In this document: positions 1-64,000 of the stretch, in pieces | Position numbering within the stretch: position 1 is the stretch's first letter | How the letters are laid out: each line of letters starts with the position of its first letter | From: Acidobacteriota bacterium | GTDB lineage: Bacteria > Acidobacteriota > Terriglobia > Bryobacterales > Bryobacteraceae | Length of the DNA: 64,000 nucleotides | Reading direction: 5' to 3' | NCBI GenBank assembly: GCA_017307505.1 | Contig: JAFKEE010000034.1 | Coordinates: forward strand, 1-64,000 | Program-made: the position numbers and the translations under genes | Notes under the pieces: model-generated | The model's input: only the letters and a program-made list of their open reading frames with translations | Told to the model about the DNA's origin: nothing | Database searches by the model: none

Positions 1-2
1 TC

Positions 3-206
3 GGTTCCAACACTGTTGGACCCTCGCTCGGTCATACAGTCGATCTGTGGAGCGGCAACTTCCTCAGCGACGAACAGCATCATCCATTTCCCCCGAACTA
101 TCAGCAGCAGTGGGATATTTGTAACCTGTACCCTTTATTGATTCATCTCAACCTTTTCGGCAAATCCCATTTGGGAAATATTTTGCACACAATTCAACGC
201 TTTTAA
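3..206 (+). pseudogene. Fructosamine kinase, internally deleted 3' fragment
   Basis: The open frame entering the window from the left ends with TAA at 204-206. It encodes a DLWSGNF motif and, a few residues later, a tail containing NLYPLLIHLNLFG. These are the two ends of the C-terminal half of fructosamine/ketosamine-3-kinases, which phosphorylate glycated amines for deglycation. In the family the DLWSGN loop is normally preceded by HG and followed within about ten residues by a conserved IDPAxYYGxxExDL segment and an FGGF segment. Here the loop is preceded by HTV and the IDP and FGGF segments are absent, so roughly 30-40 residues are missing. The metal-binding aspartate of the IDP motif is therefore lost and the product cannot be an active kinase. 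It may be a pseudogene or an assembly artefact. Composition is AT-richer than the rest of the window. Confidence 0.6.
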
Positions 207-287
207 TGTACGTTAGTGGTGGAAGCCCATGCAGCAGATTAGCCATGGTGTCCGTCTATAGACTGATCGTAACCTTAAAATCGCGTA

Positions 288-1190
288 ATGCTGGCCGTCA
301 CTATTTTAGGCAACAACTCTGCTCTACCCGCATTTGATCGTCACCCTACAGCCCAGGTCGTGACGATGGAAGATCAGATTTTCCTCGTGGATTGTGGCGA
401 AGGCACCCAGATGCAGATGGCCAAGTACAAGATCCGGCGCAGCAAGATCAATCATATTTTTATCTCCCATCTTCATGGCGATCATTATTTCGGGCTCATC
501 GGCGTATTGACCAGCATGGGACTGCTGGGCAGGTCTCAGGACATGCACATCTATGCTCCACCCGTTTTGAAGGACATCATCGGGCTCCAATTAAAGGTTG
601 CCGATATTCATCTTCCTTATCCCCTGCATTTTCATCCGCTGGAGAAAGAAGGCGTTCTTGTCCGTGAACCCAAGTTCGAGGTCAGCTGTTTTCCTGTCTA
701 TCATCGCATCGAGTGTTGGGGGTTCAGGTTCCGCGAGATACGCCCATCCCGGCGCGTGAATCCCGAGAAAGCCAGACAACATGGGGTGCCCTCTTCTTTT
801 TTTGATAGGCTAAAATGGGGCGAAAGCTATCTCACCAAGGATGGGCAGCTGATTGAGAACAGTTGGGTCACCGAGCCCGCTACCCGCGCCAAGTCTTATG
901 CTTATGCTGCGGATACCCTTTTCGATACCCGCATCGTCGACAGCGTCAGGGGGGTGGATTTGCTCTATCACGAGACTACCTATTTAAAGGACCTTTCCGA
1001 ACAGGCCAACAAGCGGTTTCATAGCACTACGGCCCAGGCAGCCACCGTCGCCCAGCAGGCAGGTGTGCATCGGCTCATCATCGGTCATTTCAGTTCCAAA
1101 TACGAAAAGCTCCAGGCCTTCGAACAGGAGGCCAGAGAGATATTCCCGCACACCGATCTCGCCCTGGAAGGCGTAACCTACCGGATTTAG
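288..1190 (+). CDS. rnz: Ribonuclease Z (tRNA 3' endonuclease)
   Basis: A 300-residue metallo-beta-lactamase-fold protein of the usual length for short RNase Z, which cuts the 3' trailer from tRNA precursors. The zinc motif HLHGDH lies near residues 62-67, a further histidine near 138, the aspartate in AADT near 207, and the late histidine in the IIGHFSS motif near 265. These are the expected ligands of the two-zinc centre. The N-terminal ILGNNSALP motif and the overall sequence look like Bacteroidota enzymes rather than acidobacterial ones (family impression, not a search). The gene is about 50% GC, clearly lower than the genes after 1.5 kb. Its TAG overlaps the stop of the convergent chimeric topB frame by three bases. 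The ATG at 288 begins directly with the conserved N-terminus. Confidence 0.9.
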   Translation: MLAVTILGNNSALPAFDRHPTAQVVTMEDQIFLVDCGEGTQMQMAKYKIRRSKINHIFISHLHGDHYFGLIGVLTSMGLLGRSQDMHIYAPPVLKDIIGLQLKVADIHLPYPLHFHPLEKEGVLVREPKFEVSCFPVYHRIECWGFRFREIRPSRRVNPEKARQHGVPSSFFDRLKWGESYLTKDGQLIENSWVTEPATRAKSYAYAADTLFDTRIVDSVRGVDLLYHETTYLKDLSEQANKRFHSTTAQAATVAQQAGVHRLIIGHFSSKYEKLQAFEQEAREIFPHTDLALEGVTYRI

Positions 1191-2911
1191 AGACCCGCCA
1201 CGTATTTTTTGATTTTCTCCTGCAGCCCCTCGCTGACAGGTACCACCGGCAGACGGAGGTAGTTACCTATGAGCTTCATTTCGCTCATGGCAGCCTTTAC
1301 TCCCGCTGGGTTATTTTCGGAAAAAAGGAGCTCGTATCCTCGTATCAGCTTGTCATTCGCAGCCTTTGCCCCTTTGAAATCCCCTTTCAGGCACGATCTC
1401 ACCATGTCCGTGAACATACGGGGGAAGCTATTGGCTGCTACGCTGATGACACCTTCCATACCGCAGGCTATCTGGGGGAGGGTCAGGGCGTCGTCCCCGC
1501 TGACGTCATCGGTGTCGTCGGCGGAGGCGCCTCGGGCTTTCTTTTCCTTTTTGCGGGTGACGATGTCGAGGACCTTCCAGCCGGGTTGCTGGATGGCCGT
1601 ACCGCTGGAGTGGAAGCGGTCGTCGACGGTACTGCGGACCAGGGTGATTACCGTGGTGACCGACCAGATATGGTCGTCATGCCAGGCCGAGAGGAGCCGG
1701 CGGCAGATCAGGTCGAAGATGCGCTCTTCCTCGCCGTTGAGGGAGGCGCGGTCGGCGGAGACTCCGGTGGGGATGATGGCGTGGTGGTCGGTGACCTTGG
1801 TGTCGTCCACGTACCGCTTGTTCAGGGGGCGCTCGCCGGTGCCGGGGGCGAGGAGGGCCTGGTAGGGTCCGGAGATGCCGGCTACGATTTTGGGCAGCGT
1901 TTTGGCCACGTCGGCCGAGAGGTGGCGGCTGTCCGTGCGGGGGTAGCTGATGAGCTTGTGGCGCTCGTAAAGGGCCTGGGCTGTGTCGAGGGTGCGCTGG
2001 GCGCTCATGCCGTAGAGGCGGTTGGCGTGGCGCTGCAGCTCGGTGAGGTCGTAGAGGCCGGGCGGCGGCATGCGCTTGGTCTGGGCCTCGATCTTCTCGA
2101 TATGGGCGGAGCCGGTTTTGACGCGGTCGACGATGGCGTTGGCCTCGATGCCGTCGGCGGGCAGGCGCGAGGAGGCGTCCAGGGTTTCGCCGCCTGGGCG
2201 GAACCAGGTGCCGGCGTAGGAGCGGTCGTCACCAGGAGAGAATTCGGCCGTGACGGTGTAGTAGTCCTCGGGGACGAAGTGGCGGATGGCGAGTTCCCGT
2301 TCGACCACCATGGCGAGGGTGGGGGTCTGGACGCGTCCCACCGAGAAGTCCTCACCGTGGCCGAGGGTATAGGCGCGGGAGAGGTTCATGCCCACCAGCC
2401 AGTCGGCGCGGCTGCGGCCCCTGGCGGCGTCGGCCAGGGGGTCGTAGGCGGACCCGGGCTTCACTTTCTCAAAGCCGTCGCGGATGGCGTCGGGGGTGAG
2501 GGAGGAGATCCAGAGGCGGCGGACCGGTTTGTCGGAGCCGGCGGCTTCGTAGATGTAGCGGAAGATGAGCTCGCCTTCGCGGCCGGCGTCCGTGGCGCAG
2601 ATGACGTCGGAGATCTTGGGGGAGGTAAGGATCTTCCGGACGACCTCGAACTGGTCTTTGGTCTCCTCGCCAATGACGAGAGGCCACTGTTCGGGCAGCA
2701 TGGGGAGGGTCTCGCGCTTCCACCATTTCCAGTCGGCGCGGATTTCGTGGGGCTGGGCGAGGGCTACGAGGTGGCCGATGGCCCAGGTGACGACGTAGCC
2801 GTTGCCGTGCAGGTAGCCCTGGCCGGTACTGGTTGCTTTAAGAACTCTCGCAATGTCGCGCGCCACGGAAGGCTTTTCGGCGATCACTGCGACGCTGAAT
2901 TGCGACGCCAT
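1187..2911 (-). CDS. Chimeric frame: DNA topoisomerase III fused to the C-terminus of DapA
   Basis: From the ATG at 2911 (an upstream ATG at 2932 is also in frame) the first ~470 residues are a type IA topoisomerase III. They show a Toprim start with IAEKPSVA, the DAGREGE metal motif, and the active-site tyrosine in ISYPRTDSRHLS near residue 320. The remaining ~100 residues are not topoisomerase. GMEGVISVAAN, a long amphipathic helix and RLPVVPVSEG form the C-terminal end of 4-hydroxy-tetrahydrodipicolinate synthase (DapA, lysine synthesis). The switch occurs around SGDDALTLP, close to 1478-1506, where DapA itself normally has SGDD. GC falls sharply at the same point. The topoisomerase lacks its C-terminal part and DapA lacks its active-site lysine half, so neither is complete. 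A natural fusion is possible, but a chimeric join at short homology is more likely. Confidence 0.8.
   Translation of the reverse strand: MASQFSVAVIAEKPSVARDIARVLKATSTGQGYLHGNGYVVTWAIGHLVALAQPHEIRADWKWWKRETLPMLPEQWPLVIGEETKDQFEVVRKILTSPKISDVICATDAGREGELIFRYIYEAAGSDKPVRRLWISSLTPDAIRDGFEKVKPGSAYDPLADAARGRSRADWLVGMNLSRAYTLGHGEDFSVGRVQTPTLAMVVERELAIRHFVPEDYYTVTAEFSPGDDRSYAGTWFRPGGETLDASSRLPADGIEANAIVDRVKTGSAHIEKIEAQTKRMPPPGLYDLTELQRHANRLYGMSAQRTLDTAQALYERHKLISYPRTDSRHLSADVAKTLPKIVAGISGPYQALLAPGTGERPLNKRYVDDTKVTDHHAIIPTGVSADRASLNGEEERIFDLICRRLLSAWHDDHIWSVTTVITLVRSTVDDRFHSSGTAIQQPGWKVLDIVTRKKEKKARGASADDTDDVSGDDALTLPQIACGMEGVISVAANSFPRMFTDMVRSCLKGDFKGAKAANDKLIRGYELLFSENNPAGVKAAMSEMKLIGNYLRLPVVPVSEGLQEKIKKYVAGL
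1478..1506. other. Composition and homology junction inside the topB/dapA frame
   Basis: On the minus strand the translation passes here from lysine/alanine-rich topoisomerase linker to DapA sequence through SGDDALTLP. Left of the point (1-1480) the DNA is near 50% GC with A/T-ending codons; right of it the DNA is about 65-70% GC with G/C-ending codons. The exact base of the join cannot be fixed by eye because the SGDD codons fit both partners. Confidence 0.6.
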
Positions 2912-3122
2912 GCCCGATTTCGAGGATAGCAATGTGGGGTGGGTGGGGGTTTGAGGCAGGGGTTTGAGGATGTGGTAGGGGCGGTCTCGCTGGGGCTTGG
3001 CGGTCGGGCGATCTGGTGGAGGACGCTGGGACGGGCGAAGTCCGCTCTGAGGGCCGCGAAAGCCTTGAAATCAGTTGTGGGCTTGTGGAAAATCTGCTGT
3101 TAGAATGTGAGGCACTAACTGG

Positions 3123-4313
3123 ATGCCTGTCCTCCCCTCTATTCCCTACGCGTCTCTCGTGGCGGACGTGCTGGCCGAGAACCAGGCGCTGATCCCGTTC
3201 CTGGGCGCCGGCGCTTCCATTGCCGGGGCTCCGCCGTCTTCCGTACCCGTTCCGTCCTACCCGCCCGATTCCGAGATCGATGAACTGGCTACCCGCTGGG
3301 GGCTTTCCGGCGCGGCGCTGGACCATCTGAAGCAGGGGATCCGGCAGGCGTTCGATCTGCAGAACTACGAGAACCACGAGCCGGAGTGGATGGAGATCGC
3401 CGGGGAGAAGCCGTATCCGCCTTCGGCCCGGGAACTGGCTAATGCCCTGGCGGCGAATGTGAGCTACCACGGGACGTGGCCCTACTCGCTGCTGCCGGTG
3501 TCGAGCTATCACGAGTTTGTGCGCGGCCGGGATCCGCATCGGAAGGATCTCGAGTCGCTGTTTGCCGGGAAGACCCAGCCGCTGCCGTCGCAGGACCTGA
3601 TCGCGCGCGCGGCCCGGCACCACCTGCGGCATACCAAACGCGACTACCTGGTGATCACCACCAACTACGATCAGCTGATCGAGCTGGCGTTCGACGCCGC
3701 CAAGGTTCCTTATATGGTGCTGACGGTGGGCCGGAAGCAGCATCACGTCACCGTGCGGGCCAGCGCCAGCCTGCAGGCGTGGCTCGGGCTTTCGGACGAG
3801 GACTTCCAGGATTTTCTGGAAGGACTGAAGGGCAAGCAGCCCGCTCTGTTTACGCTGCCGGCCGTGGCGGCTCGTAAGCCGGTGGCCGTCCTATATAAGA
3901 TGCACGGCTGTCTGTTCCCGCCGGCGGGCACGACGGACGACAGCATCATCCTGTCGGATGAGGATTACATCGCGTTTCTGAAGCGGCAGGGCGAGTCGGG
4001 CGACGGGGTGATCCCGGCGGCCGTCACGCGCCTGATGCAGAACGAGGGCCAGGCCAATACGGGCTTCCTGTTTCTCGGCTATAGCTTCTCCGACTGGAAT
4101 GTGCGCGCCATGTACCGGACGATCATCGACCAGCGGGCGCTGACCAAGGACGTCCGGGACTATGCGGTGGTGAGCTGGGTGAACGACTTTGAATCGCAGT
4201 ACCTGTCGCAGCCCACGATCAATGTGTGCGTGGCCGACCTGGTGAAGTTCTCGAGTGAGATCAAGCGGCGCGCGGCGCCGGAGGCGTGGTCGGATACCCC
4301 AGCATTATGGTAG
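3123..4313 (+). CDS. SIR2-like protein, putative NAD+-hydrolysing effector
   Basis: A 396-residue protein of the SIR2-like family found in bacterial defence and conflict operons. The N-terminal nucleotide-binding loop reads LIPFLGAGAS near residues 23-32. VITTNYDQLIE near 177-187 is the TxNxD-type strand, KMHG near 259-262 carries the expected catalytic histidine, and FLFLGYSFSDWNVR near 316-329 is the late Rossmann strand. All key positions of an NAD+-binding, potentially NAD+-cleaving SIR2 fold are therefore present. There is no zinc ribbon, which argues against a protein deacetylase. It is the first gene of a two-gene unit: its TAG lies inside the start region of the following STAND NTPase (ATGGTAG). 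Inference: the SIR2 protein is the effector and the STAND protein is the sensor/switch. Confidence 0.82.
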   Translation: MPVLPSIPYASLVADVLAENQALIPFLGAGASIAGAPPSSVPVPSYPPDSEIDELATRWGLSGAALDHLKQGIRQAFDLQNYENHEPEWMEIAGEKPYPPSARELANALAANVSYHGTWPYSLLPVSSYHEFVRGRDPHRKDLESLFAGKTQPLPSQDLIARAARHHLRHTKRDYLVITTNYDQLIELAFDAAKVPYMVLTVGRKQHHVTVRASASLQAWLGLSDEDFQDFLEGLKGKQPALFTLPAVAARKPVAVLYKMHGCLFPPAGTTDDSIILSDEDYIAFLKRQGESGDGVIPAAVTRLMQNEGQANTGFLFLGYSFSDWNVRAMYRTIIDQRALTKDVRDYAVVSWVNDFESQYLSQPTINVCVADLVKFSSEIKRRAAPEAWSDTPALW

Positions 4314-7300
4314 GTCCCAATCCTTTTCGAGGACTCTCCTCTTACACACGAGACGACCGGGAGGTCCTGTTCGGACGCGACGATGACCTCACCGTGATCC
4401 TGGCCCGCATCTTCTCGCGCCGGACGACGCTGCTGTTCTCAGGATCCGGGGTAGGGAAGACGTCGTTCCTGAATGCGAAGGTGGCTCCGGAGCTGGAGCG
4501 GCGCTACTGCATCTGCTCGCACTCGGTATGGAGCGTGGAAGAGCCGCTGGCGGCATTGCAGCAGGCATTGCGCAAGGCGTGGGCCACTCAGGGGTTTGCG
4601 TGCCCGGAAGGAGCGTCCCTATGTGGCATGCTGCCCACGACGCACCAGGAGCTGAGCGGGACGCTGTTTATCCTCGATCAGTTCGAAGAGGTCTTCCAGA
4701 ACCATCGCGACACGCCGGAGTTCGATGCGTTCATCGAGAATCTCTGCGAGCTGGTGAATGCCGAGAACCTGGAAGCGCGGGTGATCTTTGCCATGCGCGA
4801 AGAGTTCCTGGGCGAGCTGAGCGCCTTCGACAATAAGGTGCCCGACCTGTTCGGCAACTACTACCGCCTGAAGGCGCCGAACCGCCGTCAGGCCAAGGAG
4901 ATTATCGAGGCGACGGCGCGGTCGGTCGGAGTAGGGAAGTCGGCGCTGCTGCCGGAGTTGTTAAACGATCTGCTGCGGGCCGCCACTCCGGGCATGCGGG
5001 GTGCGGTCTATCGTTCGCGCGAGTTCGTCTCGCCGCCTTACCTGCAGATCGCCTGCCGGCGGTTGTGGGATCTGAATCCGCCGTCCGAAGAGAGCGGCTT
5101 CCCGCGTGAGTACACGCCCGGCGGGGCGTCGAATGCGCTGCGGAGCTACTGCGACGAGAATCTCGACCCGCTGCCGAAGGAGGCCAAGGAGGTGATCTCC
5201 GGCGCCTTCGGGTTCCTGATCACGCGGCAGGGCGCCAAGATGGCGTACGAGCTGAACAGCCTGGCCGAGCACCTGAAGCTGGACAAGGAGAAGCTGGACT
5301 CGGCGCTGTCGTCGCTGAGCAAGGTGAGGATTCTCCGGCGAACGCCGGCGCCCGGCGGAGCGATCTGGTTTGAGCTGTACCACGACATGTACGCGCCGTT
5401 TCTGACGGCCTGGGCGGAGCGATATCGCTTGGAGTGTGAGGATGCGGCCAAGCGATCGCGGAAGAACAGCCGGTATCTATTGGAGCTGGCCGCGATGCTG
5501 GCGATCCTGGGTGCCGGTTCCGCGCTGTATCTGTTCCGGTCGAACAGCCAGTTGGAAGAGGTCAGTACGAAGCTGACGCGCACGGCGGACGCCAAGCCGA
5601 TTCTGGATACGGCGACGCTCGTCTCGCTGGTGGATTCCGAACGCGCCGCGCTGCTGGCGCTGGCGGCGGAGCAGCTTTCGAATGGGGCGGCCGATCGCTC
5701 CGATGTCTCGCGGATTCTGGGCGACGTCCTGGCGACGCCGCGGCCCACGATCGCCGGTAAGCTGGGTCCGATTGTCAGCGCGGTGGTGAGCGGCGATCGT
5801 GTCGCGGCGCTGACAGACAGAGGAGATGTGATTACCTGGGGTCCGGATGGGAAGACCACGAAGTTGGCCCGGGTAGCGGATGCCACGGATATCGGTGCCG
5901 ACGCGCAGGGATTCATTGTGGTGGGCCGCAGCGGTGTGCGGACCCTGGTCACGCGCGAAGGCAGAACGCTGCCTTACGCCGGGCCCCTCACGGCTCCATT
6001 TGTCAGCGACACGGCCAATGGACTGACGGCGAAGGGCGATGCCTCCGGCTCCGTGCAACTCGGGGTTGCCTCCGCCGGCTACCGCGGCGCGATCCCCAAG
6101 TCGACCCGTGTCGGCAGCTCGGCGGTCACGCAAGTGCGCTGGAGTGCGAACGGGGCGCAGCTTCTGGCCGGCCTGGATGACGGCACGGCCAGCATTCTCG
6201 ATGGCCCTACGCTGGACCTGGTGACCCACCTGCCGGGTTCGGCCGGAGCCGCGCTGGCGGTGGGCTGGAACCAGTCCGGCGCGCCGGTCACGGTGAGCCG
6301 TACGGGCGAGGTGCGCGTGTGGGATCTCAACACGCCCCTGAAGCGGATCCGCGTGTCGTCACAGGTGCTGTATGGCATCGCCTACTCGCCCAACGGGCAG
6401 CGTCTGGTTGCGGGCTCGGGCGATGGTTCGGTCAAAGTCGTGGACATGGACAAGGGGGCACTGGTCGGCGACTGGAAGAATGTCCCGGCCTCCAAACAGG
6501 TGTGGGATGTGGCTTACAGTCCGAATGGCAAGAACATCGCGAGTGTCAGCCTCGACGGCCTGCTGAACCTCTGGACGTTGTCGGGCAAGAACTACGACGG
6601 GCACAGTTTTTCGAAGAGTGTCTGGTCTGTGGATTTTGCTCCGGATGGCAAGTCCGTGGCGGTGGCGCTATCGGATGGAAACGTCTACGTGGTGGATCTG
6701 CCCATCCAGAACAACACTCCGCGGCTGGTGGCGACTCATAAGGACCGGGCGGTTGCGGTCCGGTTCTCGCCCGACGGCCGTTATGTGGCCAGCGCCGGGA
6801 TGGACCGGCATCTGTTGCTGACGCCGCTCCGGGATGGGGTGGCGGCCCGGGATATCGGTCCGAAGCCGGGCGCGCTGCTGGATCTCGCCTTCGGCGGGAC
6901 GTCGGGCTTGTGGGTGGCGGCTGCCGATGCTTCGGGCGTGGCCGATGTGGAGCGGAAGGCGGGGACGCTGACGATGCGCGGGCATACCGGTCCGGTGTAT
7001 GGGGTGGCGTGCCGGCCGAAGGTCGATGAAATGGCGACCAGCGGGCAGGATGGCACGGTGCGGGTGTGGAACATGAACAGCGAGACGGAGATCATGCGCT
7101 ACTCCGCGCATACGGGGGGAGCGAACCGGGTGGCCTACCGGCCGGATGGCAAGGTGATCGCCTCCAGCGGCGCCGATGGGTTCGTCCGGACGTACGCGGC
7201 TACGTACGATGACCTGCTCGATATGGCGCGCCACTATGTGACCCGCACGTTGACGGCGGACGAGTGCAAGCAGTTCCTGAAGGATGCGCCGTGCCCCGAT

Positions 7301-7324
7301 GATTTGCGGCAGGGGGCCAGGTAA
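4307..7324 (+). CDS. nSTAND1 NTPase with transmembrane segment and WD40 propeller
   Basis: About 1005 residues. The start chosen is the ATG at 4307, which overlaps the SIR2 stop (ATGGTAG) and begins directly with the family's NPFRGL...FGRD signature; an in-frame ATG at 4286 is less likely. Walker A is GSGVGKTS (residues 45-52), Walker B FILDQFEEVF (121-130), and a sensor-type strand RVIFAMREEF lies near 158-167. A winged-helix-like stretch follows up to about 380. One hydrophobic segment (AAMLAILGAGSALYLF, about 390-407) then precedes a long C-terminal WD40 propeller (about 470-980) with repeated GxDGxVxxW/D motifs. It ends with the LTADECKQFL...CP tail typical of such proteins. STAND proteins are signal-activated switches; here the propeller is the likely sensor and the coupled SIR2 protein the likely output. 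Confidence 0.85.
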   Translation: MVGPNPFRGLSSYTRDDREVLFGRDDDLTVILARIFSRRTTLLFSGSGVGKTSFLNAKVAPELERRYCICSHSVWSVEEPLAALQQALRKAWATQGFACPEGASLCGMLPTTHQELSGTLFILDQFEEVFQNHRDTPEFDAFIENLCELVNAENLEARVIFAMREEFLGELSAFDNKVPDLFGNYYRLKAPNRRQAKEIIEATARSVGVGKSALLPELLNDLLRAATPGMRGAVYRSREFVSPPYLQIACRRLWDLNPPSEESGFPREYTPGGASNALRSYCDENLDPLPKEAKEVISGAFGFLITRQGAKMAYELNSLAEHLKLDKEKLDSALSSLSKVRILRRTPAPGGAIWFELYHDMYAPFLTAWAERYRLECEDAAKRSRKNSRYLLELAAMLAILGAGSALYLFRSNSQLEEVSTKLTRTADAKPILDTATLVSLVDSERAALLALAAEQLSNGAADRSDVSRILGDVLATPRPTIAGKLGPIVSAVVSGDRVAALTDRGDVITWGPDGKTTKLARVADATDIGADAQGFIVVGRSGVRTLVTREGRTLPYAGPLTAPFVSDTANGLTAKGDASGSVQLGVASAGYRGAIPKSTRVGSSAVTQVRWSANGAQLLAGLDDGTASILDGPTLDLVTHLPGSAGAALAVGWNQSGAPVTVSRTGEVRVWDLNTPLKRIRVSSQVLYGIAYSPNGQRLVAGSGDGSVKVVDMDKGALVGDWKNVPASKQVWDVAYSPNGKNIASVSLDGLLNLWTLSGKNYDGHSFSKSVWSVDFAPDGKSVAVALSDGNVYVVDLPIQNNTPRLVATHKDRAVAVRFSPDGRYVASAGMDRHLLLTPLRDGVAARDIGPKPGALLDLAFGGTSGLWVAAADASGVADVERKAGTLTMRGHTGPVYGVACRPKVDEMATSGQDGTVRVWNMNSETEIMRYSAHTGGANRVAYRPDGKVIASSGADGFVRTYAATYDDLLDMARHYVTRTLTADECKQFLKDAPCPDDLRQGAR

Positions 7325-7404
7325 TCGAGTGGTGCCGGGGATTTCGAGGCGCTGAGCCGGCCATTCGTGGCACAGTCAAAGGGGTGTGCCTCCGCCTCTT
7401 TGCA

Positions 7405-8625
7405 ATGCGACTCCTGACTCTATCCCTCTCCCTGATGTGCTCGGTGTGGACCTTGGCGGCCCAGCCGGCGCGGCGTGTGCTGGTTGTTTCCGTCGATGGC
7501 CTGGACCAGCGGTATCTGGAGGACGCGGACCGGCTCGGGTTGCGCATCCCGAATCTCCGCCGCCTGATGAAGGAAGGGCAGTGGTCGCGCGGGGTCATTG
7601 GCCAGGCGCCCACGGTGACCTGGCCGTCGCATACGACGCTGATCAGCGGGGTCGGTCCGGATGTCCACGGGATCAAGGGGAACCGCCGGCCGAAGTCCGA
7701 AGGCGGCGAATACTATTGGAGCGCTTCTCTGCTGCGGGCGCGCACCCTGCTGGATGCGGTGAAGGCCGCCGGCCGGACCAGCGCTACGATCACGTGGCCG
7801 GTGACCGTGGATGCCCCTGTGACGTGGAACCTGCCTGAGTACTTCCAGAGGAGGCGGGGCGGAGATATGGACGTTCGGTCCATCGAGTCGAAGTCCGTTC
7901 CGGCCGATCTGGTGAAGCGCATTGCCGCGGTGTACCCCGCCTTTCCGCGCGAGTGGATGGAGGATCGCAACCGGACCATGGCCGCGCTGTATTTGCTCAA
8001 GGCCGTGCAGCCGGACCTGATCCTTCTGCACCTGGTGGATCTGGATTCCGAGGCGCACCAGACGGGGCCGTTCACCCGGGAAGCGAACGCGACTCTCGAG
8101 AACATCGACGAATACATCGGGCAGATGCTGGCGGCGCTGCCGCAGGGCTACACCTTTGTCCTGGTCTCCGATCACGGCTTCGAGAAGGTAGAAGAAGAAA
8201 TCAATCTGGGCGCGGCGGCCAAGGCGCGCGGTGTGGAGGGCGTGCGCGCCATGGGCGGCTTTGTGCTGGCGTCGACACCGGCCGCGGCGGATCTCCTGCG
8301 TGAGCTGAAAGCGGGAGGCGGCCATGGGATTGGGCGGGAGATCCCCAAGGAGGAACTTGCCCGGTATGCCCCGGACCTGGCAGGTGCTGCCGCGGCCTAC
8401 GAATCCACGCCCGGTGTGTTCTTTGCCTCGGGCGATTCCCCGGAACTCCGCTCCAAACCGCACGAGGCCGGCAATCACGGGCACTGGCCGACCCGCTACC
8501 GGGCCGTGTACGCGGCCTGGGGTCCGGGCATCCAGGGAGGCCGGCTGCCGGAGATCTCGCAGAAAGACGTTGCCGGGCGGCTGGCTTCGTTGCTGGGCCT
8601 TCCGTTCACTCCGGGCCCCAGGTGA
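7405..8625 (+). CDS. Secreted alkaline-phosphatase-superfamily phosphodiesterase (ENPP-like)
   Basis: The preferred start is the ATG at 7405, which gives a signal peptide (MRLLTLSLSLMCSVWTLAAQ); a GTG at 7384 is also in frame. The mature protein has the metal and nucleophile motifs of type I phosphodiesterases/nucleotide pyrophosphatases: VSVDGLD near the N-terminus, TVTWPSHTT with the nucleophilic threonine, HLVDLDSEAH with the Asp/His metal ligands, SDHGF, and the late GNHGHWP histidine. It probably hydrolyses a phosphodiester or pyrophosphate in the periplasm; the substrate cannot be read from the sequence. Length is about 406 residues, usual for the group. It starts about 80 bases after the STAND gene on the same strand, but nothing ties it to that system. 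Confidence 0.85.
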   Translation: MRLLTLSLSLMCSVWTLAAQPARRVLVVSVDGLDQRYLEDADRLGLRIPNLRRLMKEGQWSRGVIGQAPTVTWPSHTTLISGVGPDVHGIKGNRRPKSEGGEYYWSASLLRARTLLDAVKAAGRTSATITWPVTVDAPVTWNLPEYFQRRRGGDMDVRSIESKSVPADLVKRIAAVYPAFPREWMEDRNRTMAALYLLKAVQPDLILLHLVDLDSEAHQTGPFTREANATLENIDEYIGQMLAALPQGYTFVLVSDHGFEKVEEEINLGAAAKARGVEGVRAMGGFVLASTPAAADLLRELKAGGGHGIGREIPKEELARYAPDLAGAAAAYESTPGVFFASGDSPELRSKPHEAGNHGHWPTRYRAVYAAWGPGIQGGRLPEISQKDVAGRLASLLGLPFTPGPR

Positions 8626-8731
8626 CAGCGGTGTTCCTCGGGCGAATATTCTGGAAATAGCGAGCCGCTCGGCAGGCCGCAAAAGCTGATACGATCAAGG
8701 CGCCTTTCCGGTAATTTCAGGGGGAATCTTG

Positions 8732-10417
8732 ATGAAAGCGGCAATCCTATTCCTGTTTTCCGCCGGCCTCGCCACGGCGCAGTTTGTCAACCTGTCCACC
8801 GATGCCGGCGGTTCACAGGTTAGGTTTGTGACTGACCGCAATCTGCGCGGGGCGCCCGCCTTGCCGCAGCCCGCCGTCTTTGCAGCCACGGCCGCCGGGG
8901 TGCAACCGGTTCCTGCCGCGAGCGGACCGGTCAATTATTCGGAAATCAGCGGCACAACCTTGAGCGATGGTGGAGATGTGGCGGCCTGGTCGCTGCGCAA
9001 TTCCTCCTGGTATTCGAATCCTCCGTTTGGCGGCGGCCGCGCGGTCGCGGCGCAGTATTTAGGCATGGTGCAGCGGCGCGGCGATGGCCGGAGCTGGTCG
9101 CGGGCCGGGCAGGTCAGCCTCAGCCGCAACGGGCGCTGGGCCTTGTTCGCTGGTGAGCCGATGGACGTGCCGGATGGAACAGGTGCTCCGGTGGCACCAG
9201 CGTGGATCGACCTCTGGACTGATCAACAGTACCCGGGTTTTGGCGAGGGCGTCCCCAATCTGGCGGATGACGGCACCGGCATCGGCTGCCTGAACAATGC
9301 CGGTTCCCTGACGGCTGTACTGCTGAAACCGGGCTCCGCGCCAGAGCCGCTGGCCGCGAAGTTTCCCGGCTGCCCCAGCGTGGTGCTGGATCGCTACGCC
9401 CGGCTGGGCGTGCTCCAGTTTGCGAGCTCGCTCATCCCGGAATCGGTTCCTTATCTCTTCGAGCTCAGCACCAGAACGCTGACGCCCCTGGCCGGAAGCT
9501 GCGTGGAATGCAGCCAGCTCTCGATCAGTGGAGAAGGTACCAGGGTGTTGGTGGCCGCGAAGTCGATCAATGGCTCTCCGAATCCCTCCGGGCTGGCTCA
9601 GGCGTGGGTCTTCGATATCGAGACGAGGACGTGGACCCGGGCATCCGATCCGGAGGAACGCGTCCTGGAGGCCGTGCTTTCCGCCGACGGGTCGGCTGTC
9701 CTGCTGTCGACGGGCCAGGGCCGGATCGTCCGTGTCGATCTCTTCAGCCGCGCTCGGACGGAGCTGGTTGCCTCAACCGCCTTCGTCAATCTCCCGGATT
9801 ACAACCTTGTGCCGGGTTCCCGTTACACGTTGCGGGGCAGCGGACTGCGAGACGCCGTCGTGACCGTTGCGGGCCGGCCGGTGGAGGTAGTCACCAACGA
9901 GAACGGGCTGTTGGAGTTTCTGGCGCCCAAGGAGTTGCCCGTCGGGCAGGCGGATCTGGTCGTGGACCACCCGGAGTCGCCGTTTGCGCCAGTATCCTTG
10001 CAAGCCATGGTTGCGACCAACGATTCGAACTTTGTCGTGTTGAGGGATCTCGGCTACAACCAGCCGGGCATCGCGATTCTTCCCTTCGTGGAGAATGGGA
10101 CGCGCGGCGGACTGGTCGCCGAGGGCAACGGGGCCCTGCCCGGCGAGGAGCTATGGATCTGGATGCGCGGCATTTCAAAGCCGGAGCTTGTCCAGTTCGA
10201 AATCGGGTCCGCGAGCGGCGGCAGCTATGCACCTCTGCTGTCGGGGACTGTGGACCAGTTCACGGATCATCCCGGCTGGCAAAGGCTGCGGATGACGGTT
10301 CCTGAGCGCAGGGACACTGAGCGGATCCGGCTGAGAATCGGCGGACTCCCGTCACAGCTGGTTCCGCGGGAGATCGTGATCTTCCTGGCGGCGGCTCAGC
10401 CCGCCGGGTCGAATTAG
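8732..10417 (+). CDS. Secreted protein with beta-propeller-like and Ig-like regions, function unknown
   Basis: The start is the ATG at 8732 after GGGGGAAT; a TTG lies one codon upstream. The 561-residue product begins with a cleavable signal peptide ending in ATAQF. Residues about 40-350 are rich in short beta-strand motifs such as DGGDVAAWSL, SLSRNGRWALF and LSADGSAVLLS, resembling TolB/WD-type propeller blades. Residues about 355-430 (YTLRGSGLRDAVVTVAGRPVEVV) resemble the IPT/Ig-like domains at the C-terminus of many acidobacterial secreted proteins. A final beta-rich domain follows. No catalytic motif is visible. It is transcribed alone, with its stop 16 bases from the convergent membrane-protein gene. 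Confidence 0.65.
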   Translation: MKAAILFLFSAGLATAQFVNLSTDAGGSQVRFVTDRNLRGAPALPQPAVFAATAAGVQPVPAASGPVNYSEISGTTLSDGGDVAAWSLRNSSWYSNPPFGGGRAVAAQYLGMVQRRGDGRSWSRAGQVSLSRNGRWALFAGEPMDVPDGTGAPVAPAWIDLWTDQQYPGFGEGVPNLADDGTGIGCLNNAGSLTAVLLKPGSAPEPLAAKFPGCPSVVLDRYARLGVLQFASSLIPESVPYLFELSTRTLTPLAGSCVECSQLSISGEGTRVLVAAKSINGSPNPSGLAQAWVFDIETRTWTRASDPEERVLEAVLSADGSAVLLSTGQGRIVRVDLFSRARTELVASTAFVNLPDYNLVPGSRYTLRGSGLRDAVVTVAGRPVEVVTNENGLLEFLAPKELPVGQADLVVDHPESPFAPVSLQAMVATNDSNFVVLRDLGYNQPGIAILPFVENGTRGGLVAEGNGALPGEELWIWMRGISKPELVQFEIGSASGGSYAPLLSGTVDQFTDHPGWQRLRMTVPERRDTERIRLRIGGLPSQLVPREIVIFLAAAQPAGSN

Positions 10418-10433
10418 GCTCCGTCGTGCCTGG

Positions 10434-10694
10434 TCAGCCGGCCGCCGGACCCTTCCGCAGCATCCGGTAAATCCAGAGCAGCAGCACCGCGCCCACCACG
10501 GACATGATGAGCCCGGCGCCCTCGCCTTCGTGATACCAACCCAGGCTGCGTCCGAGGAATCCGGCGACGATCGAGCCGGCGATCCCCAGCAGCATGGTGA
10601 CCAGCATGCCGCCCGGGTCCTTGCCTGGCATGATCAGTTTGGCGAGCGCTCCGGCCACCAGGCCGATGAGACACATCCAGATAAAGCTCAACAT
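10434..10694 (-). CDS. GlsB/YeaQ/YmgE-family small membrane protein
   Basis: An 86-residue protein of three hydrophobic helices with the family signature: a first helix ending GALAKLIMPGKDPGG, then LLGIAGSIVAGFLG, then a third helix ending LLLWIYRML. Proteins of this family (transglycosylase-associated or stress-induced inner-membrane proteins) are usually induced by stress; their activity is not established. The ATG at 10694 is preceded by a GAGGCC purine stretch. It stands alone, converging on the secreted protein to its left. Confidence 0.85.
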   Translation of the reverse strand: MLSFIWMCLIGLVAGALAKLIMPGKDPGGMLVTMLLGIAGSIVAGFLGRSLGWYHEGEGAGLIMSVVGAVLLLWIYRMLRKGPAAG

Positions 10695-10821
10695 GTAGGC
10701 CTCCTCGATGTCCCGCGTTTGCGCGGCACTAAGAAGGTAGCACGGTGGAACGCGGTGCGCCTTCCCCCATCGATACCCAACTTATGCCGCGCAGGAGTCC
10801 GATGACCTTCCTGGGACCGGC

Positions 10822-11151
10822 TCAATCCACAATGAACAGCCGGGCGCCGGCGGCCGTGTAGCTTCGGTGGGGCTCCATGGCATCGCCAACCTGGTAGCTC
10901 ATGCCGGGCCGCAGAACAACGGTGCGGCCGTCCTTCAGTTCGGTATGAAGTTCACCTTCCAGGCACAGCAGAATGTGGCCCTTCTCACACCAGTGATCCG
11001 CCCGGTAGCCGGGGGAGTATTCGACCAGGCGGACGCGAATCTCGCCGAACTGGCGGGTGCGCCAGCGCGCCACGCCGGTCTCGCCCTGATGAATGGATGG
11101 TTCGATCTCCGCCCAATCCGTGGTTTCGAATGGCACCGCCGGGATGTGCAT
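10822..11151 (-). CDS. DHCW-motif cupin protein
   Basis: A 109-residue single-domain cupin. Motif 1 lies around ADHWCEKGHILLCLEGEL, giving two histidines, a cysteine and a glutamate close together, and the closing beta strands contain RPGMSYQVGDAMEPHRS with a further histidine. The DHWC arrangement is characteristic of the small family named for this motif; its members probably bind a metal but have no agreed substrate. Length is typical and complete. The gene is monocistronic, about 80 bases downstream of the BON-domain gene on the same strand. Confidence 0.8.
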   Translation of the reverse strand: MHIPAVPFETTDWAEIEPSIHQGETGVARWRTRQFGEIRVRLVEYSPGYRADHWCEKGHILLCLEGELHTELKDGRTVVLRPGMSYQVGDAMEPHRSYTAAGARLFIVD

Positions 11152-11232
11152 ACCCGGACAATCGTAGCGCTTCCCGCAGTGCCGGACCCCGCGAATGCCA
11201 GATACTCTGCGGCGAGGCCGGTTCCCTTTGCC

Positions 11233-11757
11233 CTATTTCTCCACGGTCAAATTGTTCTTCACGGAAAAAACGCCCGAAACGCCATTCGCCGAAAGATTCG
11301 CCACATTCTTATCGCTTTCGGTGTTGACCGTGCCCTCGAGGGTGACATTTCCATTGGCGACGATGATGTGGATGGAGGGGACGGCCGAGAGGGTGTAGCG
11401 GTCCAGTCCGGGATTCGAATAAATCGCTCGGTAGACCGCCCGCCGGATCCGGTCATCGGTAGCAGAGAGCGGCAGGACCTGAATCTGGTTGACGACGCCT
11501 TCGACGCCCTCAATCTGTTTGACGACCCTCTCCGCGTCCGACTTCAACGTCGGGCGAGTCACCTGCCCTGAGAGAGTCACCTTGTAGCCGTCGATGCGGT
11601 AAGCAAGGTTGTCGAAGACCCCGTAGTAGGGCAACATCACCAATTCGTGCCGCACCTCTCTCATCAGGCGTTTCCGTGCATCAGCGGTTTGGGCGGAGCA
11701 AATGGTTGCAGCCGCCAGGCATGACATCAGAACCATGCGGGTTGTGAATCTGCTCAT
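11233..11757 (-). CDS. Periplasmic BON-domain protein
   Basis: The start at 11757 (MSRFTTRMVLMSC...) gives a signal peptide ending around CSAQT; an ATG at 11796 only adds a non-hydrophobic leader. The mature protein contains two BON units. The first (about residues 38-85) has DNLAYRIDGYKVTLSGQV, and the second (about 100-170) has SIHIIVANGNVTLEGTVNTESDKN. These alternate with helices containing RRAVYRAIY. BON domains bind phospholipid or envelope surfaces and occur in OsmY-like stress proteins, so an envelope-protective role is inferred. The neighbouring YqjD-like and GlsB-like genes fit a general stress neighbourhood. Confidence 0.82.
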   Translation of the reverse strand: MSRFTTRMVLMSCLAAATICSAQTADARKRLMREVRHELVMLPYYGVFDNLAYRIDGYKVTLSGQVTRPTLKSDAERVVKQIEGVEGVVNQIQVLPLSATDDRIRRAVYRAIYSNPGLDRYTLSAVPSIHIIVANGNVTLEGTVNTESDKNVANLSANGVSGVFSVKNNLTVEK

Positions 11758-12053
11758 GAAAACTCTCCATTTTCTTTGAGATCGCGCCTCAGCCACCAGT
11801 CAGAGACGGTGCAGTCGGTGCATATGCCGGCTAACAGTTACTACCTTGTGCAAATGGATGGCCATTCGAGAGGGCGCCGGACCTCTTCAATGCTGGCGGC
11901 ATTGTCCGGCATCTGGCGTCCCTGCCGCGAACCGCTCCTGGAAAGAGCGCTGGCAGGCGACTTTCGCCCCTCGCGGAGGTAAGTGTGCGGCTCCATGTCT
12001 TTCGCCACTCCGTTTGGCGCGCTGCGTGCACGGAAACAAACGAGGAGCGATTT

Positions 12054-12473
12054 ATGGCAAACAATAACCCTACTTCATTCACGGACAAAATTTCCGAAGA
12101 GTCGGCGGGTCTGGTGGAAAAAGTCTCCGCAGGGACGGCCCAGTTGAAGGCCAAGGCCTCCGAGTTCGGCCGCCTGGCAGCCGACAAGATCGATGAGAAT
12201 ATGACCGCCGCCGCCGCTGGCCTCGACAAAGCCGCGGCGTCAATTCACAACACGGCTGACAACCCTCCCGGAGTGGAGACGGCCAGGGAGATGGCTCACG
12301 CGACAGCAGACAAGCTGAGCGCGACGGCGGAGTATGTGCGTGAGCATGATGTCGACACAATCATGACCGGAGTCCGGGCCACTGTCCGGAGAAACCCCGG
12401 CCAATCGTTGATCATCGCGGGCTTTATCGGCTTCCTGATCGGGCGTTCGCTCCGAAGCAGATACTCCGATTGA
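12054..12473 (+). CDS. YqjD/ElaB-like (DUF883-type) membrane-anchored helical protein
   Basis: The ATG at 12054 follows a good GAGGAG ribosome binding site. An upstream in-frame start at 11985 has no such site and adds unrelated sequence. The 139-residue protein is almost wholly alpha-helical, rich in Ala, Lys, Asp and Glu. It ends with RRNPGQSLIIAGFIGFLIGRSLRSR, a glycine-zipper transmembrane helix typical of DUF883 proteins. E. coli members bind ribosomes and the inner membrane in stationary phase; the same role here is only inferred. A strong hairpin follows the stop. Confidence 0.75.
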   Translation: MANNNPTSFTDKISEESAGLVEKVSAGTAQLKAKASEFGRLAADKIDENMTAAAAGLDKAAASIHNTADNPPGVETAREMAHATADKLSATAEYVREHDVDTIMTGVRATVRRNPGQSLIIAGFIGFLIGRSLRSRYSD

Positions 12474-12500
12474 GGCCTCCGCCGGTTTGAGCCTGGAAGC

Positions 12501-12537
12501 GGAACGGGCGGATCGAAAAGGGTAGATCCGCCGTTCC
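12501..12537 (+). terminator. Hairpin downstream of the YqjD-like gene
   Basis: GGAACGGGCGGATC (12501-12514) pairs with GATCCGCCGTTCC (12525-12537) with a single bulged G, leaving a 10-base loop. It starts 28 bases after the stop. There is no T-run after it, so it may be an imperfect terminator or an mRNA 3'-end stabiliser. Confidence 0.5.
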
Positions 12538-12746
12538 GTCCAGATGGAGAGAGGCGAACCACAACCCCCTTGAGCCTGGGACTCTGCGTAAAATCGGCCC
12601 TGTCGCTGGGAAAGCGCACGGTCCCGCTGAGAACCCTCTTCGCTCAATGCGCGAATTGTGCCCAGCAGAACCGTCTGCGTTCCATTACGCACGGGCGATA
12701 TCGATGTTCCAAACGATTATCGTTATGCTGTTGCTATGGCTCGTGA

Positions 12747-13355
12747 ATGAAACCACCGAAGAAGCAGAGCTTTTTCGCCGGGATCGGTTCCCTGTTGTTG
12801 TTCTTCGTTCTCATAACAGGCACCCTGGTTGGGCTGTTCATTGCATTCACGCCAACGCCCAGGTCACCCATTCTCGGGTGGTTTGTCCTGCTGGTTTCGC
12901 TTAGTCTGACAGCCCTCACAGCCCCGTTATGGGGCCGGAGTCTGCCGGGCGTCTTCTGTACAGGTGCCTTCGGCAGTATTGTCATGTTGATCTCCGGTCA
13001 CCTGCCTGGTCAATCCGGCAAGGTGGTGAATCGTCCGTTCGCTTCGATCCTGCTCGTGAGCTTCGCGGCTCTCTCCCTACTGGCGACCCGGCTCGACAGG
13101 AGCCGGAAATGGAACCGGAGCGAGCGCGCTGCCTACACCGCGGTTAGCTTCCTCATGGCCGTCGCCTTTGCCTGGGAAGACCTGGGGACCGCCGCCCTGG
13201 CTGGACAAATTGCCGTGCTCGGCTGGCTCGCATATCGAGACCACCGCGCCAGGGTGCAAACAGAAGTTCACCGGAGGCCGCGCAACCTGTCTGGAGTGGC
13301 CGGTGCTACTGGCTCAGGCGACACTCAACAGGTCCCGGATCCCGACCGCGGCTAG
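12747..13355 (+). CDS. Hypothetical polytopic membrane protein
   Basis: A 202-residue protein that I do not recognise. It has about four to five hydrophobic helices: 12-34, 42-64, 68-85, 98-115 and a weaker one near 128-150. A basic, hydrophilic C-terminal tail of about 40 residues follows. No ligand or catalytic motif is visible. The ATG at 12747 begins MKPPKKQ, a positively charged start that would place the N-terminus in the cytoplasm. It converges on the PmoA-family gene, with stops 29 bases apart. Confidence 0.6.
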   Translation: MKPPKKQSFFAGIGSLLLFFVLITGTLVGLFIAFTPTPRSPILGWFVLLVSLSLTALTAPLWGRSLPGVFCTGAFGSIVMLISGHLPGQSGKVVNRPFASILLVSFAALSLLATRLDRSRKWNRSERAAYTAVSFLMAVAFAWEDLGTAALAGQIAVLGWLAYRDHRARVQTEVHRRPRNLSGVAGATGSGDTQQVPDPDRG

Positions 13356-13384
13356 TGTCCATCCGGGACCCTCTCTCCAGGATC

Positions 13385-14311
13385 CTACTTGGCCGCGTAT
13401 TGCTTGAATAGCTCCGCTACGTGCCCCGTCTCGGCGTCTCCAGGGTGGACCACTACCCGCCAGCGGAGCTGAATCTTCTGGCCCGTCGCGAGTTTCGTTT
13501 TGCGCTCTTCGGCATTGGGGTCAAAGGCGTTCTGGCCGAAAGGATTCAGTGAGAACAGGCCATAGTCCCGGGCGTGCCAGTAGGTGGGTGCGTTCGGGTT
13601 TTTCGGGTGATCGAAGATCGCAACGCCGAGGCGTTCTCCACCCACTTCCGCGGTGTAGTCGACCCACGCTGCCCGCTTGCCCCACACGTTGGCCATGCCC
13701 GCCTGGCCATTCGAGTTCACCATCCTGCCGCCTTTGCGTTCCGTGAAGTTTTCGGCCAGCCGGATGGCGAAGGCGCCTTCCTTTGTATCGCCCAGAGTGA
13801 CTTCGGTCGCAGCGGTCAAGGTGATGTTGAAATCAATGATGCGGAGCGCCGGGTCGGAGTAGAACAGCATCTCGCGGTTCTCGACGAGCAGGACTTTGCC
13901 ATCGGGATCCCGCCACTCCATCACGGCTGTGAGCGTGCCCGGACCTTTGGCCGCGGCGTCCTTCCACTTGGCATCCCGCACCACCACACGGCCGATGCGG
14001 CCTTTCGTATAGGTCGGATCGTTCTCCCAGAACTTCACTCCATTCACGTCGTCGTAGGTAAACCACAGCCCGCGATGGTGAAGGTGGTCCCGGCTTTCGC
14101 CAGGCAGCATCTGCATGGGAAAACCGCGCGTGACGATCTTGCCGGACGCGGAATAGATGGGCGCAAGGAACGGCTTGCCGGCATTGTCACCGTAGTGAAA
14201 GGTAGTAAACGGCTTACCATCGATGTTCACGGAAATGGCATCGGTGGTGAAGCGGACCTGCGCGCTGAGGCACGTGGCCGCGGTGAAGGCGAGGAGGAGG
14301 GAAGAGCGCAT
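13385..14311 (-). CDS. Secreted PmoA-family (DUF6807) protein
   Basis: A 308-residue protein with a signal peptide ending CLSAQ. It carries the family landmarks: an early FTTFHYGDNAGKPFLAPIYS segment, DHLHHRGLWFTYDDVNG (a histidine-rich stretch near residues 78-94), a central GDTKEGAFAIRLAE, and NPNAPTYWHARDYGLFSLNPFG near the C-terminus. The family carries the name 'methane oxygenase PmoA' in databases, but it is unrelated to the membrane methane monooxygenase. It is a beta-sandwich protein common in Planctomycetota and Acidobacteriota, probably involved in carbohydrate handling. It is divergent from the next gene, with only 72 bases between starts, so the promoters must overlap or lie back to back. 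Confidence 0.85.
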   Translation of the reverse strand: MRSSLLLAFTAATCLSAQVRFTTDAISVNIDGKPFTTFHYGDNAGKPFLAPIYSASGKIVTRGFPMQMLPGESRDHLHHRGLWFTYDDVNGVKFWENDPTYTKGRIGRVVVRDAKWKDAAAKGPGTLTAVMEWRDPDGKVLLVENREMLFYSDPALRIIDFNITLTAATEVTLGDTKEGAFAIRLAENFTERKGGRMVNSNGQAGMANVWGKRAAWVDYTAEVGGERLGVAIFDHPKNPNAPTYWHARDYGLFSLNPFGQNAFDPNAEERKTKLATGQKIQLRWRVVVHPGDAETGHVAELFKQYAAK

Positions 14312-14383
14312 ATTCGGGAACCCCAGACAGTCTATCGCTTGTGAACTGGCATGTCAGCCGGATTGCGTAGATAATAGCTACCG

Positions 14384-15025
14384 ATGTCACCCAAAACACT
14401 GGCCGCGTCTTTGCTGGTCACCCTGGCGGTGTGCTCGGCCCAATCGAATCTGCCGGAACTGAAGGTGGATGCCTCCGACGGGGGCTCCGTGCTGCGAGTG
14501 CGCAATACTTCCTCACAGCCGGTGGTCGGCTTCATGATCGAACTGGTCAATTATCCGGGCAGCTGGTTTGCCTTCTGGCAGGATGAGACCACGGCGGAAC
14601 CCATCAAGCCCGGCGAGGAGCGGCGGATCTCCATCACCAACATGACCGTCGGCGCCGCGCCCGAGTATGTGAAGCTGCAGGCGGCGGTGTTTGCGGACGG
14701 GTCGACCGCCGGCGTTCCGGAGCGCGTGCCCGTGCTGGTGGAACGCCGCAAGCAGATCCTGGCGACGGTGACCGAACTGGTGGCCCGGCTGTCCAAGGCG
14801 GAGGCCGCGGGGCAGAGCGGGGCAGCCGTTGCGTTGGAGCTGAAGAAGTGGGATGAGTCCATTGCGGGGCCCACCCGGTCGAACCGGGCAAAGCAGGATG
14901 GCATTGTGGCCGCAGCGGTGAAAGGGCGCATCGAGACCGCCGCCGCCGCGCTGGAGAAGGGCTCATTGCCCGGTGTGCTGGCAAAACTGCGGGAAGAAGA
15001 GAAGAAGCTGCGCGAGGGGCGGTAG
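14384..15025 (+). CDS. Hypothetical secreted protein
   Basis: A 213-residue protein with a signal peptide ending VCSAQ. The N-terminal half (about 25-120) is beta-rich and reads like a single immunoglobulin-like or DUF11-like sandwich (VLRVRNTSSQPVVGFMIELVNYPG). The C-terminal half (about 120-213) is a charged, alanine-rich helical region likely to form a coiled coil. No catalytic motif is seen and I do not recognise a named family. Confidence 0.6.
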   Translation: MSPKTLAASLLVTLAVCSAQSNLPELKVDASDGGSVLRVRNTSSQPVVGFMIELVNYPGSWFAFWQDETTAEPIKPGEERRISITNMTVGAAPEYVKLQAAVFADGSTAGVPERVPVLVERRKQILATVTELVARLSKAEAAGQSGAAVALELKKWDESIAGPTRSNRAKQDGIVAAAVKGRIETAAAALEKGSLPGVLAKLREEEKKLREGR

Positions 15026-15154
15026 CCTCGGTTCTCCTGCCCTCAACGGGTGCCCGGTCCGGCTGCCGTCCTTTCGCCCTGCCGTGCGCTAATAGAAAAA
15101 GCGCCAGCCGGCCGAACACTTCCGCCCCCTCAGCCGTCTGTAGGGCGGAACGAA

Positions 15155-15751
15155 ATGAGCATGGTCACTTTAGCCATGCCGGTGACGGCAGCCAATCGAT
15201 TGACAGGACCCACCCAACCCGGCCTTCCTGAGGACGCCCCGCTGGCCCAGCGCTGCCGCCTGCGCGAAGTCTCCGCCTTTGAGGAGCTCTTCCGCCTGCA
15301 CAGTCCGCGCCTGAAGTCGGTCGCCTGGAACCTCCTGCGCCGCCGGCAGGATGCCGAGGACGCCGTCCAGGAAACCTTCCTGAAGGCGTACCGCCACATC
15401 GGAACTTTTCACGGGAACTGCACGCTGGCCACCTGGCTGTGCCGGATCCTCATCAACACCTGCCGCGACATGGCCAGCCGCCACAGCCGCCGCTTCGAGC
15501 ACTCTTCCGACGAGTTGGACGTCCACTCGTCCCCGGGCGTCGATCCGACGCTCACTCTCGTCCTGGAACAGGCGCTGACCTGTCTCAGCCCCATCCTCCG
15601 CGAGGTCTTTCTCCTGGCCGAGAGTGAGGGCTTCTCGCACCCCGAAATCGCCTCCATCCTCGATATCGATACTGGCACTTCCCGCAGCCGCCTGTGCGAA
15701 GCCCGCCGCCAACTCCGCCAGGCGCTTCTCACCCGGCGGGAGGACCTGTAA
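15155..15751 (+). CDS. ECF-type RNA polymerase sigma factor
   Basis: A sigma-70 family protein of about 198 residues from the ATG at 15155 (an upstream ATG at 15050 is unlikely). Region 2 shows FEELFRLHSPRL, AEDAVQETFLKAYRHIGTF and LATWLCRILINTCRD, which contact the -10 element and core. Region 4 shows LSPILREVFLLAESEGFSHPEIASIL...TSRSRLCEARRQL, the -35 reading helix-turn-helix. No sigma 1.1 or region 3 is present, as expected for an ECF. It is followed four bases later by its anti-sigma factor and then by a beta-helix protein, so it probably controls envelope or surface genes. Confidence 0.88.
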   Translation: MSMVTLAMPVTAANRLTGPTQPGLPEDAPLAQRCRLREVSAFEELFRLHSPRLKSVAWNLLRRRQDAEDAVQETFLKAYRHIGTFHGNCTLATWLCRILINTCRDMASRHSRRFEHSSDELDVHSSPGVDPTLTLVLEQALTCLSPILREVFLLAESEGFSHPEIASILDIDTGTSRSRLCEARRQLRQALLTRREDL

Positions 15752-15755
15752 CGCC

Positions 15756-16400
15756 ATGCATGACATCGATTGCGCTCGATTCCAAACCGCTCTCGACAAC
15801 GCCTCGCCGGAGGATCTTGTCCTGGCGCGCCGTCACGCTGAGCATTGCGTCTCGTGCCGCCGCGAACTGGAAGCCTGGGATCAGGTCGCCCAGTGGGCCG
15901 CCGCGCGCCGCCGGCAATGGGATTCGCCCGAACTCTGGCCGCGCGTGGAATCCGCGCTCCAGCAGGAGCCGGCCCGGCCGAAACTCCGCTTCTTTCCCTC
16001 GCCCCGCGTCTGGGCCGCCATTGCGGCGCTCCTGCTCGTCGCGCTGCCCGCGCTCTGGTATGTCCGCCGGGGTCCGGCCCAGACGGGCGTCAGCCGGGAC
16101 TTCCTCACCGCCCAGGCCCTTCAGGAAGTCGAGGCCTCTCGTTCGGCGTATGTCCAGTCCATCGACAAGCTGAACCAGTTGGCTCAGCCCGCGCTCAACG
16201 ATGACCGCCTGCAGGCGATGTCCGCCTATCGCGACAAGCTTCTGCTGCTCGATAAAGCGATCGCCGAAACCCGCGCCGCCGCCGCCGGCAACCGTCTGAA
16301 CGCCCAAGTCCAGAATCAGCTCGCCGCCCTGCTCGATGAGAAGCAGCGCACGCTCAAAGAGGTATTGAATTATGCCGGTTCGAAACAAAACAGTCTTTAG
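15756..16400 (+). CDS. Membrane anti-sigma factor with zinc-binding ZAS motif
   Basis: It starts at the ATG at 15756, four bases after the sigma stop; a longer open frame begins inside the sigma gene but lacks the domain. The 214-residue protein has the zinc anti-sigma motif H-x3-C-x2-C in RHAEHCVSC near residues 28-36. One transmembrane helix follows (about 89-107, AAIALLLVALPALWYV). The periplasmic part (about 110-214) is helical and rich in Gln, Ala and Leu. It should hold the preceding ECF sigma at the membrane until a signal triggers release. Its last 29 bases overlap the next gene. Confidence 0.82.
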   Translation: MHDIDCARFQTALDNASPEDLVLARRHAEHCVSCRRELEAWDQVAQWAAARRRQWDSPELWPRVESALQQEPARPKLRFFPSPRVWAAIAALLLVALPALWYVRRGPAQTGVSRDFLTAQALQEVEASRSAYVQSIDKLNQLAQPALNDDRLQAMSAYRDKLLLLDKAIAETRAAAAGNRLNAQVQNQLAALLDEKQRTLKEVLNYAGSKQNSL

Positions 16401-17868
16401 TGCGGCCGCACTCGCCGCCTGTGCCCTGGCGTTCGGCGCCCAGCAGGAAGTGTCTCGCGAAGTCAGCAAGACGCTGGTCCTTAAAGCCGGGCAGCGCCTT
16501 CGCGTCGAGAATAAGTTCGGTCCGGTGAATGTGCGCGGCACGGCGCGCGGCGATGTCTCCGTCCGCGCCACCATCCGCGTGGCCGCCGAGGATCGCAGCC
16601 AGGCCGACACCCTCCTCAATGAGATCCGCATCGAGGCCGGAGCCACGTCCGATGGCGCCCGCGTGGTCACTGTCTATCCGGACGACTCCGTGCAGGGTGG
16701 GCTCTTCCGCCGCCTGCGCCGTAACAATGTCTCCTACTCCGTGAGTTACGAGATCGAGATGCCGCAATCGGCTTCGCTGGATGTGGCGAACGCTTTCGGG
16801 TCCATTTCGGCCGCGGGTGTAAACGCCGGTGTCCAGGTCTCCGGAGCCAACGGCGCGGTGCGCGTCGAGGACAGCGGCGGGGCCGCCAACATCGAGAACC
16901 GTTTTGGATCGGTCGACGTCGGCCGCCACAAGGGCGATGTCACCGTCCGCAACACGAATGGCGCCGTCACGGTCACCGACGCCGCCGGCCTGGCCAATGT
17001 CACGAACGGCTTCGGAGCGGTGCGCCTCACCCGGATCGGCAAGACGACCACGGTGGTCAACAAGAACGGCGAGGTCATACTGGACGATAGCGGTCCGGCC
17101 AATCTCTCGAACTCGTTCGCCCAGGTCACCGCGCGGCAGGTGAAAGGCGATCTCACCGTCAACTCCACCAACTCCGCCATCGACGCAAGCTCCATCGCGG
17201 GCGCCGCCAACCTGCGCACTTCGTTCGGAAAGATCACGCTCACCCATGTGGGCCGGCACGCGTACGTCGTGAATCAGAACGGGGAAATTTCCCTGGAAGA
17301 CGCCGCCTCGGCTGACCTCACGACGACCTTCGCTCCGGTGGTGGTCCGCCAGGTCAAAGGCTTCCTCAAGGTCAACTCCGGCAATGGAGCCGTCACGGCC
17401 TCCTCCATCGGCGGATCCGCCGCGGTCCAGACCTCCTTCGGGCAGGTGGATCTGCAATCGGTAACGGGAGAAGTCACCGTCACGGACAACAACGGCGCGG
17501 TCACCGTGGACAATGCGGGTGGCAGGGTCAGTGTCAGGAACTCCTTCGGTGCCGTGAATCTGAAAGGCGCCAAGGGCCCGGTGTCGGTTCAATCCCAGAA
17601 CGGCGCGGTCTCGGCCCAACTGGCCGGCCGGGGCTGCCAGCCTGCTGACATCCAAACCTCCTTCGCCCAGGTGCGCCTCACGCTGCCGGAGACGGCCAAC
17701 TACGACGTGGTGGCCACGACGAGCTTCGGAGGCATCCGCTCCGACTTCCCCTTGTCCGTGCAGGGTGAGTTGAATCAGTCGGCGGTGCGAGGGAAGCTCG
17801 GCCAGGGTGGCTGCAGCCTGCAGGTCACCAACCGGAATGGCGGAATTGAACTGCTGAAGGGGCGGTAA
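16372..17868 (+). CDS. Secreted DUF4097-like beta-helix protein with tandem 36-residue repeats
   Basis: A 498-residue protein with a signal peptide ending AFGAQ. It overlaps the anti-sigma gene by 29 bases, so the two are translationally coupled. After a first beta domain, residues about 141-440 consist of eight tandem repeats of 35-39 residues. Each has an FGxV/FAxV strand, about 18 residues later an NGAV/NGEV strand, and a following AxNL/AxV strand, as in a right-handed beta-helix of the DUF4097 'putative adhesin' type. Repeats 3+4 and 5+6 are more alike as pairs (IGKTT..NKNG then RQVKG; VGRHA..NQNG then RQVKG), showing a ~71-residue higher-order duplication. The target is not known; a cell-surface or periplasmic structural role under the upstream sigma factor is inferred. 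Confidence 0.75.
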   Translation: MPVRNKTVFSAAALAACALAFGAQQEVSREVSKTLVLKAGQRLRVENKFGPVNVRGTARGDVSVRATIRVAAEDRSQADTLLNEIRIEAGATSDGARVVTVYPDDSVQGGLFRRLRRNNVSYSVSYEIEMPQSASLDVANAFGSISAAGVNAGVQVSGANGAVRVEDSGGAANIENRFGSVDVGRHKGDVTVRNTNGAVTVTDAAGLANVTNGFGAVRLTRIGKTTTVVNKNGEVILDDSGPANLSNSFAQVTARQVKGDLTVNSTNSAIDASSIAGAANLRTSFGKITLTHVGRHAYVVNQNGEISLEDAASADLTTTFAPVVVRQVKGFLKVNSGNGAVTASSIGGSAAVQTSFGQVDLQSVTGEVTVTDNNGAVTVDNAGGRVSVRNSFGAVNLKGAKGPVSVQSQNGAVSAQLAGRGCQPADIQTSFAQVRLTLPETANYDVVATTSFGGIRSDFPLSVQGELNQSAVRGKLGQGGCSLQVTNRNGGIELLKGR

Positions 17869-17977
17869 GGACAGGGCTCGGGCCGCCCCGAGTCGTGCCG
17901 GCGGTCGTGCGGCGGGCGAACAGCAAGGATGGTTCTGGCAGCCTGGCGCCAGCCGCACAGTTGCGTTACCCTGCAAG

Positions 17978-18769
17978 GTGCCTTACCGCATCGATTTTGC
18001 CGCTCCGCCGGAGGACGCACTCGACGTCCTCATTGAACTGGGTGCCCTGGATGTGGAACCCTGCCGGGGCGGACTGGCGGCCATCCTACCCGACTCTGTG
18101 ACTCCCGCCGCCGTCGCTCTCGCCTTGCCCGGCGCATCCTTTGCCACCTCACCGGCCAGGGGCCGGGATAGCGAATCCGTCTGGCTTCTCAGTCCGCGGA
18201 ATCTGAGCGCCGGAGGAATTCTGGTGGTCCCCCCGGGCGTCGACGCACCGGCCGGTGCACTTCGCCTGGCCGACTCCGAGGCCTTCGGTACAGGCCATCA
18301 CCCCACCACGGCTCTCTGTCTGGAGGCCCTCGCGGAGATCATCGCCGAAGACCACCCTGCCTCCATCCTGGATGTCGGCACAGGGTCCGGGATCCTGGCA
18401 CTGGCCGCTCTGCTGTTGGGCGTGGATAAGGCCACCGGCATCGATATCGAACCGGCGTCCATCGAAGCGGCCGCGGCCAACGCGCGCCTGAATCATCTGG
18501 GCCGCCGGCTCCGGTTGATCCAGGGCGGCCCCGAAGCCGTCGAAGGCGCCTGGCCCCTGGTAGTGGCGAATGTCCTCAGCTCGCCCCTGATTGAGATGGC
18601 GCCTGTGCTGGTGCGGCGCCTGGGGCACCGCGGCCGTCTGATCCTGTCGGGGATCCAGATTTCCCTGGAAGACGAGGTCCGCCACGCATACCGGCGTGTG
18701 GGCGTCCATTGCACTGATTCGCGGAGCCGCGATGGCTGGGTGGCTTTGATCGCGCAGGCATCCTGGTAG
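17978..18769 (+). CDS. prmA: Ribosomal protein L11 methyltransferase
   Basis: A SAM-dependent methyltransferase of 263 residues from the GTG at 17978. It has the PrmA signature FGTGHHPTT (near residues 104-112), motif I LDVGTGSGILALAA (near 130-143), the acidic motif II GIDIEP, and VVANVLSSPLIEM, the PrmA equivalent of the NPPY loop. The N-terminal L11-recognition domain is shortened compared with E. coli PrmA (293 residues) but recognisable. It trimethylates ribosomal protein L11. It is alone in its transcription unit, about 110 bases after the beta-helix gene. Confidence 0.88.
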   Translation: MPYRIDFAAPPEDALDVLIELGALDVEPCRGGLAAILPDSVTPAAVALALPGASFATSPARGRDSESVWLLSPRNLSAGGILVVPPGVDAPAGALRLADSEAFGTGHHPTTALCLEALAEIIAEDHPASILDVGTGSGILALAALLLGVDKATGIDIEPASIEAAAANARLNHLGRRLRLIQGGPEAVEGAWPLVVANVLSSPLIEMAPVLVRRLGHRGRLILSGIQISLEDEVRHAYRRVGVHCTDSRSRDGWVALIAQASW

Positions 18770-18967
18770 TCCGAAGGAGATTCATGCGGACCAGTTTGTC
18801 GTCCTCACAGTCTCCCGTCGCCGGGGGCCTCAAACCCTCCCTCGGGATCTGTCAGTCTCCGCGTTGCCTACGTCTGAATGCTCGTATTTGCAGTGTTTCC
18901 TGGCTCAAACCGCCACCGCGCAGAACTGCAGCTACCAGGCCGGCCATGGACACGCTAGACTATAGTT

Positions 18968-19198
18968 ATGCCGCCGTTGGAGCGCATTGTCGTCGACTCC
19001 AAGATCCTGGCTGGGAAGCCAGTGATCCGCGGGACGCGTCTTGCCGTCGAGTTCATCCTGGAACTCTTGGCAGCGGGCCAGTCTGAGAGCGACATCCTCA
19101 CCAACTACCCTGGCCTGACGCGAGAAGACATCCTCGCATGTCTGTCGTATGCCAGCTATCTCGCCCACGAATACAAGGCGTTCCCGATCCCAGCGTAG
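18968..19198 (+). CDS. DUF433 protein, putative antitoxin
   Basis: A 76-residue protein with the DUF433 hallmarks: a start VDSKILAGKPVIRGTRLAVEFILELLAAGQSE, then LTREDILACLSYA. This small winged-helix-like domain is regularly encoded just before a DUF5615 PIN-like protein, and the pair is regarded as a VapBC-like toxin-antitoxin module. Its TAG is directly followed by the ATG of that partner with no spacer. A TAGACT -10-like hexamer (18956-18961) sits immediately before the ATG, which would give a nearly leaderless message. Confidence 0.8.
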   Translation: MPPLERIVVDSKILAGKPVIRGTRLAVEFILELLAAGQSESDILTNYPGLTREDILACLSYASYLAHEYKAFPIPA

Positions 19199-19561
19199 AT
19201 GCGCCTCCTCGCCGATGAGAACTTTCCGAAGCCGATCGTAGAGGCGTTTCGAGCTGGTGGCCACGATGTTTTGTGGGCCCGCACGGATCTCCCGGGAACC
19301 AGCGATGTCGCCCTGTTGGATCTTGCGGAGGCCGAAGCCCGCATCGTGCTGACGCTCGACAAGGACTTCTGGCAGATTGCAGTTCAGCGCCGCAGCCCAC
19401 TGGCGCAATCCGGAGTCGTTCTGTTCCGAGTTCATCCCGCGACTCCAGAGAGACTAGCGCCGCTTGTCGATGCTTTCGCCGCGGCAGATACTTCGTGGGC
19501 CAGCCATATCAGCATCATTACCATCGATGGGATTCAGATGGTTGCGGCGCGCAGAAAGTAA
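19199..19561 (+). CDS. DUF5615 PIN-like protein, putative ribonuclease toxin
   Basis: A 120-residue protein beginning LLADENFPKPIVEAFRAGGHDV, with the acidic DEN motif of the Mut7-C/PIN-like fold. SDVALLDLAEAEARIVLTLDKDF near residues 38-60 supplies the second acidic cluster (DKDF). These acidic residues would bind the metal of a nuclease site. It is fused end to start with the DUF433 gene, as in known DUF433/DUF5615 modules. Toxin activity is inferred from family context only; the length is normal and no residue loss is visible. Confidence 0.8.
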   Translation: MRLLADENFPKPIVEAFRAGGHDVLWARTDLPGTSDVALLDLAEAEARIVLTLDKDFWQIAVQRRSPLAQSGVVLFRVHPATPERLAPLVDAFAAADTSWASHISIITIDGIQMVAARRK

Positions 19562-19623
19562 GTCCCATCTCCGCTGTTGATTTCTCCAGGTACCACACCT
19601 GCGAGGTCTCTGTGCGGTGAGAA

Positions 19624-19805
19624 TTGCATACCACGAAGGCTCACCCCGAGTTCATGGATTCGCTTCAGGCCCAAGTCGGCCGGGCGCTGCGGCATTTCGC
19701 CGGCCCGGCCGACATGAAATGGATCAGCCTGCTCTTGCGGGCAGGAGCGGATCCGCGCAGTCTCGGGCCGGATCTAGACGACCGGTACGCCGACGATCCT
19801 GAATG
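19624..19805 (+). pseudogene. Ankyrin-repeat-like gene remnant
   Basis: One frame here reads through MDSLQAQVGRAL, MKWISLLLRAGADPRSLG and DDRYADDPEC. The middle part is the helix-turn and loop of an ankyrin repeat (LLLRAGADPR). The coherent signal stops near 19805, after which the frame becomes arginine/serine-rich and unrelated. No convincing start codon or ribosome binding site precedes it. It looks like the leftover of a larger ankyrin gene next to the toxin-antitoxin pair. The remainder of 19562-20137 shows nothing else I can support. Confidence 0.4.
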
Positions 19806-20137
19806 CCGGCTGTCCCCGCAGTCTCCCACCACAAGGTCATCCGATCTTCGGTGGAATCGGGCAATCTCCCCGCCATCAAGAATCGGACAACGGCGAATCA
19901 TAGATCCGGTGATGTGGGCTGAAGGGTAAGCAAAGCCGATTAATGCGCCGGCTGGGCTACAACTCCGAACATCCCTCTGTTTCGCTATTCGCCGCCGTGG
20001 CAACGACGGGTGACGCAATCGCTCCGAGTTCCCATTCCGGCACTGCGACCTTTCGAGCTCGTGCGGCAGCGACTCGGATATCCGATGCCCGGGAAGAGAC
20101 GCATTGCGCCTTGACCACCGCAGCGCTGCGGGACTGT

Positions 20138-20617
20138 TCAGGCCTCCCCTCGCGCCGCCGCGAGAGCCTTCTTTAGAATCGTGATCTGGCCCGCATGGTA
20201 GACATCGTGCTGGGGTGCTCCGCAGAACTGGGTGTAAGCTGAGTACTCAGAGCCGAGCCCTTCCGAAAGACGCTCCGCTGGGAAATCGCGCACGGCGCTC
20301 TGGAGCTGCAGGTTCAGTTCCTCCAAGGTGCGCTGGTTCTCCAACCAGGCCTCTGAACTCAACGCCGGCACGGGAGGCCACCCTTCCTCCAGCGAATACT
20401 GCACCTGTTCCCCACGAATCCTGCGCAGAACCAACCTGTAGCCGGCGGTCATGTGAAGGACGATTTCCCAGATGCTATGGGTGCCTGGGATCGGATGGGC
20501 CGCGGCGTCTTCGGCGGAAACACCCGCCAGCACCTCCAGCACCGAGGGCCCATGCCAGGACTCGCCCCGAAAGGCTCGACGGATCTGATCCGCCATGATT
20601 TCCACGTCGAGAGGCAT
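20138..20617 (-). CDS. DinB-family protein
   Basis: A 159-residue four-helix-bundle protein starting MPLDVEIMADQIRRAF. A much longer open frame extends upstream but does not match the family. The putative metal histidines are placed as in DinB/YfiT proteins: one in SIWEIVLHMTAGYRL (near residue 55) and one in HDVYHAGQI (137-141). DinB proteins are metal-binding and often act as thiol-dependent transferases; the substrate here is unknown. The nearest upstream gene on this strand (esterase) ends about 130 bases away, so co-transcription is possible. Confidence 0.8.
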   Translation of the reverse strand: MPLDVEIMADQIRRAFRGESWHGPSVLEVLAGVSAEDAAAHPIPGTHSIWEIVLHMTAGYRLVLRRIRGEQVQYSLEEGWPPVPALSSEAWLENQRTLEELNLQLQSAVRDFPAERLSEGLGSEYSAYTQFCGAPQHDVYHAGQITILKKALAAARGEA

Positions 20618-20745
20618 CGTTTGTCCTTCCGTCAGGCCGCCTGCGAATCCCGCGCCGGCGCAGTTGGCCGCAGACGCACCTCTTGCCTGCGGCCGATGAT
20701 GATCAGCTTTTAACGCAACAATAGTGTCTCTCGCCGGTGTTTCGA

Positions 20746-22422
20746 TCAGGCAAGCAGCAGCCTGCGCACCTCGCCCTCCGGATCGTTGACCATCCGGCAC
20801 TTGTTGTCGAACACCATCGTCTGCCCGCGCTCCGGCACAAACGGCTCCCACGGCAGGCCGGGCTGGCTCGGATTGCCCGTCCTGGCGAAATTCGCCCAGG
20901 CCGTTGCCATCTTCCTGGCCAGTGCCTGCGCGTCCGGCCCGTTGCCGGTTCCCTGATCGCAGCGCCGCGTATTGTCGAAGCAGAACGCCAGCTCCGCCGT
21001 GTGCCAGGCGCCCGCATCCTCCAGCATCGGCGACTGCCACGTGAAGTACCACGCATAGGCAGGCGCGCCCTTCTGGTTGTATCGCATGGTTGCCATGCGC
21101 GTGACATTGTTGCGCATGTTCAGGCTGTTCAACCCAGAGCCGCTGCACATATAGGACAGCGTGCGGATGCTCTTCTCCGGGTGTGCCTTCTTCAGTCCCT
21201 CCACCAGCGACTTGGCCTTTGCCTCCCCATAGGCCTTGGTGAGATTGGCCAGCCACTGGCTCTCCGTGGGCCGCGAAGACATGATATTGCCTTCCTCGCT
21301 GACCGAGCCGAACAGCAGCGGCACGTTCCTGGTGATCTCCGGCGCGGCATCGTAGAACGACCGCAGGGTAATCAGGCGGCCGTCGACAGTCGGCCCTGGA
21401 CCAACCCGCGGTTTGGCCGTGCCTGGTGCGGGAGTTGGCCCGCCAGCGCCGATGGGCGGATTCATCCGGGCCGCCACCAGATTGCTGGCCTCGTTGAGTT
21501 TCGCCCACTCCATCTTTTGAAGGGCGGCGATATCCTTCACGCCCAACTCCGCGAGCACCTGTTTGGCATACTCTCTGGACTCCTCGGCGCCCGGAGGATT
21601 GCCGCCCCCGCCCGACTGTGCCGACGCCCGATGGATGAGTCCCTCCGCGGAGGGCATCCCGAGCAGGGTGGTCACCTTGGAGCCCCCGCCGGACTGGCCA
21701 TAGATCATGACGCAGCTTGGATCGCCACCGAAATTGGCGATGTTCTCGTGTACCCAGCGCAGCGCGGCCACTAAGTCCGTCATCCCGACGTTCACGGAGT
21801 CGGCATAGGCCGGCCCGCCGATCGACGACAGGTCCAGGAATCCGAGGACGTTGAGGCGATGGTTGACCGTCACCGAGACGACGTCGTGATGCCGGGCCAT
21901 CTGCGCCCCGTCCTGGGACGCGAGTTCATAGGCCGAACCGAAGGTAAAGCCGCCGCCATGCAGGTAGACCATCACCGGACGCTTGCCGCTGAGGCTGGAC
22001 GTCCAGATGTTGAGCTTGAGCATGTCTTCGCTCTGCCAGCCATCGGTCCACTGGAAAAGGAACGTCTGTTCGCTCGTCCAGTTGTGCAGCCGCTGCGGGC
22101 AGTTGGCGCCGTAGATCAAGGCCGGATACTCGCCGTCCCACGACTTGGGCGGCTTGGCCGGAAGCCAGCGGTTCTCGCCGCCGGTGTCGGCGCCGTAGGG
22201 GACGCCCTTAAAGGTGAGCACGCCATCGTCCACGTAGCCGCGCACCTTCCCGTACTGGGTCTTGGCTACCGCCGACCGCGGCGTGCTGCAGCTTGCACCC
22301 GCGGTCGTGGCGGCGTGGAGCTCCGAAGTGGATGCTGCGCCCGTCAGCGCAGCCACCCCCGAGGTGGCCGACAGAAGCGCCTGGCGGCGATTGAATCCGA
22401 AACCTTTGTTGGGACGTGACAT
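20746..22422 (-). CDS. Tat-exported type B carboxylesterase
   Basis: From the ATG at 22422, preceded by an AGAGGTAGAG binding site, the 558-residue protein begins with a twin-arginine signal (FNRRQALLSATSGVAALTGAA). It has the carboxylesterase family landmarks: VMVYLHGGGF forming the oxyanion hole near residue 150, SEDMLKLNIW, the nucleophile elbow GQSGGG near 243-248, and the catalytic histidine region WHTAELAFCFDN near 473. Members hydrolyse carboxylic esters (para-nitrobenzyl esterase, cholinesterase-like). Export folded across the membrane is implied by the Tat motif. An open frame extending to 22620 lacks support. Confidence 0.87.
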   Translation of the reverse strand: MSRPNKGFGFNRRQALLSATSGVAALTGAASTSELHAATTAGASCSTPRSAVAKTQYGKVRGYVDDGVLTFKGVPYGADTGGENRWLPAKPPKSWDGEYPALIYGANCPQRLHNWTSEQTFLFQWTDGWQSEDMLKLNIWTSSLSGKRPVMVYLHGGGFTFGSAYELASQDGAQMARHHDVVSVTVNHRLNVLGFLDLSSIGGPAYADSVNVGMTDLVAALRWVHENIANFGGDPSCVMIYGQSGGGSKVTTLLGMPSAEGLIHRASAQSGGGGNPPGAEESREYAKQVLAELGVKDIAALQKMEWAKLNEASNLVAARMNPPIGAGGPTPAPGTAKPRVGPGPTVDGRLITLRSFYDAAPEITRNVPLLFGSVSEEGNIMSSRPTESQWLANLTKAYGEAKAKSLVEGLKKAHPEKSIRTLSYMCSGSGLNSLNMRNNVTRMATMRYNQKGAPAYAWYFTWQSPMLEDAGAWHTAELAFCFDNTRRCDQGTGNGPDAQALARKMATAWANFARTGNPSQPGLPWEPFVPERGQTMVFDNKCRMVNDPEGEVRRLLLA

Positions 22423-22707
22423 GAGAACTCTACCTCTGTGGAAAGAGCATCGGGGTGTCGGAGGCGCGCGCATTGGCCCGCGCCCTCCGGCCCGGTTCAG
22501 TATATAACCAACTGAACCCAATGAAGCCGAGCGTATCGCCGGCTGTCCGGAGATGGAGAGCGGAGGAGGGAGGTTGCCATGATTGCAGGTGCTGACTCGC
22601 AACTTCCGGGTTGCGGACAACCGATCCGGAGTAGAAACTCGTAGGATTGCAAAAATGACAGACCGCCTGATGACGGTCTGTCAAAGACAGCAAACCTCGC
22701 AGCCTGA

Positions 22708-23412
22708 CTAGGCTGGTGGGTTCTCCCGGAGTGCCTCTGCCGCCTTTCGGATCACATCGACGACAACTTCGGGTTTGGAGAGCATGGGAACGTGGCTGCT
22801 GTCCGTTTCGATAGTAGTCGCGCCCATCCGTTTCGCCAAAAATCGCTGAAGATCCGGATGGACGGTGTGGTCGTTCTTGGCCACGATAAACCAACTCGGT
22901 TTCGACTTCCACGGTGTGCTGGTGAGCTTCTGTTGGTGGAACAGATCGGCGACGGGTGCATAGTGGGTGGCCCACACCAGCTTCTGTTCCTCCTTGGAGA
23001 GGTCTCCAGCGAAATACTTAACGCCGTCCGGAAGCATCCAGGCGCGTCCGTCTGCTACCTCGACCTGGGTGAAGATATCCGTCGGGTATTTGTCGAGTTG
23101 GTCCTGCACGGTCTCGCCTACATCCGGTGCGACGGCCGCGATGTAGACCAAGCCGGCCACCCTTTGGTCGACGCCAGAAGCAGTGATGGTGGCGCCTCCG
23201 TACGAGTGGCCCACAAGGATGACTGGACCGTCGACGCGACTGAGGGTGCGCTTTACCGCCGCCAAATCCTCCTCAAACGAGTCCAAGCCATACTGAACTG
23301 AGACCACTTCGTAGCCGTCGGCCTGCAAGGCGGGGATAACCTTGTTGAAACATGAGCCGTCCGCCCAAATTCCATGGCAGAAAACGACGCTGGGTTTGTG
23401 TTGTGATGACAT
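22708..23412 (-). CDS. Alpha/beta hydrolase
   Basis: A 234-residue single-domain hydrolase. It has VVFCHGIWADGS at the start (oxyanion strand), the nucleophile elbow GHSYGG near residues 69-74, DHTVHPDLQ near 181-189 with the acid residue, and DSSHVPMLSKP near 204-214 with the catalytic histidine. The sequence belongs to the small esterase-like group often found beside LysR or AraC regulators and annotated as 'alpha/beta hydrolase'. It is cytoplasmic, with no signal peptide. It is transcribed divergently from the LysR gene with 136 bases between, which contain a symmetric operator, so that regulator probably controls it. Confidence 0.85.
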   Translation of the reverse strand: MSSQHKPSVVFCHGIWADGSCFNKVIPALQADGYEVVSVQYGLDSFEEDLAAVKRTLSRVDGPVILVGHSYGGATITASGVDQRVAGLVYIAAVAPDVGETVQDQLDKYPTDIFTQVEVADGRAWMLPDGVKYFAGDLSKEEQKLVWATHYAPVADLFHQQKLTSTPWKSKPSWFIVAKNDHTVHPDLQRFLAKRMGATTIETDSSHVPMLSKPEVVVDVIRKAAEALRENPPA

Positions 23413-23517
23413 GCTTATTCTCCAGTATTCTGAGGTTCCGGACGACCATCGAGCGTTGCCCGGTGGCTATAGATTCCTATGATTCAGGCAGATGAACAAA
23501 TACTTTGCGGGAACAAT

Positions 23518-23536
23518 GTATGCTTAGAAAGCATAC
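23518..23536. promoter_or_regulatory. LysR-type operator (perfect dyad)
   Basis: GTATGCTT-AGA-AAGCATAC is a perfect 8+8 inverted repeat whose core TGCTTAGAAAGCA is a T-N11-A box, the LysR-family recognition pattern. It ends 12 bases before the LysR ATG and lies between the two divergent genes, as expected for an autoregulatory and activating site. Confidence 0.7.
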
Positions 23537-23548
23537 CTGTGTAGAGCT

Positions 23549-24487
23549 ATGGAACTTCGTCATCTCCGTTACTTTATTGCCGTCGCCGAAGAAGGCAGCC
23601 TCCTGCAAGCCGCGGAGCGGCGACTCCATACTGCACAGCCTTCGCTCAGTCGCCAGATTCGCGATCTCGAACTGGAAGTCGGAGTGAAACTGCTGGAACG
23701 CAAAGCGCGTGGCATTGAGCTCACTGCGGCTGGACGACTCTTCCTCGATCATGCGCGGCTGGCGCTGATGCAGATAGAGTTAGGGTGCGAAGCCGCACGA
23801 AACACGCAGCGTCCTCACAAATCGGGTTTTCGCCTGGGTTTCTTGCCCGGACAGGAAGTCATCTGGTTGTCAGGGGCACTGCGCATCTTGTGCGAGGAGG
23901 CGCCTGACGTCGAAGTTACGATAACAACGAAATCTTCACCGGAACTTGCCAACGCACTCATGCAGAGAGAAATTGATGTGGCCCTGCTTAGGCGCGAGAT
24001 GCGGACCGCCGGCCTGGACTTCAAATTCCTTGTCAAGGAGCCTCTGGTTGCCATCCTCCCGTCTCGCCACCGCCTGGCTCGGCACAAGACGATACGGCCC
24101 GAGGACATCTGTCGCGAAGACTTTATCAGCACAGCACGTGCCGCGCCCGTGCTGAAGACCGTGATCGAGGAGTACGCCGCGAAGGCTGGCATCAAACTGA
24201 GGCAGACCTACGATGCCGAAACGCTATCCGGCGGAATGTCGCTCGTGGCGTCTACCGGCGGGTTCACCCTATTGCCAACGTATGCGCAAAATGCGCTGAT
24301 TCCTTCCGTAGTTGCCCGGCCTTTGCATGGCGACGTTCCAACCATTGACCTGGTGATTGGGTACAACAAGGCGAATACCTCCCCGCTGCTCAAAAAGTTT
24401 CTCCTTCGTGCAAATGAGCTGGCAACTCGCGAATCACGTGTAGAAAGCTCCCTTGGCAATGTGAAAGACCGTAACGGAAGGTTGTAG
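23549..24487 (+). CDS. LysR-family transcriptional regulator
   Basis: A 312-residue regulator. The N-terminal winged helix-turn-helix (MELRHLRYFIAVAEEGSLLQAA, SQxxxSRQIRDLE-type recognition helix QPSLSRQIRDLELEVG) is intact. The C-terminal periplasmic-binding-fold effector domain starts near residue 90 (GFRLGFLPGQE) and shows the usual EIDVALLR and LVAILPSRHRLA strands. It resembles HcaR/CbbR-type members that sense small aromatic or organic acids, but the ligand cannot be read. It is divergent from the alpha/beta hydrolase. The region is somewhat lower in GC than its surroundings, consistent with acquisition together with that gene. Confidence 0.9.
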   Translation: MELRHLRYFIAVAEEGSLLQAAERRLHTAQPSLSRQIRDLELEVGVKLLERKARGIELTAAGRLFLDHARLALMQIELGCEAARNTQRPHKSGFRLGFLPGQEVIWLSGALRILCEEAPDVEVTITTKSSPELANALMQREIDVALLRREMRTAGLDFKFLVKEPLVAILPSRHRLARHKTIRPEDICREDFISTARAAPVLKTVIEEYAAKAGIKLRQTYDAETLSGGMSLVASTGGFTLLPTYAQNALIPSVVARPLHGDVPTIDLVIGYNKANTSPLLKKFLLRANELATRESRVESSLGNVKDRNGRL

Positions 24488-24715
24488 GAGTATGGGGCTG
24501 AGGGTCACTGAGGCTGGGGATCCCCGAAGCATCGAATCGACCAAAAAGACGGGCCTCATGGGAGGAGTCCTCGCAATGGATGAATCTGAAGTAGATGACT
24601 ATCGCTGAGTCGCTCGCCGAGGCAATTTACTACTAGTATTTCGTCCTGGGAGCGCACCCTGTCTCGCTTCGGCCGCATCACGCGCCCACCAGAGCAGCAC
24701 CGCCGCGCCTCCCCT

Positions 24716-26026
24716 CTACGCGTTCTTTTGCGACGATAAACTTCGCACAATCAGCAACGCCAGCAGCGGTACAGCAATCGCATAAATATACTGCGTCCGC
24801 GACACGCCGATGCCGAACGGAAACCAGATACCCGGCACACCCATCGGATCGAGCAGTTCACCCCCGAAGAACGCGGCCACAATCGAGGCCAATGTGCAGA
24901 TCGCCAGGAGCCGCAGTGGTCCTGTACGCACAATGCGCGCACCGATCACGGCAAACAGCGCGATCGACCCCAGCCGGCTGGCGCTGGTCACACTCGATGC
25001 ATGCATCACGGCGCCAATGGTTCCGGCGACCGCCAGCAGTCCAGCGAACCCATCGATGCTGCGCCACGGACGCAGGTCCCAACGATTCCAGGCCAGCGTC
25101 CAGGCCGCCACAGTCGGTACCCACATCACCGACGCCAGCCACGCATAGGTAGCCAGATCCATCAGATCGGTCCAGGCGACGATCGCATTGTTGAGCCTCC
25201 TGGCGGCCATGAGCACAAGCGCGATGCTGGTAAAGATCAGGAAACCTGTCTGGCTGCTGCGGGACCGGCACCACAGCGCCAGGCCGATGACCGCCAGCAT
25301 GGCGGCAGGCTCGATCACTTCCACGATGTAACCGGCAATGGTGCGCTCCCATTGCACGCGGTGGAGCGCCTCACTCACCGGCCGCGGAGCCAGGATCGGC
25401 GCGCTGTGCAGACCGCCGCCGTCCGCACTGCCACCGGATCCGGGCCGCATGTAGACGCGGATCGCGATTACGCCTAGGGTGCCCGCCGCATCCGCCGGAA
25501 GGGCGAACCGCAGCGGCCGCGTGCCGACCAAGCGCGGAGACGGACCCAGCCGGCCCGACCCGCCGAGTAACTGGCCGTTCCAATAGAGCTCGTAGCCGTC
25601 CTCGACCAGCGTCGGCCCCAGGATCTCCCAGGACGCCGGTCCGGCCGGCACCGCCACCGCGCGCCGGTACCAGGCATAGCCGTGATAGCCCGGATGGCCG
25701 TGCGCCATCCACCCGCCCACGTAATCCGGCAAGCCCACGTCGCCGTCGTGGCTGCCGGGCAGGGCAGTCATGTCCACCGTCTCCCACGCGCTGTCGTCTG
25801 CCTTGGCTTCTGCCCAGCGCGGGTCATCGCCGGTATGGAATCGCCAGGAGCCATCCAGCAGCACAGCCGCGGCGCGCAGCTGGGGAGGATCCGGGCGGCC
25901 GCCGCGCGCCAGGTCGGCAATGGTGAGGGCCAAGGCCGCCAAAGTCGCCAGGACGATGCCGGCGATCAGTTTGCGTTGAGCCGCGTCGCTCCGGGACGCT
26001 GGCGGCCTAACCGGATTATCGGCCAT
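24716..26026 (-). CDS. Membrane protein with extracellular galactose-binding-like domain and 7 TM helices
   Basis: A 436-residue protein. One transmembrane helix near residues 20-41 is followed by an extracytoplasmic beta-sandwich (about 50-210) with the motifs DGSWRFHTGDDPRWA, DSAWETVDMTALPG and YELYWNGQLLGGSG. These are those of the glycoside-hydrolase-2-like/galactose-binding jelly roll seen in 7TMR-DISM-type sensors. Seven hydrophobic helices fill about 235-430. It ends without a kinase, cyclase or phosphatase domain, so it would be a receptor lacking its own output, or a transport-like protein. It is divergent from the CGNR zinc-finger gene. Confidence 0.65.
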   Translation of the reverse strand: MADNPVRPPASRSDAAQRKLIAGIVLATLAALALTIADLARGGRPDPPQLRAAAVLLDGSWRFHTGDDPRWAEAKADDSAWETVDMTALPGSHDGDVGLPDYVGGWMAHGHPGYHGYAWYRRAVAVPAGPASWEILGPTLVEDGYELYWNGQLLGGSGRLGPSPRLVGTRPLRFALPADAAGTLGVIAIRVYMRPGSGGSADGGGLHSAPILAPRPVSEALHRVQWERTIAGYIVEVIEPAAMLAVIGLALWCRSRSSQTGFLIFTSIALVLMAARRLNNAIVAWTDLMDLATYAWLASVMWVPTVAAWTLAWNRWDLRPWRSIDGFAGLLAVAGTIGAVMHASSVTSASRLGSIALFAVIGARIVRTGPLRLLAICTLASIVAAFFGGELLDPMGVPGIWFPFGIGVSRTQYIYAIAVPLLALLIVRSLSSQKNA

Positions 26027-26027
26027 G

Positions 26028-26075
26028 ATACGGTTAGGCTAGCATAACCCTGTAAACTGGGATCATACGGTTAGG
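26028..26075. promoter_or_regulatory. Direct repeats ATACGGTTAGG in a divergent promoter region
   Basis: ATACGGTTAGG occurs at 26028-26038 and again at 26065-26075, 37 bases apart. A related inverted copy CCTAACCGGAT lies at 26006-26016 inside the first codons of the membrane gene. The 62-base gap between the two divergent ATGs is therefore almost filled by these half-sites, which makes it a likely shared operator. Confidence 0.5.
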
Positions 26076-26088
26076 TGAGACGGCCGTC

Positions 26089-26688
26089 ATGGACAGCGGG
26101 CATTACACATATCAGTTTGTCGCCGGCAACCTTGCACTCGATTTCGTCAACACGGTCGCCTACCGGTCGGATCCCGGAAAGAAGCAGGACCATCTGCAGA
26201 GTGCCGAAGAGGCGCGCCAGTGGGCGAACGAGGCTCAATTGCCGGATCGGGCCGCGATCCATTCCGGCGCCCCGTTGGGGCCTGCCGCTCTGCGGCGCAT
26301 CCGCGCAGTCCGCGAAGACCTCTTTGCCGTTTTCCACGCAATCGCCAGTGACGCTCCGATCCCGGTGGATCCGCTCGCCCGGATAGGCGAGGCATTGCAC
26401 GATTGTGGCACCCGGCGATCTCTGTCGACAGACGGAGCGGAGGTTCGCTGGACCTGGCGGCCCGCCGCCCGGAATACCGACTACCTGCTCTATCCCGTCC
26501 TCGTGGCGGCAATCGAACTTCTCACCTCGGAGGCCCGCGGTTTGGTCCGTCAATGCGAAGACGCAGGCTGCGGCTGGCTGTTCCTCGACCGTTCCAATGC
26601 CCGCAGGCGCAGGTGGTGCAGCATGGCTGACTGCGGCAACCGCAACAAGGCCCGGCAACATTACCGGCGCGAGGCCGGCTTGCGCTAG
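26089..26688 (+). CDS. CGNR zinc-finger (ABATE-domain) protein, likely regulator
   Basis: A 199-residue protein with an N-terminal ABATE-type domain (YQFVAGNLALDFVNTVAYR) of about 150 residues. A C-terminal zinc finger made of CEDAGCGWLFLDRS and WCSMADCGNRNKARQHYRR supplies four cysteines and the eponymous CGNR. Proteins of this type are thought to be stress-linked transcriptional regulators with the finger binding DNA. Length and motifs are complete. Divergent position and the repeated sites upstream suggest it regulates itself and the neighbouring membrane protein. Confidence 0.85.
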   Translation: MDSGHYTYQFVAGNLALDFVNTVAYRSDPGKKQDHLQSAEEARQWANEAQLPDRAAIHSGAPLGPAALRRIRAVREDLFAVFHAIASDAPIPVDPLARIGEALHDCGTRRSLSTDGAEVRWTWRPAARNTDYLLYPVLVAAIELLTSEARGLVRQCEDAGCGWLFLDRSNARRRRWCSMADCGNRNKARQHYRREAGLR

Positions 26689-26852
26689 AACGGCGGCCGG
26701 TTCTACGGCAGGACCGGATCTCGCGGCCCTCCGCTGAATCCTGTCAGCGATCGACCTGGCTACAAAGTCTCAAGCGGTCAATGTACTGACGACGATGAGA
26801 AGCGCCGAACCGCTTGACCGTCACGAGACACCCAGGGCTTCGCGCCCGTTCG

Positions 26853-28235
26853 TCATTGCTTGAAGACGATCATTTTCTCCGCTGTCAACTCCGTAGCGGT
26901 GTAGGGAATTCCACCGATGCCGTAACCAGACTGGCGCCGGCCCGCGAACGGCATCCAATCGGTGCGGAAAGCGCTGTGATCGTTGATCATCACCGCCGAG
27001 GCATCCAGGCGCTCGGCCGCGTCCAGTGCAACGCCGAGATCGCGCGTGAAGATGCTGCTCTGAAACGCGACCGGGAGCGAATTCGCCTCGCGAATTGCCT
27101 CCTCGAGATCCGCATAGCCGTAAACGCAGGTGACAGGACCGAACACCTCCTCGCACGAAACCTTCGCTTGTTTTGGAGGATCGACGAGGATTGCCGGAGC
27201 CAGCGTCGTGTTGCTGATCCGCCCCCCGCCGATAACGCGGGCCCCTGTCGACACAGCTTCCTCCACCCAGTTGGCTACCCGCTCCACTTCGGCCGGCTGA
27301 ATCAGCGGGCCCACCTCGGTTTCGGGAGAACGCGGATCGCCCACGCGCAGCCGCTCGACGCGCTCGGCGAAGCGTTCGAGGAAGCTCTCCTTCAGCGCCT
27401 CGTGGACGTAGATCCGCTGGACCGAAACGCAGACCTGCCCGGCGTGATAGTAGCCACCCTTGGCCAGCGGCTCGATAATCGCGTCGAGATCGGCGGAGCG
27501 GTCGACGATCACCGGTGCTACCCCGCCATGCTCGAGCGCGCACCGCGCCCCGGGAGCAAGATTGGCGCGAAGGTGCCAGCCTACCGCCGCCGAACCGATA
27601 AAGCTCAGAAACGCGACCCGCGAATCACTGGCGAATGCGCTCGCGATCGCGCGGCTTTCTGGAAGCAGTGTCTGAACCCAGCCTTCCGGCATTCCGGCCT
27701 CATGGACCAGCTTGACCAACTCGAAACAGGAGAGCGGCGTCACCGCTGCCGGTTTCACGATCACCGGACAACCCGTGGCGATCGCCGGTGCGATCTGATG
27801 CACGATGAGGTTCAGGGGGTGGTTGAACGCCGAAATGGCGGCTACCACGCCGACCGGCTCCAGAATCGTCCAGGCGCGCCGGTTGTCGCTGGCCGGAGTC
27901 AGGCCCATGGGTATTTCCGTGCCGCCTCGCGTGCGCAGCAGATCGGCCGCATTGCGAATTCCGTCGATGGCCCGGTCTGTCTCGACCAGCGCATCGGTGT
28001 ACGGTTTACCTCCTTCTCCCGCAATACGCATTGCGAAAGTCTCGCGCTGTTGTAGAACCAGATCCGCCAACCGATGCAGCACGGCCATCCGTTCATGCGT
28101 CTTCAGCCAGCCGCTTCGATCCGCAAATCGCTCGCGGGCCACCCTCAGTTTGCGTTCGAGCTCCGCGGCATCGTCCGTTGGCAATTGGGCAATCGGTTCG
28201 CGATCGTAGGCCTGCACGACTTCCACCATAGACAC
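26853..28235 (-). CDS. Aldehyde dehydrogenase (NAD(P)+)
   Basis: A 460-residue ALDH superfamily enzyme. It has the Rossmann region with VGVVAAISAFNHPLNL near 127-142, the general base in LEHGGVAPVIV near 230-240, and the catalytic cysteine in GQVCVSVQR near 265-273. EVFGPVTCVYGY and the C-terminal PFAGRRQSGYG complete the set. It is closest in appearance to phosphonoacetaldehyde/glyceraldehyde-3-phosphate-type ALDHs and should oxidise an aldehyde to its acid. It is the last gene of a five-gene minus-strand unit with a DJ-1-family protein, an alcohol dehydrogenase, a monooxygenase-like protein and a GlcG-like protein. The start may be two codons in (MVEVV). Confidence 0.87.
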   Translation of the reverse strand: MSMVEVVQAYDREPIAQLPTDDAAELERKLRVARERFADRSGWLKTHERMAVLHRLADLVLQQRETFAMRIAGEGGKPYTDALVETDRAIDGIRNAADLLRTRGGTEIPMGLTPASDNRRAWTILEPVGVVAAISAFNHPLNLIVHQIAPAIATGCPVIVKPAAVTPLSCFELVKLVHEAGMPEGWVQTLLPESRAIASAFASDSRVAFLSFIGSAAVGWHLRANLAPGARCALEHGGVAPVIVDRSADLDAIIEPLAKGGYYHAGQVCVSVQRIYVHEALKESFLERFAERVERLRVGDPRSPETEVGPLIQPAEVERVANWVEEAVSTGARVIGGGRISNTTLAPAILVDPPKQAKVSCEEVFGPVTCVYGYADLEEAIREANSLPVAFQSSIFTRDLGVALDAAERLDASAVMINDHSAFRTDWMPFAGRRQSGYGIGGIPYTATELTAEKMIVFKQ

Positions 28236-28246
28236 CTCCGGACCTC

Positions 28247-28555
28247 CTATTTCTCAAGTGAGAGAGCGACGGCTTCCAGAACGAGCGCCGAACGCTCCGC
28301 CAGCGTGGGAACTCTGCCGAGATAATTCTGATAATGCGGCGTCTCGCGGTGCGCTTTGGCCGCCTCGGCGTCCCTGTAGAGTTCGTCGAGGACGTAGCGC
28401 TCGGGCTGGGCAGTATCGCGCCAGACATCCCAGCGCAGGTTGCCCGGCTCCGCCCGGCAATGCGGCGCCATTTCCAGCAGAAGTGCGCGCAGTTCCTCTG
28501 CCTTGCCTGGGAATGCCGTCAGGCTGGCCGTGATTTTCACTGGCGATTGCGACAT
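28247..28555 (-). CDS. Antibiotic biosynthesis monooxygenase (ABM)-family protein
   Basis: A 102-residue dimeric ferredoxin-like-fold protein of the putative quinol monooxygenase (YgiN-like) group: VKITASLTAFPGKAEELRALL at the start, CRAEPGNLRWDVWRDTAQPERYVLDELYRD in the middle, and AHRETPHYQNYL near 68-79. These proteins act on quinones or aromatic small molecules without cofactor. It lies 12 bases upstream of the aldehyde dehydrogenase start and belongs to the same operon, suggesting a role in handling a reactive carbonyl or quinone. Confidence 0.85.
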   Translation of the reverse strand: MSQSPVKITASLTAFPGKAEELRALLLEMAPHCRAEPGNLRWDVWRDTAQPERYVLDELYRDAEAAKAHRETPHYQNYLGRVPTLAERSALVLEAVALSLEK

Positions 28556-28584
28556 GCTGGTTCTCCTGTTGGCGTTGACTCGCG

Positions 28585-29268
28585 TCAGGTCGACGCGGCA
28601 ATGTCTCTCAGGGCCGCCAGGAGTCTCTTCCCAAGCTCGCCGGCGGAGGCAGGGTTTTGGCCAGTGATGAGGCGGCCATCGGCAACGACGTGCGGTTGCC
28701 AGTTGGCTGCTGACGAATAGTCCGCGCCCTCGTGCCTCAACGCATCCTCGAGTTCGTAAGGCACGTCCTCGCGCGCATAATCATATTCCTCCGCCTTTGA
28801 GAAAGATGTGAGCTTCTTTCCCTTCACAAAAGGCGTGCCGTCGCCGAGATCGACGCCCAGCAGGGCGCAGGGACCATGGCAGACTGCCGTGACGAGCTTG
28901 CCTGTCGTCCAGGCGCGGACAATTGCGTGCTGGACTTCGGCATTGCGCTGAATGTCGACCATGGGGCCGAGTCCGCCCGGCACGAGAATGGCGTCATAGT
29001 CGGCCGCATCCACCTCGCAGAGCCGGCGGCTCCGATTGAGGCGCCGGAAGGCCTTACTCTCGAAGAACGCCTTTTGGGCAGGGTCGGTCTCGTCGTATGC
29101 GTCATACGGCGTCCATCCGCCGGCAGGCGATGCGAACTCCACCGCGATGCCGGCTTTGTCCAGCACCTCGAAGGGGTGGGCGATCTCCGGAAAGAAGAAG
29201 CCTGTTTTTCGGCTCTTGGGGCCAATTACCGCGGCATTCGTAACGATGAATAGGACATGTTGGGTCAT
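28585..29268 (-). CDS. DJ-1/PfpI-family protein (Hsp31/HchA-like)
   Basis: A 227-residue protein with the DJ-1/PfpI fold and the nucleophile in AVCHGPCALLG near residues 127-137. An upstream glutamate lies in FFFPEIAHPFEVL (near 24-36), and LVPGGLGPMVD precedes the elbow. HchA-type members remove methylglyoxal or act as chaperones. Together with the neighbouring aldehyde and alcohol dehydrogenases, this points to detoxification of a reactive carbonyl. Start MTQHVLFIV is the first strand of the fold. Confidence 0.87.
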   Translation of the reverse strand: MTQHVLFIVTNAAVIGPKSRKTGFFFPEIAHPFEVLDKAGIAVEFASPAGGWTPYDAYDETDPAQKAFFESKAFRRLNRSRRLCEVDAADYDAILVPGGLGPMVDIQRNAEVQHAIVRAWTTGKLVTAVCHGPCALLGVDLGDGTPFVKGKKLTSFSKAEEYDYAREDVPYELEDALRHEGADYSSAANWQPHVVADGRLITGQNPASAGELGKRLLAALRDIAAST

Positions 29269-29299
29269 TGCTCTGCTCCTGGTCCGGTGTCGAGTAGCG

Positions 29300-30355
29300 T
29301 CAGAACTTCACCACCGCGCGCCCGACGATCCTGTTGTCGCGCATCAGGTCGATATGCTCGTTGATCTCCGCGAAAGAGATGGTCTCAATTGTGTGCTGGA
29401 TCTTGCCTCTTGCGGCGAGCGCCATGACCTCAGTGAGATCGGCGTTATTGCCCCAGAACGAGCCGTGGAAGGTCTGCTCGCCAGACACGCGTGGAAAAAG
29501 TGGTATGTCGATCCGGTCGCCGATGAAGCCGACATCGGCATAATGGCCGCCAATCCCGAGCCGCGAGAAGGCAAGTTGCATCATCTCCGTCGCCCCGGCG
29601 CAGTCGATGATCGCGTCGAACTTGTCCTGCCCGGTCGCCTTCTTGAGTTCCTTGCCCACGTCCTCAGAGGACTTGCCTTCGATCGCGATAGTGTGATCGG
29701 CGCCATATTTCCTGGCGACCTGAAGTTTCTCCTCATTGCGGGCGACGGCAACGACGGGCCCACCCGCGCCCAGCAGCTTGGCGTATTGGACGGCGTAGGC
29801 GCCGAAACCGCCGATGCCGAACACGCCGACCACCTTGTCCGGACCCAGGCCGCCGGCATTGCGGATCTTCTTGAGTCCTCGGTAGGGTGTCAACCCCGCG
29901 TCTGTCAGCGGCGCCAGTTCCTCGAACTTGAGGTGCTTGGCGACCTTAATTACATAGCGCGCCGGTACCGGGATATATTCGGCGAAGCCACCGTACGGGC
30001 CAAAGCCGGGCCAGCGGACATTGGGGCAGATATGCGTGTCGCCGACCTGGCAGTGCTTGCAGATGCCGTCACCCCAACCGGGCGAAACGACAATATGGTC
30101 TCCTTCCTCGAGGCCCGCTGCCTTGGGCACCACGCTGCCGACCTTATCGATCTTGCCGGTGATCTCGTGTCCCGGGATGACCGGCGGCTTGATGTCGCCA
30201 TAGCCCTGGAAGAAGCCGTCGATCAGAAGCACGTCGGAGCGGCACATGCCGCAGGCGGCGATCTTCACCAGTACCTCATCGGGCTGAATCTCCGGAACCG
30301 GTATGTCCTCAAGCACAAGGGCCTTCTTATATTCCAGAATGCGTGCTGCCTTCAT
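29300..30355 (-). CDS. Zinc-dependent alcohol dehydrogenase
   Basis: A 351-residue medium-chain dehydrogenase. Catalytic zinc ligands come from CGMCRSD (near 35-41) and PGHE (near 63-66). The structural-zinc lobe has only three cysteines in GDGICKHCQVGDTHIC, with the usual first cysteine absent. The NAD(P) Rossmann motif is VGVFGIGGFGAYAV near 177-190. It ends with the typical INEHIDLMRDNRIVGRAVV segment. It should interconvert an alcohol and an aldehyde, supplying or removing the substrate of the aldehyde dehydrogenase in the same operon. Confidence 0.88.
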   Translation of the reverse strand: MKAARILEYKKALVLEDIPVPEIQPDEVLVKIAACGMCRSDVLLIDGFFQGYGDIKPPVIPGHEITGKIDKVGSVVPKAAGLEEGDHIVVSPGWGDGICKHCQVGDTHICPNVRWPGFGPYGGFAEYIPVPARYVIKVAKHLKFEELAPLTDAGLTPYRGLKKIRNAGGLGPDKVVGVFGIGGFGAYAVQYAKLLGAGGPVVAVARNEEKLQVARKYGADHTIAIEGKSSEDVGKELKKATGQDKFDAIIDCAGATEMMQLAFSRLGIGGHYADVGFIGDRIDIPLFPRVSGEQTFHGSFWGNNADLTEVMALAARGKIQHTIETISFAEINEHIDLMRDNRIVGRAVVKF

Positions 30356-30367
30356 GTCGGGTCTCCT

Positions 30368-30799
30368 TTACGGTCTTGTTTCTGCTGAAATCGCCGCTGC
30401 GGCTGCCTCGGCGACGGCGATGTCCTGCTCTACGGATCCAGCACTCGCGCCAACGGCGCCGGCGATCTGGCCTTCGATTCTCACCGGTAGACCGCCGCCA
30501 AAGATCACCACCTGGCCGCCGTTGCTCTGTTCAATCCCAAACAGAGGAGCGCCCGGTTGCGCCAGTTCGGCTAGATAAGCGGTCGTCTTGTCGAACATTC
30601 GGGCTGTCTTCGCTTTGCCGATGGCCAGTTCGATGCTTCCCTCCAGCGCGCCGTCCTGACGCGTGAAGGCGATGAGCGCGCCGCCCGTATCGACCACCGC
30701 GACGTTGTAGGGAATGCCAAGGCTGGTTGCCTTCGCCTCGGCTGCGTCCAGCATTCGCTTTGCGTCCGCCAACGTTAAGCTGAGCAAGGAGCGTGGCAT
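30368..30799 (-). CDS. GlcG/HbpS-family heme-binding-like protein
   Basis: A 143-residue protein from the ATG at 30799, preceded by GGGAGGACTC; a longer frame to 30883 has no binding site. It has the GlcG/HbpS features: LTLADAKRMLDAAEAKATSLGIPYNVAVVDTGG, LIAFTRQDGA, and GGLPVRIEGQIAGAVGASAG near the C-terminus. Such proteins accompany glycolate, propanediol and alcohol oxidation operons, and some bind degraded heme or cobalamin. It is the first gene of the five-gene unit, directly followed by the alcohol dehydrogenase. Confidence 0.82.
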   Translation of the reverse strand: MPRSLLSLTLADAKRMLDAAEAKATSLGIPYNVAVVDTGGALIAFTRQDGALEGSIELAIGKAKTARMFDKTTAYLAELAQPGAPLFGIEQSNGGQVVIFGGGLPVRIEGQIAGAVGASAGSVEQDIAVAEAAAAAISAETRP

Positions 30800-31090
30800 G
30801 AGTCCTCCCATTCCCGAACATGGAGCAGCGCTATGCTGCCCGCTTCCTCCGGGACTCGCGAGGAGTGCGGCTATGAAATTCATCGCTGGTTCGAGACGAT
30901 CGAAGCTTCATTCAACCGGCAAGGCCACAGCGATTGGTGCACCTCCTGAATAACATGGGATAGATGGCGATCTTGGTAAAAAGGAGTAAATCCGGCGAGT
31001 TCTGCGGTCGCTGAAGCCGTTTAAGCTGCATCGCCCATGCCTTATTCGGCTCTCCTGAGCGAAACTGGATAGGTGCCAATCGGAGGAGCT

Positions 31091-33964
31091 TTGGATCCCG
31101 CGGAGAGACCAGATAGCCCGAAAGGTCGCACCTATTGCTTCGGCGACTACCGCTTTCACCCTGACCGTCAGCTATTGCTTCGCTGCAACGAGCCGATCTC
31201 ACTGGGAAGCCGGGCACTCGACTTGCTGCACGCCCTGCTCCGGAATGCGGGCACGGTTGTGAGCAAGCAGGAGCTCATGCATTTCGCCTGGCCCAATACC
31301 TTTGTTCACGAGGCCAATCTCAAGGTAAACATCGCCGGATTACGAAAAGCCCTTCGATCCAGCCCACCCGAGACCCGCTACATCGCGACAGTACCAGGCC
31401 GTGGATATCGATTCGTCGCGCCGGTTCAGATACTGGATCTGCCCTCCGAAAAGCCCACGCCCGCTGCCGTGAGGGCGAATACAGGGAAGCTGCCCACGGC
31501 ATTGCCCCTCATCGGCCGGGAACAAGCCCTTGCGGAGATCGATGGCGCGCTGCTGGAAACCCGCCTTCTGACCATCGTCGGCGCCGCGGGTGTCGGGAAG
31601 AGCAGCGTGGCGATCGCGCAAGCAGCCCGAGCGGCCTGCCGGTTCGAGGACGGCGTTTGCTACGTGGATCTTTCGGCGATCGACGATCCGCAATTCGTCG
31701 TGCCTGCAATCGCGTTTGCACTCGGACGCGACAGTAACTTCGTCAACACCTTAGCCGGCCTTGCGGCGCTGTTGCGCGGCCGCGGCATCATGCTGGTCCT
31801 CGACAACTGTGAACATCTGTTGAGTGGAGTTGCCAGCGTCGCGGATTACTTGTGTCATCTGTTGCCCGGCCTGTCGCTCGTTGTAACCAGCCGGGAGCCG
31901 CTCCGATGCAGATTGGAATTGGTCTACCGGTTGCCTCCACTCCCCTGCCCACCAGAAGGGAATGAGGCGGAGGCGGCTGCCGTCCTGGGGTTCTCAGCCG
32001 TCCAGCTTCTCGTTCACCGGGCGCAGGCTCAAGGCTACCAGCTGGATGAGTCGGATCTCCCGGCGCTCGCTGCGATCAGTCGCCGCCTGGATGGGATAGC
32101 GCTGGCAATCGAATTGGCTGCCTCGCAGTTGACGACACAGAGTCCGGCTGCCTTGAGCGCCATCCTGGAAAAGAGCTTCGCGACGCTGGTATCAGAGACG
32201 GATGCTGCGCCTGCTCGGCACAAGACGCTCATGGCAACGCTTGGCTGGAGCTATCAACTGCTTTCGGGACAGGAAGCGAGGCTGCTTCGGCATCTTTCCG
32301 TGTTCAGTGGGGGATTTGGGCTGGAAGACGCCGTCGGCGCTGCGAACCATTTGCAGAAGAACGCGGATGATATTGCCACTTGGCTTGAGAGTCTAGCCTC
32401 AAAGTCGCTGTTGACGCCATCCTATCGCGAAGGGCGGCGATGGTACCGGCTACTGGATACAACACGGAGCTTCATGCACGAGCGGCTTCGGGAGACCGGC
32501 GAACTGCGGACAGCCATGATCGGCTATTCGTTATACCTTCTTTCCCGATTTGAGCAGGCGGAAGCGGAATGGGCCTGGCGCACCAGAGAGGACTGGGCGG
32601 AGCTGTACGGTCCAGCGGGCAATGATCTGCGCCGGGCGATCGATTGGTCATTTGGCGAGGGAGAAAATGCAGAGTTGGGCATCCGGCTCACTGTCGCCGG
32701 TATTACCCTCTGGCGCGAGCAATCCTCCTTCCTGGAGAATCGGTCGCGCGTGCAGACTGCCCTGGATGCGGCAAGGGCGCTCCCGGCCCTCGATAGCAGC
32801 CTCAGGATGAAGCTCATCGCCGTCCAGGGGATCAACTTGTGCCAGGCCCGGGAGATCGCCTCGGCTGTGGAACTCCTGAAAGAAGGTATCCGGCTCGCCA
32901 ACGAACTGGGCAATATCGAGTACCGGGCACGCATGAGCGGTCTCATGGCCGGGGCGCAGTTTTTTATGGGGCGGCACCAGGAAGCGCTCGCATCGCTTTC
33001 CCAGCTTCGCGTCATCATCGATGTGGCTGACCCGGGTTCGGTGGAGCCGGACATCCGATGGCATGAATTGATGATCGGTTTTTGCCGCGGCGGCATCAGC
33101 CATGCCTACGACGGATTGCAGAAGCTGGCGCGCGAATACTCAAAGGTCTCCCATCGTTCGCAGGTTTCCAGGTTCGTGATCGATCGTTTTGTCGCGATTC
33201 GGACATTTCAGGCGGTGGCGGCATGGGCGATCGGGCGGCCTCGGCAGGCCATCGAGACAGCGGCGGAGGCTGTCGAGGCAGCGACAAGTCTTGAGCATGC
33301 GGTCTCAAGCGTCTTTGTCCTTGGGTTGGGGGCAATTCCCGTGGCGCTGTTCAGCGGACTTTTCGATGTCGCACAGAAATGGGTGGATCTGTTGAGCGAG
33401 AACATCGTCCTGATCCAGGATGAGGTGTGGGCTCCGAATGCCCGCCTTTATCAGGCGGCGATCGACCATGCCCGAGGCCTCCCGGACGCTTTGGAAAGAA
33501 TGCGTGGCGCGATCGACGAGATGATCGAGAGTGACATGTTGGTCCATGCGCCGGTACGGCTGGCGCTGCTCGCTGATGCCGCCTTGCTCGGAGATCGGCT
33601 CGATCTTGCGGAAGCTGCCGTAGCACAAGCGTTCCATTATTCCCGCCAGAATGGCGAACATTGGAGCGACGCGGAGTTGTTCCGGCTACAGGCGATGATC
33701 GGTTGGCGCCGCGCCGATTTGCCCCAGGCCAGGCGATTGCTGAAGAAGGCGATTCATGTGGCGGAGCAGGACAATGCCCTGAGCTTCCAATTGCGAGCGG
33801 CCATCTGTCTCGCTGAATTGGAGCGGCAATCTGGCTCTGACGAAGGCGCGCTGGAAAGCCTGGCTTTGCTTTATCGGCGATTTGACAATGACGGTGCCTC
33901 CGCTGACCTGGTCAAGGCACAAGCACTTCTGAGCGATCCTCCACCAGAATCTCCGCAAAGATGA
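31091..33964 (+). CDS. Winged-helix/NB-ARC/TPR transcriptional regulator
   Basis: I prefer the TTG at 31091, which follows GGAGGA; a GTG at 31073 is in frame but has no ribosome site. About 957 residues. An OmpR/PhoB-type winged helix covers about 15-95 (FGDYRFHPDRQLLL, LGSRALDLLHALLRNAG, RYIATVPGRGYRFV). A P-loop NTPase (GAAGVGKSS near 162-170; LVLDNCEHLL Walker B near 232-241; VVTSREPL; GIALAIELAA) follows, then about 400 residues of helical, TPR-like repeats. This is the architecture of large ATP-dependent signalling activators. It is divergent from the five-gene redox operon, its probable target. The effector is unknown. Confidence 0.85.
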   Translation: MDPAERPDSPKGRTYCFGDYRFHPDRQLLLRCNEPISLGSRALDLLHALLRNAGTVVSKQELMHFAWPNTFVHEANLKVNIAGLRKALRSSPPETRYIATVPGRGYRFVAPVQILDLPSEKPTPAAVRANTGKLPTALPLIGREQALAEIDGALLETRLLTIVGAAGVGKSSVAIAQAARAACRFEDGVCYVDLSAIDDPQFVVPAIAFALGRDSNFVNTLAGLAALLRGRGIMLVLDNCEHLLSGVASVADYLCHLLPGLSLVVTSREPLRCRLELVYRLPPLPCPPEGNEAEAAAVLGFSAVQLLVHRAQAQGYQLDESDLPALAAISRRLDGIALAIELAASQLTTQSPAALSAILEKSFATLVSETDAAPARHKTLMATLGWSYQLLSGQEARLLRHLSVFSGGFGLEDAVGAANHLQKNADDIATWLESLASKSLLTPSYREGRRWYRLLDTTRSFMHERLRETGELRTAMIGYSLYLLSRFEQAEAEWAWRTREDWAELYGPAGNDLRRAIDWSFGEGENAELGIRLTVAGITLWREQSSFLENRSRVQTALDAARALPALDSSLRMKLIAVQGINLCQAREIASAVELLKEGIRLANELGNIEYRARMSGLMAGAQFFMGRHQEALASLSQLRVIIDVADPGSVEPDIRWHELMIGFCRGGISHAYDGLQKLAREYSKVSHRSQVSRFVIDRFVAIRTFQAVAAWAIGRPRQAIETAAEAVEAATSLEHAVSSVFVLGLGAIPVALFSGLFDVAQKWVDLLSENIVLIQDEVWAPNARLYQAAIDHARGLPDALERMRGAIDEMIESDMLVHAPVRLALLADAALLGDRLDLAEAAVAQAFHYSRQNGEHWSDAELFRLQAMIGWRRADLPQARRLLKKAIHVAEQDNALSFQLRAAICLAELERQSGSDEGALESLALLYRRFDNDGASADLVKAQALLSDPPPESPQR

Positions 33965-34475
33965 TCTAAGGCTTCACGCCTACCATCAGCACGGCGGATC
34001 TCGAGGAGCAAGCGCCCAGCATCGCCGGATCGAAAGCGCGGCTTGAGCCGCAGAGGACTCCAGCCCTTCGGGGAGACGCCGATCCCAAAACGGCAGTCCC
34101 AGGAACCGGCCGGCGAGGGCTTACCCGGCCAGCGCGTCGATGGCCTGAGAACCGTGTTGCGATCCAGAGTTCCCGGAGGTTTAGCCTTTCCCGTGAAAAC
34201 CAGTTCGGCGGATCGAGTTTTATTTTCTGCCTGTTTTCAATGGGTTAGCGGCCAATGCTTAAAACGTGCATTGCTGGAACCTAGAATCCGGACGCTCGAA
34301 CCCGCGCATTTGCGAGGGTTCGGCTGGATCTTTGAATCTCAAACCGCCTCTCCCTGCGAAAGCACCGGGAACGCGGGCACTCTGGCTCATGGTTCTTAAA
34401 AGAGGATGCGTCCGAACCGCCCGCGCGCCCGGAGCCCGTCAGACCGCACCATACTGACTCGGACGAATTTGAGGG
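33965..34475. other. Non-coding stretch, left part of a 1.1-kb gap
   Basis: Between the end of the large regulator and the repeat array I see no reading frame with a family motif, no ribosome site and no RNA gene. Short open frames exist on both strands but have no supporting features. Confidence 0.5.
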
Positions 34476-34752
34476 AACAAACCCATTTCTTGCCGCGCAA
34501 CCGCCGGTCAGTCCGAGGCCGTTTCCCACCGGTGTGGCTGAACAAACCCATTTGGGTTGGACGCCAGCCGGGCGCCAGTGAGCCCCGCGTTTCCTTTTTC
34601 TATGGCTGAACAAACCCACTGGACCCGGCGGTAATCAGCCAGCCTTCCCAAGGCGTTGCCCGCCGGAATGAGGGAACAAACCCATCGGGTCCACGGACCA
34701 GACAGGCACGGCAACGGCGGATCTTCCCGCCGCTGTGGCTGAACAAACCCAT
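34476..34752. repeat. Five-copy repeat array with core AACAAACCCAT, period about 66 bp
   Basis: The core AACAAACCCA(T/C) occurs at 34476, 34541, 34609, 34675 and 34742 (first base of each), so the steps are 65, 68, 66 and 67. Copies 2, 3 and 5 are preceded by TGGCTG and copies 1 and 4 by TGAGGG. Read on the minus strand each unit starts TGGGTTTGTT, then CAGCCA or CCCTCA, and in three units a CGG(C/T)GGGAA block follows. The steps are not multiples of three, so no single reading frame is kept. The array lies in a gap with no recognisable gene. Confidence 0.75.
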
Positions 34753-34980
34753 TACCAGTAGGAATCTGTGATCCGTGTAAACACGGCCGCGTCCACGCAC
34801 CACAGTCTGGCACCCCATTTCAGACTCGCTGGTCCAGAATATGGAATGCACGAAGAATCAAGAACTTGGCTTCGCAGTCGAACAGAATCCCACCCGTATC
34901 CTCCGCCCAAACCTCTCTATACCTTGATGCAGCGGCCTCATCCGGCCGCCGGGCCGCCACTAGTACCTCTAAACCTTCCA

Positions 34981-35007
34981 GGAACTTTTTTCTTCGCCCG
35001 GGTGTCT
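34981..35007 (+). promoter_or_regulatory. ECF-type promoter of the downstream sigma operon
   Basis: GGAACT at 34981-34986 and GTCT at 35004-35007 are separated by 17 bases, the classic GGAAC-N16/17-GTCT pattern read by RpoE-like ECF sigma factors. It is 56 bases upstream of an ECF sigma start, suggesting positive autoregulation. A perfect direct repeat AACGGCGCT (35016-35024 and 35031-35039) follows in the leader. Confidence 0.55.
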
Positions 35008-35062
35008 CTATATACAACGGCGCTGATGTGAACGGCGCTACAATGGCTCTGCGGAGGCACCC

Positions 35063-35737
35063 ATGGAACCGGCTCCAAACATGCCAGAGCTCGGTAATGA
35101 AGTGGCTCCCCCGGAATGGCCGGGGTGGCCCGACGAGGGGTGTCTTCTCGAGAGTCTCCGGTCTGGCTCCGAATCAGCTTACGAGGCTCTCCTGGAACGC
35201 TTCCAGTTGCCGGTCTTTAACCTGGTTCAACGCCTGATCGACGACTCCAGCGAAGCGGGCGACGTCACTCAGGATGTATTCCTGAAAGTCTTTCGTAACG
35301 TCACTGCCTTCCGCGGCCAAAGTTCACTGAAGACCTGGATCTACCGCATAGCGGTCAACGAGGCGCACAATCGCCGCCGTTGGTTCGGTCGCCACAAGCG
35401 GGCCGAAGTAGGTCTGGAAGCCGAAGGTGATGGCCTTGGCTACCTCGATCACCTGAGCGACGCGGCTCGCTCACCTTATGATCTTGCCCTCAATGAGGAG
35501 TGGAGATCGGCGATCGAAAAAGCCTTGGAAGGCTTGAATCCTGTGTTCCGGTCAGCTGTTGTGCTACGGGACCTCGAGGATCTGAGCTACGAAGAGATTG
35601 CCGACGTCCTTGATGTCTCGCTCGGCACGGTAAAGTCACGGATCCTGCGTGGTCGCGAGTCGCTCCGCAAGGCTCTGGTTGAACAGTTGGAACCGTCCAG
35701 GGGGTTGCACTTCACTCCTCAGACGGCGGCCGACTAA
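35063..35737 (+). CDS. ECF-type RNA polymerase sigma factor (RpoE-like)
   Basis: A 224-residue sigma-70 family protein. Region 2 shows YEALLERFQLPVFNLVQRLI, EAGDVTQDVFLKVFRNVTAF and LKTWIYRIAVNEAHNRRR. Region 4 shows LNPVFRSAVVLRDLEDLSYEEIADVLDVSLGTVKSRILRGRESLR, a complete -35 reading domain. The ATG at 35063 follows GCGGAGGCACCC. It is followed 15 bases later by its anti-sigma gene, and an RpoE-like promoter motif lies upstream. The likely role is envelope-stress control. Confidence 0.9.
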   Translation: MEPAPNMPELGNEVAPPEWPGWPDEGCLLESLRSGSESAYEALLERFQLPVFNLVQRLIDDSSEAGDVTQDVFLKVFRNVTAFRGQSSLKTWIYRIAVNEAHNRRRWFGRHKRAEVGLEAEGDGLGYLDHLSDAARSPYDLALNEEWRSAIEKALEGLNPVFRSAVVLRDLEDLSYEEIADVLDVSLGTVKSRILRGRESLRKALVEQLEPSRGLHFTPQTAAD

Positions 35738-35752
35738 GAGGTCTGGATCGTT

Positions 35753-36445
35753 ATGGACTGCCAACAAACAAGGTTGATGCTCTCCGCGCTCCAGGACGGC
35801 TGTGTAGTCGAATCTGAGCGGAGACTGCTGCTGGCGCACCTGAAACACTGCGCGGCCTGCTCCCTGCTCCAGGCGGAACTGGATATGGTGCGGCAATCCG
35901 TGCGCTCGGTGAAATCCCGGCCCATGCCGTCCCATCTCGCCCTATCCCTGCGCGCCATGGCTTCCCGGGAAGCGTCTCGCCGCCGCCGCTATGTCGATCT
36001 CCGCACCTGGCTCCGCCACATCGGAGAGCACGCCGCCCTATCGATCAATAACCTGATGCGGCCCCTCGCCCTGCCGGCCGCCGGTGGCCTGGCCTCCGCG
36101 GTCTTCCTTTTCTCCATGGTGATGACGAACTTCCAAGGCATCATCGTCAGCCACCCCAACGATGTATCCATCGCCATCGCCACCGTGCCCTCTGTCCGGG
36201 CCACGCTGCTGGATATGTCCGAAGCTGACATCACCGTCGATGTGTTCGTCGACGAACAGGGCCGCGTCATCGATTACTCCTTCCCCGATGGCTATGGCTC
36301 CGCCAATACCGCCAGCCAGCGCCGCAAACTGGAGAATTCCCTGCTCTTCATGGAATTCAATCCAGCCACCACGTTTGGCATGCCCACTTCGGGTTGGGTC
36401 CGCGTGAAGTTCAGCGGCCGCAGCCAGATCGACGTCAGGGGTTAG
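35753..36445 (+). CDS. Zinc-finger anti-sigma factor with transmembrane helix
   Basis: A 230-residue protein with an N-terminal zf-HC2 module: MDCQQTRLML then HLKHCAACSLL (H-x3-C-x2-C near residues 29-36). One hydrophobic segment (AAGGLASAVFLFSMVM, about 106-122) is followed by a C-terminal TonB-C-like periplasmic domain (VDVFVDEQGRVIDYSF, FNPATTFGMPTSGWVRVKF). It should sequester the preceding sigma factor at the membrane. It is followed nine bases later by the TTG start of rsmA. Confidence 0.82.
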   Translation: MDCQQTRLMLSALQDGCVVESERRLLLAHLKHCAACSLLQAELDMVRQSVRSVKSRPMPSHLALSLRAMASREASRRRRYVDLRTWLRHIGEHAALSINNLMRPLALPAAGGLASAVFLFSMVMTNFQGIIVSHPNDVSIAIATVPSVRATLLDMSEADITVDVFVDEQGRVIDYSFPDGYGSANTASQRRKLENSLLFMEFNPATTFGMPTSGWVRVKFSGRSQIDVRG

Positions 36446-36454
36446 TCTCCGCTC

Positions 36455-37201
36455 TTGGGCCGCCCTCTCGGACAGCATTTTCTCTTTCAGCACTCAATCC
36501 TCGCCCGGATTGCCGAGGCCGCCTGCCCTGAACAGGTGGGCCTCTGCATTGAGATCGGCCCCGGCCCGGGCGGCCTGACCGAATTCCTCCACCCACGCGC
36601 CCGCCGCCTCATCGCCGTGGAATTGGACCCGTCCCTGGCTGCCAGCCTCCGCGAACGCTACTCAGAGAACCCCTCCGTGGAGATCGTCCAGGCTGACGTC
36701 CTTTCGACGAACCTTGCCCAGTGGGGGCCCGCCACCGTCTGCGGGAACCTCCCCTACTACATCACCTCGCCCATCGTCGAGCAGGTCCTGGCCATGGGCC
36801 CAGCCCTGGAACGCGCCGTGTTCCTAGTCCAGAAAGAAGTGGCCGACCGCCTCGGCGCCGGCCCCGGCAGCCGCGATTACGGCTACCTCTCCGTCGCCAC
36901 CCAGCTCTTCTGCACCGTGGAGCGCCTCTTCCTCGTCAAACCGGCCTCCTTCCGCCCCCCGCCCAAGGTCGATAGCGCCGTCGTCCGGCTCACGCCCCGG
37001 CCCACCCTTCCGGTGGAGGACACGAAGGCGTTCCTGCGCTTCGCCTCCGCCTGCTTCCGGCAGAAAAGAAAGACTTTACGCAATAATCTGTCCTCGCACT
37101 ACGCGGCGGACCGGCTCGTCAATCTGCCCGAGGCGGGCCTCCGGGCCGAACAGTTGGGCCTCCCCGAACTCATCCGGCTCTTCCAAGTCCTGAACCCCTA
37201 A
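36455..37201 (+). CDS. rsmA: 16S rRNA dimethyladenosine methyltransferase
   Basis: A 248-residue KsgA/RsmA enzyme that dimethylates the two adjacent adenines near the 3' end of 16S rRNA. It begins directly with the conserved LGQHFLFQ segment. Motif I reads IEIGPGPGGLT (near 32-42), the acidic loop VELDPSLA, and motif IV VCGNLPYYITSPI near 95-107 (NLPY). The start appears to be a TTG at 36455, nine bases after the anti-sigma stop. The C-terminal small domain is present but short. Its placement behind a sigma/anti-sigma pair implies that rRNA modification is co-transcribed with an envelope-stress regulator here. Confidence 0.88.
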   Translation: MGRPLGQHFLFQHSILARIAEAACPEQVGLCIEIGPGPGGLTEFLHPRARRLIAVELDPSLAASLRERYSENPSVEIVQADVLSTNLAQWGPATVCGNLPYYITSPIVEQVLAMGPALERAVFLVQKEVADRLGAGPGSRDYGYLSVATQLFCTVERLFLVKPASFRPPPKVDSAVVRLTPRPTLPVEDTKAFLRFASACFRQKRKTLRNNLSSHYAADRLVNLPEAGLRAEQLGLPELIRLFQVLNP

Positions 37202-37209
37202 CTGCACAC

Positions 37210-37246
37210 TGGCGCACTTTGCATAGACGTTGGCGTGTTCTGCATA
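37210..37246 (+). promoter_or_regulatory. AraC-type operator (tandem TGGCG-N5-TGCATA)
   Basis: TGGCG-N5-TGCATA occurs at 37210-37225 and again at 37231-37246, exactly 21 bases apart. This is the same-face spacing of paired AraC half-sites. A TATACC -10-like hexamer (37267-37272) would put the -35 at about 37244-37249, touching the second copy, as in class II activation. The adjacent gene cluster encodes an AraC regulator. Confidence 0.6.
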
Positions 37247-37280
37247 CGGCAAAAGACGCCTCGCCCTATACCGTAGAATC

Positions 37281-38342
37281 ATGCACGACGTCAGAGCTTA
37301 TTCCGCAGTCAACTCCACCTCTCCTCTTGCTCCTGCCTCCGTGTCCCGGCGCGAGCCCACACCCACCGATATCGAGATTGAAATCCTCTATTGCGGTGTC
37401 TGCCACTCGGACCTCCATCAGGCTCGGAACGAATGGCACAACACCGTCTATCCCTGCGTCCCCGGCCACGAAATCGTCGGGCGCGTGAAGAGCACTGGTC
37501 CTGGAGTCACCAGATTCAAAGCGGGTGACCTGGCCGCTGTCGGCTGCATGGTCGATTCCTGTGGAGTCTGTCCTGAATGCAAGGATCACCACGAGCAGTT
37601 CTGCCAGAAGGGCGCTACCTGGACATATAACGGTACCGACAAGTACACCGGTGGCCCCACCTTTGGCGGCTATTCCGAGAGCATCGTCGTCGAAGAGAGC
37701 TTCGCGCTCCGCGTACCGGCCAACCTCGACCTCGCCGCGGTCGCGCCCCTGCTGTGTGCCGGCATCACCACTTACTCGCCCCTGCGCCACTGGAAGGTGG
37801 GCAAAGGCCAGAAGGTCGGCATCGTCGGTCTTGGCGGCCTGGGCCACATGGCAGTGAAGTTTGCCAGCGCCTTCGGAGCCCACGTCGTCCTCTTCACGAC
37901 CTCTCCGAACAAGAAAGACGATGCGCTGCGCCTTGGCGCCCACGAGGTGGTTCTCTCCCGCAATCCCGAGGAGATGGCCGCCCACGCCGGCAGCTTTGAC
38001 TTCATCCTCGACTGCGTCTCGGCCGATCACGACCTGAACGCCTACCTCCAGTTGCTGAAGCGCGACGGGACGCTGACCCTCGTCGGCGTGCCCGAAAAGC
38101 CGCTACCCATCGCCAGCTTCAACCTCATCCTTGGCCGGCGCCGGCTCTCCGGTTCCCCCATCGGCAGCATCGCGGAGACCCAGGAGATGCTCGACTTCTG
38201 TGGCGAGCACGGCATCACCTCCGACATCGAGCTCATCCCCATCCAGAAGGTGAACGAGGCCTACGACCGCCTGCTCAGGCAGGACGTGAAGTACCGTTTC
38301 GTCATCGATATGGCTAGCCTGAAAAAGGAGACCGCCGCCTAA
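37281..38342 (+). CDS. Zinc-dependent alcohol dehydrogenase (YahK-like)
   Basis: A 353-residue cinnamyl-alcohol-dehydrogenase-like enzyme from the ATG at 37281; an ATG at 37230 lies inside the operator region and is rejected. Catalytic zinc ligands are in CGVCHSDLH and PGHE, and the structural zinc lobe is complete with four cysteines (CGVCPECKDHHEQFC). The Rossmann motif is VGIVGLGGLGHMAV near residue 174. The LPIASFNLILGRRRLSGSPIGS loop is typical of YahK/AdhC-type aldehyde reductases with NADPH. It is the first gene of a three-gene unit followed by AraC and ArsR regulators. Confidence 0.9.
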   Translation: MHDVRAYSAVNSTSPLAPASVSRREPTPTDIEIEILYCGVCHSDLHQARNEWHNTVYPCVPGHEIVGRVKSTGPGVTRFKAGDLAAVGCMVDSCGVCPECKDHHEQFCQKGATWTYNGTDKYTGGPTFGGYSESIVVEESFALRVPANLDLAAVAPLLCAGITTYSPLRHWKVGKGQKVGIVGLGGLGHMAVKFASAFGAHVVLFTTSPNKKDDALRLGAHEVVLSRNPEEMAAHAGSFDFILDCVSADHDLNAYLQLLKRDGTLTLVGVPEKPLPIASFNLILGRRRLSGSPIGSIAETQEMLDFCGEHGITSDIELIPIQKVNEAYDRLLRQDVKYRFVIDMASLKKETAA

Positions 38343-38345
38343 GCC

Positions 38346-39374
38346 ATGGCCAAACGCTTCCGTGTGAATTCGGTGTTTGCCGGTAAGTTGAAAGAACTGG
38401 GAGTACAGCCCGCCGCCGTTCTCAGGCAGGCGGGCCTGCCCTCCGGGCTGTTCGACCTTCCCAAGCCCGCGGTCAGCACGGAGGAGTTCTTTGCCCTTTG
38501 GCGGGCCATCGGCGAGGTCAGCCGGGATCCCGCCATCGGGCTCAAAATCGGCACCGAGCAGCGCATTGAGCGCTATGACCCCATTGCCATCGCCGCTCTG
38601 TATGCGCCGTCCTTCTCTGAAGCGCTGCACCGCATGGCTCGGTTCAAACAGCTCACCTGCCCGGAGGAGATTCGCATCGTCCGCGGAGCCGGTGAGACCA
38701 GCGTACAGTTCCTCTGGCTGCTGGCCACCATGGCCGAACCTTCCATCCTGGTCGACCTCTGCTTTGCCTGGGTGGTGACCATCGCCCGGCGCGGCACGGG
38801 CACGCCCTTGGCCCCGACGCGCATCCGGCTCACCCGGGCGCGCGACGGTCAGACCTTCCTGGAAGAGTACTTCGGCTGTCCCATCGAGTATGAGGCCGGC
38901 GAGAACGCCATCTGCTTCCGAAACGAAGAACTGGCCCGCCCCTTCCTCACCCACAACGCCGAGCTGTTCTCGATGATCGCGCCCCAATTGGAACAGGAGC
39001 TGAACCAGCGCAATGCGGAACTCAGCTTCGCCGACCGCGTGCGCACCACCCTGAAGCAACAGCTGGCCGGGCAGCGGCCCACGGTCCAGATCCTGGCTCG
39101 GGCGCTGAACATGAGCGTCCGGTCGCTGCAACGCCGCCTCACCACGGACGGTTCCAGCTTCCAGCAGGTTCTCGCGGATGCACGCCGGGAACTGGCGCGC
39201 CACTATCTGGTCCACTCCTCGCTGGAACTGAATGAAACAGCCTATTTGCTGGGCTACGAGGACGCCAACTCCTTTGTGCGCGCATTCCGGAGCTGGGAAG
39301 GAATCCCGCCCGCCCACTGGCGCGAGCGGCAGCGCGCTCAGCCGGATTCCATGCTACTGATATCATCGAATTAG
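38346..39374 (+). CDS. AraC-family transcriptional regulator
   Basis: A 342-residue regulator that starts four bases after the dehydrogenase stop. It has an N-terminal 'arabinose-binding-like' domain of the OruR/ArgR-like type (VNSVFAGKLKELGVQPAAVLRQAGLP ... CPEEIRIVRGAG). The C-terminal double helix-turn-helix has LARALNMSVRSLQRRLTTDGSSFQQVLADARRELA and ETAYLLGYEDANSFVRAFRSWEGIPPAHWR. It probably binds the tandem repeats upstream of the dehydrogenase operon and activates it in response to an unknown small molecule. Its TAG overlaps the GTG of the following ArsR gene. Confidence 0.88.
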   Translation: MAKRFRVNSVFAGKLKELGVQPAAVLRQAGLPSGLFDLPKPAVSTEEFFALWRAIGEVSRDPAIGLKIGTEQRIERYDPIAIAALYAPSFSEALHRMARFKQLTCPEEIRIVRGAGETSVQFLWLLATMAEPSILVDLCFAWVVTIARRGTGTPLAPTRIRLTRARDGQTFLEEYFGCPIEYEAGENAICFRNEELARPFLTHNAELFSMIAPQLEQELNQRNAELSFADRVRTTLKQQLAGQRPTVQILARALNMSVRSLQRRLTTDGSSFQQVLADARRELARHYLVHSSLELNETAYLLGYEDANSFVRAFRSWEGIPPAHWRERQRAQPDSMLLISSN

Positions 39375-39715
39375 TGGCCGCCTCCGAGAACGATCCGACT
39401 GCACGCTTTGCCGATATGCTCGCCGCCCTGGGCGCCGAGCCGCGCCTCCGCATCCTGCGCCTGCTGCTCGCGGCGCATCCCGGCGGCCTGGTCGTTGGCG
39501 ACATCCAGGCGGAGCTCGGCATCCCGCCTTCGACCCTCTCCCACCACCTCGAAAAGCTCAAGAACGAGGAACTGGTGAAGGTCCGCCGCGAAAGCACCTT
39601 CCTGCGTTATACCGCCAACACTGACGGCTTGAAGGAGATGCTCGACTTCCTCTACGCCGAGTGTTGCACCCGCAACAACGTCATCTCTCCCGGCGACATC
39701 GCCCCGGCCCGTTGA
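39374..39715 (+). CDS. ArsR-family transcriptional regulator
   Basis: A 113-residue winged-helix regulator starting with GTG at 39374, one base inside the AraC stop (TAGTG). The DNA-binding region reads LGAEPRLRILRLLL, GGLVVGDIQAELGIPPSTLSHHLEKLKNEELV. A CC pair occurs near residue 99 (AECCTRNNV), but the usual ArsR metal motif ELCVCDL is replaced by GLVVGDI. It is therefore probably a redox- or small-molecule-responsive or purely structural repressor rather than an arsenic sensor. Two regulators of different families in one operon is unusual. Confidence 0.85.
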   Translation: MAASENDPTARFADMLAALGAEPRLRILRLLLAAHPGGLVVGDIQAELGIPPSTLSHHLEKLKNEELVKVRRESTFLRYTANTDGLKEMLDFLYAECCTRNNVISPGDIAPAR

Positions 39716-39755
39716 GCCCTCAGCGCGGGATCCCCGGAGGGGGAATAATGGACAG

Positions 39756-41216
39756 ATGCAGAAGTTGGCTCTCTTTCTGATTGCATCCTCCGCTGTCTTC
39801 GCACAGACGTATCAACCCAACTGGGAATCGATCGACAAACGGCCCACCCCCGCCTGGTTCCAGGATGCCAAGTTCGGCATCTTCATCCACTGGGGCGTCT
39901 ACTCGGTGCCCGCCTACGCTCCCGTCATTCCCGGCAAACTCGCTTACGCCGAGTGGTATTGGAACGCCATGACCAACGGCCAGAAGCCCGGCGCCAATCC
40001 CATCCAGTCCGGCACCTGGGAATACCACAAGAAGATGTATGGCGCGGATTATCCCTATCAGAACTTCGCTCCGCAGTTCCGGGCGGAGCTCTACGACCCC
40101 GACCACTGGGCGGACGTTTTCCAACGCTCCGGCGCGAAGTATGTCGCATTGACCTCCAAGCACCACGAAGGTTTCGCGCTCTGGCCCAGCAAGGAGGCCT
40201 CCGCCACCTGGGGCCGGCCGTGGAACGCCGTCGAGATCGGGCCCAAGCGCGATGTGCTGGGCGATCTCACGGAAGCCGTGCGCCGCAAGGGCCTCAAGAT
40301 GGGCTTCTATTATTCGCTCTACGAGTGGTACAACCCGCTGTGGCTCACCGATAAGCCGCGCTACATCCGCGAGCACATGTTCCCGCAGTTCAAAGACCTG
40401 GTGAACCGCTACCACCCCGCCATCATCTTCAGCGACGGCGAATGGGACCTGCCTTCCTCGGAATGGCATACGCCGGAACTGATGGCCTGGCTGTTGAACG
40501 AATCGCCTGTCAAGCAGGACGTGGTCATCAACGACCGCTGGGGCAAGGACAGCCGTCACAAGCACGGCGGCTATTGGACCACCGAATACACGCCCGGCAT
40601 GAGCGGGATGGATCATCCCTGGGAAGAGAGCCGCGGCATGGGCTTCTCCTACGGCTACAACCGCGCCGAGAACCTGTCGCACTACCACTCGGGCAAAGAG
40701 CTGGTCATCATGCTGGTCGACCTGGTCAGCCGCGGGGGCAACCTGCTGCTCGATATCGGCCCTGATGCTGATGGCACCATTCCCGTGGTGATGGAGGAGC
40801 GCCTCATCCAGATCGGCGACTTCCTGCGCGTCAACGGCGATGCGATCTACGGCACCAAGCCCTGGACTACGTCGCGCCAGTGGAGCGCCGGCGAAGTGCC
40901 CAAGGTCGAGTACAACAAAGAGTACGAGACCGCCTACGACCTGTCCAAGCTGGTGGCCAAGCCCGCCGCGGGCAAGGCTTCCATCGACGCCTTCTTCACG
41001 GCCAAGGGCAACAATGTCTATGCCATCATGCCGCGCTGGCCCGGCCGCAGCTTCGTGCTGCAGTCGAAGGCAGCGCTCAAGCCGAAGTCCGTGGAACTGC
41101 TTGGAGGCGGCGCCCTGAAGTGGCAGCCGACTCCAGCCGGCCTGGCCATCACCCTGCCGGATGTTCCGGAGGATCTGATGCAGCAGCCGGCCTGGGTCAT
41201 CAAGGTCAGCCAATAA
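39756..41216 (+). CDS. Secreted alpha-L-fucosidase (GH29)
   Basis: A 486-residue enzyme with a signal peptide ending VFAQT. It has GH29 features: PAWFQDAKFGIFIHWGVYSVPAY near 31-53, a KHHEGFALWPS segment near 137-147, the nucleophile in IIFSDGEWD near 217-225, and the LLLDIGPDADG strand near 333-343. A C-terminal beta-sandwich closes the protein. It removes terminal L-fucose from glycans outside the cytoplasm. It is adjacent to the serine hydrolase gene (6 bases between), so the two probably form an operon for polymer or peptidoglycan turnover. Confidence 0.92.
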   Translation: MQKLALFLIASSAVFAQTYQPNWESIDKRPTPAWFQDAKFGIFIHWGVYSVPAYAPVIPGKLAYAEWYWNAMTNGQKPGANPIQSGTWEYHKKMYGADYPYQNFAPQFRAELYDPDHWADVFQRSGAKYVALTSKHHEGFALWPSKEASATWGRPWNAVEIGPKRDVLGDLTEAVRRKGLKMGFYYSLYEWYNPLWLTDKPRYIREHMFPQFKDLVNRYHPAIIFSDGEWDLPSSEWHTPELMAWLLNESPVKQDVVINDRWGKDSRHKHGGYWTTEYTPGMSGMDHPWEESRGMGFSYGYNRAENLSHYHSGKELVIMLVDLVSRGGNLLLDIGPDADGTIPVVMEERLIQIGDFLRVNGDAIYGTKPWTTSRQWSAGEVPKVEYNKEYETAYDLSKLVAKPAAGKASIDAFFTAKGNNVYAIMPRWPGRSFVLQSKAALKPKSVELLGGGALKWQPTPAGLAITLPDVPEDLMQQPAWVIKVSQ

Positions 41217-41221
41217 CTCCC

Positions 41222-42349
41222 ATGCTCCGACGCCTACCCTTGCTGTTGCTGGTTCCGGTTCTTGGGATGGCTGCCGATGGCCCGGTCGCAGCCCGCCTGG
41301 ATGCCATCTTCGCGCCCCTCGCCCAGGGGCGGACACCCGGCCTGGCCGTGCTGGTCCGGCAGGATGGCAGGACCCTGTTTCAGCGAGGGTACGGCGTGAC
41401 GGAGCTCCGCTCAGCCACGCCCATTGATGGCGGGACCAACTTCCGGCTGGCGTCGTTCACCAAGCAGTTCACGGCGATGTCCGTGATGCTGCTGGTGAAG
41501 GACGGCAAGCTCCGCTATGACGATCCGCTCACGAAGGTCTTTCCGGACTTCCCGGCATACGGCAAAGCGATCACCATCAGCCACCTGCTGACCCATACGT
41601 CGGGACTGCCGGACTACGAAGAGGTGATGGAGGCCGGTGCGCAGAAGTGGACGCCGCAGGACCAGATCCGGGATGACGAGGTTCTGAAGCTGCTCAAGAC
41701 CCAGCGCGCCGGCAAGTTTGCCGCCGGCACAAGCTGGTCGTACAGCAACTCCGGCTACGTGCTGCTGGGGTTGGTCGTCGCCAAGGTGTCCGGCCTGCCG
41801 TTCCCTGAGTTCCTGCAGAAGCGGATCTTCGCGCCGCTGCACATGGATCATACGCTTGCCTACGTCGCCGGGACCAACAACGTCGTGCACCGGGCCTATG
41901 GCCATTCGAAGCAGAAGGACGTTTTCGTCGAACGGGACCAGAGTTCCACGTCGGCCACGCTGGGCGACGGCGGTGTCTACTCGAACCTTGCTGATCTCGC
42001 GAAGTGGGACGAAGCGCTTGCCCGATATGCCCTCTTGGACGCATCGGCGATGAAGGAGGCCTGGACGCCAGCTAAACTGGCGAATGGCGCGCCCACCCGC
42101 TGGCCGTCCGAGAAGAATGAGGACAACCTGAATCCCGGCAAGCCGGTCTCTTACGGCTTCGGCTGGTTCCTGGATCCGTACAACGGCCAGAAGCGGATGT
42201 GGCACACCGGCAGCACCACCGGTTTCCGGACCGTGATCCAGCGATTTCCCGAGCGCAAGCTCACCGTCATCCTGCTGATCAACCGAACCGATCTTGACGC
42301 CGCACAGCTCTCGCTGAAGGCCGCCGATGCCGTGCTGGGCGCGCATTAA
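41222..42349 (+). CDS. Secreted serine hydrolase (beta-lactamase/transpeptidase fold)
   Basis: From the ATG at 41222 the 375-residue product starts with a signal peptide (MLRRLPLLLLVPVLGMAA). It has the class C beta-lactamase-like triad region: SFTKQF with the nucleophilic serine near residue 80, YSNSGY with the catalytic tyrosine near 175, and HTGSTTG near 323 in place of the KTG box. HTG rather than KTG and the LTHTSGLPDY motif favour an esterase or D-peptidase over a true beta-lactamase. Open sequence upstream (from 40880) is antisense-like reading inside the fucosidase and is not real. Confidence 0.88.
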   Translation: MLRRLPLLLLVPVLGMAADGPVAARLDAIFAPLAQGRTPGLAVLVRQDGRTLFQRGYGVTELRSATPIDGGTNFRLASFTKQFTAMSVMLLVKDGKLRYDDPLTKVFPDFPAYGKAITISHLLTHTSGLPDYEEVMEAGAQKWTPQDQIRDDEVLKLLKTQRAGKFAAGTSWSYSNSGYVLLGLVVAKVSGLPFPEFLQKRIFAPLHMDHTLAYVAGTNNVVHRAYGHSKQKDVFVERDQSSTSATLGDGGVYSNLADLAKWDEALARYALLDASAMKEAWTPAKLANGAPTRWPSEKNEDNLNPGKPVSYGFGWFLDPYNGQKRMWHTGSTTGFRTVIQRFPERKLTVILLINRTDLDAAQLSLKAADAVLGAH

Positions 42350-42399
42350 GCCTGTCTGTTCCCGAAGCCTCGCCCGCGTCTGACGCATCCAAAAAGCCA

Positions 42400-43434
42400 A
42401 TGGAATACAGACAGCTAGGCCATTCCGGCCTCAAAGTTCCAGCCCTGAGTTTCGGAGCGGGCACCTTCGGCGGTACCAATGACTTCTTCAAGGCCTGGGG
42501 GGACGCGGGCGTTCCCGAGGCCAAACGGATCGTGGATCTCTGCCTCGACGCAGGGGTGAACCTCTTCGACACCGCGGACGTGTATTCCGATGGGCACTCG
42601 GAGGAGATCCTGGGCAAGGCTCTCGAGGGCAAGCGGAAGCAGGTCCTCATCTCGACGAAAGCCACGTTTGCGTCAGGCAAAGGGCCGAACGACCTGGGCT
42701 CCTCGCGTCATCATCTGACCGAGTCGCTGGAGGCCAGTCTGCGGCGCCTCGGGACGGACTACGTGGACATTTATCACATGCACGCCTTCGATGCGACGGC
42801 GCCCGTCGAAGAGACCCTCGCCACGCTCGACGGCTTCGTCAAGAGCGGCAAGGTCCGCTATATCGCCTGCTCGAACTTCTCGGGCTGGCACCTGATGAAG
42901 TCGCTCTCGGTCTCGGAGCGCTACGGCTGGTCGCGCTATGTCGGCCACCAGGTCTACTATTCGCTGATCGGCCGCGACTACGAGTGGGAACTGATGCCGC
43001 TGGCGCTGGACCAGAAGGTCTCCGCGCTGGTGTGGAGCCCGCTGGGTTGGGGCCGGTTGACCGGCAAGATCCGGCGCGGCCAGCCGCTGCCCGAGGTGAG
43101 CCGCCTGCATTCGACGGCTGAGCAGGGTCCACCTGTCCCGGACGAGCATGTCTACAACGTGGTGGATGCGCTGGATGAAGTGGCGAAGGAGACGGGCAAG
43201 ACCATTCCTCAGATCGCGTTGAACTGGCTGCTGCAGCGGCCGACCGTGGCCACCGTCATCATCGGCGCCCGCAATGAAGAGCAGCTCAAGCAGAATCTGG
43301 CCGCTGCCGGCTGGAACCTGACGCCGGAGCAGGTGGAGAAGCTGGACAGGGGCAGCCAGACGCAGAAGACCTATCCCTACTGGCACCAGGTCCAATTCGC
43401 CTCGCGCAACCCGCTGCCTGTGCCGCAGTACTGA
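42400..43434 (+). CDS. Aldo/keto reductase
   Basis: A 344-residue (beta/alpha)8 NADPH-dependent oxidoreductase. It shows the N-terminal MEYRQLGHSGLKVPALSFG strand, the catalytic aspartate and tyrosine in NLFDTADVYSDGHSEEI (near 48-64), a lysine in ISTKATF (near 88), the histidine in YHMHAFD near 127, and the C-terminal VIIGARNEEQLKQNL cofactor loop. It belongs to the general AKR family that reduces aldehydes, ketones or sugars; the substrate is not specified. A strong hairpin terminator follows. Confidence 0.9.
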   Translation: MEYRQLGHSGLKVPALSFGAGTFGGTNDFFKAWGDAGVPEAKRIVDLCLDAGVNLFDTADVYSDGHSEEILGKALEGKRKQVLISTKATFASGKGPNDLGSSRHHLTESLEASLRRLGTDYVDIYHMHAFDATAPVEETLATLDGFVKSGKVRYIACSNFSGWHLMKSLSVSERYGWSRYVGHQVYYSLIGRDYEWELMPLALDQKVSALVWSPLGWGRLTGKIRRGQPLPEVSRLHSTAEQGPPVPDEHVYNVVDALDEVAKETGKTIPQIALNWLLQRPTVATVIIGARNEEQLKQNLAAAGWNLTPEQVEKLDRGSQTQKTYPYWHQVQFASRNPLPVPQY

Positions 43435-43443
43435 TCCCGGCCT

Positions 43444-43469
43444 GAGGGCGGGCTGCCCGGCCCGCCCTC
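43444..43469 (+). terminator. Rho-independent-type terminator after the aldo/keto reductase
   Basis: GAGGGCGGGC (43444-43453) and GCCCGCCCTC (43460-43469) form a perfect 10-bp GC stem with a six-base loop. It begins nine bases after the aldo/keto reductase stop and separates that gene from the pan operon. The T-tract after it is poor (TCTGATAC). Confidence 0.6.
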
Positions 43470-43513
43470 TCTGATACACTCGAAGTGCGCCGACCAGATG
43501 GCGGCGACCACCG

Positions 43514-43649
43514 TACAATGACGCCCTTCGGGGCGCATGTAAGTCCGGGGACTTGATCGAATCCGACAGGTACCAAGGCGATGCTGAGACAACTGATTCC
43601 TTCCTTCGCGTCGAGCCCGCGTCCACCTGTCCCCTGGGGGCAGTGAACG
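43514..43649 (+). promoter_or_regulatory. Likely promoter and structured leader of the pan operon
   Basis: A TACAAT hexamer (43514-43519) could be a -10. The following ~125 bases before panB hold a dyad AAGTCC-GG-GGACTT (43541-43554), a long-range pairing GACAGGT (43565-43571) with ACCTGTC (43625-43631), and CCCCTGGGGG just before the start. The purine run GGGGG (43636-43640) is the likely ribosome site. Folding could control access to it; the ligand, if any, is unknown. Confidence 0.35.
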
Positions 43650-44438
43650 ATGCAGGCTGGACAATTCCTCAACGCAAAACAGACACAACGGCGGCTCTCG
43701 ATGGTGACGTGTTACGACTACACGTTCGCCCGGCTGCTGGCGCGCAGTTCCATCGACGGCATCCTGGTGGGCGACAGCGCCGCCATGGTGATGCATGGCC
43801 ACCCCTCCACCATCGCGGCCCGGGTGGAGATGATGAAGCTCCACACGGAGGCCGTGGCCCGGGGCGCCGGCGATAAATTCATCGTGGCCGACATGCCGTT
43901 TCTCTCGTACCGCATGGGCTGGACCGCGGCTCTCGATGCGGCCCACGTGCTGATGAGTGCGGGTGCCCAGGCGGTGAAGTTGGAGGGCGTCGATGGACAT
44001 GAAGACGTCGTGCAGCGGCTGGTCGAGAGCGGGATCCCGGTGATGGGCCATCTCGGGCTGCAGCCGCAATCGATCCATGCGTTCGGGGGCTACAAGGTGC
44101 AGGGACGCGGTGACGAAGCTGCTCAGAAGATCCTGCGGCAGGCGGCCGCCCTGGAACAGTTGGGCGCGTTCTCGATCGTGCTGGAATGCATCCCGGCTCC
44201 GCTGGCGTCCGAGGTGACCGCCGCGCTGAAGATTCCGACGATTGGCATCGGCGCCGGTGCGGGCTGCGATGGGCAGATCCTGGTCCTGCAGGATCTGCTG
44301 GGCATGAACACCGACTTCCACCCGCGCTTTGTGCGGCACTTCCTGGATGGGGCGAATGCCATCGTGCAGGCGCTGGACGGCTACGACCAGGCCGTGAAGA
44401 GCGGGGACTTTCCCACGGTGGAGGAGAGCTACACATGA
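43650..44438 (+). CDS. panB: 3-methyl-2-oxobutanoate hydroxymethyltransferase
   Basis: A 262-residue PanB, which adds a hydroxymethyl group from methylene-THF to alpha-ketoisovalerate to give ketopantoate. It has the active-site magnesium and substrate loops in VTCYDYTFARLLARS, DGILVGDSAAMVMHG (near 38-52), FIVADMPFLSYRMGW, VKLEGVDGHEDVVQRL, and GIPVMGHLGLQPQSIHAFGGYKVQG near 127-151. The C-terminal GIGAGAGCDGQILVLQDLLG is the hexamer-forming signature. Complete length. Its stop overlaps the start of panC (ATGA). Confidence 0.93.
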   Translation: MQAGQFLNAKQTQRRLSMVTCYDYTFARLLARSSIDGILVGDSAAMVMHGHPSTIAARVEMMKLHTEAVARGAGDKFIVADMPFLSYRMGWTAALDAAHVLMSAGAQAVKLEGVDGHEDVVQRLVESGIPVMGHLGLQPQSIHAFGGYKVQGRGDEAAQKILRQAAALEQLGAFSIVLECIPAPLASEVTAALKIPTIGIGAGAGCDGQILVLQDLLGMNTDFHPRFVRHFLDGANAIVQALDGYDQAVKSGDFPTVEESYT

Positions 44439-45199
44439 AGACCTGGACGACTGTTCGCGACTGGCAGGCCCGCCGAAGGGAACTGCGCGGCAGCGTCGGC
44501 CTGGTACCGACTATGGGCGCGCTGCACGCCGGGCATGGCGCGCTGGTGGAGCGCTGCCGCCGCGAGAACGACATCGTAGTGGTGACCATCTTCGTCAACC
44601 CCACGCAGTTCAACAACCCGCGTGACCTGGAGCGCTACCCGCGCACCGTCGAGCAGGACCTGCGGCTGCTGGAATCGTTGGGTGCCGACGAGGTGCTGAT
44701 GCCGGGTCCGGACGATCTCTACCCGGACGGCTACCGGCTGAGGATCGAGGGCGGCTCGGCTGTGGAGGGCATGGAGGGCGCGCACCGCCCCGGGCACTTT
44801 CAGGGCGTGATGACCATCGTCCTCAAGCTGCTCAATCTGGTCAGGGCCGATCGGGCCTACTTCGGCGAGAAGGACTACCAGCAGCTTCAAGTGATCCAAG
44901 AGATGGTGCAGGACTTCTTCGTCCCGACGGAGGTGGTCCCCTGTGAGACCGTCCGAGCCGAATCGGGCCTGGCCCTGAGCTCGCGGAACGCTCTGCTGTC
45001 GGAGGAGGGCAGGCAACGGGCGGCGAGTGTCTACCGCTCGCTGACCACGGCGGCGAGCGCCGGAGAGGCGCGGCGCCTGCTGGAGAGCGAGGGCTTCGCG
45101 GTGGACTACGTGGAAGAACGCTGGGGCCGGAGGTTTGCGGCGGCCACGCTGGAGGGCGTCCGGCTCATCGACAACGTCCCCGTGGGGGAGGCCCAGTAA
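44435..45199 (+). CDS. panC: Pantothenate synthetase
   Basis: A 254-residue enzyme that condenses pantoate with beta-alanine using ATP. The ATG at 44435 overlaps the panB TGA. The HIGH-like motif is MGALHAGHGALV near 24-35. The pantoate and ATP sites are in VTIFVNPTQFNNPRDLERYPR, FGEKDYQQLQVIQEM (KMSKS-like region later), and RAESGLALSSRNALLS near 178-193. It is about 25 residues shorter than most PanC proteins because the C-terminal dimer lobe is trimmed, but all catalytic segments are present. Confidence 0.93.
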   Translation: MKTWTTVRDWQARRRELRGSVGLVPTMGALHAGHGALVERCRRENDIVVVTIFVNPTQFNNPRDLERYPRTVEQDLRLLESLGADEVLMPGPDDLYPDGYRLRIEGGSAVEGMEGAHRPGHFQGVMTIVLKLLNLVRADRAYFGEKDYQQLQVIQEMVQDFFVPTEVVPCETVRAESGLALSSRNALLSEEGRQRAASVYRSLTTAASAGEARRLLESEGFAVDYVEERWGRRFAAATLEGVRLIDNVPVGEAQ

Positions 45200-45200
45200 G

Positions 45201-45980
45201 ATGCTGCTCTGCGTGGACGTAGGCAATACTCAAATCTTTGCCGGGGTCTACGACGGTGAGGAACTGAAGGTGACGTTCCGGCGGACCTCCAATATCCGTT
45301 CGTCCTCCGACGAGTTCGGCCTGTTCTTCCGCAGCATGCTGCGCGAGAACGGGATCGATCCGGCGCAGGTGGAGATGGCTGCGGTCTGTGCCGTGGTGCC
45401 GGACATCGTGCACTCGCTGCGCAACTGCTTCCGCAAGTACTTTCAGTTGGAGCCGTTCTTGCTGGGCCCGGGCGTCAAGACGGGCCTCAAGATCCGCTAC
45501 CGGAATCCGCTGGAGGTGGGTGCGGACAAGATCGCGAACTCGATCGGAGCGCTGCTGCGCTTCCCAGGGCGCAATCTGCTGATCGTCGACTTCGGGACGG
45601 CCACGACTCTCTGCGCCGTGAGCAAGGAGAAGGAGTACCTGGGCGGCATTATCACTCCGGGCATCTACACATCGATGGAGATGCTGGAGTCGAAGACGGC
45701 GCGGCTGCCGGCTGTGGAGATCGTCAGGCCGGCCGAGGTGCTGGGCCGTTCGACGGTGGAGAGCATCCAGGCCGGGCTGTTTTACGGAACGGCGGCGACG
45801 GTGCGGTTTCTGGCTGAGACGGTGACCGCCAACTACTTCGCGCAGGAGCGGCCGATGGTGATCTCGACCGGCGGCTTCGGAGCACTGTTCAAGGGCGAAG
45901 GCTTGTTCGACGCGACGGTGCCGGAACTGCCCCTGCTGGGCCTGAAGAGAGCAGTCGAGCTGTCGAAAGGACAAAGCTGA
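45201..45980 (+). CDS. coaX: Type III pantothenate kinase
   Basis: A 259-residue CoaX, which phosphorylates pantothenate in the first step of coenzyme A synthesis and is insensitive to CoA feedback. It belongs to the ASKHA ATPase fold: phosphate-1 motif LCVDVGNTQIFAGVYDG at the N-terminus, GADKIANSIGAL near 109-120, phosphate-2 motif LIVDFGTATT near 130-139, and GGIITPGI. The ATG at 45201 follows the panC stop by one base. Together with panB, panC and panD this gives most of the pathway; panE is not in the window. Confidence 0.92.
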   Translation: MLLCVDVGNTQIFAGVYDGEELKVTFRRTSNIRSSSDEFGLFFRSMLRENGIDPAQVEMAAVCAVVPDIVHSLRNCFRKYFQLEPFLLGPGVKTGLKIRYRNPLEVGADKIANSIGALLRFPGRNLLIVDFGTATTLCAVSKEKEYLGGIITPGIYTSMEMLESKTARLPAVEIVRPAEVLGRSTVESIQAGLFYGTAATVRFLAETVTANYFAQERPMVISTGGFGALFKGEGLFDATVPELPLLGLKRAVELSKGQS

Positions 45981-45981
45981 G

Positions 45982-46338
45982 ATGCTGAGAAAGCTATTGA
46001 AGTCGAAGCTGCACCGGGCCACCCTGACCGGAGCGGAACTGCATTACGAGGGCAGCCTGGGCGTGGACGAGGATCTGTTGAAGGCGGCCGGACTGCAGCC
46101 GAACGAGGCCGTCCACGTTTGGAATGTGAACAACGGCTCGCGGCTGCAGACGTATGTCGTGCCGGCTCCGGCGGGCTCGGGCGCGGTGTGTCTGTATGGC
46201 TCGGCGGCCCGGAAAGGGCAGGTCGGAGATGTTGTGATCATCGCGGCGTTCGGCTGGATGGACGAAGAAGAGGCGAGGGTCCACCGGCCTCAGGTCGTGC
46301 TGCTGGGTGAGGGAAACCAGGTGAAGGCAGTGCGCTGA
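45982..46338 (+). CDS. panD: Aspartate 1-decarboxylase proenzyme
   Basis: A 118-residue PanD that makes beta-alanine from aspartate, the second substrate of PanC. The self-cleavage site is HYEGSLGVDEDLL with the Gly-Ser pair at residues 24-25, where the pyruvoyl group forms from the serine. VWNVNNGSRLQTYVV and GAVCLYGSAARKGQVGD are the conserved substrate strands; the Tyr/Arg/Asn catalytic residues are all present. The ATG follows the coaX stop directly. Complete, of normal length. Confidence 0.93.
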   Translation: MLRKLLKSKLHRATLTGAELHYEGSLGVDEDLLKAAGLQPNEAVHVWNVNNGSRLQTYVVPAPAGSGAVCLYGSAARKGQVGDVVIIAAFGWMDEEEARVHRPQVVLLGEGNQVKAVR

Positions 46339-46383
46339 AACCGAACAGACCGGTGGGCAATGCGGCTATAATTGGCCATTCCC

Positions 46384-47775
46384 ATGAAGATTCGAGCTTG
46401 CCTTTCCGTCGTTCTGCTCATCGCCTCGGCCGCCAGCCTGATGTCCTGGCAACCCAAGGCGGACCCGCGGCTGGCTGGTGCGTTCCGGGGACCGGAGAAG
46501 GAGGGCTGGATTCCCGTCCGTCTCCAGGGCACTCCGTCGGAGATCGGGTTCCAGCATGGTTACCTGCTGTCCGCGGAGATCGACGACGCGCTGAAGGTCA
46601 CCAAGCTTACGTTGACTCATGATTCAGGCCACGACTGGAACTTCTACCGGACGGCGGCCGAGAAGGTCTTCTGGCCGCATATCGAGACCGAATACCGGCA
46701 GGAGCTGCAGGGCATCGCCGACGGCCTGAAGGCCAAGGGCGTGAAGGCGGATCTCTACGATGTGGTGGTGTTGAACGCCAACATCGAGATGAGCTACTAC
46801 ACGGGCGCGCTGGACAGAAAGAAGGAGTCGAACGCTCCGGACCGCTGCAGTGCGTTTGTGGCGACAGGCTCGATGACGAAGGACGGCCAGATTGTGATCG
46901 GCCACAACAACTGGTCGGGCTACCTGGAAGGCGCACGCTGGAACATCATGTTCGACATCCGGCCTTCGCAGGGCAACCGGATCCTGATGGATGGCTTCCC
47001 GGGCTTCATTCACAGCGGTGACGACTTCGGCATCAACTCGGCCGGCATCGTGATCACCGAGACCACAATCACTCAATTCCGCGGGTTCGATACGAATGGG
47101 ATTCCCGAGTTTGTCCGTGGGCGCAAGGCCATGCAGTATTCGTCGAGCATCGACGATTTCGACCGCATCATGCGGACCGGGAACAACGGCGGTTATGCCA
47201 ATACCTGGCTGGTCGCGGATCTGAATAAGAACGAGATCGCGCGGCTGGAACTGGGGCTCAAGCATGTCACTCTCGATCGCAAGAAGGACGGCTATTTCGT
47301 GGGGGCGAACTTCCCCATCGATCCAGCGCTGACGGCGGAAGAGACAGACTTCCCGGCGCAGAACCAGTCTGTCAGCGCGAATGCGCGGCGCACGCGGTGG
47401 GAAGAGCTGATGGCGGAGTATAAGGGCAAGGTGGATGTGGCAAGTGGGAAGTCGTTCCTGTCCGACCACTACGATGCCTACGCCAAGCAGGCCAACTCGC
47501 CGAACGAGCGTACGTTGTGCGGGCACGTCGATCTGTCGGCGCGCGGGTTGAAACCGTGGCAGGAAGAGCACGGTCCGGCGGGCGCGGTGCAGGCGAAAAT
47601 CACTGATGCGAAGATGGCCCGGCAGATGACGATGGAAGCGGCGATGGGACATCCCTGCGGCATCGGTTTCAAGGCGGCCGAGCACCTGAAGAAAAACCCC
47701 GAGTTCGCGTGGATGAAGCCGCTGCTGAAGGACCTGCCGTCCCATCCCTGGGCGCGGTTCCAGGCAGTTCGCTAG
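46384..47775 (+). CDS. C45/phospholipase-B-like Ntn hydrolase, exported
   Basis: The ATG at 46384 gives a signal peptide (MKIRACLSVVLLIASAASLMS); a TTG four codons upstream is also open. About 463 residues. The Ntn-hydrolase pattern is PDRCSAFVATGSMTKDGQIVIGHNNW near 157-182, where the cysteine after DR would be the nucleophile exposed by self-cleavage, as in acyl-CoA:6-aminopenicillanate acyltransferase (C45) and phospholipase B-like proteins. DFGINSAGIVITETTI is another family strand. The physiological amide or ester substrate is unknown. Its TAG shares the CTAG palindrome with the stop of the convergent ligase gene. Confidence 0.8.
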   Translation: MKIRACLSVVLLIASAASLMSWQPKADPRLAGAFRGPEKEGWIPVRLQGTPSEIGFQHGYLLSAEIDDALKVTKLTLTHDSGHDWNFYRTAAEKVFWPHIETEYRQELQGIADGLKAKGVKADLYDVVVLNANIEMSYYTGALDRKKESNAPDRCSAFVATGSMTKDGQIVIGHNNWSGYLEGARWNIMFDIRPSQGNRILMDGFPGFIHSGDDFGINSAGIVITETTITQFRGFDTNGIPEFVRGRKAMQYSSSIDDFDRIMRTGNNGGYANTWLVADLNKNEIARLELGLKHVTLDRKKDGYFVGANFPIDPALTAEETDFPAQNQSVSANARRTRWEELMAEYKGKVDVASGKSFLSDHYDAYAKQANSPNERTLCGHVDLSARGLKPWQEEHGPAGAVQAKITDAKMARQMTMEAAMGHPCGIGFKAAEHLKKNPEFAWMKPLLKDLPSHPWARFQAVR

Positions 47776-49058
47776 GGTCTGGCGGGCTGCAGGGTATAGC
47801 CGCCCTGCCGCTCACAGGCGGGATTCAGCAGGTAAGACGCCACCAGCCAGTAGAGGGCGATGACGGGGATGAGCATGAATGCTCCATCCACCGCGCACAC
47901 CACCATGTAGACGGTCAGGGAGATGAGTGCCGCGCGGCGCAGGGGTCCCAGTGCGCCCAGCCCTTCGGCGGTGAGGCAGGCAGCTACCGGAGCGCAGAGC
48001 CAGGCTGCAAAGGCCAACAACCCCGCCAGGCCGAAGTTCTGCAGGAAGCTGGTATAGGTGAGTTCGCCGATGCCCAGGAAGGGCATGTCGGGGCCGAAGA
48101 GGGTGAACTCCACGTCGGGCAGTGCCTGCAGGCGTCCGCCCAGGTTCTGATCGAAGAGGAAGTTGGTGCCCGTGCTGAGTACGAAGATTCCTGCTCCACC
48201 CAGGGCGAGGGCTGTCAGCAGGTGGATGGGCGACCGCAGCAGCATGGACACGGGCCGCCGGCGGAAGATGGGTTCCCATAGAACCAGCCAGATGAGCATC
48301 CCGGCCCAGACGGTACGTGAGAGCGTCAGGAAAAGGGCGGCGACGTAAATGAGACGCAGCACCCGCGCCGGCCGCAAGGCCCAGAACACAGGCCCAAGAA
48401 TCAGCATGCAGATGCCGAAGATGTTGCCGTTGTTATAGGTGGAGACCAGCTTGACCAGGTTGGTGCGCTGGTTGTGCTTCTCCCAGATGCGGCCCACGTC
48501 GTCGGAATTCACCGTGATGTACGGCACCTCGATCGCCGAGCCGAAGAAGTTGCGGGAGACGAACTCCACCAGCCCGAACAAGGTGACCAGGGCGATGCAG
48601 AGCACGAGCAAGCGCTGCGTTCGGTGGTGCACCAGAGCGGGGCCCAGGGCTCGAAAGCAGACGAGGAACACGAAGGGCAGGACGCAGACGTTGGTGATGA
48701 GAGCAAGCGCGAAGCCCTGTTCGTAGTAGCCCCAGCGAGTCACCTTGAGGATGGTCATGACAGCGAGGGGGATCGTCATGAGGATGCAGACGACCGTAGG
48801 GCGGTTCCAGGTGGCGGTGCGGAGGCTGGCGGCGAGGCAGGGAATGGCGGCGAGGCCCAGCGCCAGGTAGCTGAAGGTGATGGGGATGCGCTCGAACTTG
48901 ATGCCGCCCTTGGGCATGGCCACCAGGAGGAACAGCAGGACGGCTGCGGTAAACAGGGCCGCCTTGGAAGGCGCGGACCAGCGTGGGACGGCGTAGAGGA
49001 CGCGTGGTGGGCGGTAGCGGCCGGTGGGGTACGCGGAAGGCGTAGTGGAAGCATGCAT
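47772..49058 (-). CDS. O-antigen-ligase-like polytopic membrane protein
   Basis: A 428-residue integral membrane protein with about ten to twelve hydrophobic helices. A large periplasmic loop (about 325-355) includes LGGRLQALPDVEFTLFGPDMPFLGIGELTYTSFLQNFGL, the usual layout of Wzy/WaaL O-antigen polymerase-ligase proteins. A soluble stretch near 175-200 (VEFVSRNFFGSAIEVPYITVNSDDVGRIW) is also present. It would join or polymerise surface polysaccharide on the outer face of the inner membrane. No adjacent glycosyltransferases are present, so its glycan partner is elsewhere. Confidence 0.72.
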   Translation of the reverse strand: MHASTTPSAYPTGRYRPPRVLYAVPRWSAPSKAALFTAAVLLFLLVAMPKGGIKFERIPITFSYLALGLAAIPCLAASLRTATWNRPTVVCILMTIPLAVMTILKVTRWGYYEQGFALALITNVCVLPFVFLVCFRALGPALVHHRTQRLLVLCIALVTLFGLVEFVSRNFFGSAIEVPYITVNSDDVGRIWEKHNQRTNLVKLVSTYNNGNIFGICMLILGPVFWALRPARVLRLIYVAALFLTLSRTVWAGMLIWLVLWEPIFRRRPVSMLLRSPIHLLTALALGGAGIFVLSTGTNFLFDQNLGGRLQALPDVEFTLFGPDMPFLGIGELTYTSFLQNFGLAGLLAFAAWLCAPVAACLTAEGLGALGPLRRAALISLTVYMVVCAVDGAFMLIPVIALYWLVASYLLNPACERQGGYTLQPARP

Positions 49059-49074
49059 GGGCGCCCGAATCTCT

Positions 49075-49097
49075 CCATTCCGGTAGTGCCGGAATGG
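49075..49097. promoter_or_regulatory. Perfect dyad CCATTCCGG-N5-CCGGAATGG
   Basis: A 9+9 inverted repeat with a five-base centre, 16 bases upstream of the ATG of the O-antigen-ligase-like gene. It could be a repressor operator or an RNA hairpin at the start of its message. No other copy was noticed. Confidence 0.45.
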
Positions 49098-49240
49098 TGT
49101 AAATCTTCTCAGCGAAGTGGCGTCCCGTTCCTGAACGGTGCCGTCGCGTTAGCGGACACTCGGCACCCGGTGCCTCCTAATAGAATCCACGAGATACGCT
49201 GGTGCGAGGCGTGCGCAATGGCGCGCAGGGAGGCTTCCGA

Positions 49241-49678
49241 ATGGGAAAGTCGGAGCGAGTGCGCGAAGTGCTGACCGGCCCCTTGACGGCAGGTGAGCTG
49301 GACCGGAGAGCCGCTGAGGGGTGGCATCCGGTGGCGGTGGAGTGGGAGCGGCTGGTGGATCCGGCCCAGGATTGGAGGCCGCCCGTGCAGGAGGTGCCCT
49401 ACGGCTTGCGGGTCGCCGCCGACAATAAGCACCTGGAAGAGCACGCGGAGGAGGTCGAGATCATGCTCGGCATCCTGGAAGGAATTGTCGAGGACCGGTC
49501 GATGTCGCGCATTGCGGATGAGCTGAACCGGCGCGGGTTCCGTATGCGGACGGACGAGGCCTGGACGCAATCAGGCGTGTTCGAACTGCTGCCGCGGCTC
49601 ATCGACTTCAGTCCACGGCTTTTCAAGCGCGAGGAGTGGATCGAGCGGCGGCGTAAGCTGCGCCACGCCGCCGTTTAG
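49241..49678 (+). CDS. Hypothetical protein with recombinase-like helix-turn-helix
   Basis: A 145-residue protein from the ATG at 49241 (an upstream ATG at 49202 is less likely). The C-terminal half contains SMSRIADELNRRGFRMRTDEAWTQSGVFELLPRLI. This resembles the 'recombinase' DNA-binding module that follows the catalytic domain in large serine integrases (I..eLN.rG...T..G..Wt...V..iL). No serine recombinase catalytic domain is present, so it is not a recombinase by itself. Function unknown; a DNA-binding role is possible. Confidence 0.55.
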   Translation: MGKSERVREVLTGPLTAGELDRRAAEGWHPVAVEWERLVDPAQDWRPPVQEVPYGLRVAADNKHLEEHAEEVEIMLGILEGIVEDRSMSRIADELNRRGFRMRTDEAWTQSGVFELLPRLIDFSPRLFKREEWIERRRKLRHAAV

Positions 49679-49683
49679 CCCGT

Positions 49684-50619
49684 TCAGGCCGTGCGCCGGC
49701 CGTGTTCCAGGTAGGCCAGCACCGAGGTGAGAGCCAACTGGTATTCCATGGGCCGGAGTTCGCGCGGCCAGAGACGCCGGATGAGATCGTCGGCCTCGTC
49801 CGCGCCGTCGCTTTGGAACTGAGCGATGTCGCGGGCGCGGGCGGCGTGGTGCTCGCGCGTGCGGGCGGTCCAGTCCCGCAGTTCCGTGAATGGGGCTCCG
49901 TGCGCCGGCAGCACCTTCTGGACTTCCAGCCCGTCGAGGCGGTCGAGGCTTTCCAGGTATTGGCCCAGGTGGTCCTGGACTGAGCCGTCGGGCTCCGGCA
50001 GCCAGCCTACGTGCGGGGTGATGTCCTCGATCACATGGTCGCTGGAGAAAAGGTAGCCGAACTCCTGCGAATAGAGGCAGCACAGGCCGGGCGCGTGGCC
50101 GGGTGTCCAGAGGACCTGCAGCGGGCCCAGCCAGCTCTCCAGCGACTCGCCGTCTTCCAGGTAGGCATCGGGGCTGAGGGCAGGGAAGGTCCGCAGCAAG
50201 CGGTCGTAACTGGAGAGCACGGAGGGCCGGAAGGAATCCGGCGTGCCCGCCTGCTTCATGGCTGCTTCCAGGAGTTCCTGGGGGCGGCGGGTACCGGTGA
50301 GCCGCAGCAGGAGTTCCGCGTCGGAGCGATGCATCCAGACGGTGGCTCCGCTGGCGTCGCGCAGACGGGCGGCCAGGCCGCAATGATCCGGATGGAGATG
50401 GGTGACGACGATCTGGCGAAGCTGCCCGGGGGCAACTCCGGCGTCGTTCATGGCCGTCGTGAGGGCGTCCCAGCATTCGGGCGTATCCATGCCGGTGTCG
50501 ATCAGCATCCAGCCGTCGGGGCAGGGCAGCAGATAGACGTTCACATGGGGCGGGCCGAAGGGCAGCGGGAGCGGGATGCGCCAGATGCCTCCGTCGAGCA
50601 ATTCAGATGGAAGTGACAG
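49684..50619 (-). CDS. Metallo-beta-lactamase-fold hydrolase
   Basis: About 311 residues. The zinc motif THLHPDHCGL near residues 73-82, WTPGHAPGLCC, SSDHVIEDITPH and VLPAHGAPF supply the expected ligands of the glyoxalase-II-like/MBL subgroup with a C-terminal helical extension. The start is unclear. The longest frame begins at 50736 inside lipA; a CTG at 50619 lies nine bases after a GGAGG and just behind the lipA stop, and a TTG at 50601 is the alternative. I use 50619. It is probably co-transcribed with lipA upstream. The substrate is unknown. Confidence 0.75.
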   Translation of the reverse strand: MSLPSELLDGGIWRIPLPLPFGPPHVNVYLLPCPDGWMLIDTGMDTPECWDALTTAMNDAGVAPGQLRQIVVTHLHPDHCGLAARLRDASGATVWMHRSDAELLLRLTGTRRPQELLEAAMKQAGTPDSFRPSVLSSYDRLLRTFPALSPDAYLEDGESLESWLGPLQVLWTPGHAPGLCCLYSQEFGYLFSSDHVIEDITPHVGWLPEPDGSVQDHLGQYLESLDRLDGLEVQKVLPAHGAPFTELRDWTARTREHHAARARDIAQFQSDGADEADDLIRRLWPRELRPMEYQLALTSVLAYLEHGRRTA

Positions 50620-50620
50620 T

Positions 50621-51511
50621 TTAGAGCGCCTCCGCTGCGTGATAACTGCTGCGAACCAATGGGCCGGACTCGATATGCGAGAAGCCCAGATCACGGCCGG
50701 CCTGCTTGTACTCGGCGAATTCGGCCGGGGTGACATAGCGTAACACGGGCAGATGCTGGGGTGTCGGGCGCAGATACTGGCCGATGGTGGCGAAGTCGAC
50801 GTGGTGCGCGCGCAGGTCGCGCAGGGTGCTCACCACTTCCTCGTTGGTTTCGCCCAGGCCGACCATGAGGCCGGACTTCGTGGGGATTTCGGGCCGCAGC
50901 GCCTTGGCCCACGCTAGCATCTCGAGAGAGCGTTCGTAGCGGGCGCCGATGCGCACCTGCTGATAGAGACGGGGCACGGTTTCGATGTTGTGGTTGAGGA
51001 CGTCGGGGGCGGCCTCCATGACGACTGCCATGGCGTCTTTATTGCCCTGGAAGTCAGGGACGAGCACTTCGACCTTGCAGCCCGGAATCCGATCCCGGAT
51101 GGCACGGATGGTCAGGGCGAAGAGTTCGGCGCCGCCGTCCTTGCGGTCGTCGCGGTTCACGCTGGTGATGACGGCGTATTTCAGGCCGAGAATCTCGCAG
51201 GCTTCCGCGACGCGGTCCGGCTCGCCGTAATCGACGTCCAGGGGTTGGCCCTTCTGGACCGCGCAAAAACCGCAGCGCCGGGTGCAGAAGTTGCCCAGAA
51301 TCATGAAGGTGGCGGTGCGGTGGTTCCAGCACTCGCCAATATTGGGGCAGGCCGCGCTATCGCACACGGTGTGGAGCTTGAGTCTGTCCACCAAACCCTT
51401 CAAATCGCGGTAGTTATCCCCAACTGGCGCCGGTGCTTTGAGCCACTGCGGCCGTTTGGGTTTAGTCTCGATGGAAACCAGCACAGTTAATTCGATGATA
51501 TCGCGGACCAT
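50621..51511 (-). CDS. lipA: Lipoyl synthase
   Basis: A radical SAM enzyme that inserts two sulfurs into octanoyl chains to make lipoyl cofactor. The first cluster cysteines are in CDSAACPNIGECW (CxxxxCxxxxxC) and the radical SAM motif is CTRRCGFCAV (CxxxCxxC). VITSVNRDDRKDGGAE and VLNHNIETVPRLY are family strands, and SGPLVRSSYHA is the C-terminal R-S-S-Y serine ligand of the auxiliary cluster. The ATG at 51511 gives 296 residues; an upstream ATG (51577) and a downstream GTG (51484) are also open. It is divergent from the NfnAB-like gene. Confidence 0.93.
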   Translation of the reverse strand: MVRDIIELTVLVSIETKPKRPQWLKAPAPVGDNYRDLKGLVDRLKLHTVCDSAACPNIGECWNHRTATFMILGNFCTRRCGFCAVQKGQPLDVDYGEPDRVAEACEILGLKYAVITSVNRDDRKDGGAELFALTIRAIRDRIPGCKVEVLVPDFQGNKDAMAVVMEAAPDVLNHNIETVPRLYQQVRIGARYERSLEMLAWAKALRPEIPTKSGLMVGLGETNEEVVSTLRDLRAHHVDFATIGQYLRPTPQHLPVLRYVTPAEFAEYKQAGRDLGFSHIESGPLVRSSYHAAEAL

Positions 51512-51597
51512 GCACGATGCAATGAAGGTCCGATGCAACGCAGGCGGCACGGGCATCGTATGCTCAAAGTAGATCAATCAAAAGCAACGGAGCGCGC

Positions 51598-54500
51598 ATG
51601 AGCTTAGTGGAGGGGTCCCTCGACCTCGGATTCGGCGTGGTCTTTGAAGAGCTTTACGGGCGGGATGGACTGGGCAAGCTGGACGAACGCTTCCAGGAGT
51701 ATTTGCGGAGCGGCGATGTTGAGTTGTTTACCCGGTTTGAAGCGGCGCGGGCCAACCCTGCGTCGCTGGCGCCCAAGGAACAGTCAGCTCTCATACTAGC
51801 CATTGCCCTGCATTTCGAAGATTTTCTCGGCGAGTTGTTCGGCATCGGACGGGAGCTGCAGGCACTGCGGCTGAGGCATCACCGCCTGGCTCCGATGCTG
51901 GCGCTGAAACGGCAGTTTGTCGTCAAGAGAGCGATCTCCGGCGTTTCGGCGGATACGGCGGAGGCGATTGATGGCCGCAGCCTGGCAGCGGAGCTGGCGG
52001 CATTGTTTGGAGAGCCAGTAACGGACGATTCGTTCACGAGGCACGTGAGCGCCTGGCTGGCCGCCGAGGAACAGCATGCGCCGGAGGTTGCGCTGGCGGC
52101 GCAGTATGCGGCGTGGGCCGCCTTGTCGGCGGAAGGCAGGAAGCTGAACCACAAGGGCGTCCTGTTCCGTACTCCGCACAAGCTGGTCATGGAGCATCTC
52201 GTCGATGTCGAAATCGAGGAGAAGGACGGAATCCCGCGATTCAGGCTGCCCGAGGATGAACTGCGGCATCGCGACGGGTTCGCGCTGACCGATGCCGGCA
52301 TGGACCTGACTCGCGCGGTAGGCCAGGCGCATTACTGCATCAAGTGCCATAACCAGGGCAAGGACAGTTGCTCCACCGGACTGCGCGAGAAATCCGGCGA
52401 GTTCAAGAAATCTGTATTCGGGGTGACGCTGGCGGGCTGCCCGCTGGAAGAGAAGATCTCCGAGATGAACGTCCTGAAGGAACAGGGTTGTCCGATTGGC
52501 GCGCTGGCGACGGTGACGATCGACAACCCCCTGACGGCGGCCACGGGACACCGCATCTGCAACGACTGCATGAAGTCGTGCATTTACCAGAAGCAGGAAC
52601 CGGTCGACATTCCGCAGGTGGAGACGCGCACGTTGAAGGACGTGCTCGAACTGCCGTGGGGCTTCGAGATTTACAGTCTGCTGACGCGCTGGAATCCGTT
52701 GAACTTCGACCGGCCGCTGCCGCGGGCGGCGACGGGCTACAAGGTGCTGATTGTGGGCCTGGGGCCGGCGGGCTTCGGGCTGGCGCACCATCTGATGAAC
52801 GACGGGCACAGTGTGGTGGCGGTGGACGGGCTCAAGATTGAGCCGCTGCCTGCGCCGGTGAGCGGCGTGGACGCGCTGGGCCAGCGGCACCGGTTCCACC
52901 CGATCCGCGACATCCATGAGCTGTACGAAGGCCTGGGCGAGCGCGCCATGGCCGGGTTCGGTGGTGTGGCGGAGTATGGCATCACGGTCCGCTGGGACAA
53001 GAACTTCCTCAAGATTGTGCGGCTGCTGCTGGAGCGGCGGGCGGAGTTCAGTATGTTCGGCGGAGTTCGCTTCGGCGGCACGCTGACGATTGAAAGCGCC
53101 TTTGAGATGGGCTTCGATCACATTGCCCTGTGCATGGGCGCGGGCAAGCCGACCGTGATTCCGATGAAGAACGGGCTGGCGCGCGGTGTGCGGCAGGCGT
53201 CGGATTTCCTGATGGCGCTGCAGTTGACCGGAGCGGCCAAGCGCGACTCCGTGGCGAACCTGCAGGTGCAGTTGCCGGTGGTGGTGATCGGCGGCGGGTT
53301 GACGGCGGTCGATACGGCGACGGAGTCGTTGGCCTATTACCCGGTGCAGGTGGAGAAGTTCCTGCAACGGTACGAGACGCTGGTGGCGGAACGGGGCGAG
53401 GCGTCGGTCCGCGCCGGTTGGAATGAAGAAGAGAAGATCACCGGCGAGGAGTTCCTGGCGCATGCGCGGGCCTTGCGCCGGGAGAGGGCGCTGGCCGAGC
53501 AGGAGGGCCGCGAACCGGACTTCCTTCCCCTGCTGAACGAGTGGGGCGGGGTGACCATCGCGTACCGGCGGCGGCTGATCGACGCCCCGAGCTACACGCT
53601 GAATCACGAAGAGGTGGCGCTGGCTCTGCAGGAGGGCATCCGCTTTGCGGAACTTCTGACGCCCACTGAGGTGGAAGTCGATCGCTTCGGGCATTGTTCC
53701 GCGCTGCACCTGAAGCGCGACGGGCAGACCGTGGTGCTCCCCGCAAAGACGATCCTGGTGGCCGCGGGCACGCAGCCCAACACGGTACTGGGCCGCGAGG
53801 ATCCGGTGAATGTGACGATCCAGGGCCGGAATTTCCAGGCGGTGGATGAGGAAGGGCATCCGGTGAAGCCGGAGATCGTGTCGAAGCCCGCGGTGTCCCG
53901 CGTCCTGACTTCGATCCGCCCCGATGGGCGGGCGATCAGCTTCTTCGGAGACCTGCATCCGTCCTATGCGGGGAATGTCGTAAAGGCCATGGGCGGCGCG
54001 AAGCAGGGCTACCCTGTGGTCACGAAGATCCTGGCTCGGCGGGTGTCGACCGGTCCCACACCGGAGGAGCTGTTTGCCAAGCTGAACAGCGAACTGCGGG
54101 CGACGGTGGATGAAGTGATCCGGCTGACGCCGAATATTGTCGAGGTGGTGGTGCGGGCGCCCCTGGCGGCGCGCGCGTTCCTGCCGGGGCAGTTCTACCG
54201 GCTGCAGAACTACGAGACTCTGGCGGCGCGGGTGGAAGGCACCACGCTGGCGATGGAGGGGCTGGCTCTTACCGGCGCGTCGGTGGACGTCGAGAAGGGC
54301 CTGCTGTCGACGATCGTGCTGGAGATGGGCGGGTCGTCCGATCTTTGTGCCCTGTTGAAGCCGGGCGAACCGGTGATCCTGATGGGACCGACCGGCACGC
54401 CGACCGAGACTCCGGAGCGCGAGACGGCGCTGCTGGTGGGCGGCGGGCTGGGCAACGCGGTGTTGTTCTCGATTGGCCAGGCGCTGCGGCGGAAGGGCTC

Positions 54501-55086
54501 GCGGGTGGTGTATTTCGCGGGCTACAAGAAACTGGCGGACCGCTACAAGGTGGAAGAGATCGAGCAGGCGGCCGATGTGATTGTGTGGTGTTGCGACGAG
54601 GCGCCGGGGTTCGCGCCGGGCCGGCCGGGCGATCACACGTTCGTTGGCAACATTGTCGAGGCGATGCTGGCCTACGCGCGCGGGTCGCTGGGCGAAGCGC
54701 AGATTCCGCTGACCGAAGTGGATCGCGTGGTGGCGATCGGTTCGGATGGCATGATGCGCGCGGTGGCGGAGTCGCGGCACGGGGTGCTGGCTCCGTACCT
54801 CAAGAAAGAGCACCACGCCATCGGCAGTATCAACTCACCCATGCAGTGCATGATGAAGGAGATCTGCGCTCAGTGCCTGCAGCAGCACAAGAACCCGCTC
54901 ACGGGGGAAGAGACCGTGGTGTTCTCCTGTTTCAACCAGGATCAGTCGCTGGATTCGGTCGATTTCAACAACCTGCGGGCGCGCCTGGCGCAGAACGGCG
55001 TCCAGGAGAAGTTGACGCGCCTGTGGATTGACCGGAGCCTGGTGGCGGGCGGGTACAGGCAGCTTTCGCGGTACCTCCCGGCGTAA
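51598..55086 (+). CDS. NfnAB/GltD-PyrK-like FAD- and iron-sulfur-binding oxidoreductase
   Basis: A 1162-residue single-chain flavoprotein. Residues 1-240 are helical and unassigned. Next come cysteine clusters resembling the N-terminus of GltD/NfnL (CIKCHNQGKDSC near 248, GCPLEEKI near 281, GCPIGA near 297, RICNDCMKSC near 322). An FAD Rossmann site follows (VLIVGLGPAGFG near 383), then a NADPH site (VVVIGGGLTAVDTATE near 561). From about 845 a ferredoxin-reductase/PyrK-like module follows (FLPGQFYRLQNYE, GGGLGNAVLFSIGQAL near 949), ending with CMMKEICAQC, the cysteine pattern of a [2Fe-2S] site. This order equals NfnL joined to NfnS, so transfer of electrons between NADH, NADPH and ferredoxin-like carriers is inferred. 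Not tested; the exact donor is unknown. Confidence 0.75.
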   Translation: MSLVEGSLDLGFGVVFEELYGRDGLGKLDERFQEYLRSGDVELFTRFEAARANPASLAPKEQSALILAIALHFEDFLGELFGIGRELQALRLRHHRLAPMLALKRQFVVKRAISGVSADTAEAIDGRSLAAELAALFGEPVTDDSFTRHVSAWLAAEEQHAPEVALAAQYAAWAALSAEGRKLNHKGVLFRTPHKLVMEHLVDVEIEEKDGIPRFRLPEDELRHRDGFALTDAGMDLTRAVGQAHYCIKCHNQGKDSCSTGLREKSGEFKKSVFGVTLAGCPLEEKISEMNVLKEQGCPIGALATVTIDNPLTAATGHRICNDCMKSCIYQKQEPVDIPQVETRTLKDVLELPWGFEIYSLLTRWNPLNFDRPLPRAATGYKVLIVGLGPAGFGLAHHLMNDGHSVVAVDGLKIEPLPAPVSGVDALGQRHRFHPIRDIHELYEGLGERAMAGFGGVAEYGITVRWDKNFLKIVRLLLERRAEFSMFGGVRFGGTLTIESAFEMGFDHIALCMGAGKPTVIPMKNGLARGVRQASDFLMALQLTGAAKRDSVANLQVQLPVVVIGGGLTAVDTATESLAYYPVQVEKFLQRYETLVAERGEASVRAGWNEEEKITGEEFLAHARALRRERALAEQEGREPDFLPLLNEWGGVTIAYRRRLIDAPSYTLNHEEVALALQEGIRFAELLTPTEVEVDRFGHCSALHLKRDGQTVVLPAKTILVAAGTQPNTVLGREDPVNVTIQGRNFQAVDEEGHPVKPEIVSKPAVSRVLTSIRPDGRAISFFGDLHPSYAGNVVKAMGGAKQGYPVVTKILARRVSTGPTPEELFAKLNSELRATVDEVIRLTPNIVEVVVRAPLAARAFLPGQFYRLQNYETLAARVEGTTLAMEGLALTGASVDVEKGLLSTIVLEMGGSSDLCALLKPGEPVILMGPTGTPTETPERETALLVGGGLGNAVLFSIGQALRRKGSRVVYFAGYKKLADRYKVEEIEQAADVIVWCCDEAPGFAPGRPGDHTFVGNIVEAMLAYARGSLGEAQIPLTEVDRVVAIGSDGMMRAVAESRHGVLAPYLKKEHHAIGSINSPMQCMMKEICAQCLQQHKNPLTGEETVVFSCFNQDQSLDSVDFNNLRARLAQNGVQEKLTRLWIDRSLVAGGYRQLSRYLPA

Positions 55087-55095
55087 GAGTGTCTG

Positions 55096-55127
55096 TGCGG
55101 GGCGGTTCCGGTGGGATCCGCCCCGCA
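55096..55127. terminator. Bidirectional terminator hairpin
   Basis: TGCGGGGCGG (55096-55105) and CCGCCCCGCA (55118-55127) make a perfect 10-bp stem with a 12-base loop. It lies between the convergent oxidoreductase and permease genes, nine bases after one stop and twelve before the other. Confidence 0.6.
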
Positions 55128-55139
55128 GGAGGCTTGGGG

Positions 55140-57641
55140 TTATTCGTAGCGGAGAGCTTCCACGGGATTGATGCGCGTGGCGCGGCGGGCCGGCAGGTAG
55201 CCGGCGGCCATGGCGGCGATTGCGAGGGCGACGATCGCCAGGAAGACGACGATGGGGTCGTTCGCCTTCACGCCAAATAGCTGGCTTTCGGCGAGCCGGG
55301 CCAGGCCGAGGGCGCAGGGCACTCCGAATATCGTGCCAATGGCGAGCACCACGGTGACTTCCCTCAGGACCAGCGAACGGATGCGGCTGGAGCCGGCGCC
55401 GAGCGCCATCCTGATGCCAATCTCCCGCGTACGGCGGGCAACATTGAAGGCCATGACGCCGTAGAGGCCCAGCATCGCCAGCAGCGTGGCCAGGATGGCA
55501 AAGGCCGAGGCGAGCTGCATGACGAGCTTGTCGGAGCGGATGTTGCGCTGCACCTGGTCGTCGAGCGTGCGCAGGCTCTCGATGGGCAGATCGGGGTCCA
55601 TGCCTGAGATGACGCGGCGGATCTGGGCGGAGACCTGATCTGTGGGCAGCGGCGAGCGGACGTAGAAGGACAAGCTGCCGGGCTCCTTATCCTGACGGTA
55701 AGGGATGTAGTAGATGCGGGGCACCTTCTGGCGCACTCCCGAGTACTTCGAGTCTTTCACGACGCCGACGATCTCGATGTTCAGCGGTGTCTTGTCTCCT
55801 CCACCGATCTTGAAGTGCCGGCCGAGAGGGCTGGCGTCCTTGAAGAAGTGGCGGGCCCAGGTTTCATTGACGACGGCCACCTGCGGACTGGCCAGGGTGT
55901 CGCTGTCGCTGATCTCGCGGCCGCTCACGAGCGCCACGCCCATTTTGCCGAAGAAGCCGGGGCCGACAGCATTGAACATGGAGTGGGTATTGTCGTCCAT
56001 CTCCTTGGAGTAGCCCTCGACGGTGATGTTGTTGCCCCAATTGCTGCCCGAAATCAGAGGGACCATGGAAGTGGCGACGCTGCTGAAGCCGGGCACGGCC
56101 GCGAGCTCCTGTTCGGCGCGTTCGAAGAGTTGCCGGCAGCGATCCGGTTTGTAGCCGTTCAAGTCGGGCGACAGGCGGAAGGAGACCACGTTCTCCGTCT
56201 TCAAACCCAGGTTTTCGTGCAGCAGGTTCACCAGACTCTTGAGAAAGAGGCCCATGGGAATGAGCAGCAGGAGGGAAATGGCGACCTGCGCCATGACAAG
56301 AGCCTTGCGGACGCGGACGCCGCCGCGGCTGGCGGAGCTGTTGTTGGAATCTTCCTTGAGGACGCCGGAGACCGAATTGCGGGCCGCGGACCAGGCAGGA
56401 TAGAGGCCGAAGAGGATTCCCGTCAAGAGCGCAATGACCACGGAGAACAAGAGGACCTTCGGGTCGAGGTGGGCCGTGATCGAGTACGAATTGGTCTCGG
56501 GATCATTGATACCGGAGATGAGCAGGTCGAGCACCCAGCTCCCGAGAATGATGCCGACCACTCCGCCGGCGACGGACAGCAGCATGGCCTCGGTGAGGAG
56601 TTGCCCCATGATCTGCATCTTGCCGGCGCCCAGGGCCGAGCGGATGGAAAGCTCGCGATTGCGCTGCGCTGCGCGGGCCAACAGCAGATTGGCGGCGTTG
56701 GCGGCGGCGATGAGCAGAACGAGGCCCGTGCAGATGATGAGCACGAGGAGAGGGGTCTTCATGTAGTCGCGTGTTTCGCTCTGGCCCAGTGAGCCGGGCT
56801 CGAGTTTCATGCGCGAGGCGCGGAAGCGTTTGCGATAGTTTTCATCGCGGCCCGGGTTGACCTTGATCTGTTCCTCGAGGAGAGCTGTGTAGGCGCCGTT
56901 GATGGCGCTCTGCGCCTGCTCGCGGGAGGTGCCGGGCGCGAGGCGGGCGAAAGAGTAAATCCAGAAGTCGTTCCACTTGTCCCTGCCGTCCCAACCGGGG
57001 GTCATGGCGGGCTTGAAGACGAGAGGAACAAACACATCGGGTTCATCGCCCAGGGTCACACCGGTGAAGCCCTTGGGCGCGACGCCCACGATGGTGAAGA
57101 CCTGGCCGTTCACGCGCATGGGCTGATTCAGGACGTCAGGCCGGGAACCGAGGCGGTCCTGCCAGTAGCCAAAGCTGAGCACGGCCACGGGTTGCCCGGC
57201 GCCCTTGTCGTCGTCGTAGGAGATCATCCGACCCATCAGAGGCTGGACGTTCAGCGTGGGGAAGAAGCCCCCGGAGACCACTTCGACGCCGCCATCGAGA
57301 GTCTTGCCCTGGAAGGAGATGTTGGCGCCCAGCAGGCGATAACCGGCGATGTCCTTGAGGCCGTTGTGATTTCGCTCGAAGCCGCGAAACATCGGGTAGC
57401 TGAAGATGTAGTCCATGCCACCGGAGTTATTGGTGGAGTTGCGGCCGCCCTTGAAGTCACCGGGCGAGGTGAGAACGACGAGTTCCTCCGGCTTGTCCAC
57501 CGGCAGGGAGCGGAGCAGGATTTGGTGCAGCAGGGAAAAGATCGCCGTGTTGGCGCCAATGCCCAGGGCGAGGGAAAGGACGACAACCAGGCTGACCACC
57601 GGGGTCCTGGCTAGTGCACGGAGGGAGTAGCGAATGCCGTT
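55140..57641 (-). CDS. Orphan ABC-type permease, MacB/FtsX-like (ADOP family)
   Basis: About 833 residues from the ATG at 57641 (RYSLRALARTPVVSL). An ATG at 57665 is also open. It shows the duplicated MacB architecture: a first TM helix, a large periplasmic MacB-PCD domain (FPTLNVQPLMGRMISYDD), an FtsX core of three helices near 310-420 (GTGLVLLIAAANAANLLLARAAQRNRELSIRSALGAG), a second periplasmic domain, and a second FtsX core. It ends YLPARRATRINPVEALRYE. This is the acidobacterial duplicated orphan permease form, with no ATPase gene nearby. It may act with a distant ATPase in efflux or lipoprotein release. The substrate is unknown. Confidence 0.85.
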   Translation of the reverse strand, partial: NGIRYSLRALARTPVVSLVVVLSLALGIGANTAIFSLLHQILLRSLPVDKPEELVVLTSPGDFKGGRNSTNNSGGMDYIFSYPMFRGFERNHNGLKDIAGYRLLGANISFQGKTLDGGVEVVSGGFFPTLNVQPLMGRMISYDDDKGAGQPVAVLSFGYWQDRLGSRPDVLNQPMRVNGQVFTIVGVAPKGFTGVTLGDEPDVFVPLVFKPAMTPGWDGRDKWNDFWIYSFARLAPGTSREQAQSAINGAYTALLEEQIKVNPGRDENYRKRFRASRMKLEPGSLGQSETRDYMKTPLLVLIICTGLVLLIAAANAANLLLARAAQRNRELSIRSALGAGKMQIMGQLLTEAMLLSVAGGVVGIILGSWVLDLLISGINDPETNSYSITAHLDPKVLLFSVVIALLTGILFGLYPAWSAARNSVSGVLKEDSNNSSASRGGVRVRKALVMAQVAISLLLLIPMGLFLKSLVNLLHENLGLKTENVVSFRLSPDLNGYKPDRCRQLFERAEQELAAVPGFSSVATSMVPLISGSNWGNNITVEGYSKEMDDNTHSMFNAVGPGFFGKMGVALVSGREISDSDTLASPQVAVVNETWARHFFKDASPLGRHFKIGGGDKTPLNIEIVGVVKDSKYSGVRQKVPRIYYIPYRQDKEPGSLSFYVRSPLPTDQVSAQIRRVISGMDPDLPIESLRTLDDQVQRNIRSDKLVMQLASAFAILATLLAMLGLYGVMAFNVARRTREIGIRMALGAGSSRIRSLVLREVTVVLAIGTIFGVPCALGLARLAESQLFGVKANDPIVVFLAIVALAIAAMAAGYLPARRATRINPVEALRYE

Positions 57642-57772
57642 CATGATCGGAGTGCGAGGATGCACGGCCCGTGCCAGTCGGTAAGTGATTGAATTTTAAT
57701 AAGTGTCTCAAATCCGAGGAGGCGCAGAGTGTCCGGATGGTGCGAGCGGCCGTCCCACAAGCGGACACCTGG

Positions 57773-59122
57773 CTACTCGACTTTGCGGAGCGTACGGAGT
57801 TCCACGTGGAGATAGCGGATGGCGCCGTCCGGTCCGGGTACGAAGACGAAGTCGCTGAGCGGGCCACTGGTGGTAAAGCGGCCGCCCGGGGCTGGTTCGA
57901 CTGGATACTGTTTGCCCTCGAAGGTGAGCATGAGCTTTCCGGCCTGCTGGCTGATTGTGATGCGCCAGCCGCCCCCTGCATAGGTGCCGCTGTAGCGCCT
58001 GAGCGTCTCTTCCGGAATGGCGGTGGGCGCCGGAGGCTCCGGTTCTTCCGGGCCCAAGGGTAGCGCCAGTTCCATTGCCTTTTGAACAACGGGCCCCAGA
58101 GTGGAGCCGCTGCGGTTGGTCACCACAATCACTGCGGACCGGTGCTCCGGCGCCATGACGATGAGGGAGCCGAAGCCGACGCGGGCGCCGCCGTGGGACA
58201 GAGTGAGGACCCCGCGGTCCCGGGAGGCGACCAGGCCGTAGGTGTAGTGGTCGCTGCCACCCGGAATGGCGGCATGAGGCTGCGACATGGCGGCGATTAC
58301 GCCGGCGGGCAAGGCCTGTTTGCCGTCGAGTTTCCCGTTCTGAAGGAAGGCCAGGACGAATCGCGAGAGCTCACGGGCGCTGGAAAAGAGACTGCCGCCA
58401 GGCCAGGTGGAGGAGTCGTCGGCAAAAGGGCGGATGACGCGTGGAGCCTGTTTCGCGCCGCCCTCGTGCTGCTGGGCCAAGGGGTAAGTCATGGCGGCAA
58501 GCGGCCGGAAGGTGGTGCGAGTCATGCCCAGGGGCTGCAGGACGCGCTCCGCCACGGCGTCGGCGTACGGCTTGCCGGTCACCGACTCGAGCACGAGGCC
58601 GGCGATCCAGTAACCGAGGCTGGAATAGGAGTAGACCGCGCCGGGGTCGAGTTCGGCGATGTCAGGGGGCAGGGCGCGGATGGCCTCCCCGAGGGCTGAG
58701 TCATCGTGGCGCCCGTGGCCGGAGCCGCGGTCGCCCAGTCCGGCGGTGTGGGAGAGGAGTTGACGGAGGGTGAGGATGGCGATCTTCGACGGGAGTCCGC
58801 GGACGTAGGTGGAGATGGGTTTATCGAGCTCGACGCGGCCTTCCTCCACCAGCGTGAGGACCGCCGCGGCGGTGAACATCTTGGTAGTGGAGCCGATGCG
58901 AAAGAGTGTTTCGGCTGTGACCGGGCTCTGGGTTTCGACGCTGGCGACGCCGAAGGCCTTTTCGTAGACTACCTGCCCGTGGTGAATCACCACCACGGCC
59001 GCCCCGGGCGTGCCGGAGTCTCGCATGGTACGCGGGGCGAGCTCATCGAGGGCCGAAAAGTCCGGCTTCTGGGCGAGAGCAGTCAGCGTGCAGGCGAGAC
59101 AGAGCAGGAGGGGAGACCGCAT
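57773..59122 (-). CDS. Secreted beta-lactamase-family serine hydrolase
   Basis: From the ATG at 59122, a 449-residue protein with a signal peptide (MRSPLLLCLACTLTALAQ). It has the class C motifs FRIGSTTKMFTAAAVL with the SxxK serine near residue 77, YSYSSLGYWIAGL with the catalytic tyrosine near 166, and HGGARVGFGS near 300 in the third-box position. LSHTAGLGDRG is the usual loop of the esterase/D-aminopeptidase group. A C-terminal lipocalin-like beta domain (about 350-449: RYSGTYAGGGWRITISQQAGKLMLTFEGKQYPV) is attached. Real beta-lactam hydrolysis is unlikely. Confidence 0.85.
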   Translation of the reverse strand: MRSPLLLCLACTLTALAQKPDFSALDELAPRTMRDSGTPGAAVVVIHHGQVVYEKAFGVASVETQSPVTAETLFRIGSTTKMFTAAAVLTLVEEGRVELDKPISTYVRGLPSKIAILTLRQLLSHTAGLGDRGSGHGRHDDSALGEAIRALPPDIAELDPGAVYSYSSLGYWIAGLVLESVTGKPYADAVAERVLQPLGMTRTTFRPLAAMTYPLAQQHEGGAKQAPRVIRPFADDSSTWPGGSLFSSARELSRFVLAFLQNGKLDGKQALPAGVIAAMSQPHAAIPGGSDHYTYGLVASRDRGVLTLSHGGARVGFGSLIVMAPEHRSAVIVVTNRSGSTLGPVVQKAMELALPLGPEEPEPPAPTAIPEETLRRYSGTYAGGGWRITISQQAGKLMLTFEGKQYPVEPAPGGRFTTSGPLSDFVFVPGPDGAIRYLHVELRTLRKVE

Positions 59123-59189
59123 GGGACCACTATCACAGACTGAGACGGCATGCACGGCGGAACGTCACCAAATTGCCGAAACTGGAAGC

Positions 59190-59543
59190 ATGACACCCGC
59201 ACCTATCAAGCCGTTGATTGCAATGTCCGTGTTGGACCAGGTAGACGTCCGAGTGGGGACGATTCTTTCCGTGCAGGAGGTGCCGGGTTCGGACAAGCTG
59301 ATGCAGTTGCGCGTCTCGTTTGGAGACCACCAGCGCACGATTGTGGCCGGCATCCGCGGAGAGCGGGAGACTCCGGAGGAGATTGTGGGCCGGCAGTGCC
59401 TGTTTGTAGTGAACCTGGAACCGCGCAAGATGAGGGGGGTGGTGAGCGAAGGGATGCTGTTCGATATCGGCTATGGCGACGGTCTGCGACCGGTGCTGGC
59501 CACGCCCGAAGCCCCCGTTCCGGATGGGACGAGGGCGTCGTAG
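59190..59543 (+). CDS. tRNA-binding domain protein (CsaA/MetRS-C-like)
   Basis: A 117-residue protein made of one OB-fold tRNA-binding domain: LDQVDVRVGTILSVQEVPGSDKLMQLRVSFG, RTIVAGIRGERETPEEIVGRQCLFVVNLEPRKMRGVVSEGMLF. This is the domain found at the C-terminus of methionyl-tRNA synthetase and as the free-standing CsaA/YgjH protein, which binds tRNA and may chaperone. The ATG at 59190 is preferred; a later ATG at 59223 begins the domain proper. The start of the adjacent serine hydrolase is only 67 bases away on the other strand. Confidence 0.85.
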   Translation: MTPAPIKPLIAMSVLDQVDVRVGTILSVQEVPGSDKLMQLRVSFGDHQRTIVAGIRGERETPEEIVGRQCLFVVNLEPRKMRGVVSEGMLFDIGYGDGLRPVLATPEAPVPDGTRAS

Positions 59544-59763
59544 GAGTCTGGAGCCGACGCCCTCACGCGTGATGTGCCGTTTAGTTGGCGGGTACCCCGT
59601 TCAGGCCGGAATCCCCGATGCGGTTGCAGGAATGACCGGCGGTGAGTTCAGGAACTGCCATTGGACGCCCGGCCGCGCTTGTTGCCCGGGCTGGGAAGAG
59701 GCTACAATTCGGGATGTCTGGGTTACACCATCGGCATTGCCAGGGGCATAAGGAGAAGGATTC

Positions 59764-60240
59764 ATGAAGGGTGACGCAAAGGTTATCGAGTATCTGCAGG
59801 AAGTCCTGACGGCCGAGTTGACGGCTATCAATCAGTACTTTCTCCACGCAGAAATGATGGAGAACTGGGGCTATGAGCGGTTGGCCAAGATCACCCGCAA
59901 GGAATCCATCGAAGAGATGGTGCACGCCGAGAAGCTGCTGCACCGCATGCTCTATCTGGATGCTTCGCCGAACATGAGCGAACTTTTTCCGCTGCGCATC
60001 GGGCAGACCGTGAAGGAGCAGATCGAGAACGATCTCGCTGTGGAGTACGACGCCGTGCCGCGCCTGAACAAGGCCATCAATGCGGCCGTGGCCGCGGGCG
60101 ACAACGGCTCGCGCGATCTGTTTGAGTCGATTCTGAAGGACGAAGAGCACCACGTCGACTATCTGGAAGCGCAGCTCCATATGATCAAGGAAATGGGCTA
60201 TGAGAACTATCTCGCCCAGAACATGAAGGAAGACGAATAG
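59764..60240 (+). CDS. bfr: Bacterioferritin
   Basis: A 158-residue, 24-mer-forming iron-storage protein. The diiron ligands fall at the canonical positions: Glu18 in LTAEL, Glu51 and His54 in EEMVHAEK, and Glu127/His130-type ligands in LKDEEHHVDYLEA. The inter-subunit heme ligand methionine is Met52 in EEMVH, as in E. coli Bfr. It oxidises and stores iron and can protect DNA. The ATG at 59764 follows GGAGAAGG. A strong hairpin terminator follows, so it is monocistronic. Confidence 0.93.
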   Translation: MKGDAKVIEYLQEVLTAELTAINQYFLHAEMMENWGYERLAKITRKESIEEMVHAEKLLHRMLYLDASPNMSELFPLRIGQTVKEQIENDLAVEYDAVPRLNKAINAAVAAGDNGSRDLFESILKDEEHHVDYLEAQLHMIKEMGYENYLAQNMKEDE

Positions 60241-60271
60241 GGCTTCCCGTAGTTCGATCGGTTGTTCGCAG

Positions 60272-60300
60272 GAGGGCGCTTCCCTGGCGGGAGCGCCCTC
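60272..60300 (+). terminator. Terminator after bacterioferritin
   Basis: GAGGGCGCT (60272-60280) and AGCGCCCTC (60292-60300) form a perfect 9-bp stem that extends inward with CCC/GGG around a TGGC loop and one bulge. It is followed by TTGGTGTTTT, a reasonable T-rich tail. Confidence 0.75.
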
Positions 60301-60371
60301 TTGGTGTTTTCGGACGCTCGTGCAATCTGCCAGCCGGCAGGCGCCGCAGTTGCAGAGATCAACTCCTGTAG

Positions 60372-60426
60372 GGATACCTTGTACTTCTACATGTCCGCGT
60401 GTAATATGTAGAAGCGCAAAGTATCC
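60372..60426 (+). promoter_or_regulatory. PadR operator overlapping the promoter of the PadR-permease unit
   Basis: A nested symmetric dyad: GGATAC-N6-CTTCTACAT-N13-ATGTAGAAG-N6-GTATCC, spanning 60372-60426. Inside it lie TTGTAC (-35, 60379-60384) and TAATAT (-10, 60402-60407) separated by 17 bases. The ATG of the PadR gene is three bases further on. Binding of PadR here would block its own promoter. Confidence 0.65.
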
Positions 60427-60429
60427 AAC

Positions 60430-60774
60430 ATGCCGCCTAAATCCGACCTCCCTCAAGGCACCTTAGACCTGCTGATCCTGAAGACCGTGGCCATGGGGCC
60501 GGTGCACGGCTACGCCATTGGACAGCGCCTGCAGCAAGTGTCTCGTGATGTAGTCCAGGTCCCCCAGGGTTCCCTCTATCCGGCCCTGCACCGGTTGGAA
60601 ACCCGCGGGTATCTGGCCGCTGACTGGAAGCTGACGGAGACGGGCCGGGAGGCGAAGTTCTATCACCTCACCCGCAAAGGCCGGGTTCAGTTGGAGACGG
60701 AAGCTGAGAGTTGGAAACGCCTGGCGGAAGCGGTGGGCCTCATTCTGCAGGTGCCGGAAGGGGCAGCCGAATGA
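60430..60774 (+). CDS. PadR-family transcriptional regulator
   Basis: A 114-residue winged-helix regulator: LPQGTLDLLILKTVAMGPVHGYAIGQRLQQVS, then VPQGSLYPALHRLETRGYLAADWKLTETGREAKFYHLTRKGR, the recognition helix and wing, and a short dimerisation helix. PadR proteins often respond to phenolic or envelope-stress ligands. Its ATG lies directly behind a large palindrome carrying its own promoter, and its TGA overlaps the ATG of the following permease (ATGA), so the two form a coupled unit as usual for ADOP permeases. Confidence 0.9.
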   Translation: MPPKSDLPQGTLDLLILKTVAMGPVHGYAIGQRLQQVSRDVVQVPQGSLYPALHRLETRGYLAADWKLTETGREAKFYHLTRKGRVQLETEAESWKRLAEAVGLILQVPEGAAE

Positions 60775-63419
60775 GCCGGTGGCGGCATCTGTGGTTCCGA
60801 AGCCGGTCAGAACAACAGCTGGAGAAGGAGCTTCAGTTCCATCTGGAGTTGCACGCGGAGGAACTGGTCGCCCGGGGCTATGAACCAGAGGAGGCGCGTC
60901 GGCTGGCACGGCTGGAACTCGGTGGTCCGGAGCAGGTGAAGGAAGCCTGCCGCGATTCGCGCGGAACGCGCTGGCTGGAGGATTTCGTGCAGGACCTGAA
61001 GTATGCCGTGCGGGGGCTGAGGCGGCAGCCGGCCTTCTCGACGGTGGCGCTGCTGACGCTGGCGCTCGGCATTGGGGCGGCCACTGTGATGTTTACCATC
61101 GTGAATGGCGTGCTGCTGAAGCCCTTGGCTTACCCGCAGCCAGACCGGTTGGCCGCCCTCCAGGAGCAGACGCAGTTCTCCACCCGGTTCGGCAACCGGT
61201 GGGCGTTCGCGTACCCGAATTTCCTGGATGTGCAGCGAGCCAGCCAGTCTCTCGAGATGGCGGCCTGGCGCTTCAGCGGCGGGACCTTCGGAAGCCGCGG
61301 CGATGCCGAGTATGTTTCGGCTCGCCAGATCTCGGCCGGGCTCTTTGCGGTTCTGCATTTGACGCCTGCATTGGGCCGGGATTTCCTCCCGAGCGAGGAT
61401 GCCCGCGGTGCCGCGGCTGCCGTAATCCTGGGGCAGGGATTCTGGCACCGGCGGTTTGGGGCCGATCCGGCGATCCTGGGCACATCCATCCTCTTTGAAG
61501 GCAAACCGCATACCGTGGTGGGGATCGCGCCCATTGGATTCCGGCTGGATGACGAAGCGGTGGACGTGTACACCCCGCTTGGACAGAGCACTGAGCCTGT
61601 CATGTCAATCCGCGGGGCGCATCCGGGCATCAACGTGATCGCCCGGTTGCGGGAGGGGGCGAGTCTTGCGCAAGCCCAGGCCGAGTTGTCGTTGATCGGC
61701 AGCCAACTGGCGCGGCAGTACCCCGATTCCAACAAAGAACGTAGTTTCGTCGCCGAGCCTCTCAAGCCGCAGGTGGACGATGTGCGCTCCACGTTGTGGC
61801 TGTTGCTGGGCGCGGCTGGGATCCTGCTGCTGATCGCCTGTGCCAATGTGGCCAGCCTGCTGCTGGTGCGCGCGGTTGCCCGCGAACGGGAACTGGCCAT
61901 GCGGGTTGCGCTTGGCGCGGGTAGGGCCCGGCTCATCCGCCAGTGTCTGACCGAGAGTGCGGTGCTGGGGCTGGCCGGGGGCTTGTCGGGCGTATTGCTG
62001 GCCGCGTTCGGCGTCCGCCCGTTTCTCTATTTCTGGCCGGGCAGCATGCCTCGTGTGGACGAGATCCGGCTCGACTGGCGCGTCGTGCTGGCGGCGGTGG
62101 GCGTCTCGCTGGCCTGCGGCTTCCTCTTCGGCCTGATGCCTGCGTTGCGGGCTCCGTCGCGCGGTCTGGACCGTTCCCTCCGCGCCGGCGGCCGGACGTT
62201 GTCTGGAGCCTCGCGCCGCGTCCACGGCGGCTTCGTGATTGTCCAGTTGGCGTTGGCGGTGGTCCTGCTGGTTTCGGCGGGCATGCTGGGCCGGACCCTG
62301 CTGCGGCTCTCGGCGTTGGATCCAGGCTTGAACATCAGGAACGTTCTGGTGACGCGAATGGCGCTGTCGCCAACCGCGGTGACGGAGCCCGCGAAGATGC
62401 GGTCCAATTGGCGCGATGTGCTCGATCGTGCGCGCCAGGTGCCCGGCGTGGAGGCAGTCTCGCTGGTCGATACGGTACCCATGCGGGAAGGGAACAACCA
62501 ATTGGGATACGCCGCCACTCCGGGAGTGACGGCGCCTAATGACCTGAATCTCGCGCTGGCGACCAGTGTAACGCCGGATTACCTGAACGTGATGGGGATT
62601 GCACTGCGCGCGGGCCGGTTTTTCACCGAGGAGGACCGGCTGGATAGTGCTCCGGTGATCGTGATCGATGAGGTGATGGCGCAGCGGGCGTTTCGCGGTC
62701 AGGAGGCGGTCGGCAGGCATCTGTGGATTCCGGATATGTCCGCGAGCGCCCTGCTGGTGGTGGGCGTGGTGAGCCATGTCAGGCACTGGGGACCGGCGAT
62801 CGACGATCAGGCCAGTGTGCGGGCTCAGTTCTACTATCCATTCGCCCAGGTGCCGGATCGCTTGGTGCGGCGCTGGTCCGAGCTGATGTCGGTGGCCGTG
62901 CGCACCAACCGGCCGCCCATGAGTGTGGTGGAGCCTTTGACGAATGCGGTTCGTGGTTCCACGGGCGACCAGGTGCTGTACGAGATCCGGACGATGGAGC
63001 AACTCGCCACCAGCATGCTGGCGCGGCAGCGTTTCCTATTGTTCCTGTTCGGACTCTTCGCCGGACTGGCCCTGCTGCTGGCCTGCATCGGGATCTACGG
63101 CGTGATGGCCTATCTCACGGGCCGGCGTGTGCCGGAGTTCGGCGTTCGCATCGCGATGGGCGCTACGGCGGCCGATCTGTTGCGGTTGGTTCTCCGGCAG
63201 GGTTTCGGCATGATCGCGGCGGGGGTTGTCCTCGGTCTCGCCGCCGCGTGGGGCGCTATGCGGCTGCTGCAGCATCTGGTGGACGGCGTGCAGCGCACGG
63301 AGCCGGCCACCCTGCTGGCGATGACAGGGCTGCTGGTGGCCGCCGCGCTGTTCGCCACGTATGTGCCGGCCCGGCGAGCCAGCCGGATTGATCCCGTCGG
63401 GGCTCTGCGGCAGGAGTAG
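60771..63419 (+). CDS. Orphan ABC-type permease, MacB/FtsX-like (ADOP family)
   Basis: An 882-residue protein from the ATG at 60771, which overlaps the PadR stop. It starts with the 'permease prefix' helical domain of ADOP proteins (about 1-80: EKELQFHLELHAEELVARGYEPEEARRLARLELGGPEQVKEACRD). A first TM helix, a MacB-PCD periplasmic domain, an FtsX core (LLLGAAGILLLIACANVASLLLVRAVARERELAMRVALGAG near 345-385), a second periplasmic domain and a second FtsX core follow. It ends PARRASRIDPVGALRQE. No ATPase is adjacent. It is regulated by the coupled PadR protein. Confidence 0.87.
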   Translation: MSRWRHLWFRSRSEQQLEKELQFHLELHAEELVARGYEPEEARRLARLELGGPEQVKEACRDSRGTRWLEDFVQDLKYAVRGLRRQPAFSTVALLTLALGIGAATVMFTIVNGVLLKPLAYPQPDRLAALQEQTQFSTRFGNRWAFAYPNFLDVQRASQSLEMAAWRFSGGTFGSRGDAEYVSARQISAGLFAVLHLTPALGRDFLPSEDARGAAAAVILGQGFWHRRFGADPAILGTSILFEGKPHTVVGIAPIGFRLDDEAVDVYTPLGQSTEPVMSIRGAHPGINVIARLREGASLAQAQAELSLIGSQLARQYPDSNKERSFVAEPLKPQVDDVRSTLWLLLGAAGILLLIACANVASLLLVRAVARERELAMRVALGAGRARLIRQCLTESAVLGLAGGLSGVLLAAFGVRPFLYFWPGSMPRVDEIRLDWRVVLAAVGVSLACGFLFGLMPALRAPSRGLDRSLRAGGRTLSGASRRVHGGFVIVQLALAVVLLVSAGMLGRTLLRLSALDPGLNIRNVLVTRMALSPTAVTEPAKMRSNWRDVLDRARQVPGVEAVSLVDTVPMREGNNQLGYAATPGVTAPNDLNLALATSVTPDYLNVMGIALRAGRFFTEEDRLDSAPVIVIDEVMAQRAFRGQEAVGRHLWIPDMSASALLVVGVVSHVRHWGPAIDDQASVRAQFYYPFAQVPDRLVRRWSELMSVAVRTNRPPMSVVEPLTNAVRGSTGDQVLYEIRTMEQLATSMLARQRFLLFLFGLFAGLALLLACIGIYGVMAYLTGRRVPEFGVRIAMGATAADLLRLVLRQGFGMIAAGVVLGLAAAWGAMRLLQHLVDGVQRTEPATLLAMTGLLVAAALFATYVPARRASRIDPVGALRQE

Positions 63420-63594
63420 GGCTGGCTTGCGCGGCCCGGCGGCTTCGTCATGCCAAAGACCCGGAACGGTGACGGATTCAGCATCTTGAGGGTGGGTGAC
63501 GGTGTGAGCGGCGAGTGGTCTGGCAATGCGCTGCGACTGGTTAAGAACAACCCTCCCGGATCTTCAAACACGCCCACTGCAGCACCTTGCTACG

Positions 63595-64000
63595 ATGGCA
63601 AAGTCTATGCGCATCGCAGTGGTCGGCCTTGGCTTCATGGGACTCACCCATCTGAAAGCCTACAAACGAATCCCCGGCGTCGAGATCGGCGCCGTAAGCT
63701 GTAATGATCCAAAGGTCCTGGCCGGAGATCTATCCTCCATCCAGGGCAACCTCGACGTGGCCGGCGAAGCGGTCGATTTTCAATCGGCCCAGAAGTTCGC
63801 CGACGCCCTCGAATGTGTGCGCGAAGCAGACGTAGACGCCGTGGACCTCTGCCTGCCCACGGCCATGCACGCACCCATCGCCATCGCGGCTCTGCGCGCC
63901 GGCAAACACGTGCTGGTCGAGAAGCCCATGGCGCTGGATGCCGCGCAATGCGACGAGATGATGGCTGAGGCCGAGAAGGCCGGACGCCTGTTGATGAGCG
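63595..64000 (+). CDS. Gfo/Idh/MocA-family oxidoreductase, N-terminal part
   Basis: The frame runs off the right edge of the window; about 135 residues are visible. It begins with an NAD(P)-binding Rossmann strand (MRIAVVGLGFMGLTHLKAYKRIPG). The family's second landmark HVLVEKPMALDAAQCDEM (the EKP motif near 106-112) is present, as is DAVDLCLPTAMHAPIAIAALRAGK. It is a sugar- or inositol-type dehydrogenase; the substrate domain is outside the window. The ATG at 63595 or the one at 63607 (MRIAVV) may be the start. Confidence 0.85.
   Translation, partial: MAKSMRIAVVGLGFMGLTHLKAYKRIPGVEIGAVSCNDPKVLAGDLSSIQGNLDVAGEAVDFQSAQKFADALECVREADVDAVDLCLPTAMHAPIAIAALRAGKHVLVEKPMALDAAQCDEMMAEAEKAGRLLMS

What the first reader, a model, noticed from the sequence alone, without database searches (positions are those of the whole stretch)
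3123..7324. Two-gene SIR2 / nSTAND1-TM-WD40 module, candidate anti-phage or conflict system
A SIR2-like protein with intact NAD-site motifs (GAGAS, TTNYD, KMHG, GYSFSDW) is followed without a gap by a STAND NTPase that has Walker A and B, one membrane helix and a WD40 propeller. The STAND start overlaps the SIR2 stop (ATGGTAG), so the two are made together. Established: SIR2 domains in bacterial defence destroy NAD+, and STAND NTPases act as triggered switches; single-chain SIR2-STAND proteins (Avs5-like) are known. Inference: here the same logic is split into two proteins, with the propeller as sensor.
Basis: partly seen in the sequence, partly recalled or inferred. Interest (0 to 1): 0.8.

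Follow-up and report, generated by a model that had tools for sequence, protein, structure and literature searches.

The report
SIR2 enzyme paired with membrane STAND receptor
Two adjacent bacterial genes look like a cell-surface alarm: a receptor that crosses the membrane and probably senses something outside, paired with an enzyme inside that probably destroys the vital molecule NAD+; many bacterial groups carry such pairs, with different sensor ends.

Summary
A SIR2 gene (3123-4313) with intact catalytic motifs overlaps by 7 nt an nSTAND1 NTPase-TM-WD40 gene (4307-7324). The pair is no chance neighbourhood: all 80 loci kept from a seeded scan for SIR2 relatives have nSTAND1 beside it on the same strand (77 downstream), over nine phyla; unseeded searches give 12 of 13 genuine loci. 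Both proteins diverge in step (Mantel r 0.81). The SIR2 profile matches solved NADases (ThsA, KomC, DSR2). I read this as a transmembrane STAND receptor with an extracytoplasmic sensor switching a separate cytosolic SIR2 NADase. It is not a split Avs5: its NTPase matched no Avs-named model. 'Anti-phage' is unproven: sampled flanks show no enrichment of PADLOC families over control regions. In the held library I found no report of the pair. New variant of a known kind; no structure prediction finished.

The parts
3123..4313 (+). SIR2_2 protein, 396 aa, predicted cytosolic NADase
   Evidence: ORF; Pfam SIR2_2 4.5e-21; profile of 79 sequences matches ThsA, KomC, DSR2
3204..3218 (+). GAGAS motif of SIR2 (aa 28-32)
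   Evidence: sequence; Gly28 in 78 of 79 rows, one gap
3657..3671 (+). TTNYD motif with catalytic Asn181
   Evidence: Asn in 78 of 79 rows, Tyr and Asp in 79 of 79
3897..3908 (+). KMHG motif with His261
   Evidence: His and Gly in 79 of 79 rows
4077..4097 (+). GYSFSDW motif
   Evidence: Tyr320, Asp324, Trp325 in 79 of 79 rows
4307..4313 (+). ATGGTAG: start of the STAND gene overlaps the stop of the SIR2 gene
   Evidence: sequence; orthologues align from the same Met
4307..7324 (+). nSTAND1 NTPase - membrane helix - WD40 protein, 1005 aa
4307..5461 (+). nSTAND1 NTPase domain (about aa 1-385)
   Evidence: PF20703 4e-36, aa 6-361; the only one of 5 matches in the genome that is over the cut-off
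4442..4465 (+). Walker A GSGVGKTS
   Evidence: Gly48, Gly50, Lys51 and Ser53 invariant in A3 (27 rows) and A7 (22 rows)
5477..5533 (+). predicted single membrane helix (aa 391-409), preceded by KRSRKNSR
   Evidence: hydropathy; a helix in this place in 60 of 65 scorable relatives
5717..7201 (+). WD40 propeller region (about aa 471-965), predicted extracytoplasmic sensor
   Evidence: Pfam WD40; boundaries approximate

Best explanation
The two genes encode one receptor-effector unit. The STAND protein is anchored in the cytoplasmic membrane by one helix, NTPase inside and propeller outside. Binding of an unknown envelope or external ligand to the propeller lets the NTPase exchange nucleotide and assemble; the assembly recruits and switches on the separate SIR2 protein, which hydrolyses NAD+ and stops or kills the cell. 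Shown here: an intact gene pair under selection, constant pairing in the loci examined, divergence in step, kept SIR2 catalytic residues, a conserved helix with a positive-inside pattern, exchanged tails. Inferred: propeller outside, ligand, assembly, activation, NAD+ loss, and the trigger (phage, rival, predator or envelope damage).
For: Pairing: nSTAND1 (by a profile built here) on the same strand next to SIR2 in 80 of 80 kept loci; NTPase domain starting within 150 nt of the SIR2 stop in 74 of 80; 12 of 13 genuine loci from single-sequence searches. Mantel r 0.81 between SIR2 and NTPase distances over 73 loci, best of 2000 permutations 0.26. SIR2: Asn 78 of 79, His 79 of 79; profile hits to ThsA 3.8e-25, KomC 2.5e-24, a chain named DSR2 6.9e-19; that ThsA and DSR2 hydrolyse NAD+ is stated in passages of PMC12931631, KomC is named NADase in its entry. 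Helix: 60 of 65, against 28% of shuffles; K/R more frequent before than after in 56, equal in 4, reversed in 0. In the wider family 8 of 10 fetched nSTAND1 loci have a helix after the NTPase, with kinase or DNA-binding domains in the same chain before it, which implies a cytosolic NTPase side. Tails: at least 12 changes among six hand-assigned classes over 54 rows. Both proteins under purifying selection, strongest on SIR2.
Against: No experiment and no structure: the AlphaFold job for the STAND protein never finished and that for SIR2 was not accepted. The window's own helix is the weakest of the three orthologues (1.87). Cysteine content is alike on both sides (0.52% and 0.58%), so it gives no support for the topology. 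Of the 5 relatives without a helix at the threshold, L040, L059 and L090 have nothing near it and L045 and L053 fall just short; L042, L052 and L053 end in several helices. No enrichment of defence families in sampled flanks; no relative found by one single-sequence search each of viral contigs and phage records. Of ten non-WD40 tails scanned, four matched a Pfam family over its cut-off or nearly so and several matched none, so 'sensor' is inference.
Confidence: 0.5

Rival explanations
1. A cytosolic anti-phage system of Avs type: SIR2 and STAND form a complex, the propeller binds a phage protein inside the cell, and the hydrophobic helix is only a tether while the propeller is not translocated.
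For: Same chemistry and NTPase logic as Avs5 (passages of PMC12931631, which also report membrane-associated foci of Avs5). Patchy occurrence: 6 of 61 relatives, own genome and one broken fragment included; 6 of 396 in the phylum, own genome included, after three chance hits are dropped.
Against: A single helix with a strict positive-inside pattern would put the tail outside; the NTPase matches no Avs-named family; no enrichment of defence families in sampled flanks; no match in phage records.
Confidence: 0.25
2. An envelope-stress or developmental signalling pair, not immune: the SIR2 protein lowers or remodels NAD+ pools, or makes an ADP-ribose signal, in response to an envelope cue, as related nSTAND1 proteins do with kinases or DNA-binding domains.
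For: nSTAND1 in the same phylum is joined to Ser/Thr kinase or Trans_reg_C domains or follows a TIR gene, in part ordinary membrane signalling outputs; no enrichment of defence families in sampled flanks; locus kept near the same phosphodiesterase gene in three congeners.
Against: Patchy distribution; spread over nine phyla that does not follow phylum groups (25 changes against a least of 8); tail exchange; the death role known for related SIR2 proteins.
Confidence: 0.2
3. The pair is a chance or passive neighbourhood with no joint function.
For: Only one broken SIR2 fragment without nSTAND1 on its 12.6-kb contig (L029); the seeds of the scan were themselves nSTAND1-linked.
Against: 80 of 80 kept loci, 12 of 13 in unseeded searches, r 0.81.
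Confidence: 0.02

Closest known systems
Avs5 (AVAST type 5), SIR2-STAND-TPR (PMC12931631, passages read)
   Same: SIR2 NADase effector governed by a STAND NTPase with a C-terminal repeat sensor
   Different: One chain there, two genes here; no Avs-named PADLOC family matches the NTPase; conserved membrane helix here; His-Gly kept in 79 of 79 here, Asn-Gly in about half of Avs5
Single-chain TIR- or SIR2-STAND-repeat proteins of P4 satellites (PMC9122126, passages read)
   Same: NAD+-cleaving domain, STAND NTPase, C-terminal repeats
   Different: Single chains; no helix is mentioned for them in the passages read
nSTAND1 conflict systems with lectin-like FGS domains (PMC8195603, section 7 and passages read)
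   Same: Same NTPase clade; exchangeable effectors and sensors; one relative here (L092) has an FGE domain in its tail
   Different: That section lists TIR, DRHyd, calcineurin, peptidase, kinase and FHA partners of STAND-FGS proteins; SIR2 appears there only for an EAD10 system; no SIR2-nSTAND1 gene pair
NACHT/nSTAND1-CLec targets of diversity-generating retroelements (PMC10907252, passages read)
   Same: STAND proteins with C-terminal sensors; one target predicted periplasmic
   Different: CLec sensors diversified by retroelements; no SIR2 in the text (0 occurrences)
Thoeris ThsA, KomC and DSR2 SIR2 proteins
   Same: SIR2 profile match of 6.9e-19 or better, same catalytic motifs
   Different: Activated by nucleotide signals (ThsA) or phage proteins (DSR2) (recalled), not by an adjacent STAND protein
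EACC1 two-gene membrane conflict system (PMC7159879, passages read)
   Same: Two genes, membrane-associated, variable part
   Different: EACC1 and caspase components; SIR2 has no occurrence in the main text
DUF4062 NADase TEP1 (PMC13174449, passages read)
   Same: NADase next to a NACHT NTPase with WD40 repeats
   Different: TIR-like enzyme in a single chain, found in the RNA vault

Membership tests
SIR2 NADase superfamily (SIR2_2) | Sequence profile over curated cut-off | tested here: met
   75.9 bits against cut-off 24.5
SIR2 NADase superfamily (SIR2_2) | Catalytic Asn of TTNxD and His of HG | tested here: met
   Asn 78 of 79, His 79 of 79
SIR2 NADase superfamily (SIR2_2) | NAD+ hydrolysis | not testable with these tools
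   needs an enzyme assay
nSTAND1 clade (PF20703) | Profile over curated cut-off, Walker A and B | tested here: met
   125.9 bits against 27.1; motif residues invariant in 22 rows
Avs5 / AVAST type 5 | SIR2 and STAND in one chain | tested here: not met
   two ORFs
Avs5 / AVAST type 5 | NTPase of the Avs clade | tested here: not met
   no Avs-named family at E up to 1 for the window protein or 0.01 for 22 NTPases; that the library holds Avs models is recalled, and the test is by sequence only
Avs5 / AVAST type 5 | Phage-triggered NAD+ loss | not testable with these tools
   needs an infection assay
Transmembrane STAND receptor with outside sensor (proposed) | Helix between NTPase and tail, positive-inside | tested here: met
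   60 of 65; 56 more basic before, 4 equal, 0 reversed; 15 of 80 loci left out as cut off or broken
Transmembrane STAND receptor with outside sensor (proposed) | Tail outside the cytoplasm | tested here: inconclusive
   inferred from the helix; cysteine content alike on both sides; LGFP and PKD matches in two tails are below cut-off
Anti-phage defence system | Sits among defence genes | tested here: not met
   in this sample: 105 flank ORFs match 6 PADLOC families at 1e-10, each by one ORF; 100 control ORFs match 39 families (25 shown, each by one ORF); controls include a likely CRISPR locus
Anti-phage defence system | Protects against phage | not testable with these tools
   needs a plaque assay

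The most novel reading that the evidence does not exclude
A widespread class of bacterial surface-to-cytosol death receptors: a membrane-spanning STAND protein whose exchangeable extracytoplasmic domain (propeller, TPR, HEAT or other) reads the cell surface and, across the membrane, switches a separate cytosolic SIR2 NADase. This would be a bacterial counterpart of Toll-type receptors rather than of cytosolic NLRs.
Probability: 0.4. Interest if true: 0.8.

Novelty: new variant of a known kind. Interest (0 to 1): 0.58.

Why it matters
Bacterial STAND immunity studied so far detects phage proteins inside the cell (Avs; recalled). A STAND switch that spans the membrane would let a bacterium act on a cue outside, before or without entry of an invader, through NAD+ loss. 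The family is broad (nine phyla in a 73-row tree), the window's proteins match the 2023 PADLOC library only weakly or through the propeller, and tails differ between close relatives, so ligand and topology questions can be tested directly.

Tried and rejected
Chance neighbourhood: rejected. Split Avs5: rejected as membership. Loss of catalytic residues: rejected. Defence island: looked for in a random 105 of 303 flank ORFs (from 56 loci; only loci of 8 kb or more were used) against a random 100 of 148 ORFs from 20 spaced regions of six Acidobacteriota genomes. ORFs were picked by length alone, so wrong frames occur in both sets. No enrichment. Control families include Csm3 and a type III Cas1, so one control region probably holds a CRISPR locus. 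Viral contigs: two pattern matches, no relative (single sequence, finds close relatives only); phage records: no match; plasmid records: one chromosome-sized Nonomuraea record. Three weak phylum hits (L013-L015) were dropped: no SIR2 by profile. Cysteine content as a topology test: uninformative. Structure prediction: the STAND job never returned and the SIR2 job was never accepted, so no fold search was made.

nSTAND1 in the 80 loci was found with a profile built here from 11 sequences, not with Pfam. Tail classes for the tree were assigned by me from Pfam hits and by eye; only WD40 (31 of 64 tails, window included) rests on a uniform scan. 66 tails qualified; 63 of them plus the window went into (three cut by contig ends dropped). 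A first tree count that still held truncated rows gave 24 (seven classes) and 15 (WD40 or not) changes; one search leaves truncated rows out. A first, stricter helix count gave 52 of 66, with 48 of 52 more basic before, 3 equal and 1 reversed.

Full report
WHAT IS THERE. The window lies on contig C15 of a 9.4-Mb genome. Of five nSTAND1 matches in the genome only this one is over the curated cut-off.

CONSERVATION. Two same-genus genomes carry orthologous pairs. Against the window, amino-acid identity is 92 and 90% for SIR2, 86 and 81% for the NTPase and 76 and 67% for the propeller region. dN/dS is 0.04-0.08, 0.06-0.14 and 0.14-0.19 in these, 0.22-0.27 in the helix and linker. Synonymous sites are close to saturation (dS 0.8-1.6), so the ratios are rough. 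A downstream phosphodiesterase gene is shared in all three, with an extra 370-381-aa gene before it in the other two, of which the window's genome has no homologue. The window's upstream neighbours (tRNase Z-like and topoisomerase genes) are not beside the pair in the other two.

PAIRING. Single-sequence searches of 61 relatives and 396 genomes of the phylum and of plasmid records gave, after dropping three chance hits that no SIR2 profile supports, 13 SIR2 loci, the window included; 12 have nSTAND1 next to them. Two of these are longer proteins (L027, L028) whose N-terminal part I take for CHAT by likeness to L151, where Pfam names it; L027 rests on a tblastn match of 1e-8. The thirteenth, L029, is a broken SIR2 fragment without nSTAND1 on its 12.6-kb contig. 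A scan of 84,980 species genomes, guided by an alignment of ten nSTAND1-linked SIR2 proteins, gave 153 candidates, 97 relatives and 80 kept loci. All 80 have an nSTAND1 frame on the same strand near the SIR2 gene, 77 downstream and 3 upstream; in 74 of 80 the NTPase domain starts within 150 nt of the SIR2 stop. Distances of SIR2 and NTPase correlate at r 0.81 over 73 loci; the best of 2000 permutations reached 0.26.

THE SIR2 SIDE. In 79 aligned sequences the catalytic Asn is kept in 78, His-Gly in all. A profile of these matches solved SIR2 proteins of defence systems: a 'USG protein' (7uxt) 3.8e-26, ThsA (6lhx) 3.8e-25, KomC 2.5e-24, DSR2-named chains 6.9e-19. With one sequence alone the matches are weak (best 0.046), and PADLOC families match only in part (best PDC-S25, 1.2e-9; ThsA 2e-8).

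THE STAND SIDE. The NTPase profile matches nothing convincing among solved structures (best 0.0056, a GTPase P-loop). The window's STAND protein matches one PADLOC family, HEAT-ARM_XIII, through its propeller (3.5e-14). Of 22 NTPases, 14 match mad8 weakly (best 1.5e-7) and none an Avs-named family. After the NTPase comes a helix. Fifteen of the 80 loci were left out as cut off or broken; of 65 proteins, 60 have a 19-residue stretch of mean hydropathy 1.6 or more in the right place, against 28% of shuffles. In 56 the 15 residues before it hold more K/R than the 15 after, in 4 equally many, in none fewer (means 5.5 and 2.3). Ten loci with strong nSTAND1 matches were fetched from other genomes of the phylum: five look like Ser/Thr kinase fusions (Pfam run on one, L144; four by eye), one has a Trans_reg_C domain, one a TIR gene upstream, one a CHAT-SIR2 gene, two a TIR gene with a SIR2-like part (over the Pfam cut-off in L153, only a weak match to my profile in L152); eight of the ten have a helix after the NTPase, the last two do not. 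Kinase and DNA-binding domains in the same chain imply that the NTPase side is cytosolic.

THE TAIL. WD40 is found in 31 of 64 tails, the window included. By eye and by a Pfam scan of ten non-WD40 tails there are also TPR, HEAT (L077), pYEATS (L087), S8 peptidase plus FGE (L092), weak LGFP, PKD or DUF2914 matches below cut-off, coiled coil, or almost nothing. On a tree of SIR2 plus NTPase, six hand-assigned classes need at least 12 changes over 54 rows (least possible 5; shuffled mean 22.8, lowest 20), and WD40 against not at least 14 over 64 rows (shuffled mean 21.3, lowest 15). L051 (TPR) and L091 (WD40) are sisters with support 99. Tails are thus exchanged, though not freely. Nine phyla are in the tree and phylum labels need 25 changes where 8 would do; bins, paralogues and transfer can all cause this.

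HOW IT MOST LIKELY WORKS. A membrane-anchored STAND switch with its sensor outside, NTPase inside, and a separate SIR2 NADase as output. Shown: pair, motifs, helix, charge pattern, tail exchange. Inferred: side of the tail, ligand, assembly, activation and effect. That a STAND switch governs a SIR2 NADase rests on published families (passages of PMC12931631; PMC9122126), not on tests here.

AGAINST DEFENCE. 105 sampled flank ORFs matched 6 PADLOC families at 1e-10, each by one ORF; 100 control ORFs matched 39 families, some of them from a likely CRISPR locus. No relatives were found in viral contigs or phage records by one search each. Patchiness and spread fit a conflict role but do not show it.

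LITERATURE. The words nSTAND1 and SIR2 occur together in one paper of the held library, PMC8195603; I read its section 7 and passages: it names the clade but not this pair. In the listings, and the passages that I opened from six of the listed papers, I saw no report of a SIR2 gene paired with nSTAND1. PMC10907252 (passages) predicts one periplasmic STAND sensor, so an outside STAND sensor as such is not a new idea. The library lacks most subscription papers.

Noticed in passing
window 1187-2932, - strand: Topoisomerase III-like ORF whose residues 477-578 match the C-terminus of DHDPS/DapA (3.8e-18), with the topoisomerase domain cut short (profile 3-295 of 411); two congeners have a 97% identical topoisomerase part in frames of 1628 and 1734 aa elsewhere. 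Looks like a rearrangement, or an assembly join, just upstream of the SIR2 gene.
   Followed up: partly
L019:5541-6653 and L020:5373-6518 (- strand): A 370-381-aa gene, DUF6895 match below cut-off, lies between STAND and phosphodiesterase genes in two congeners (60% identical); no match in the window's genome.
   Followed up: partly
window 31073-33964: 963-aa protein with an N-terminal Trans_reg_C domain and a sub-threshold nSTAND1-like P-loop (22.3 bits).
   Followed up: no
L152:2978-5371 and L153:4220-5926: TIR-domain gene with a SIR2-like part (weak in L152) next to an nSTAND1 gene without membrane helix: possible double-NADase variant.
   Followed up: no
L146:4075-9860: TIR gene followed by an nSTAND1-helix-TPR gene: same layout with TIR in place of SIR2.
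   Followed up: no
L027:2239-4416, L028:7375-9546, L151:7046-9073: Apparent CHAT-SIR2 fusions upstream of nSTAND1 (CHAT confirmed by Pfam only in L151).
   Followed up: partly
L065, L067, L075, L082, L087 tails: Shared short tail after the helix: pYEATS by Pfam in L087 (3.5e-6), no Pfam match in L067, alike by eye in all five.
   Followed up: no
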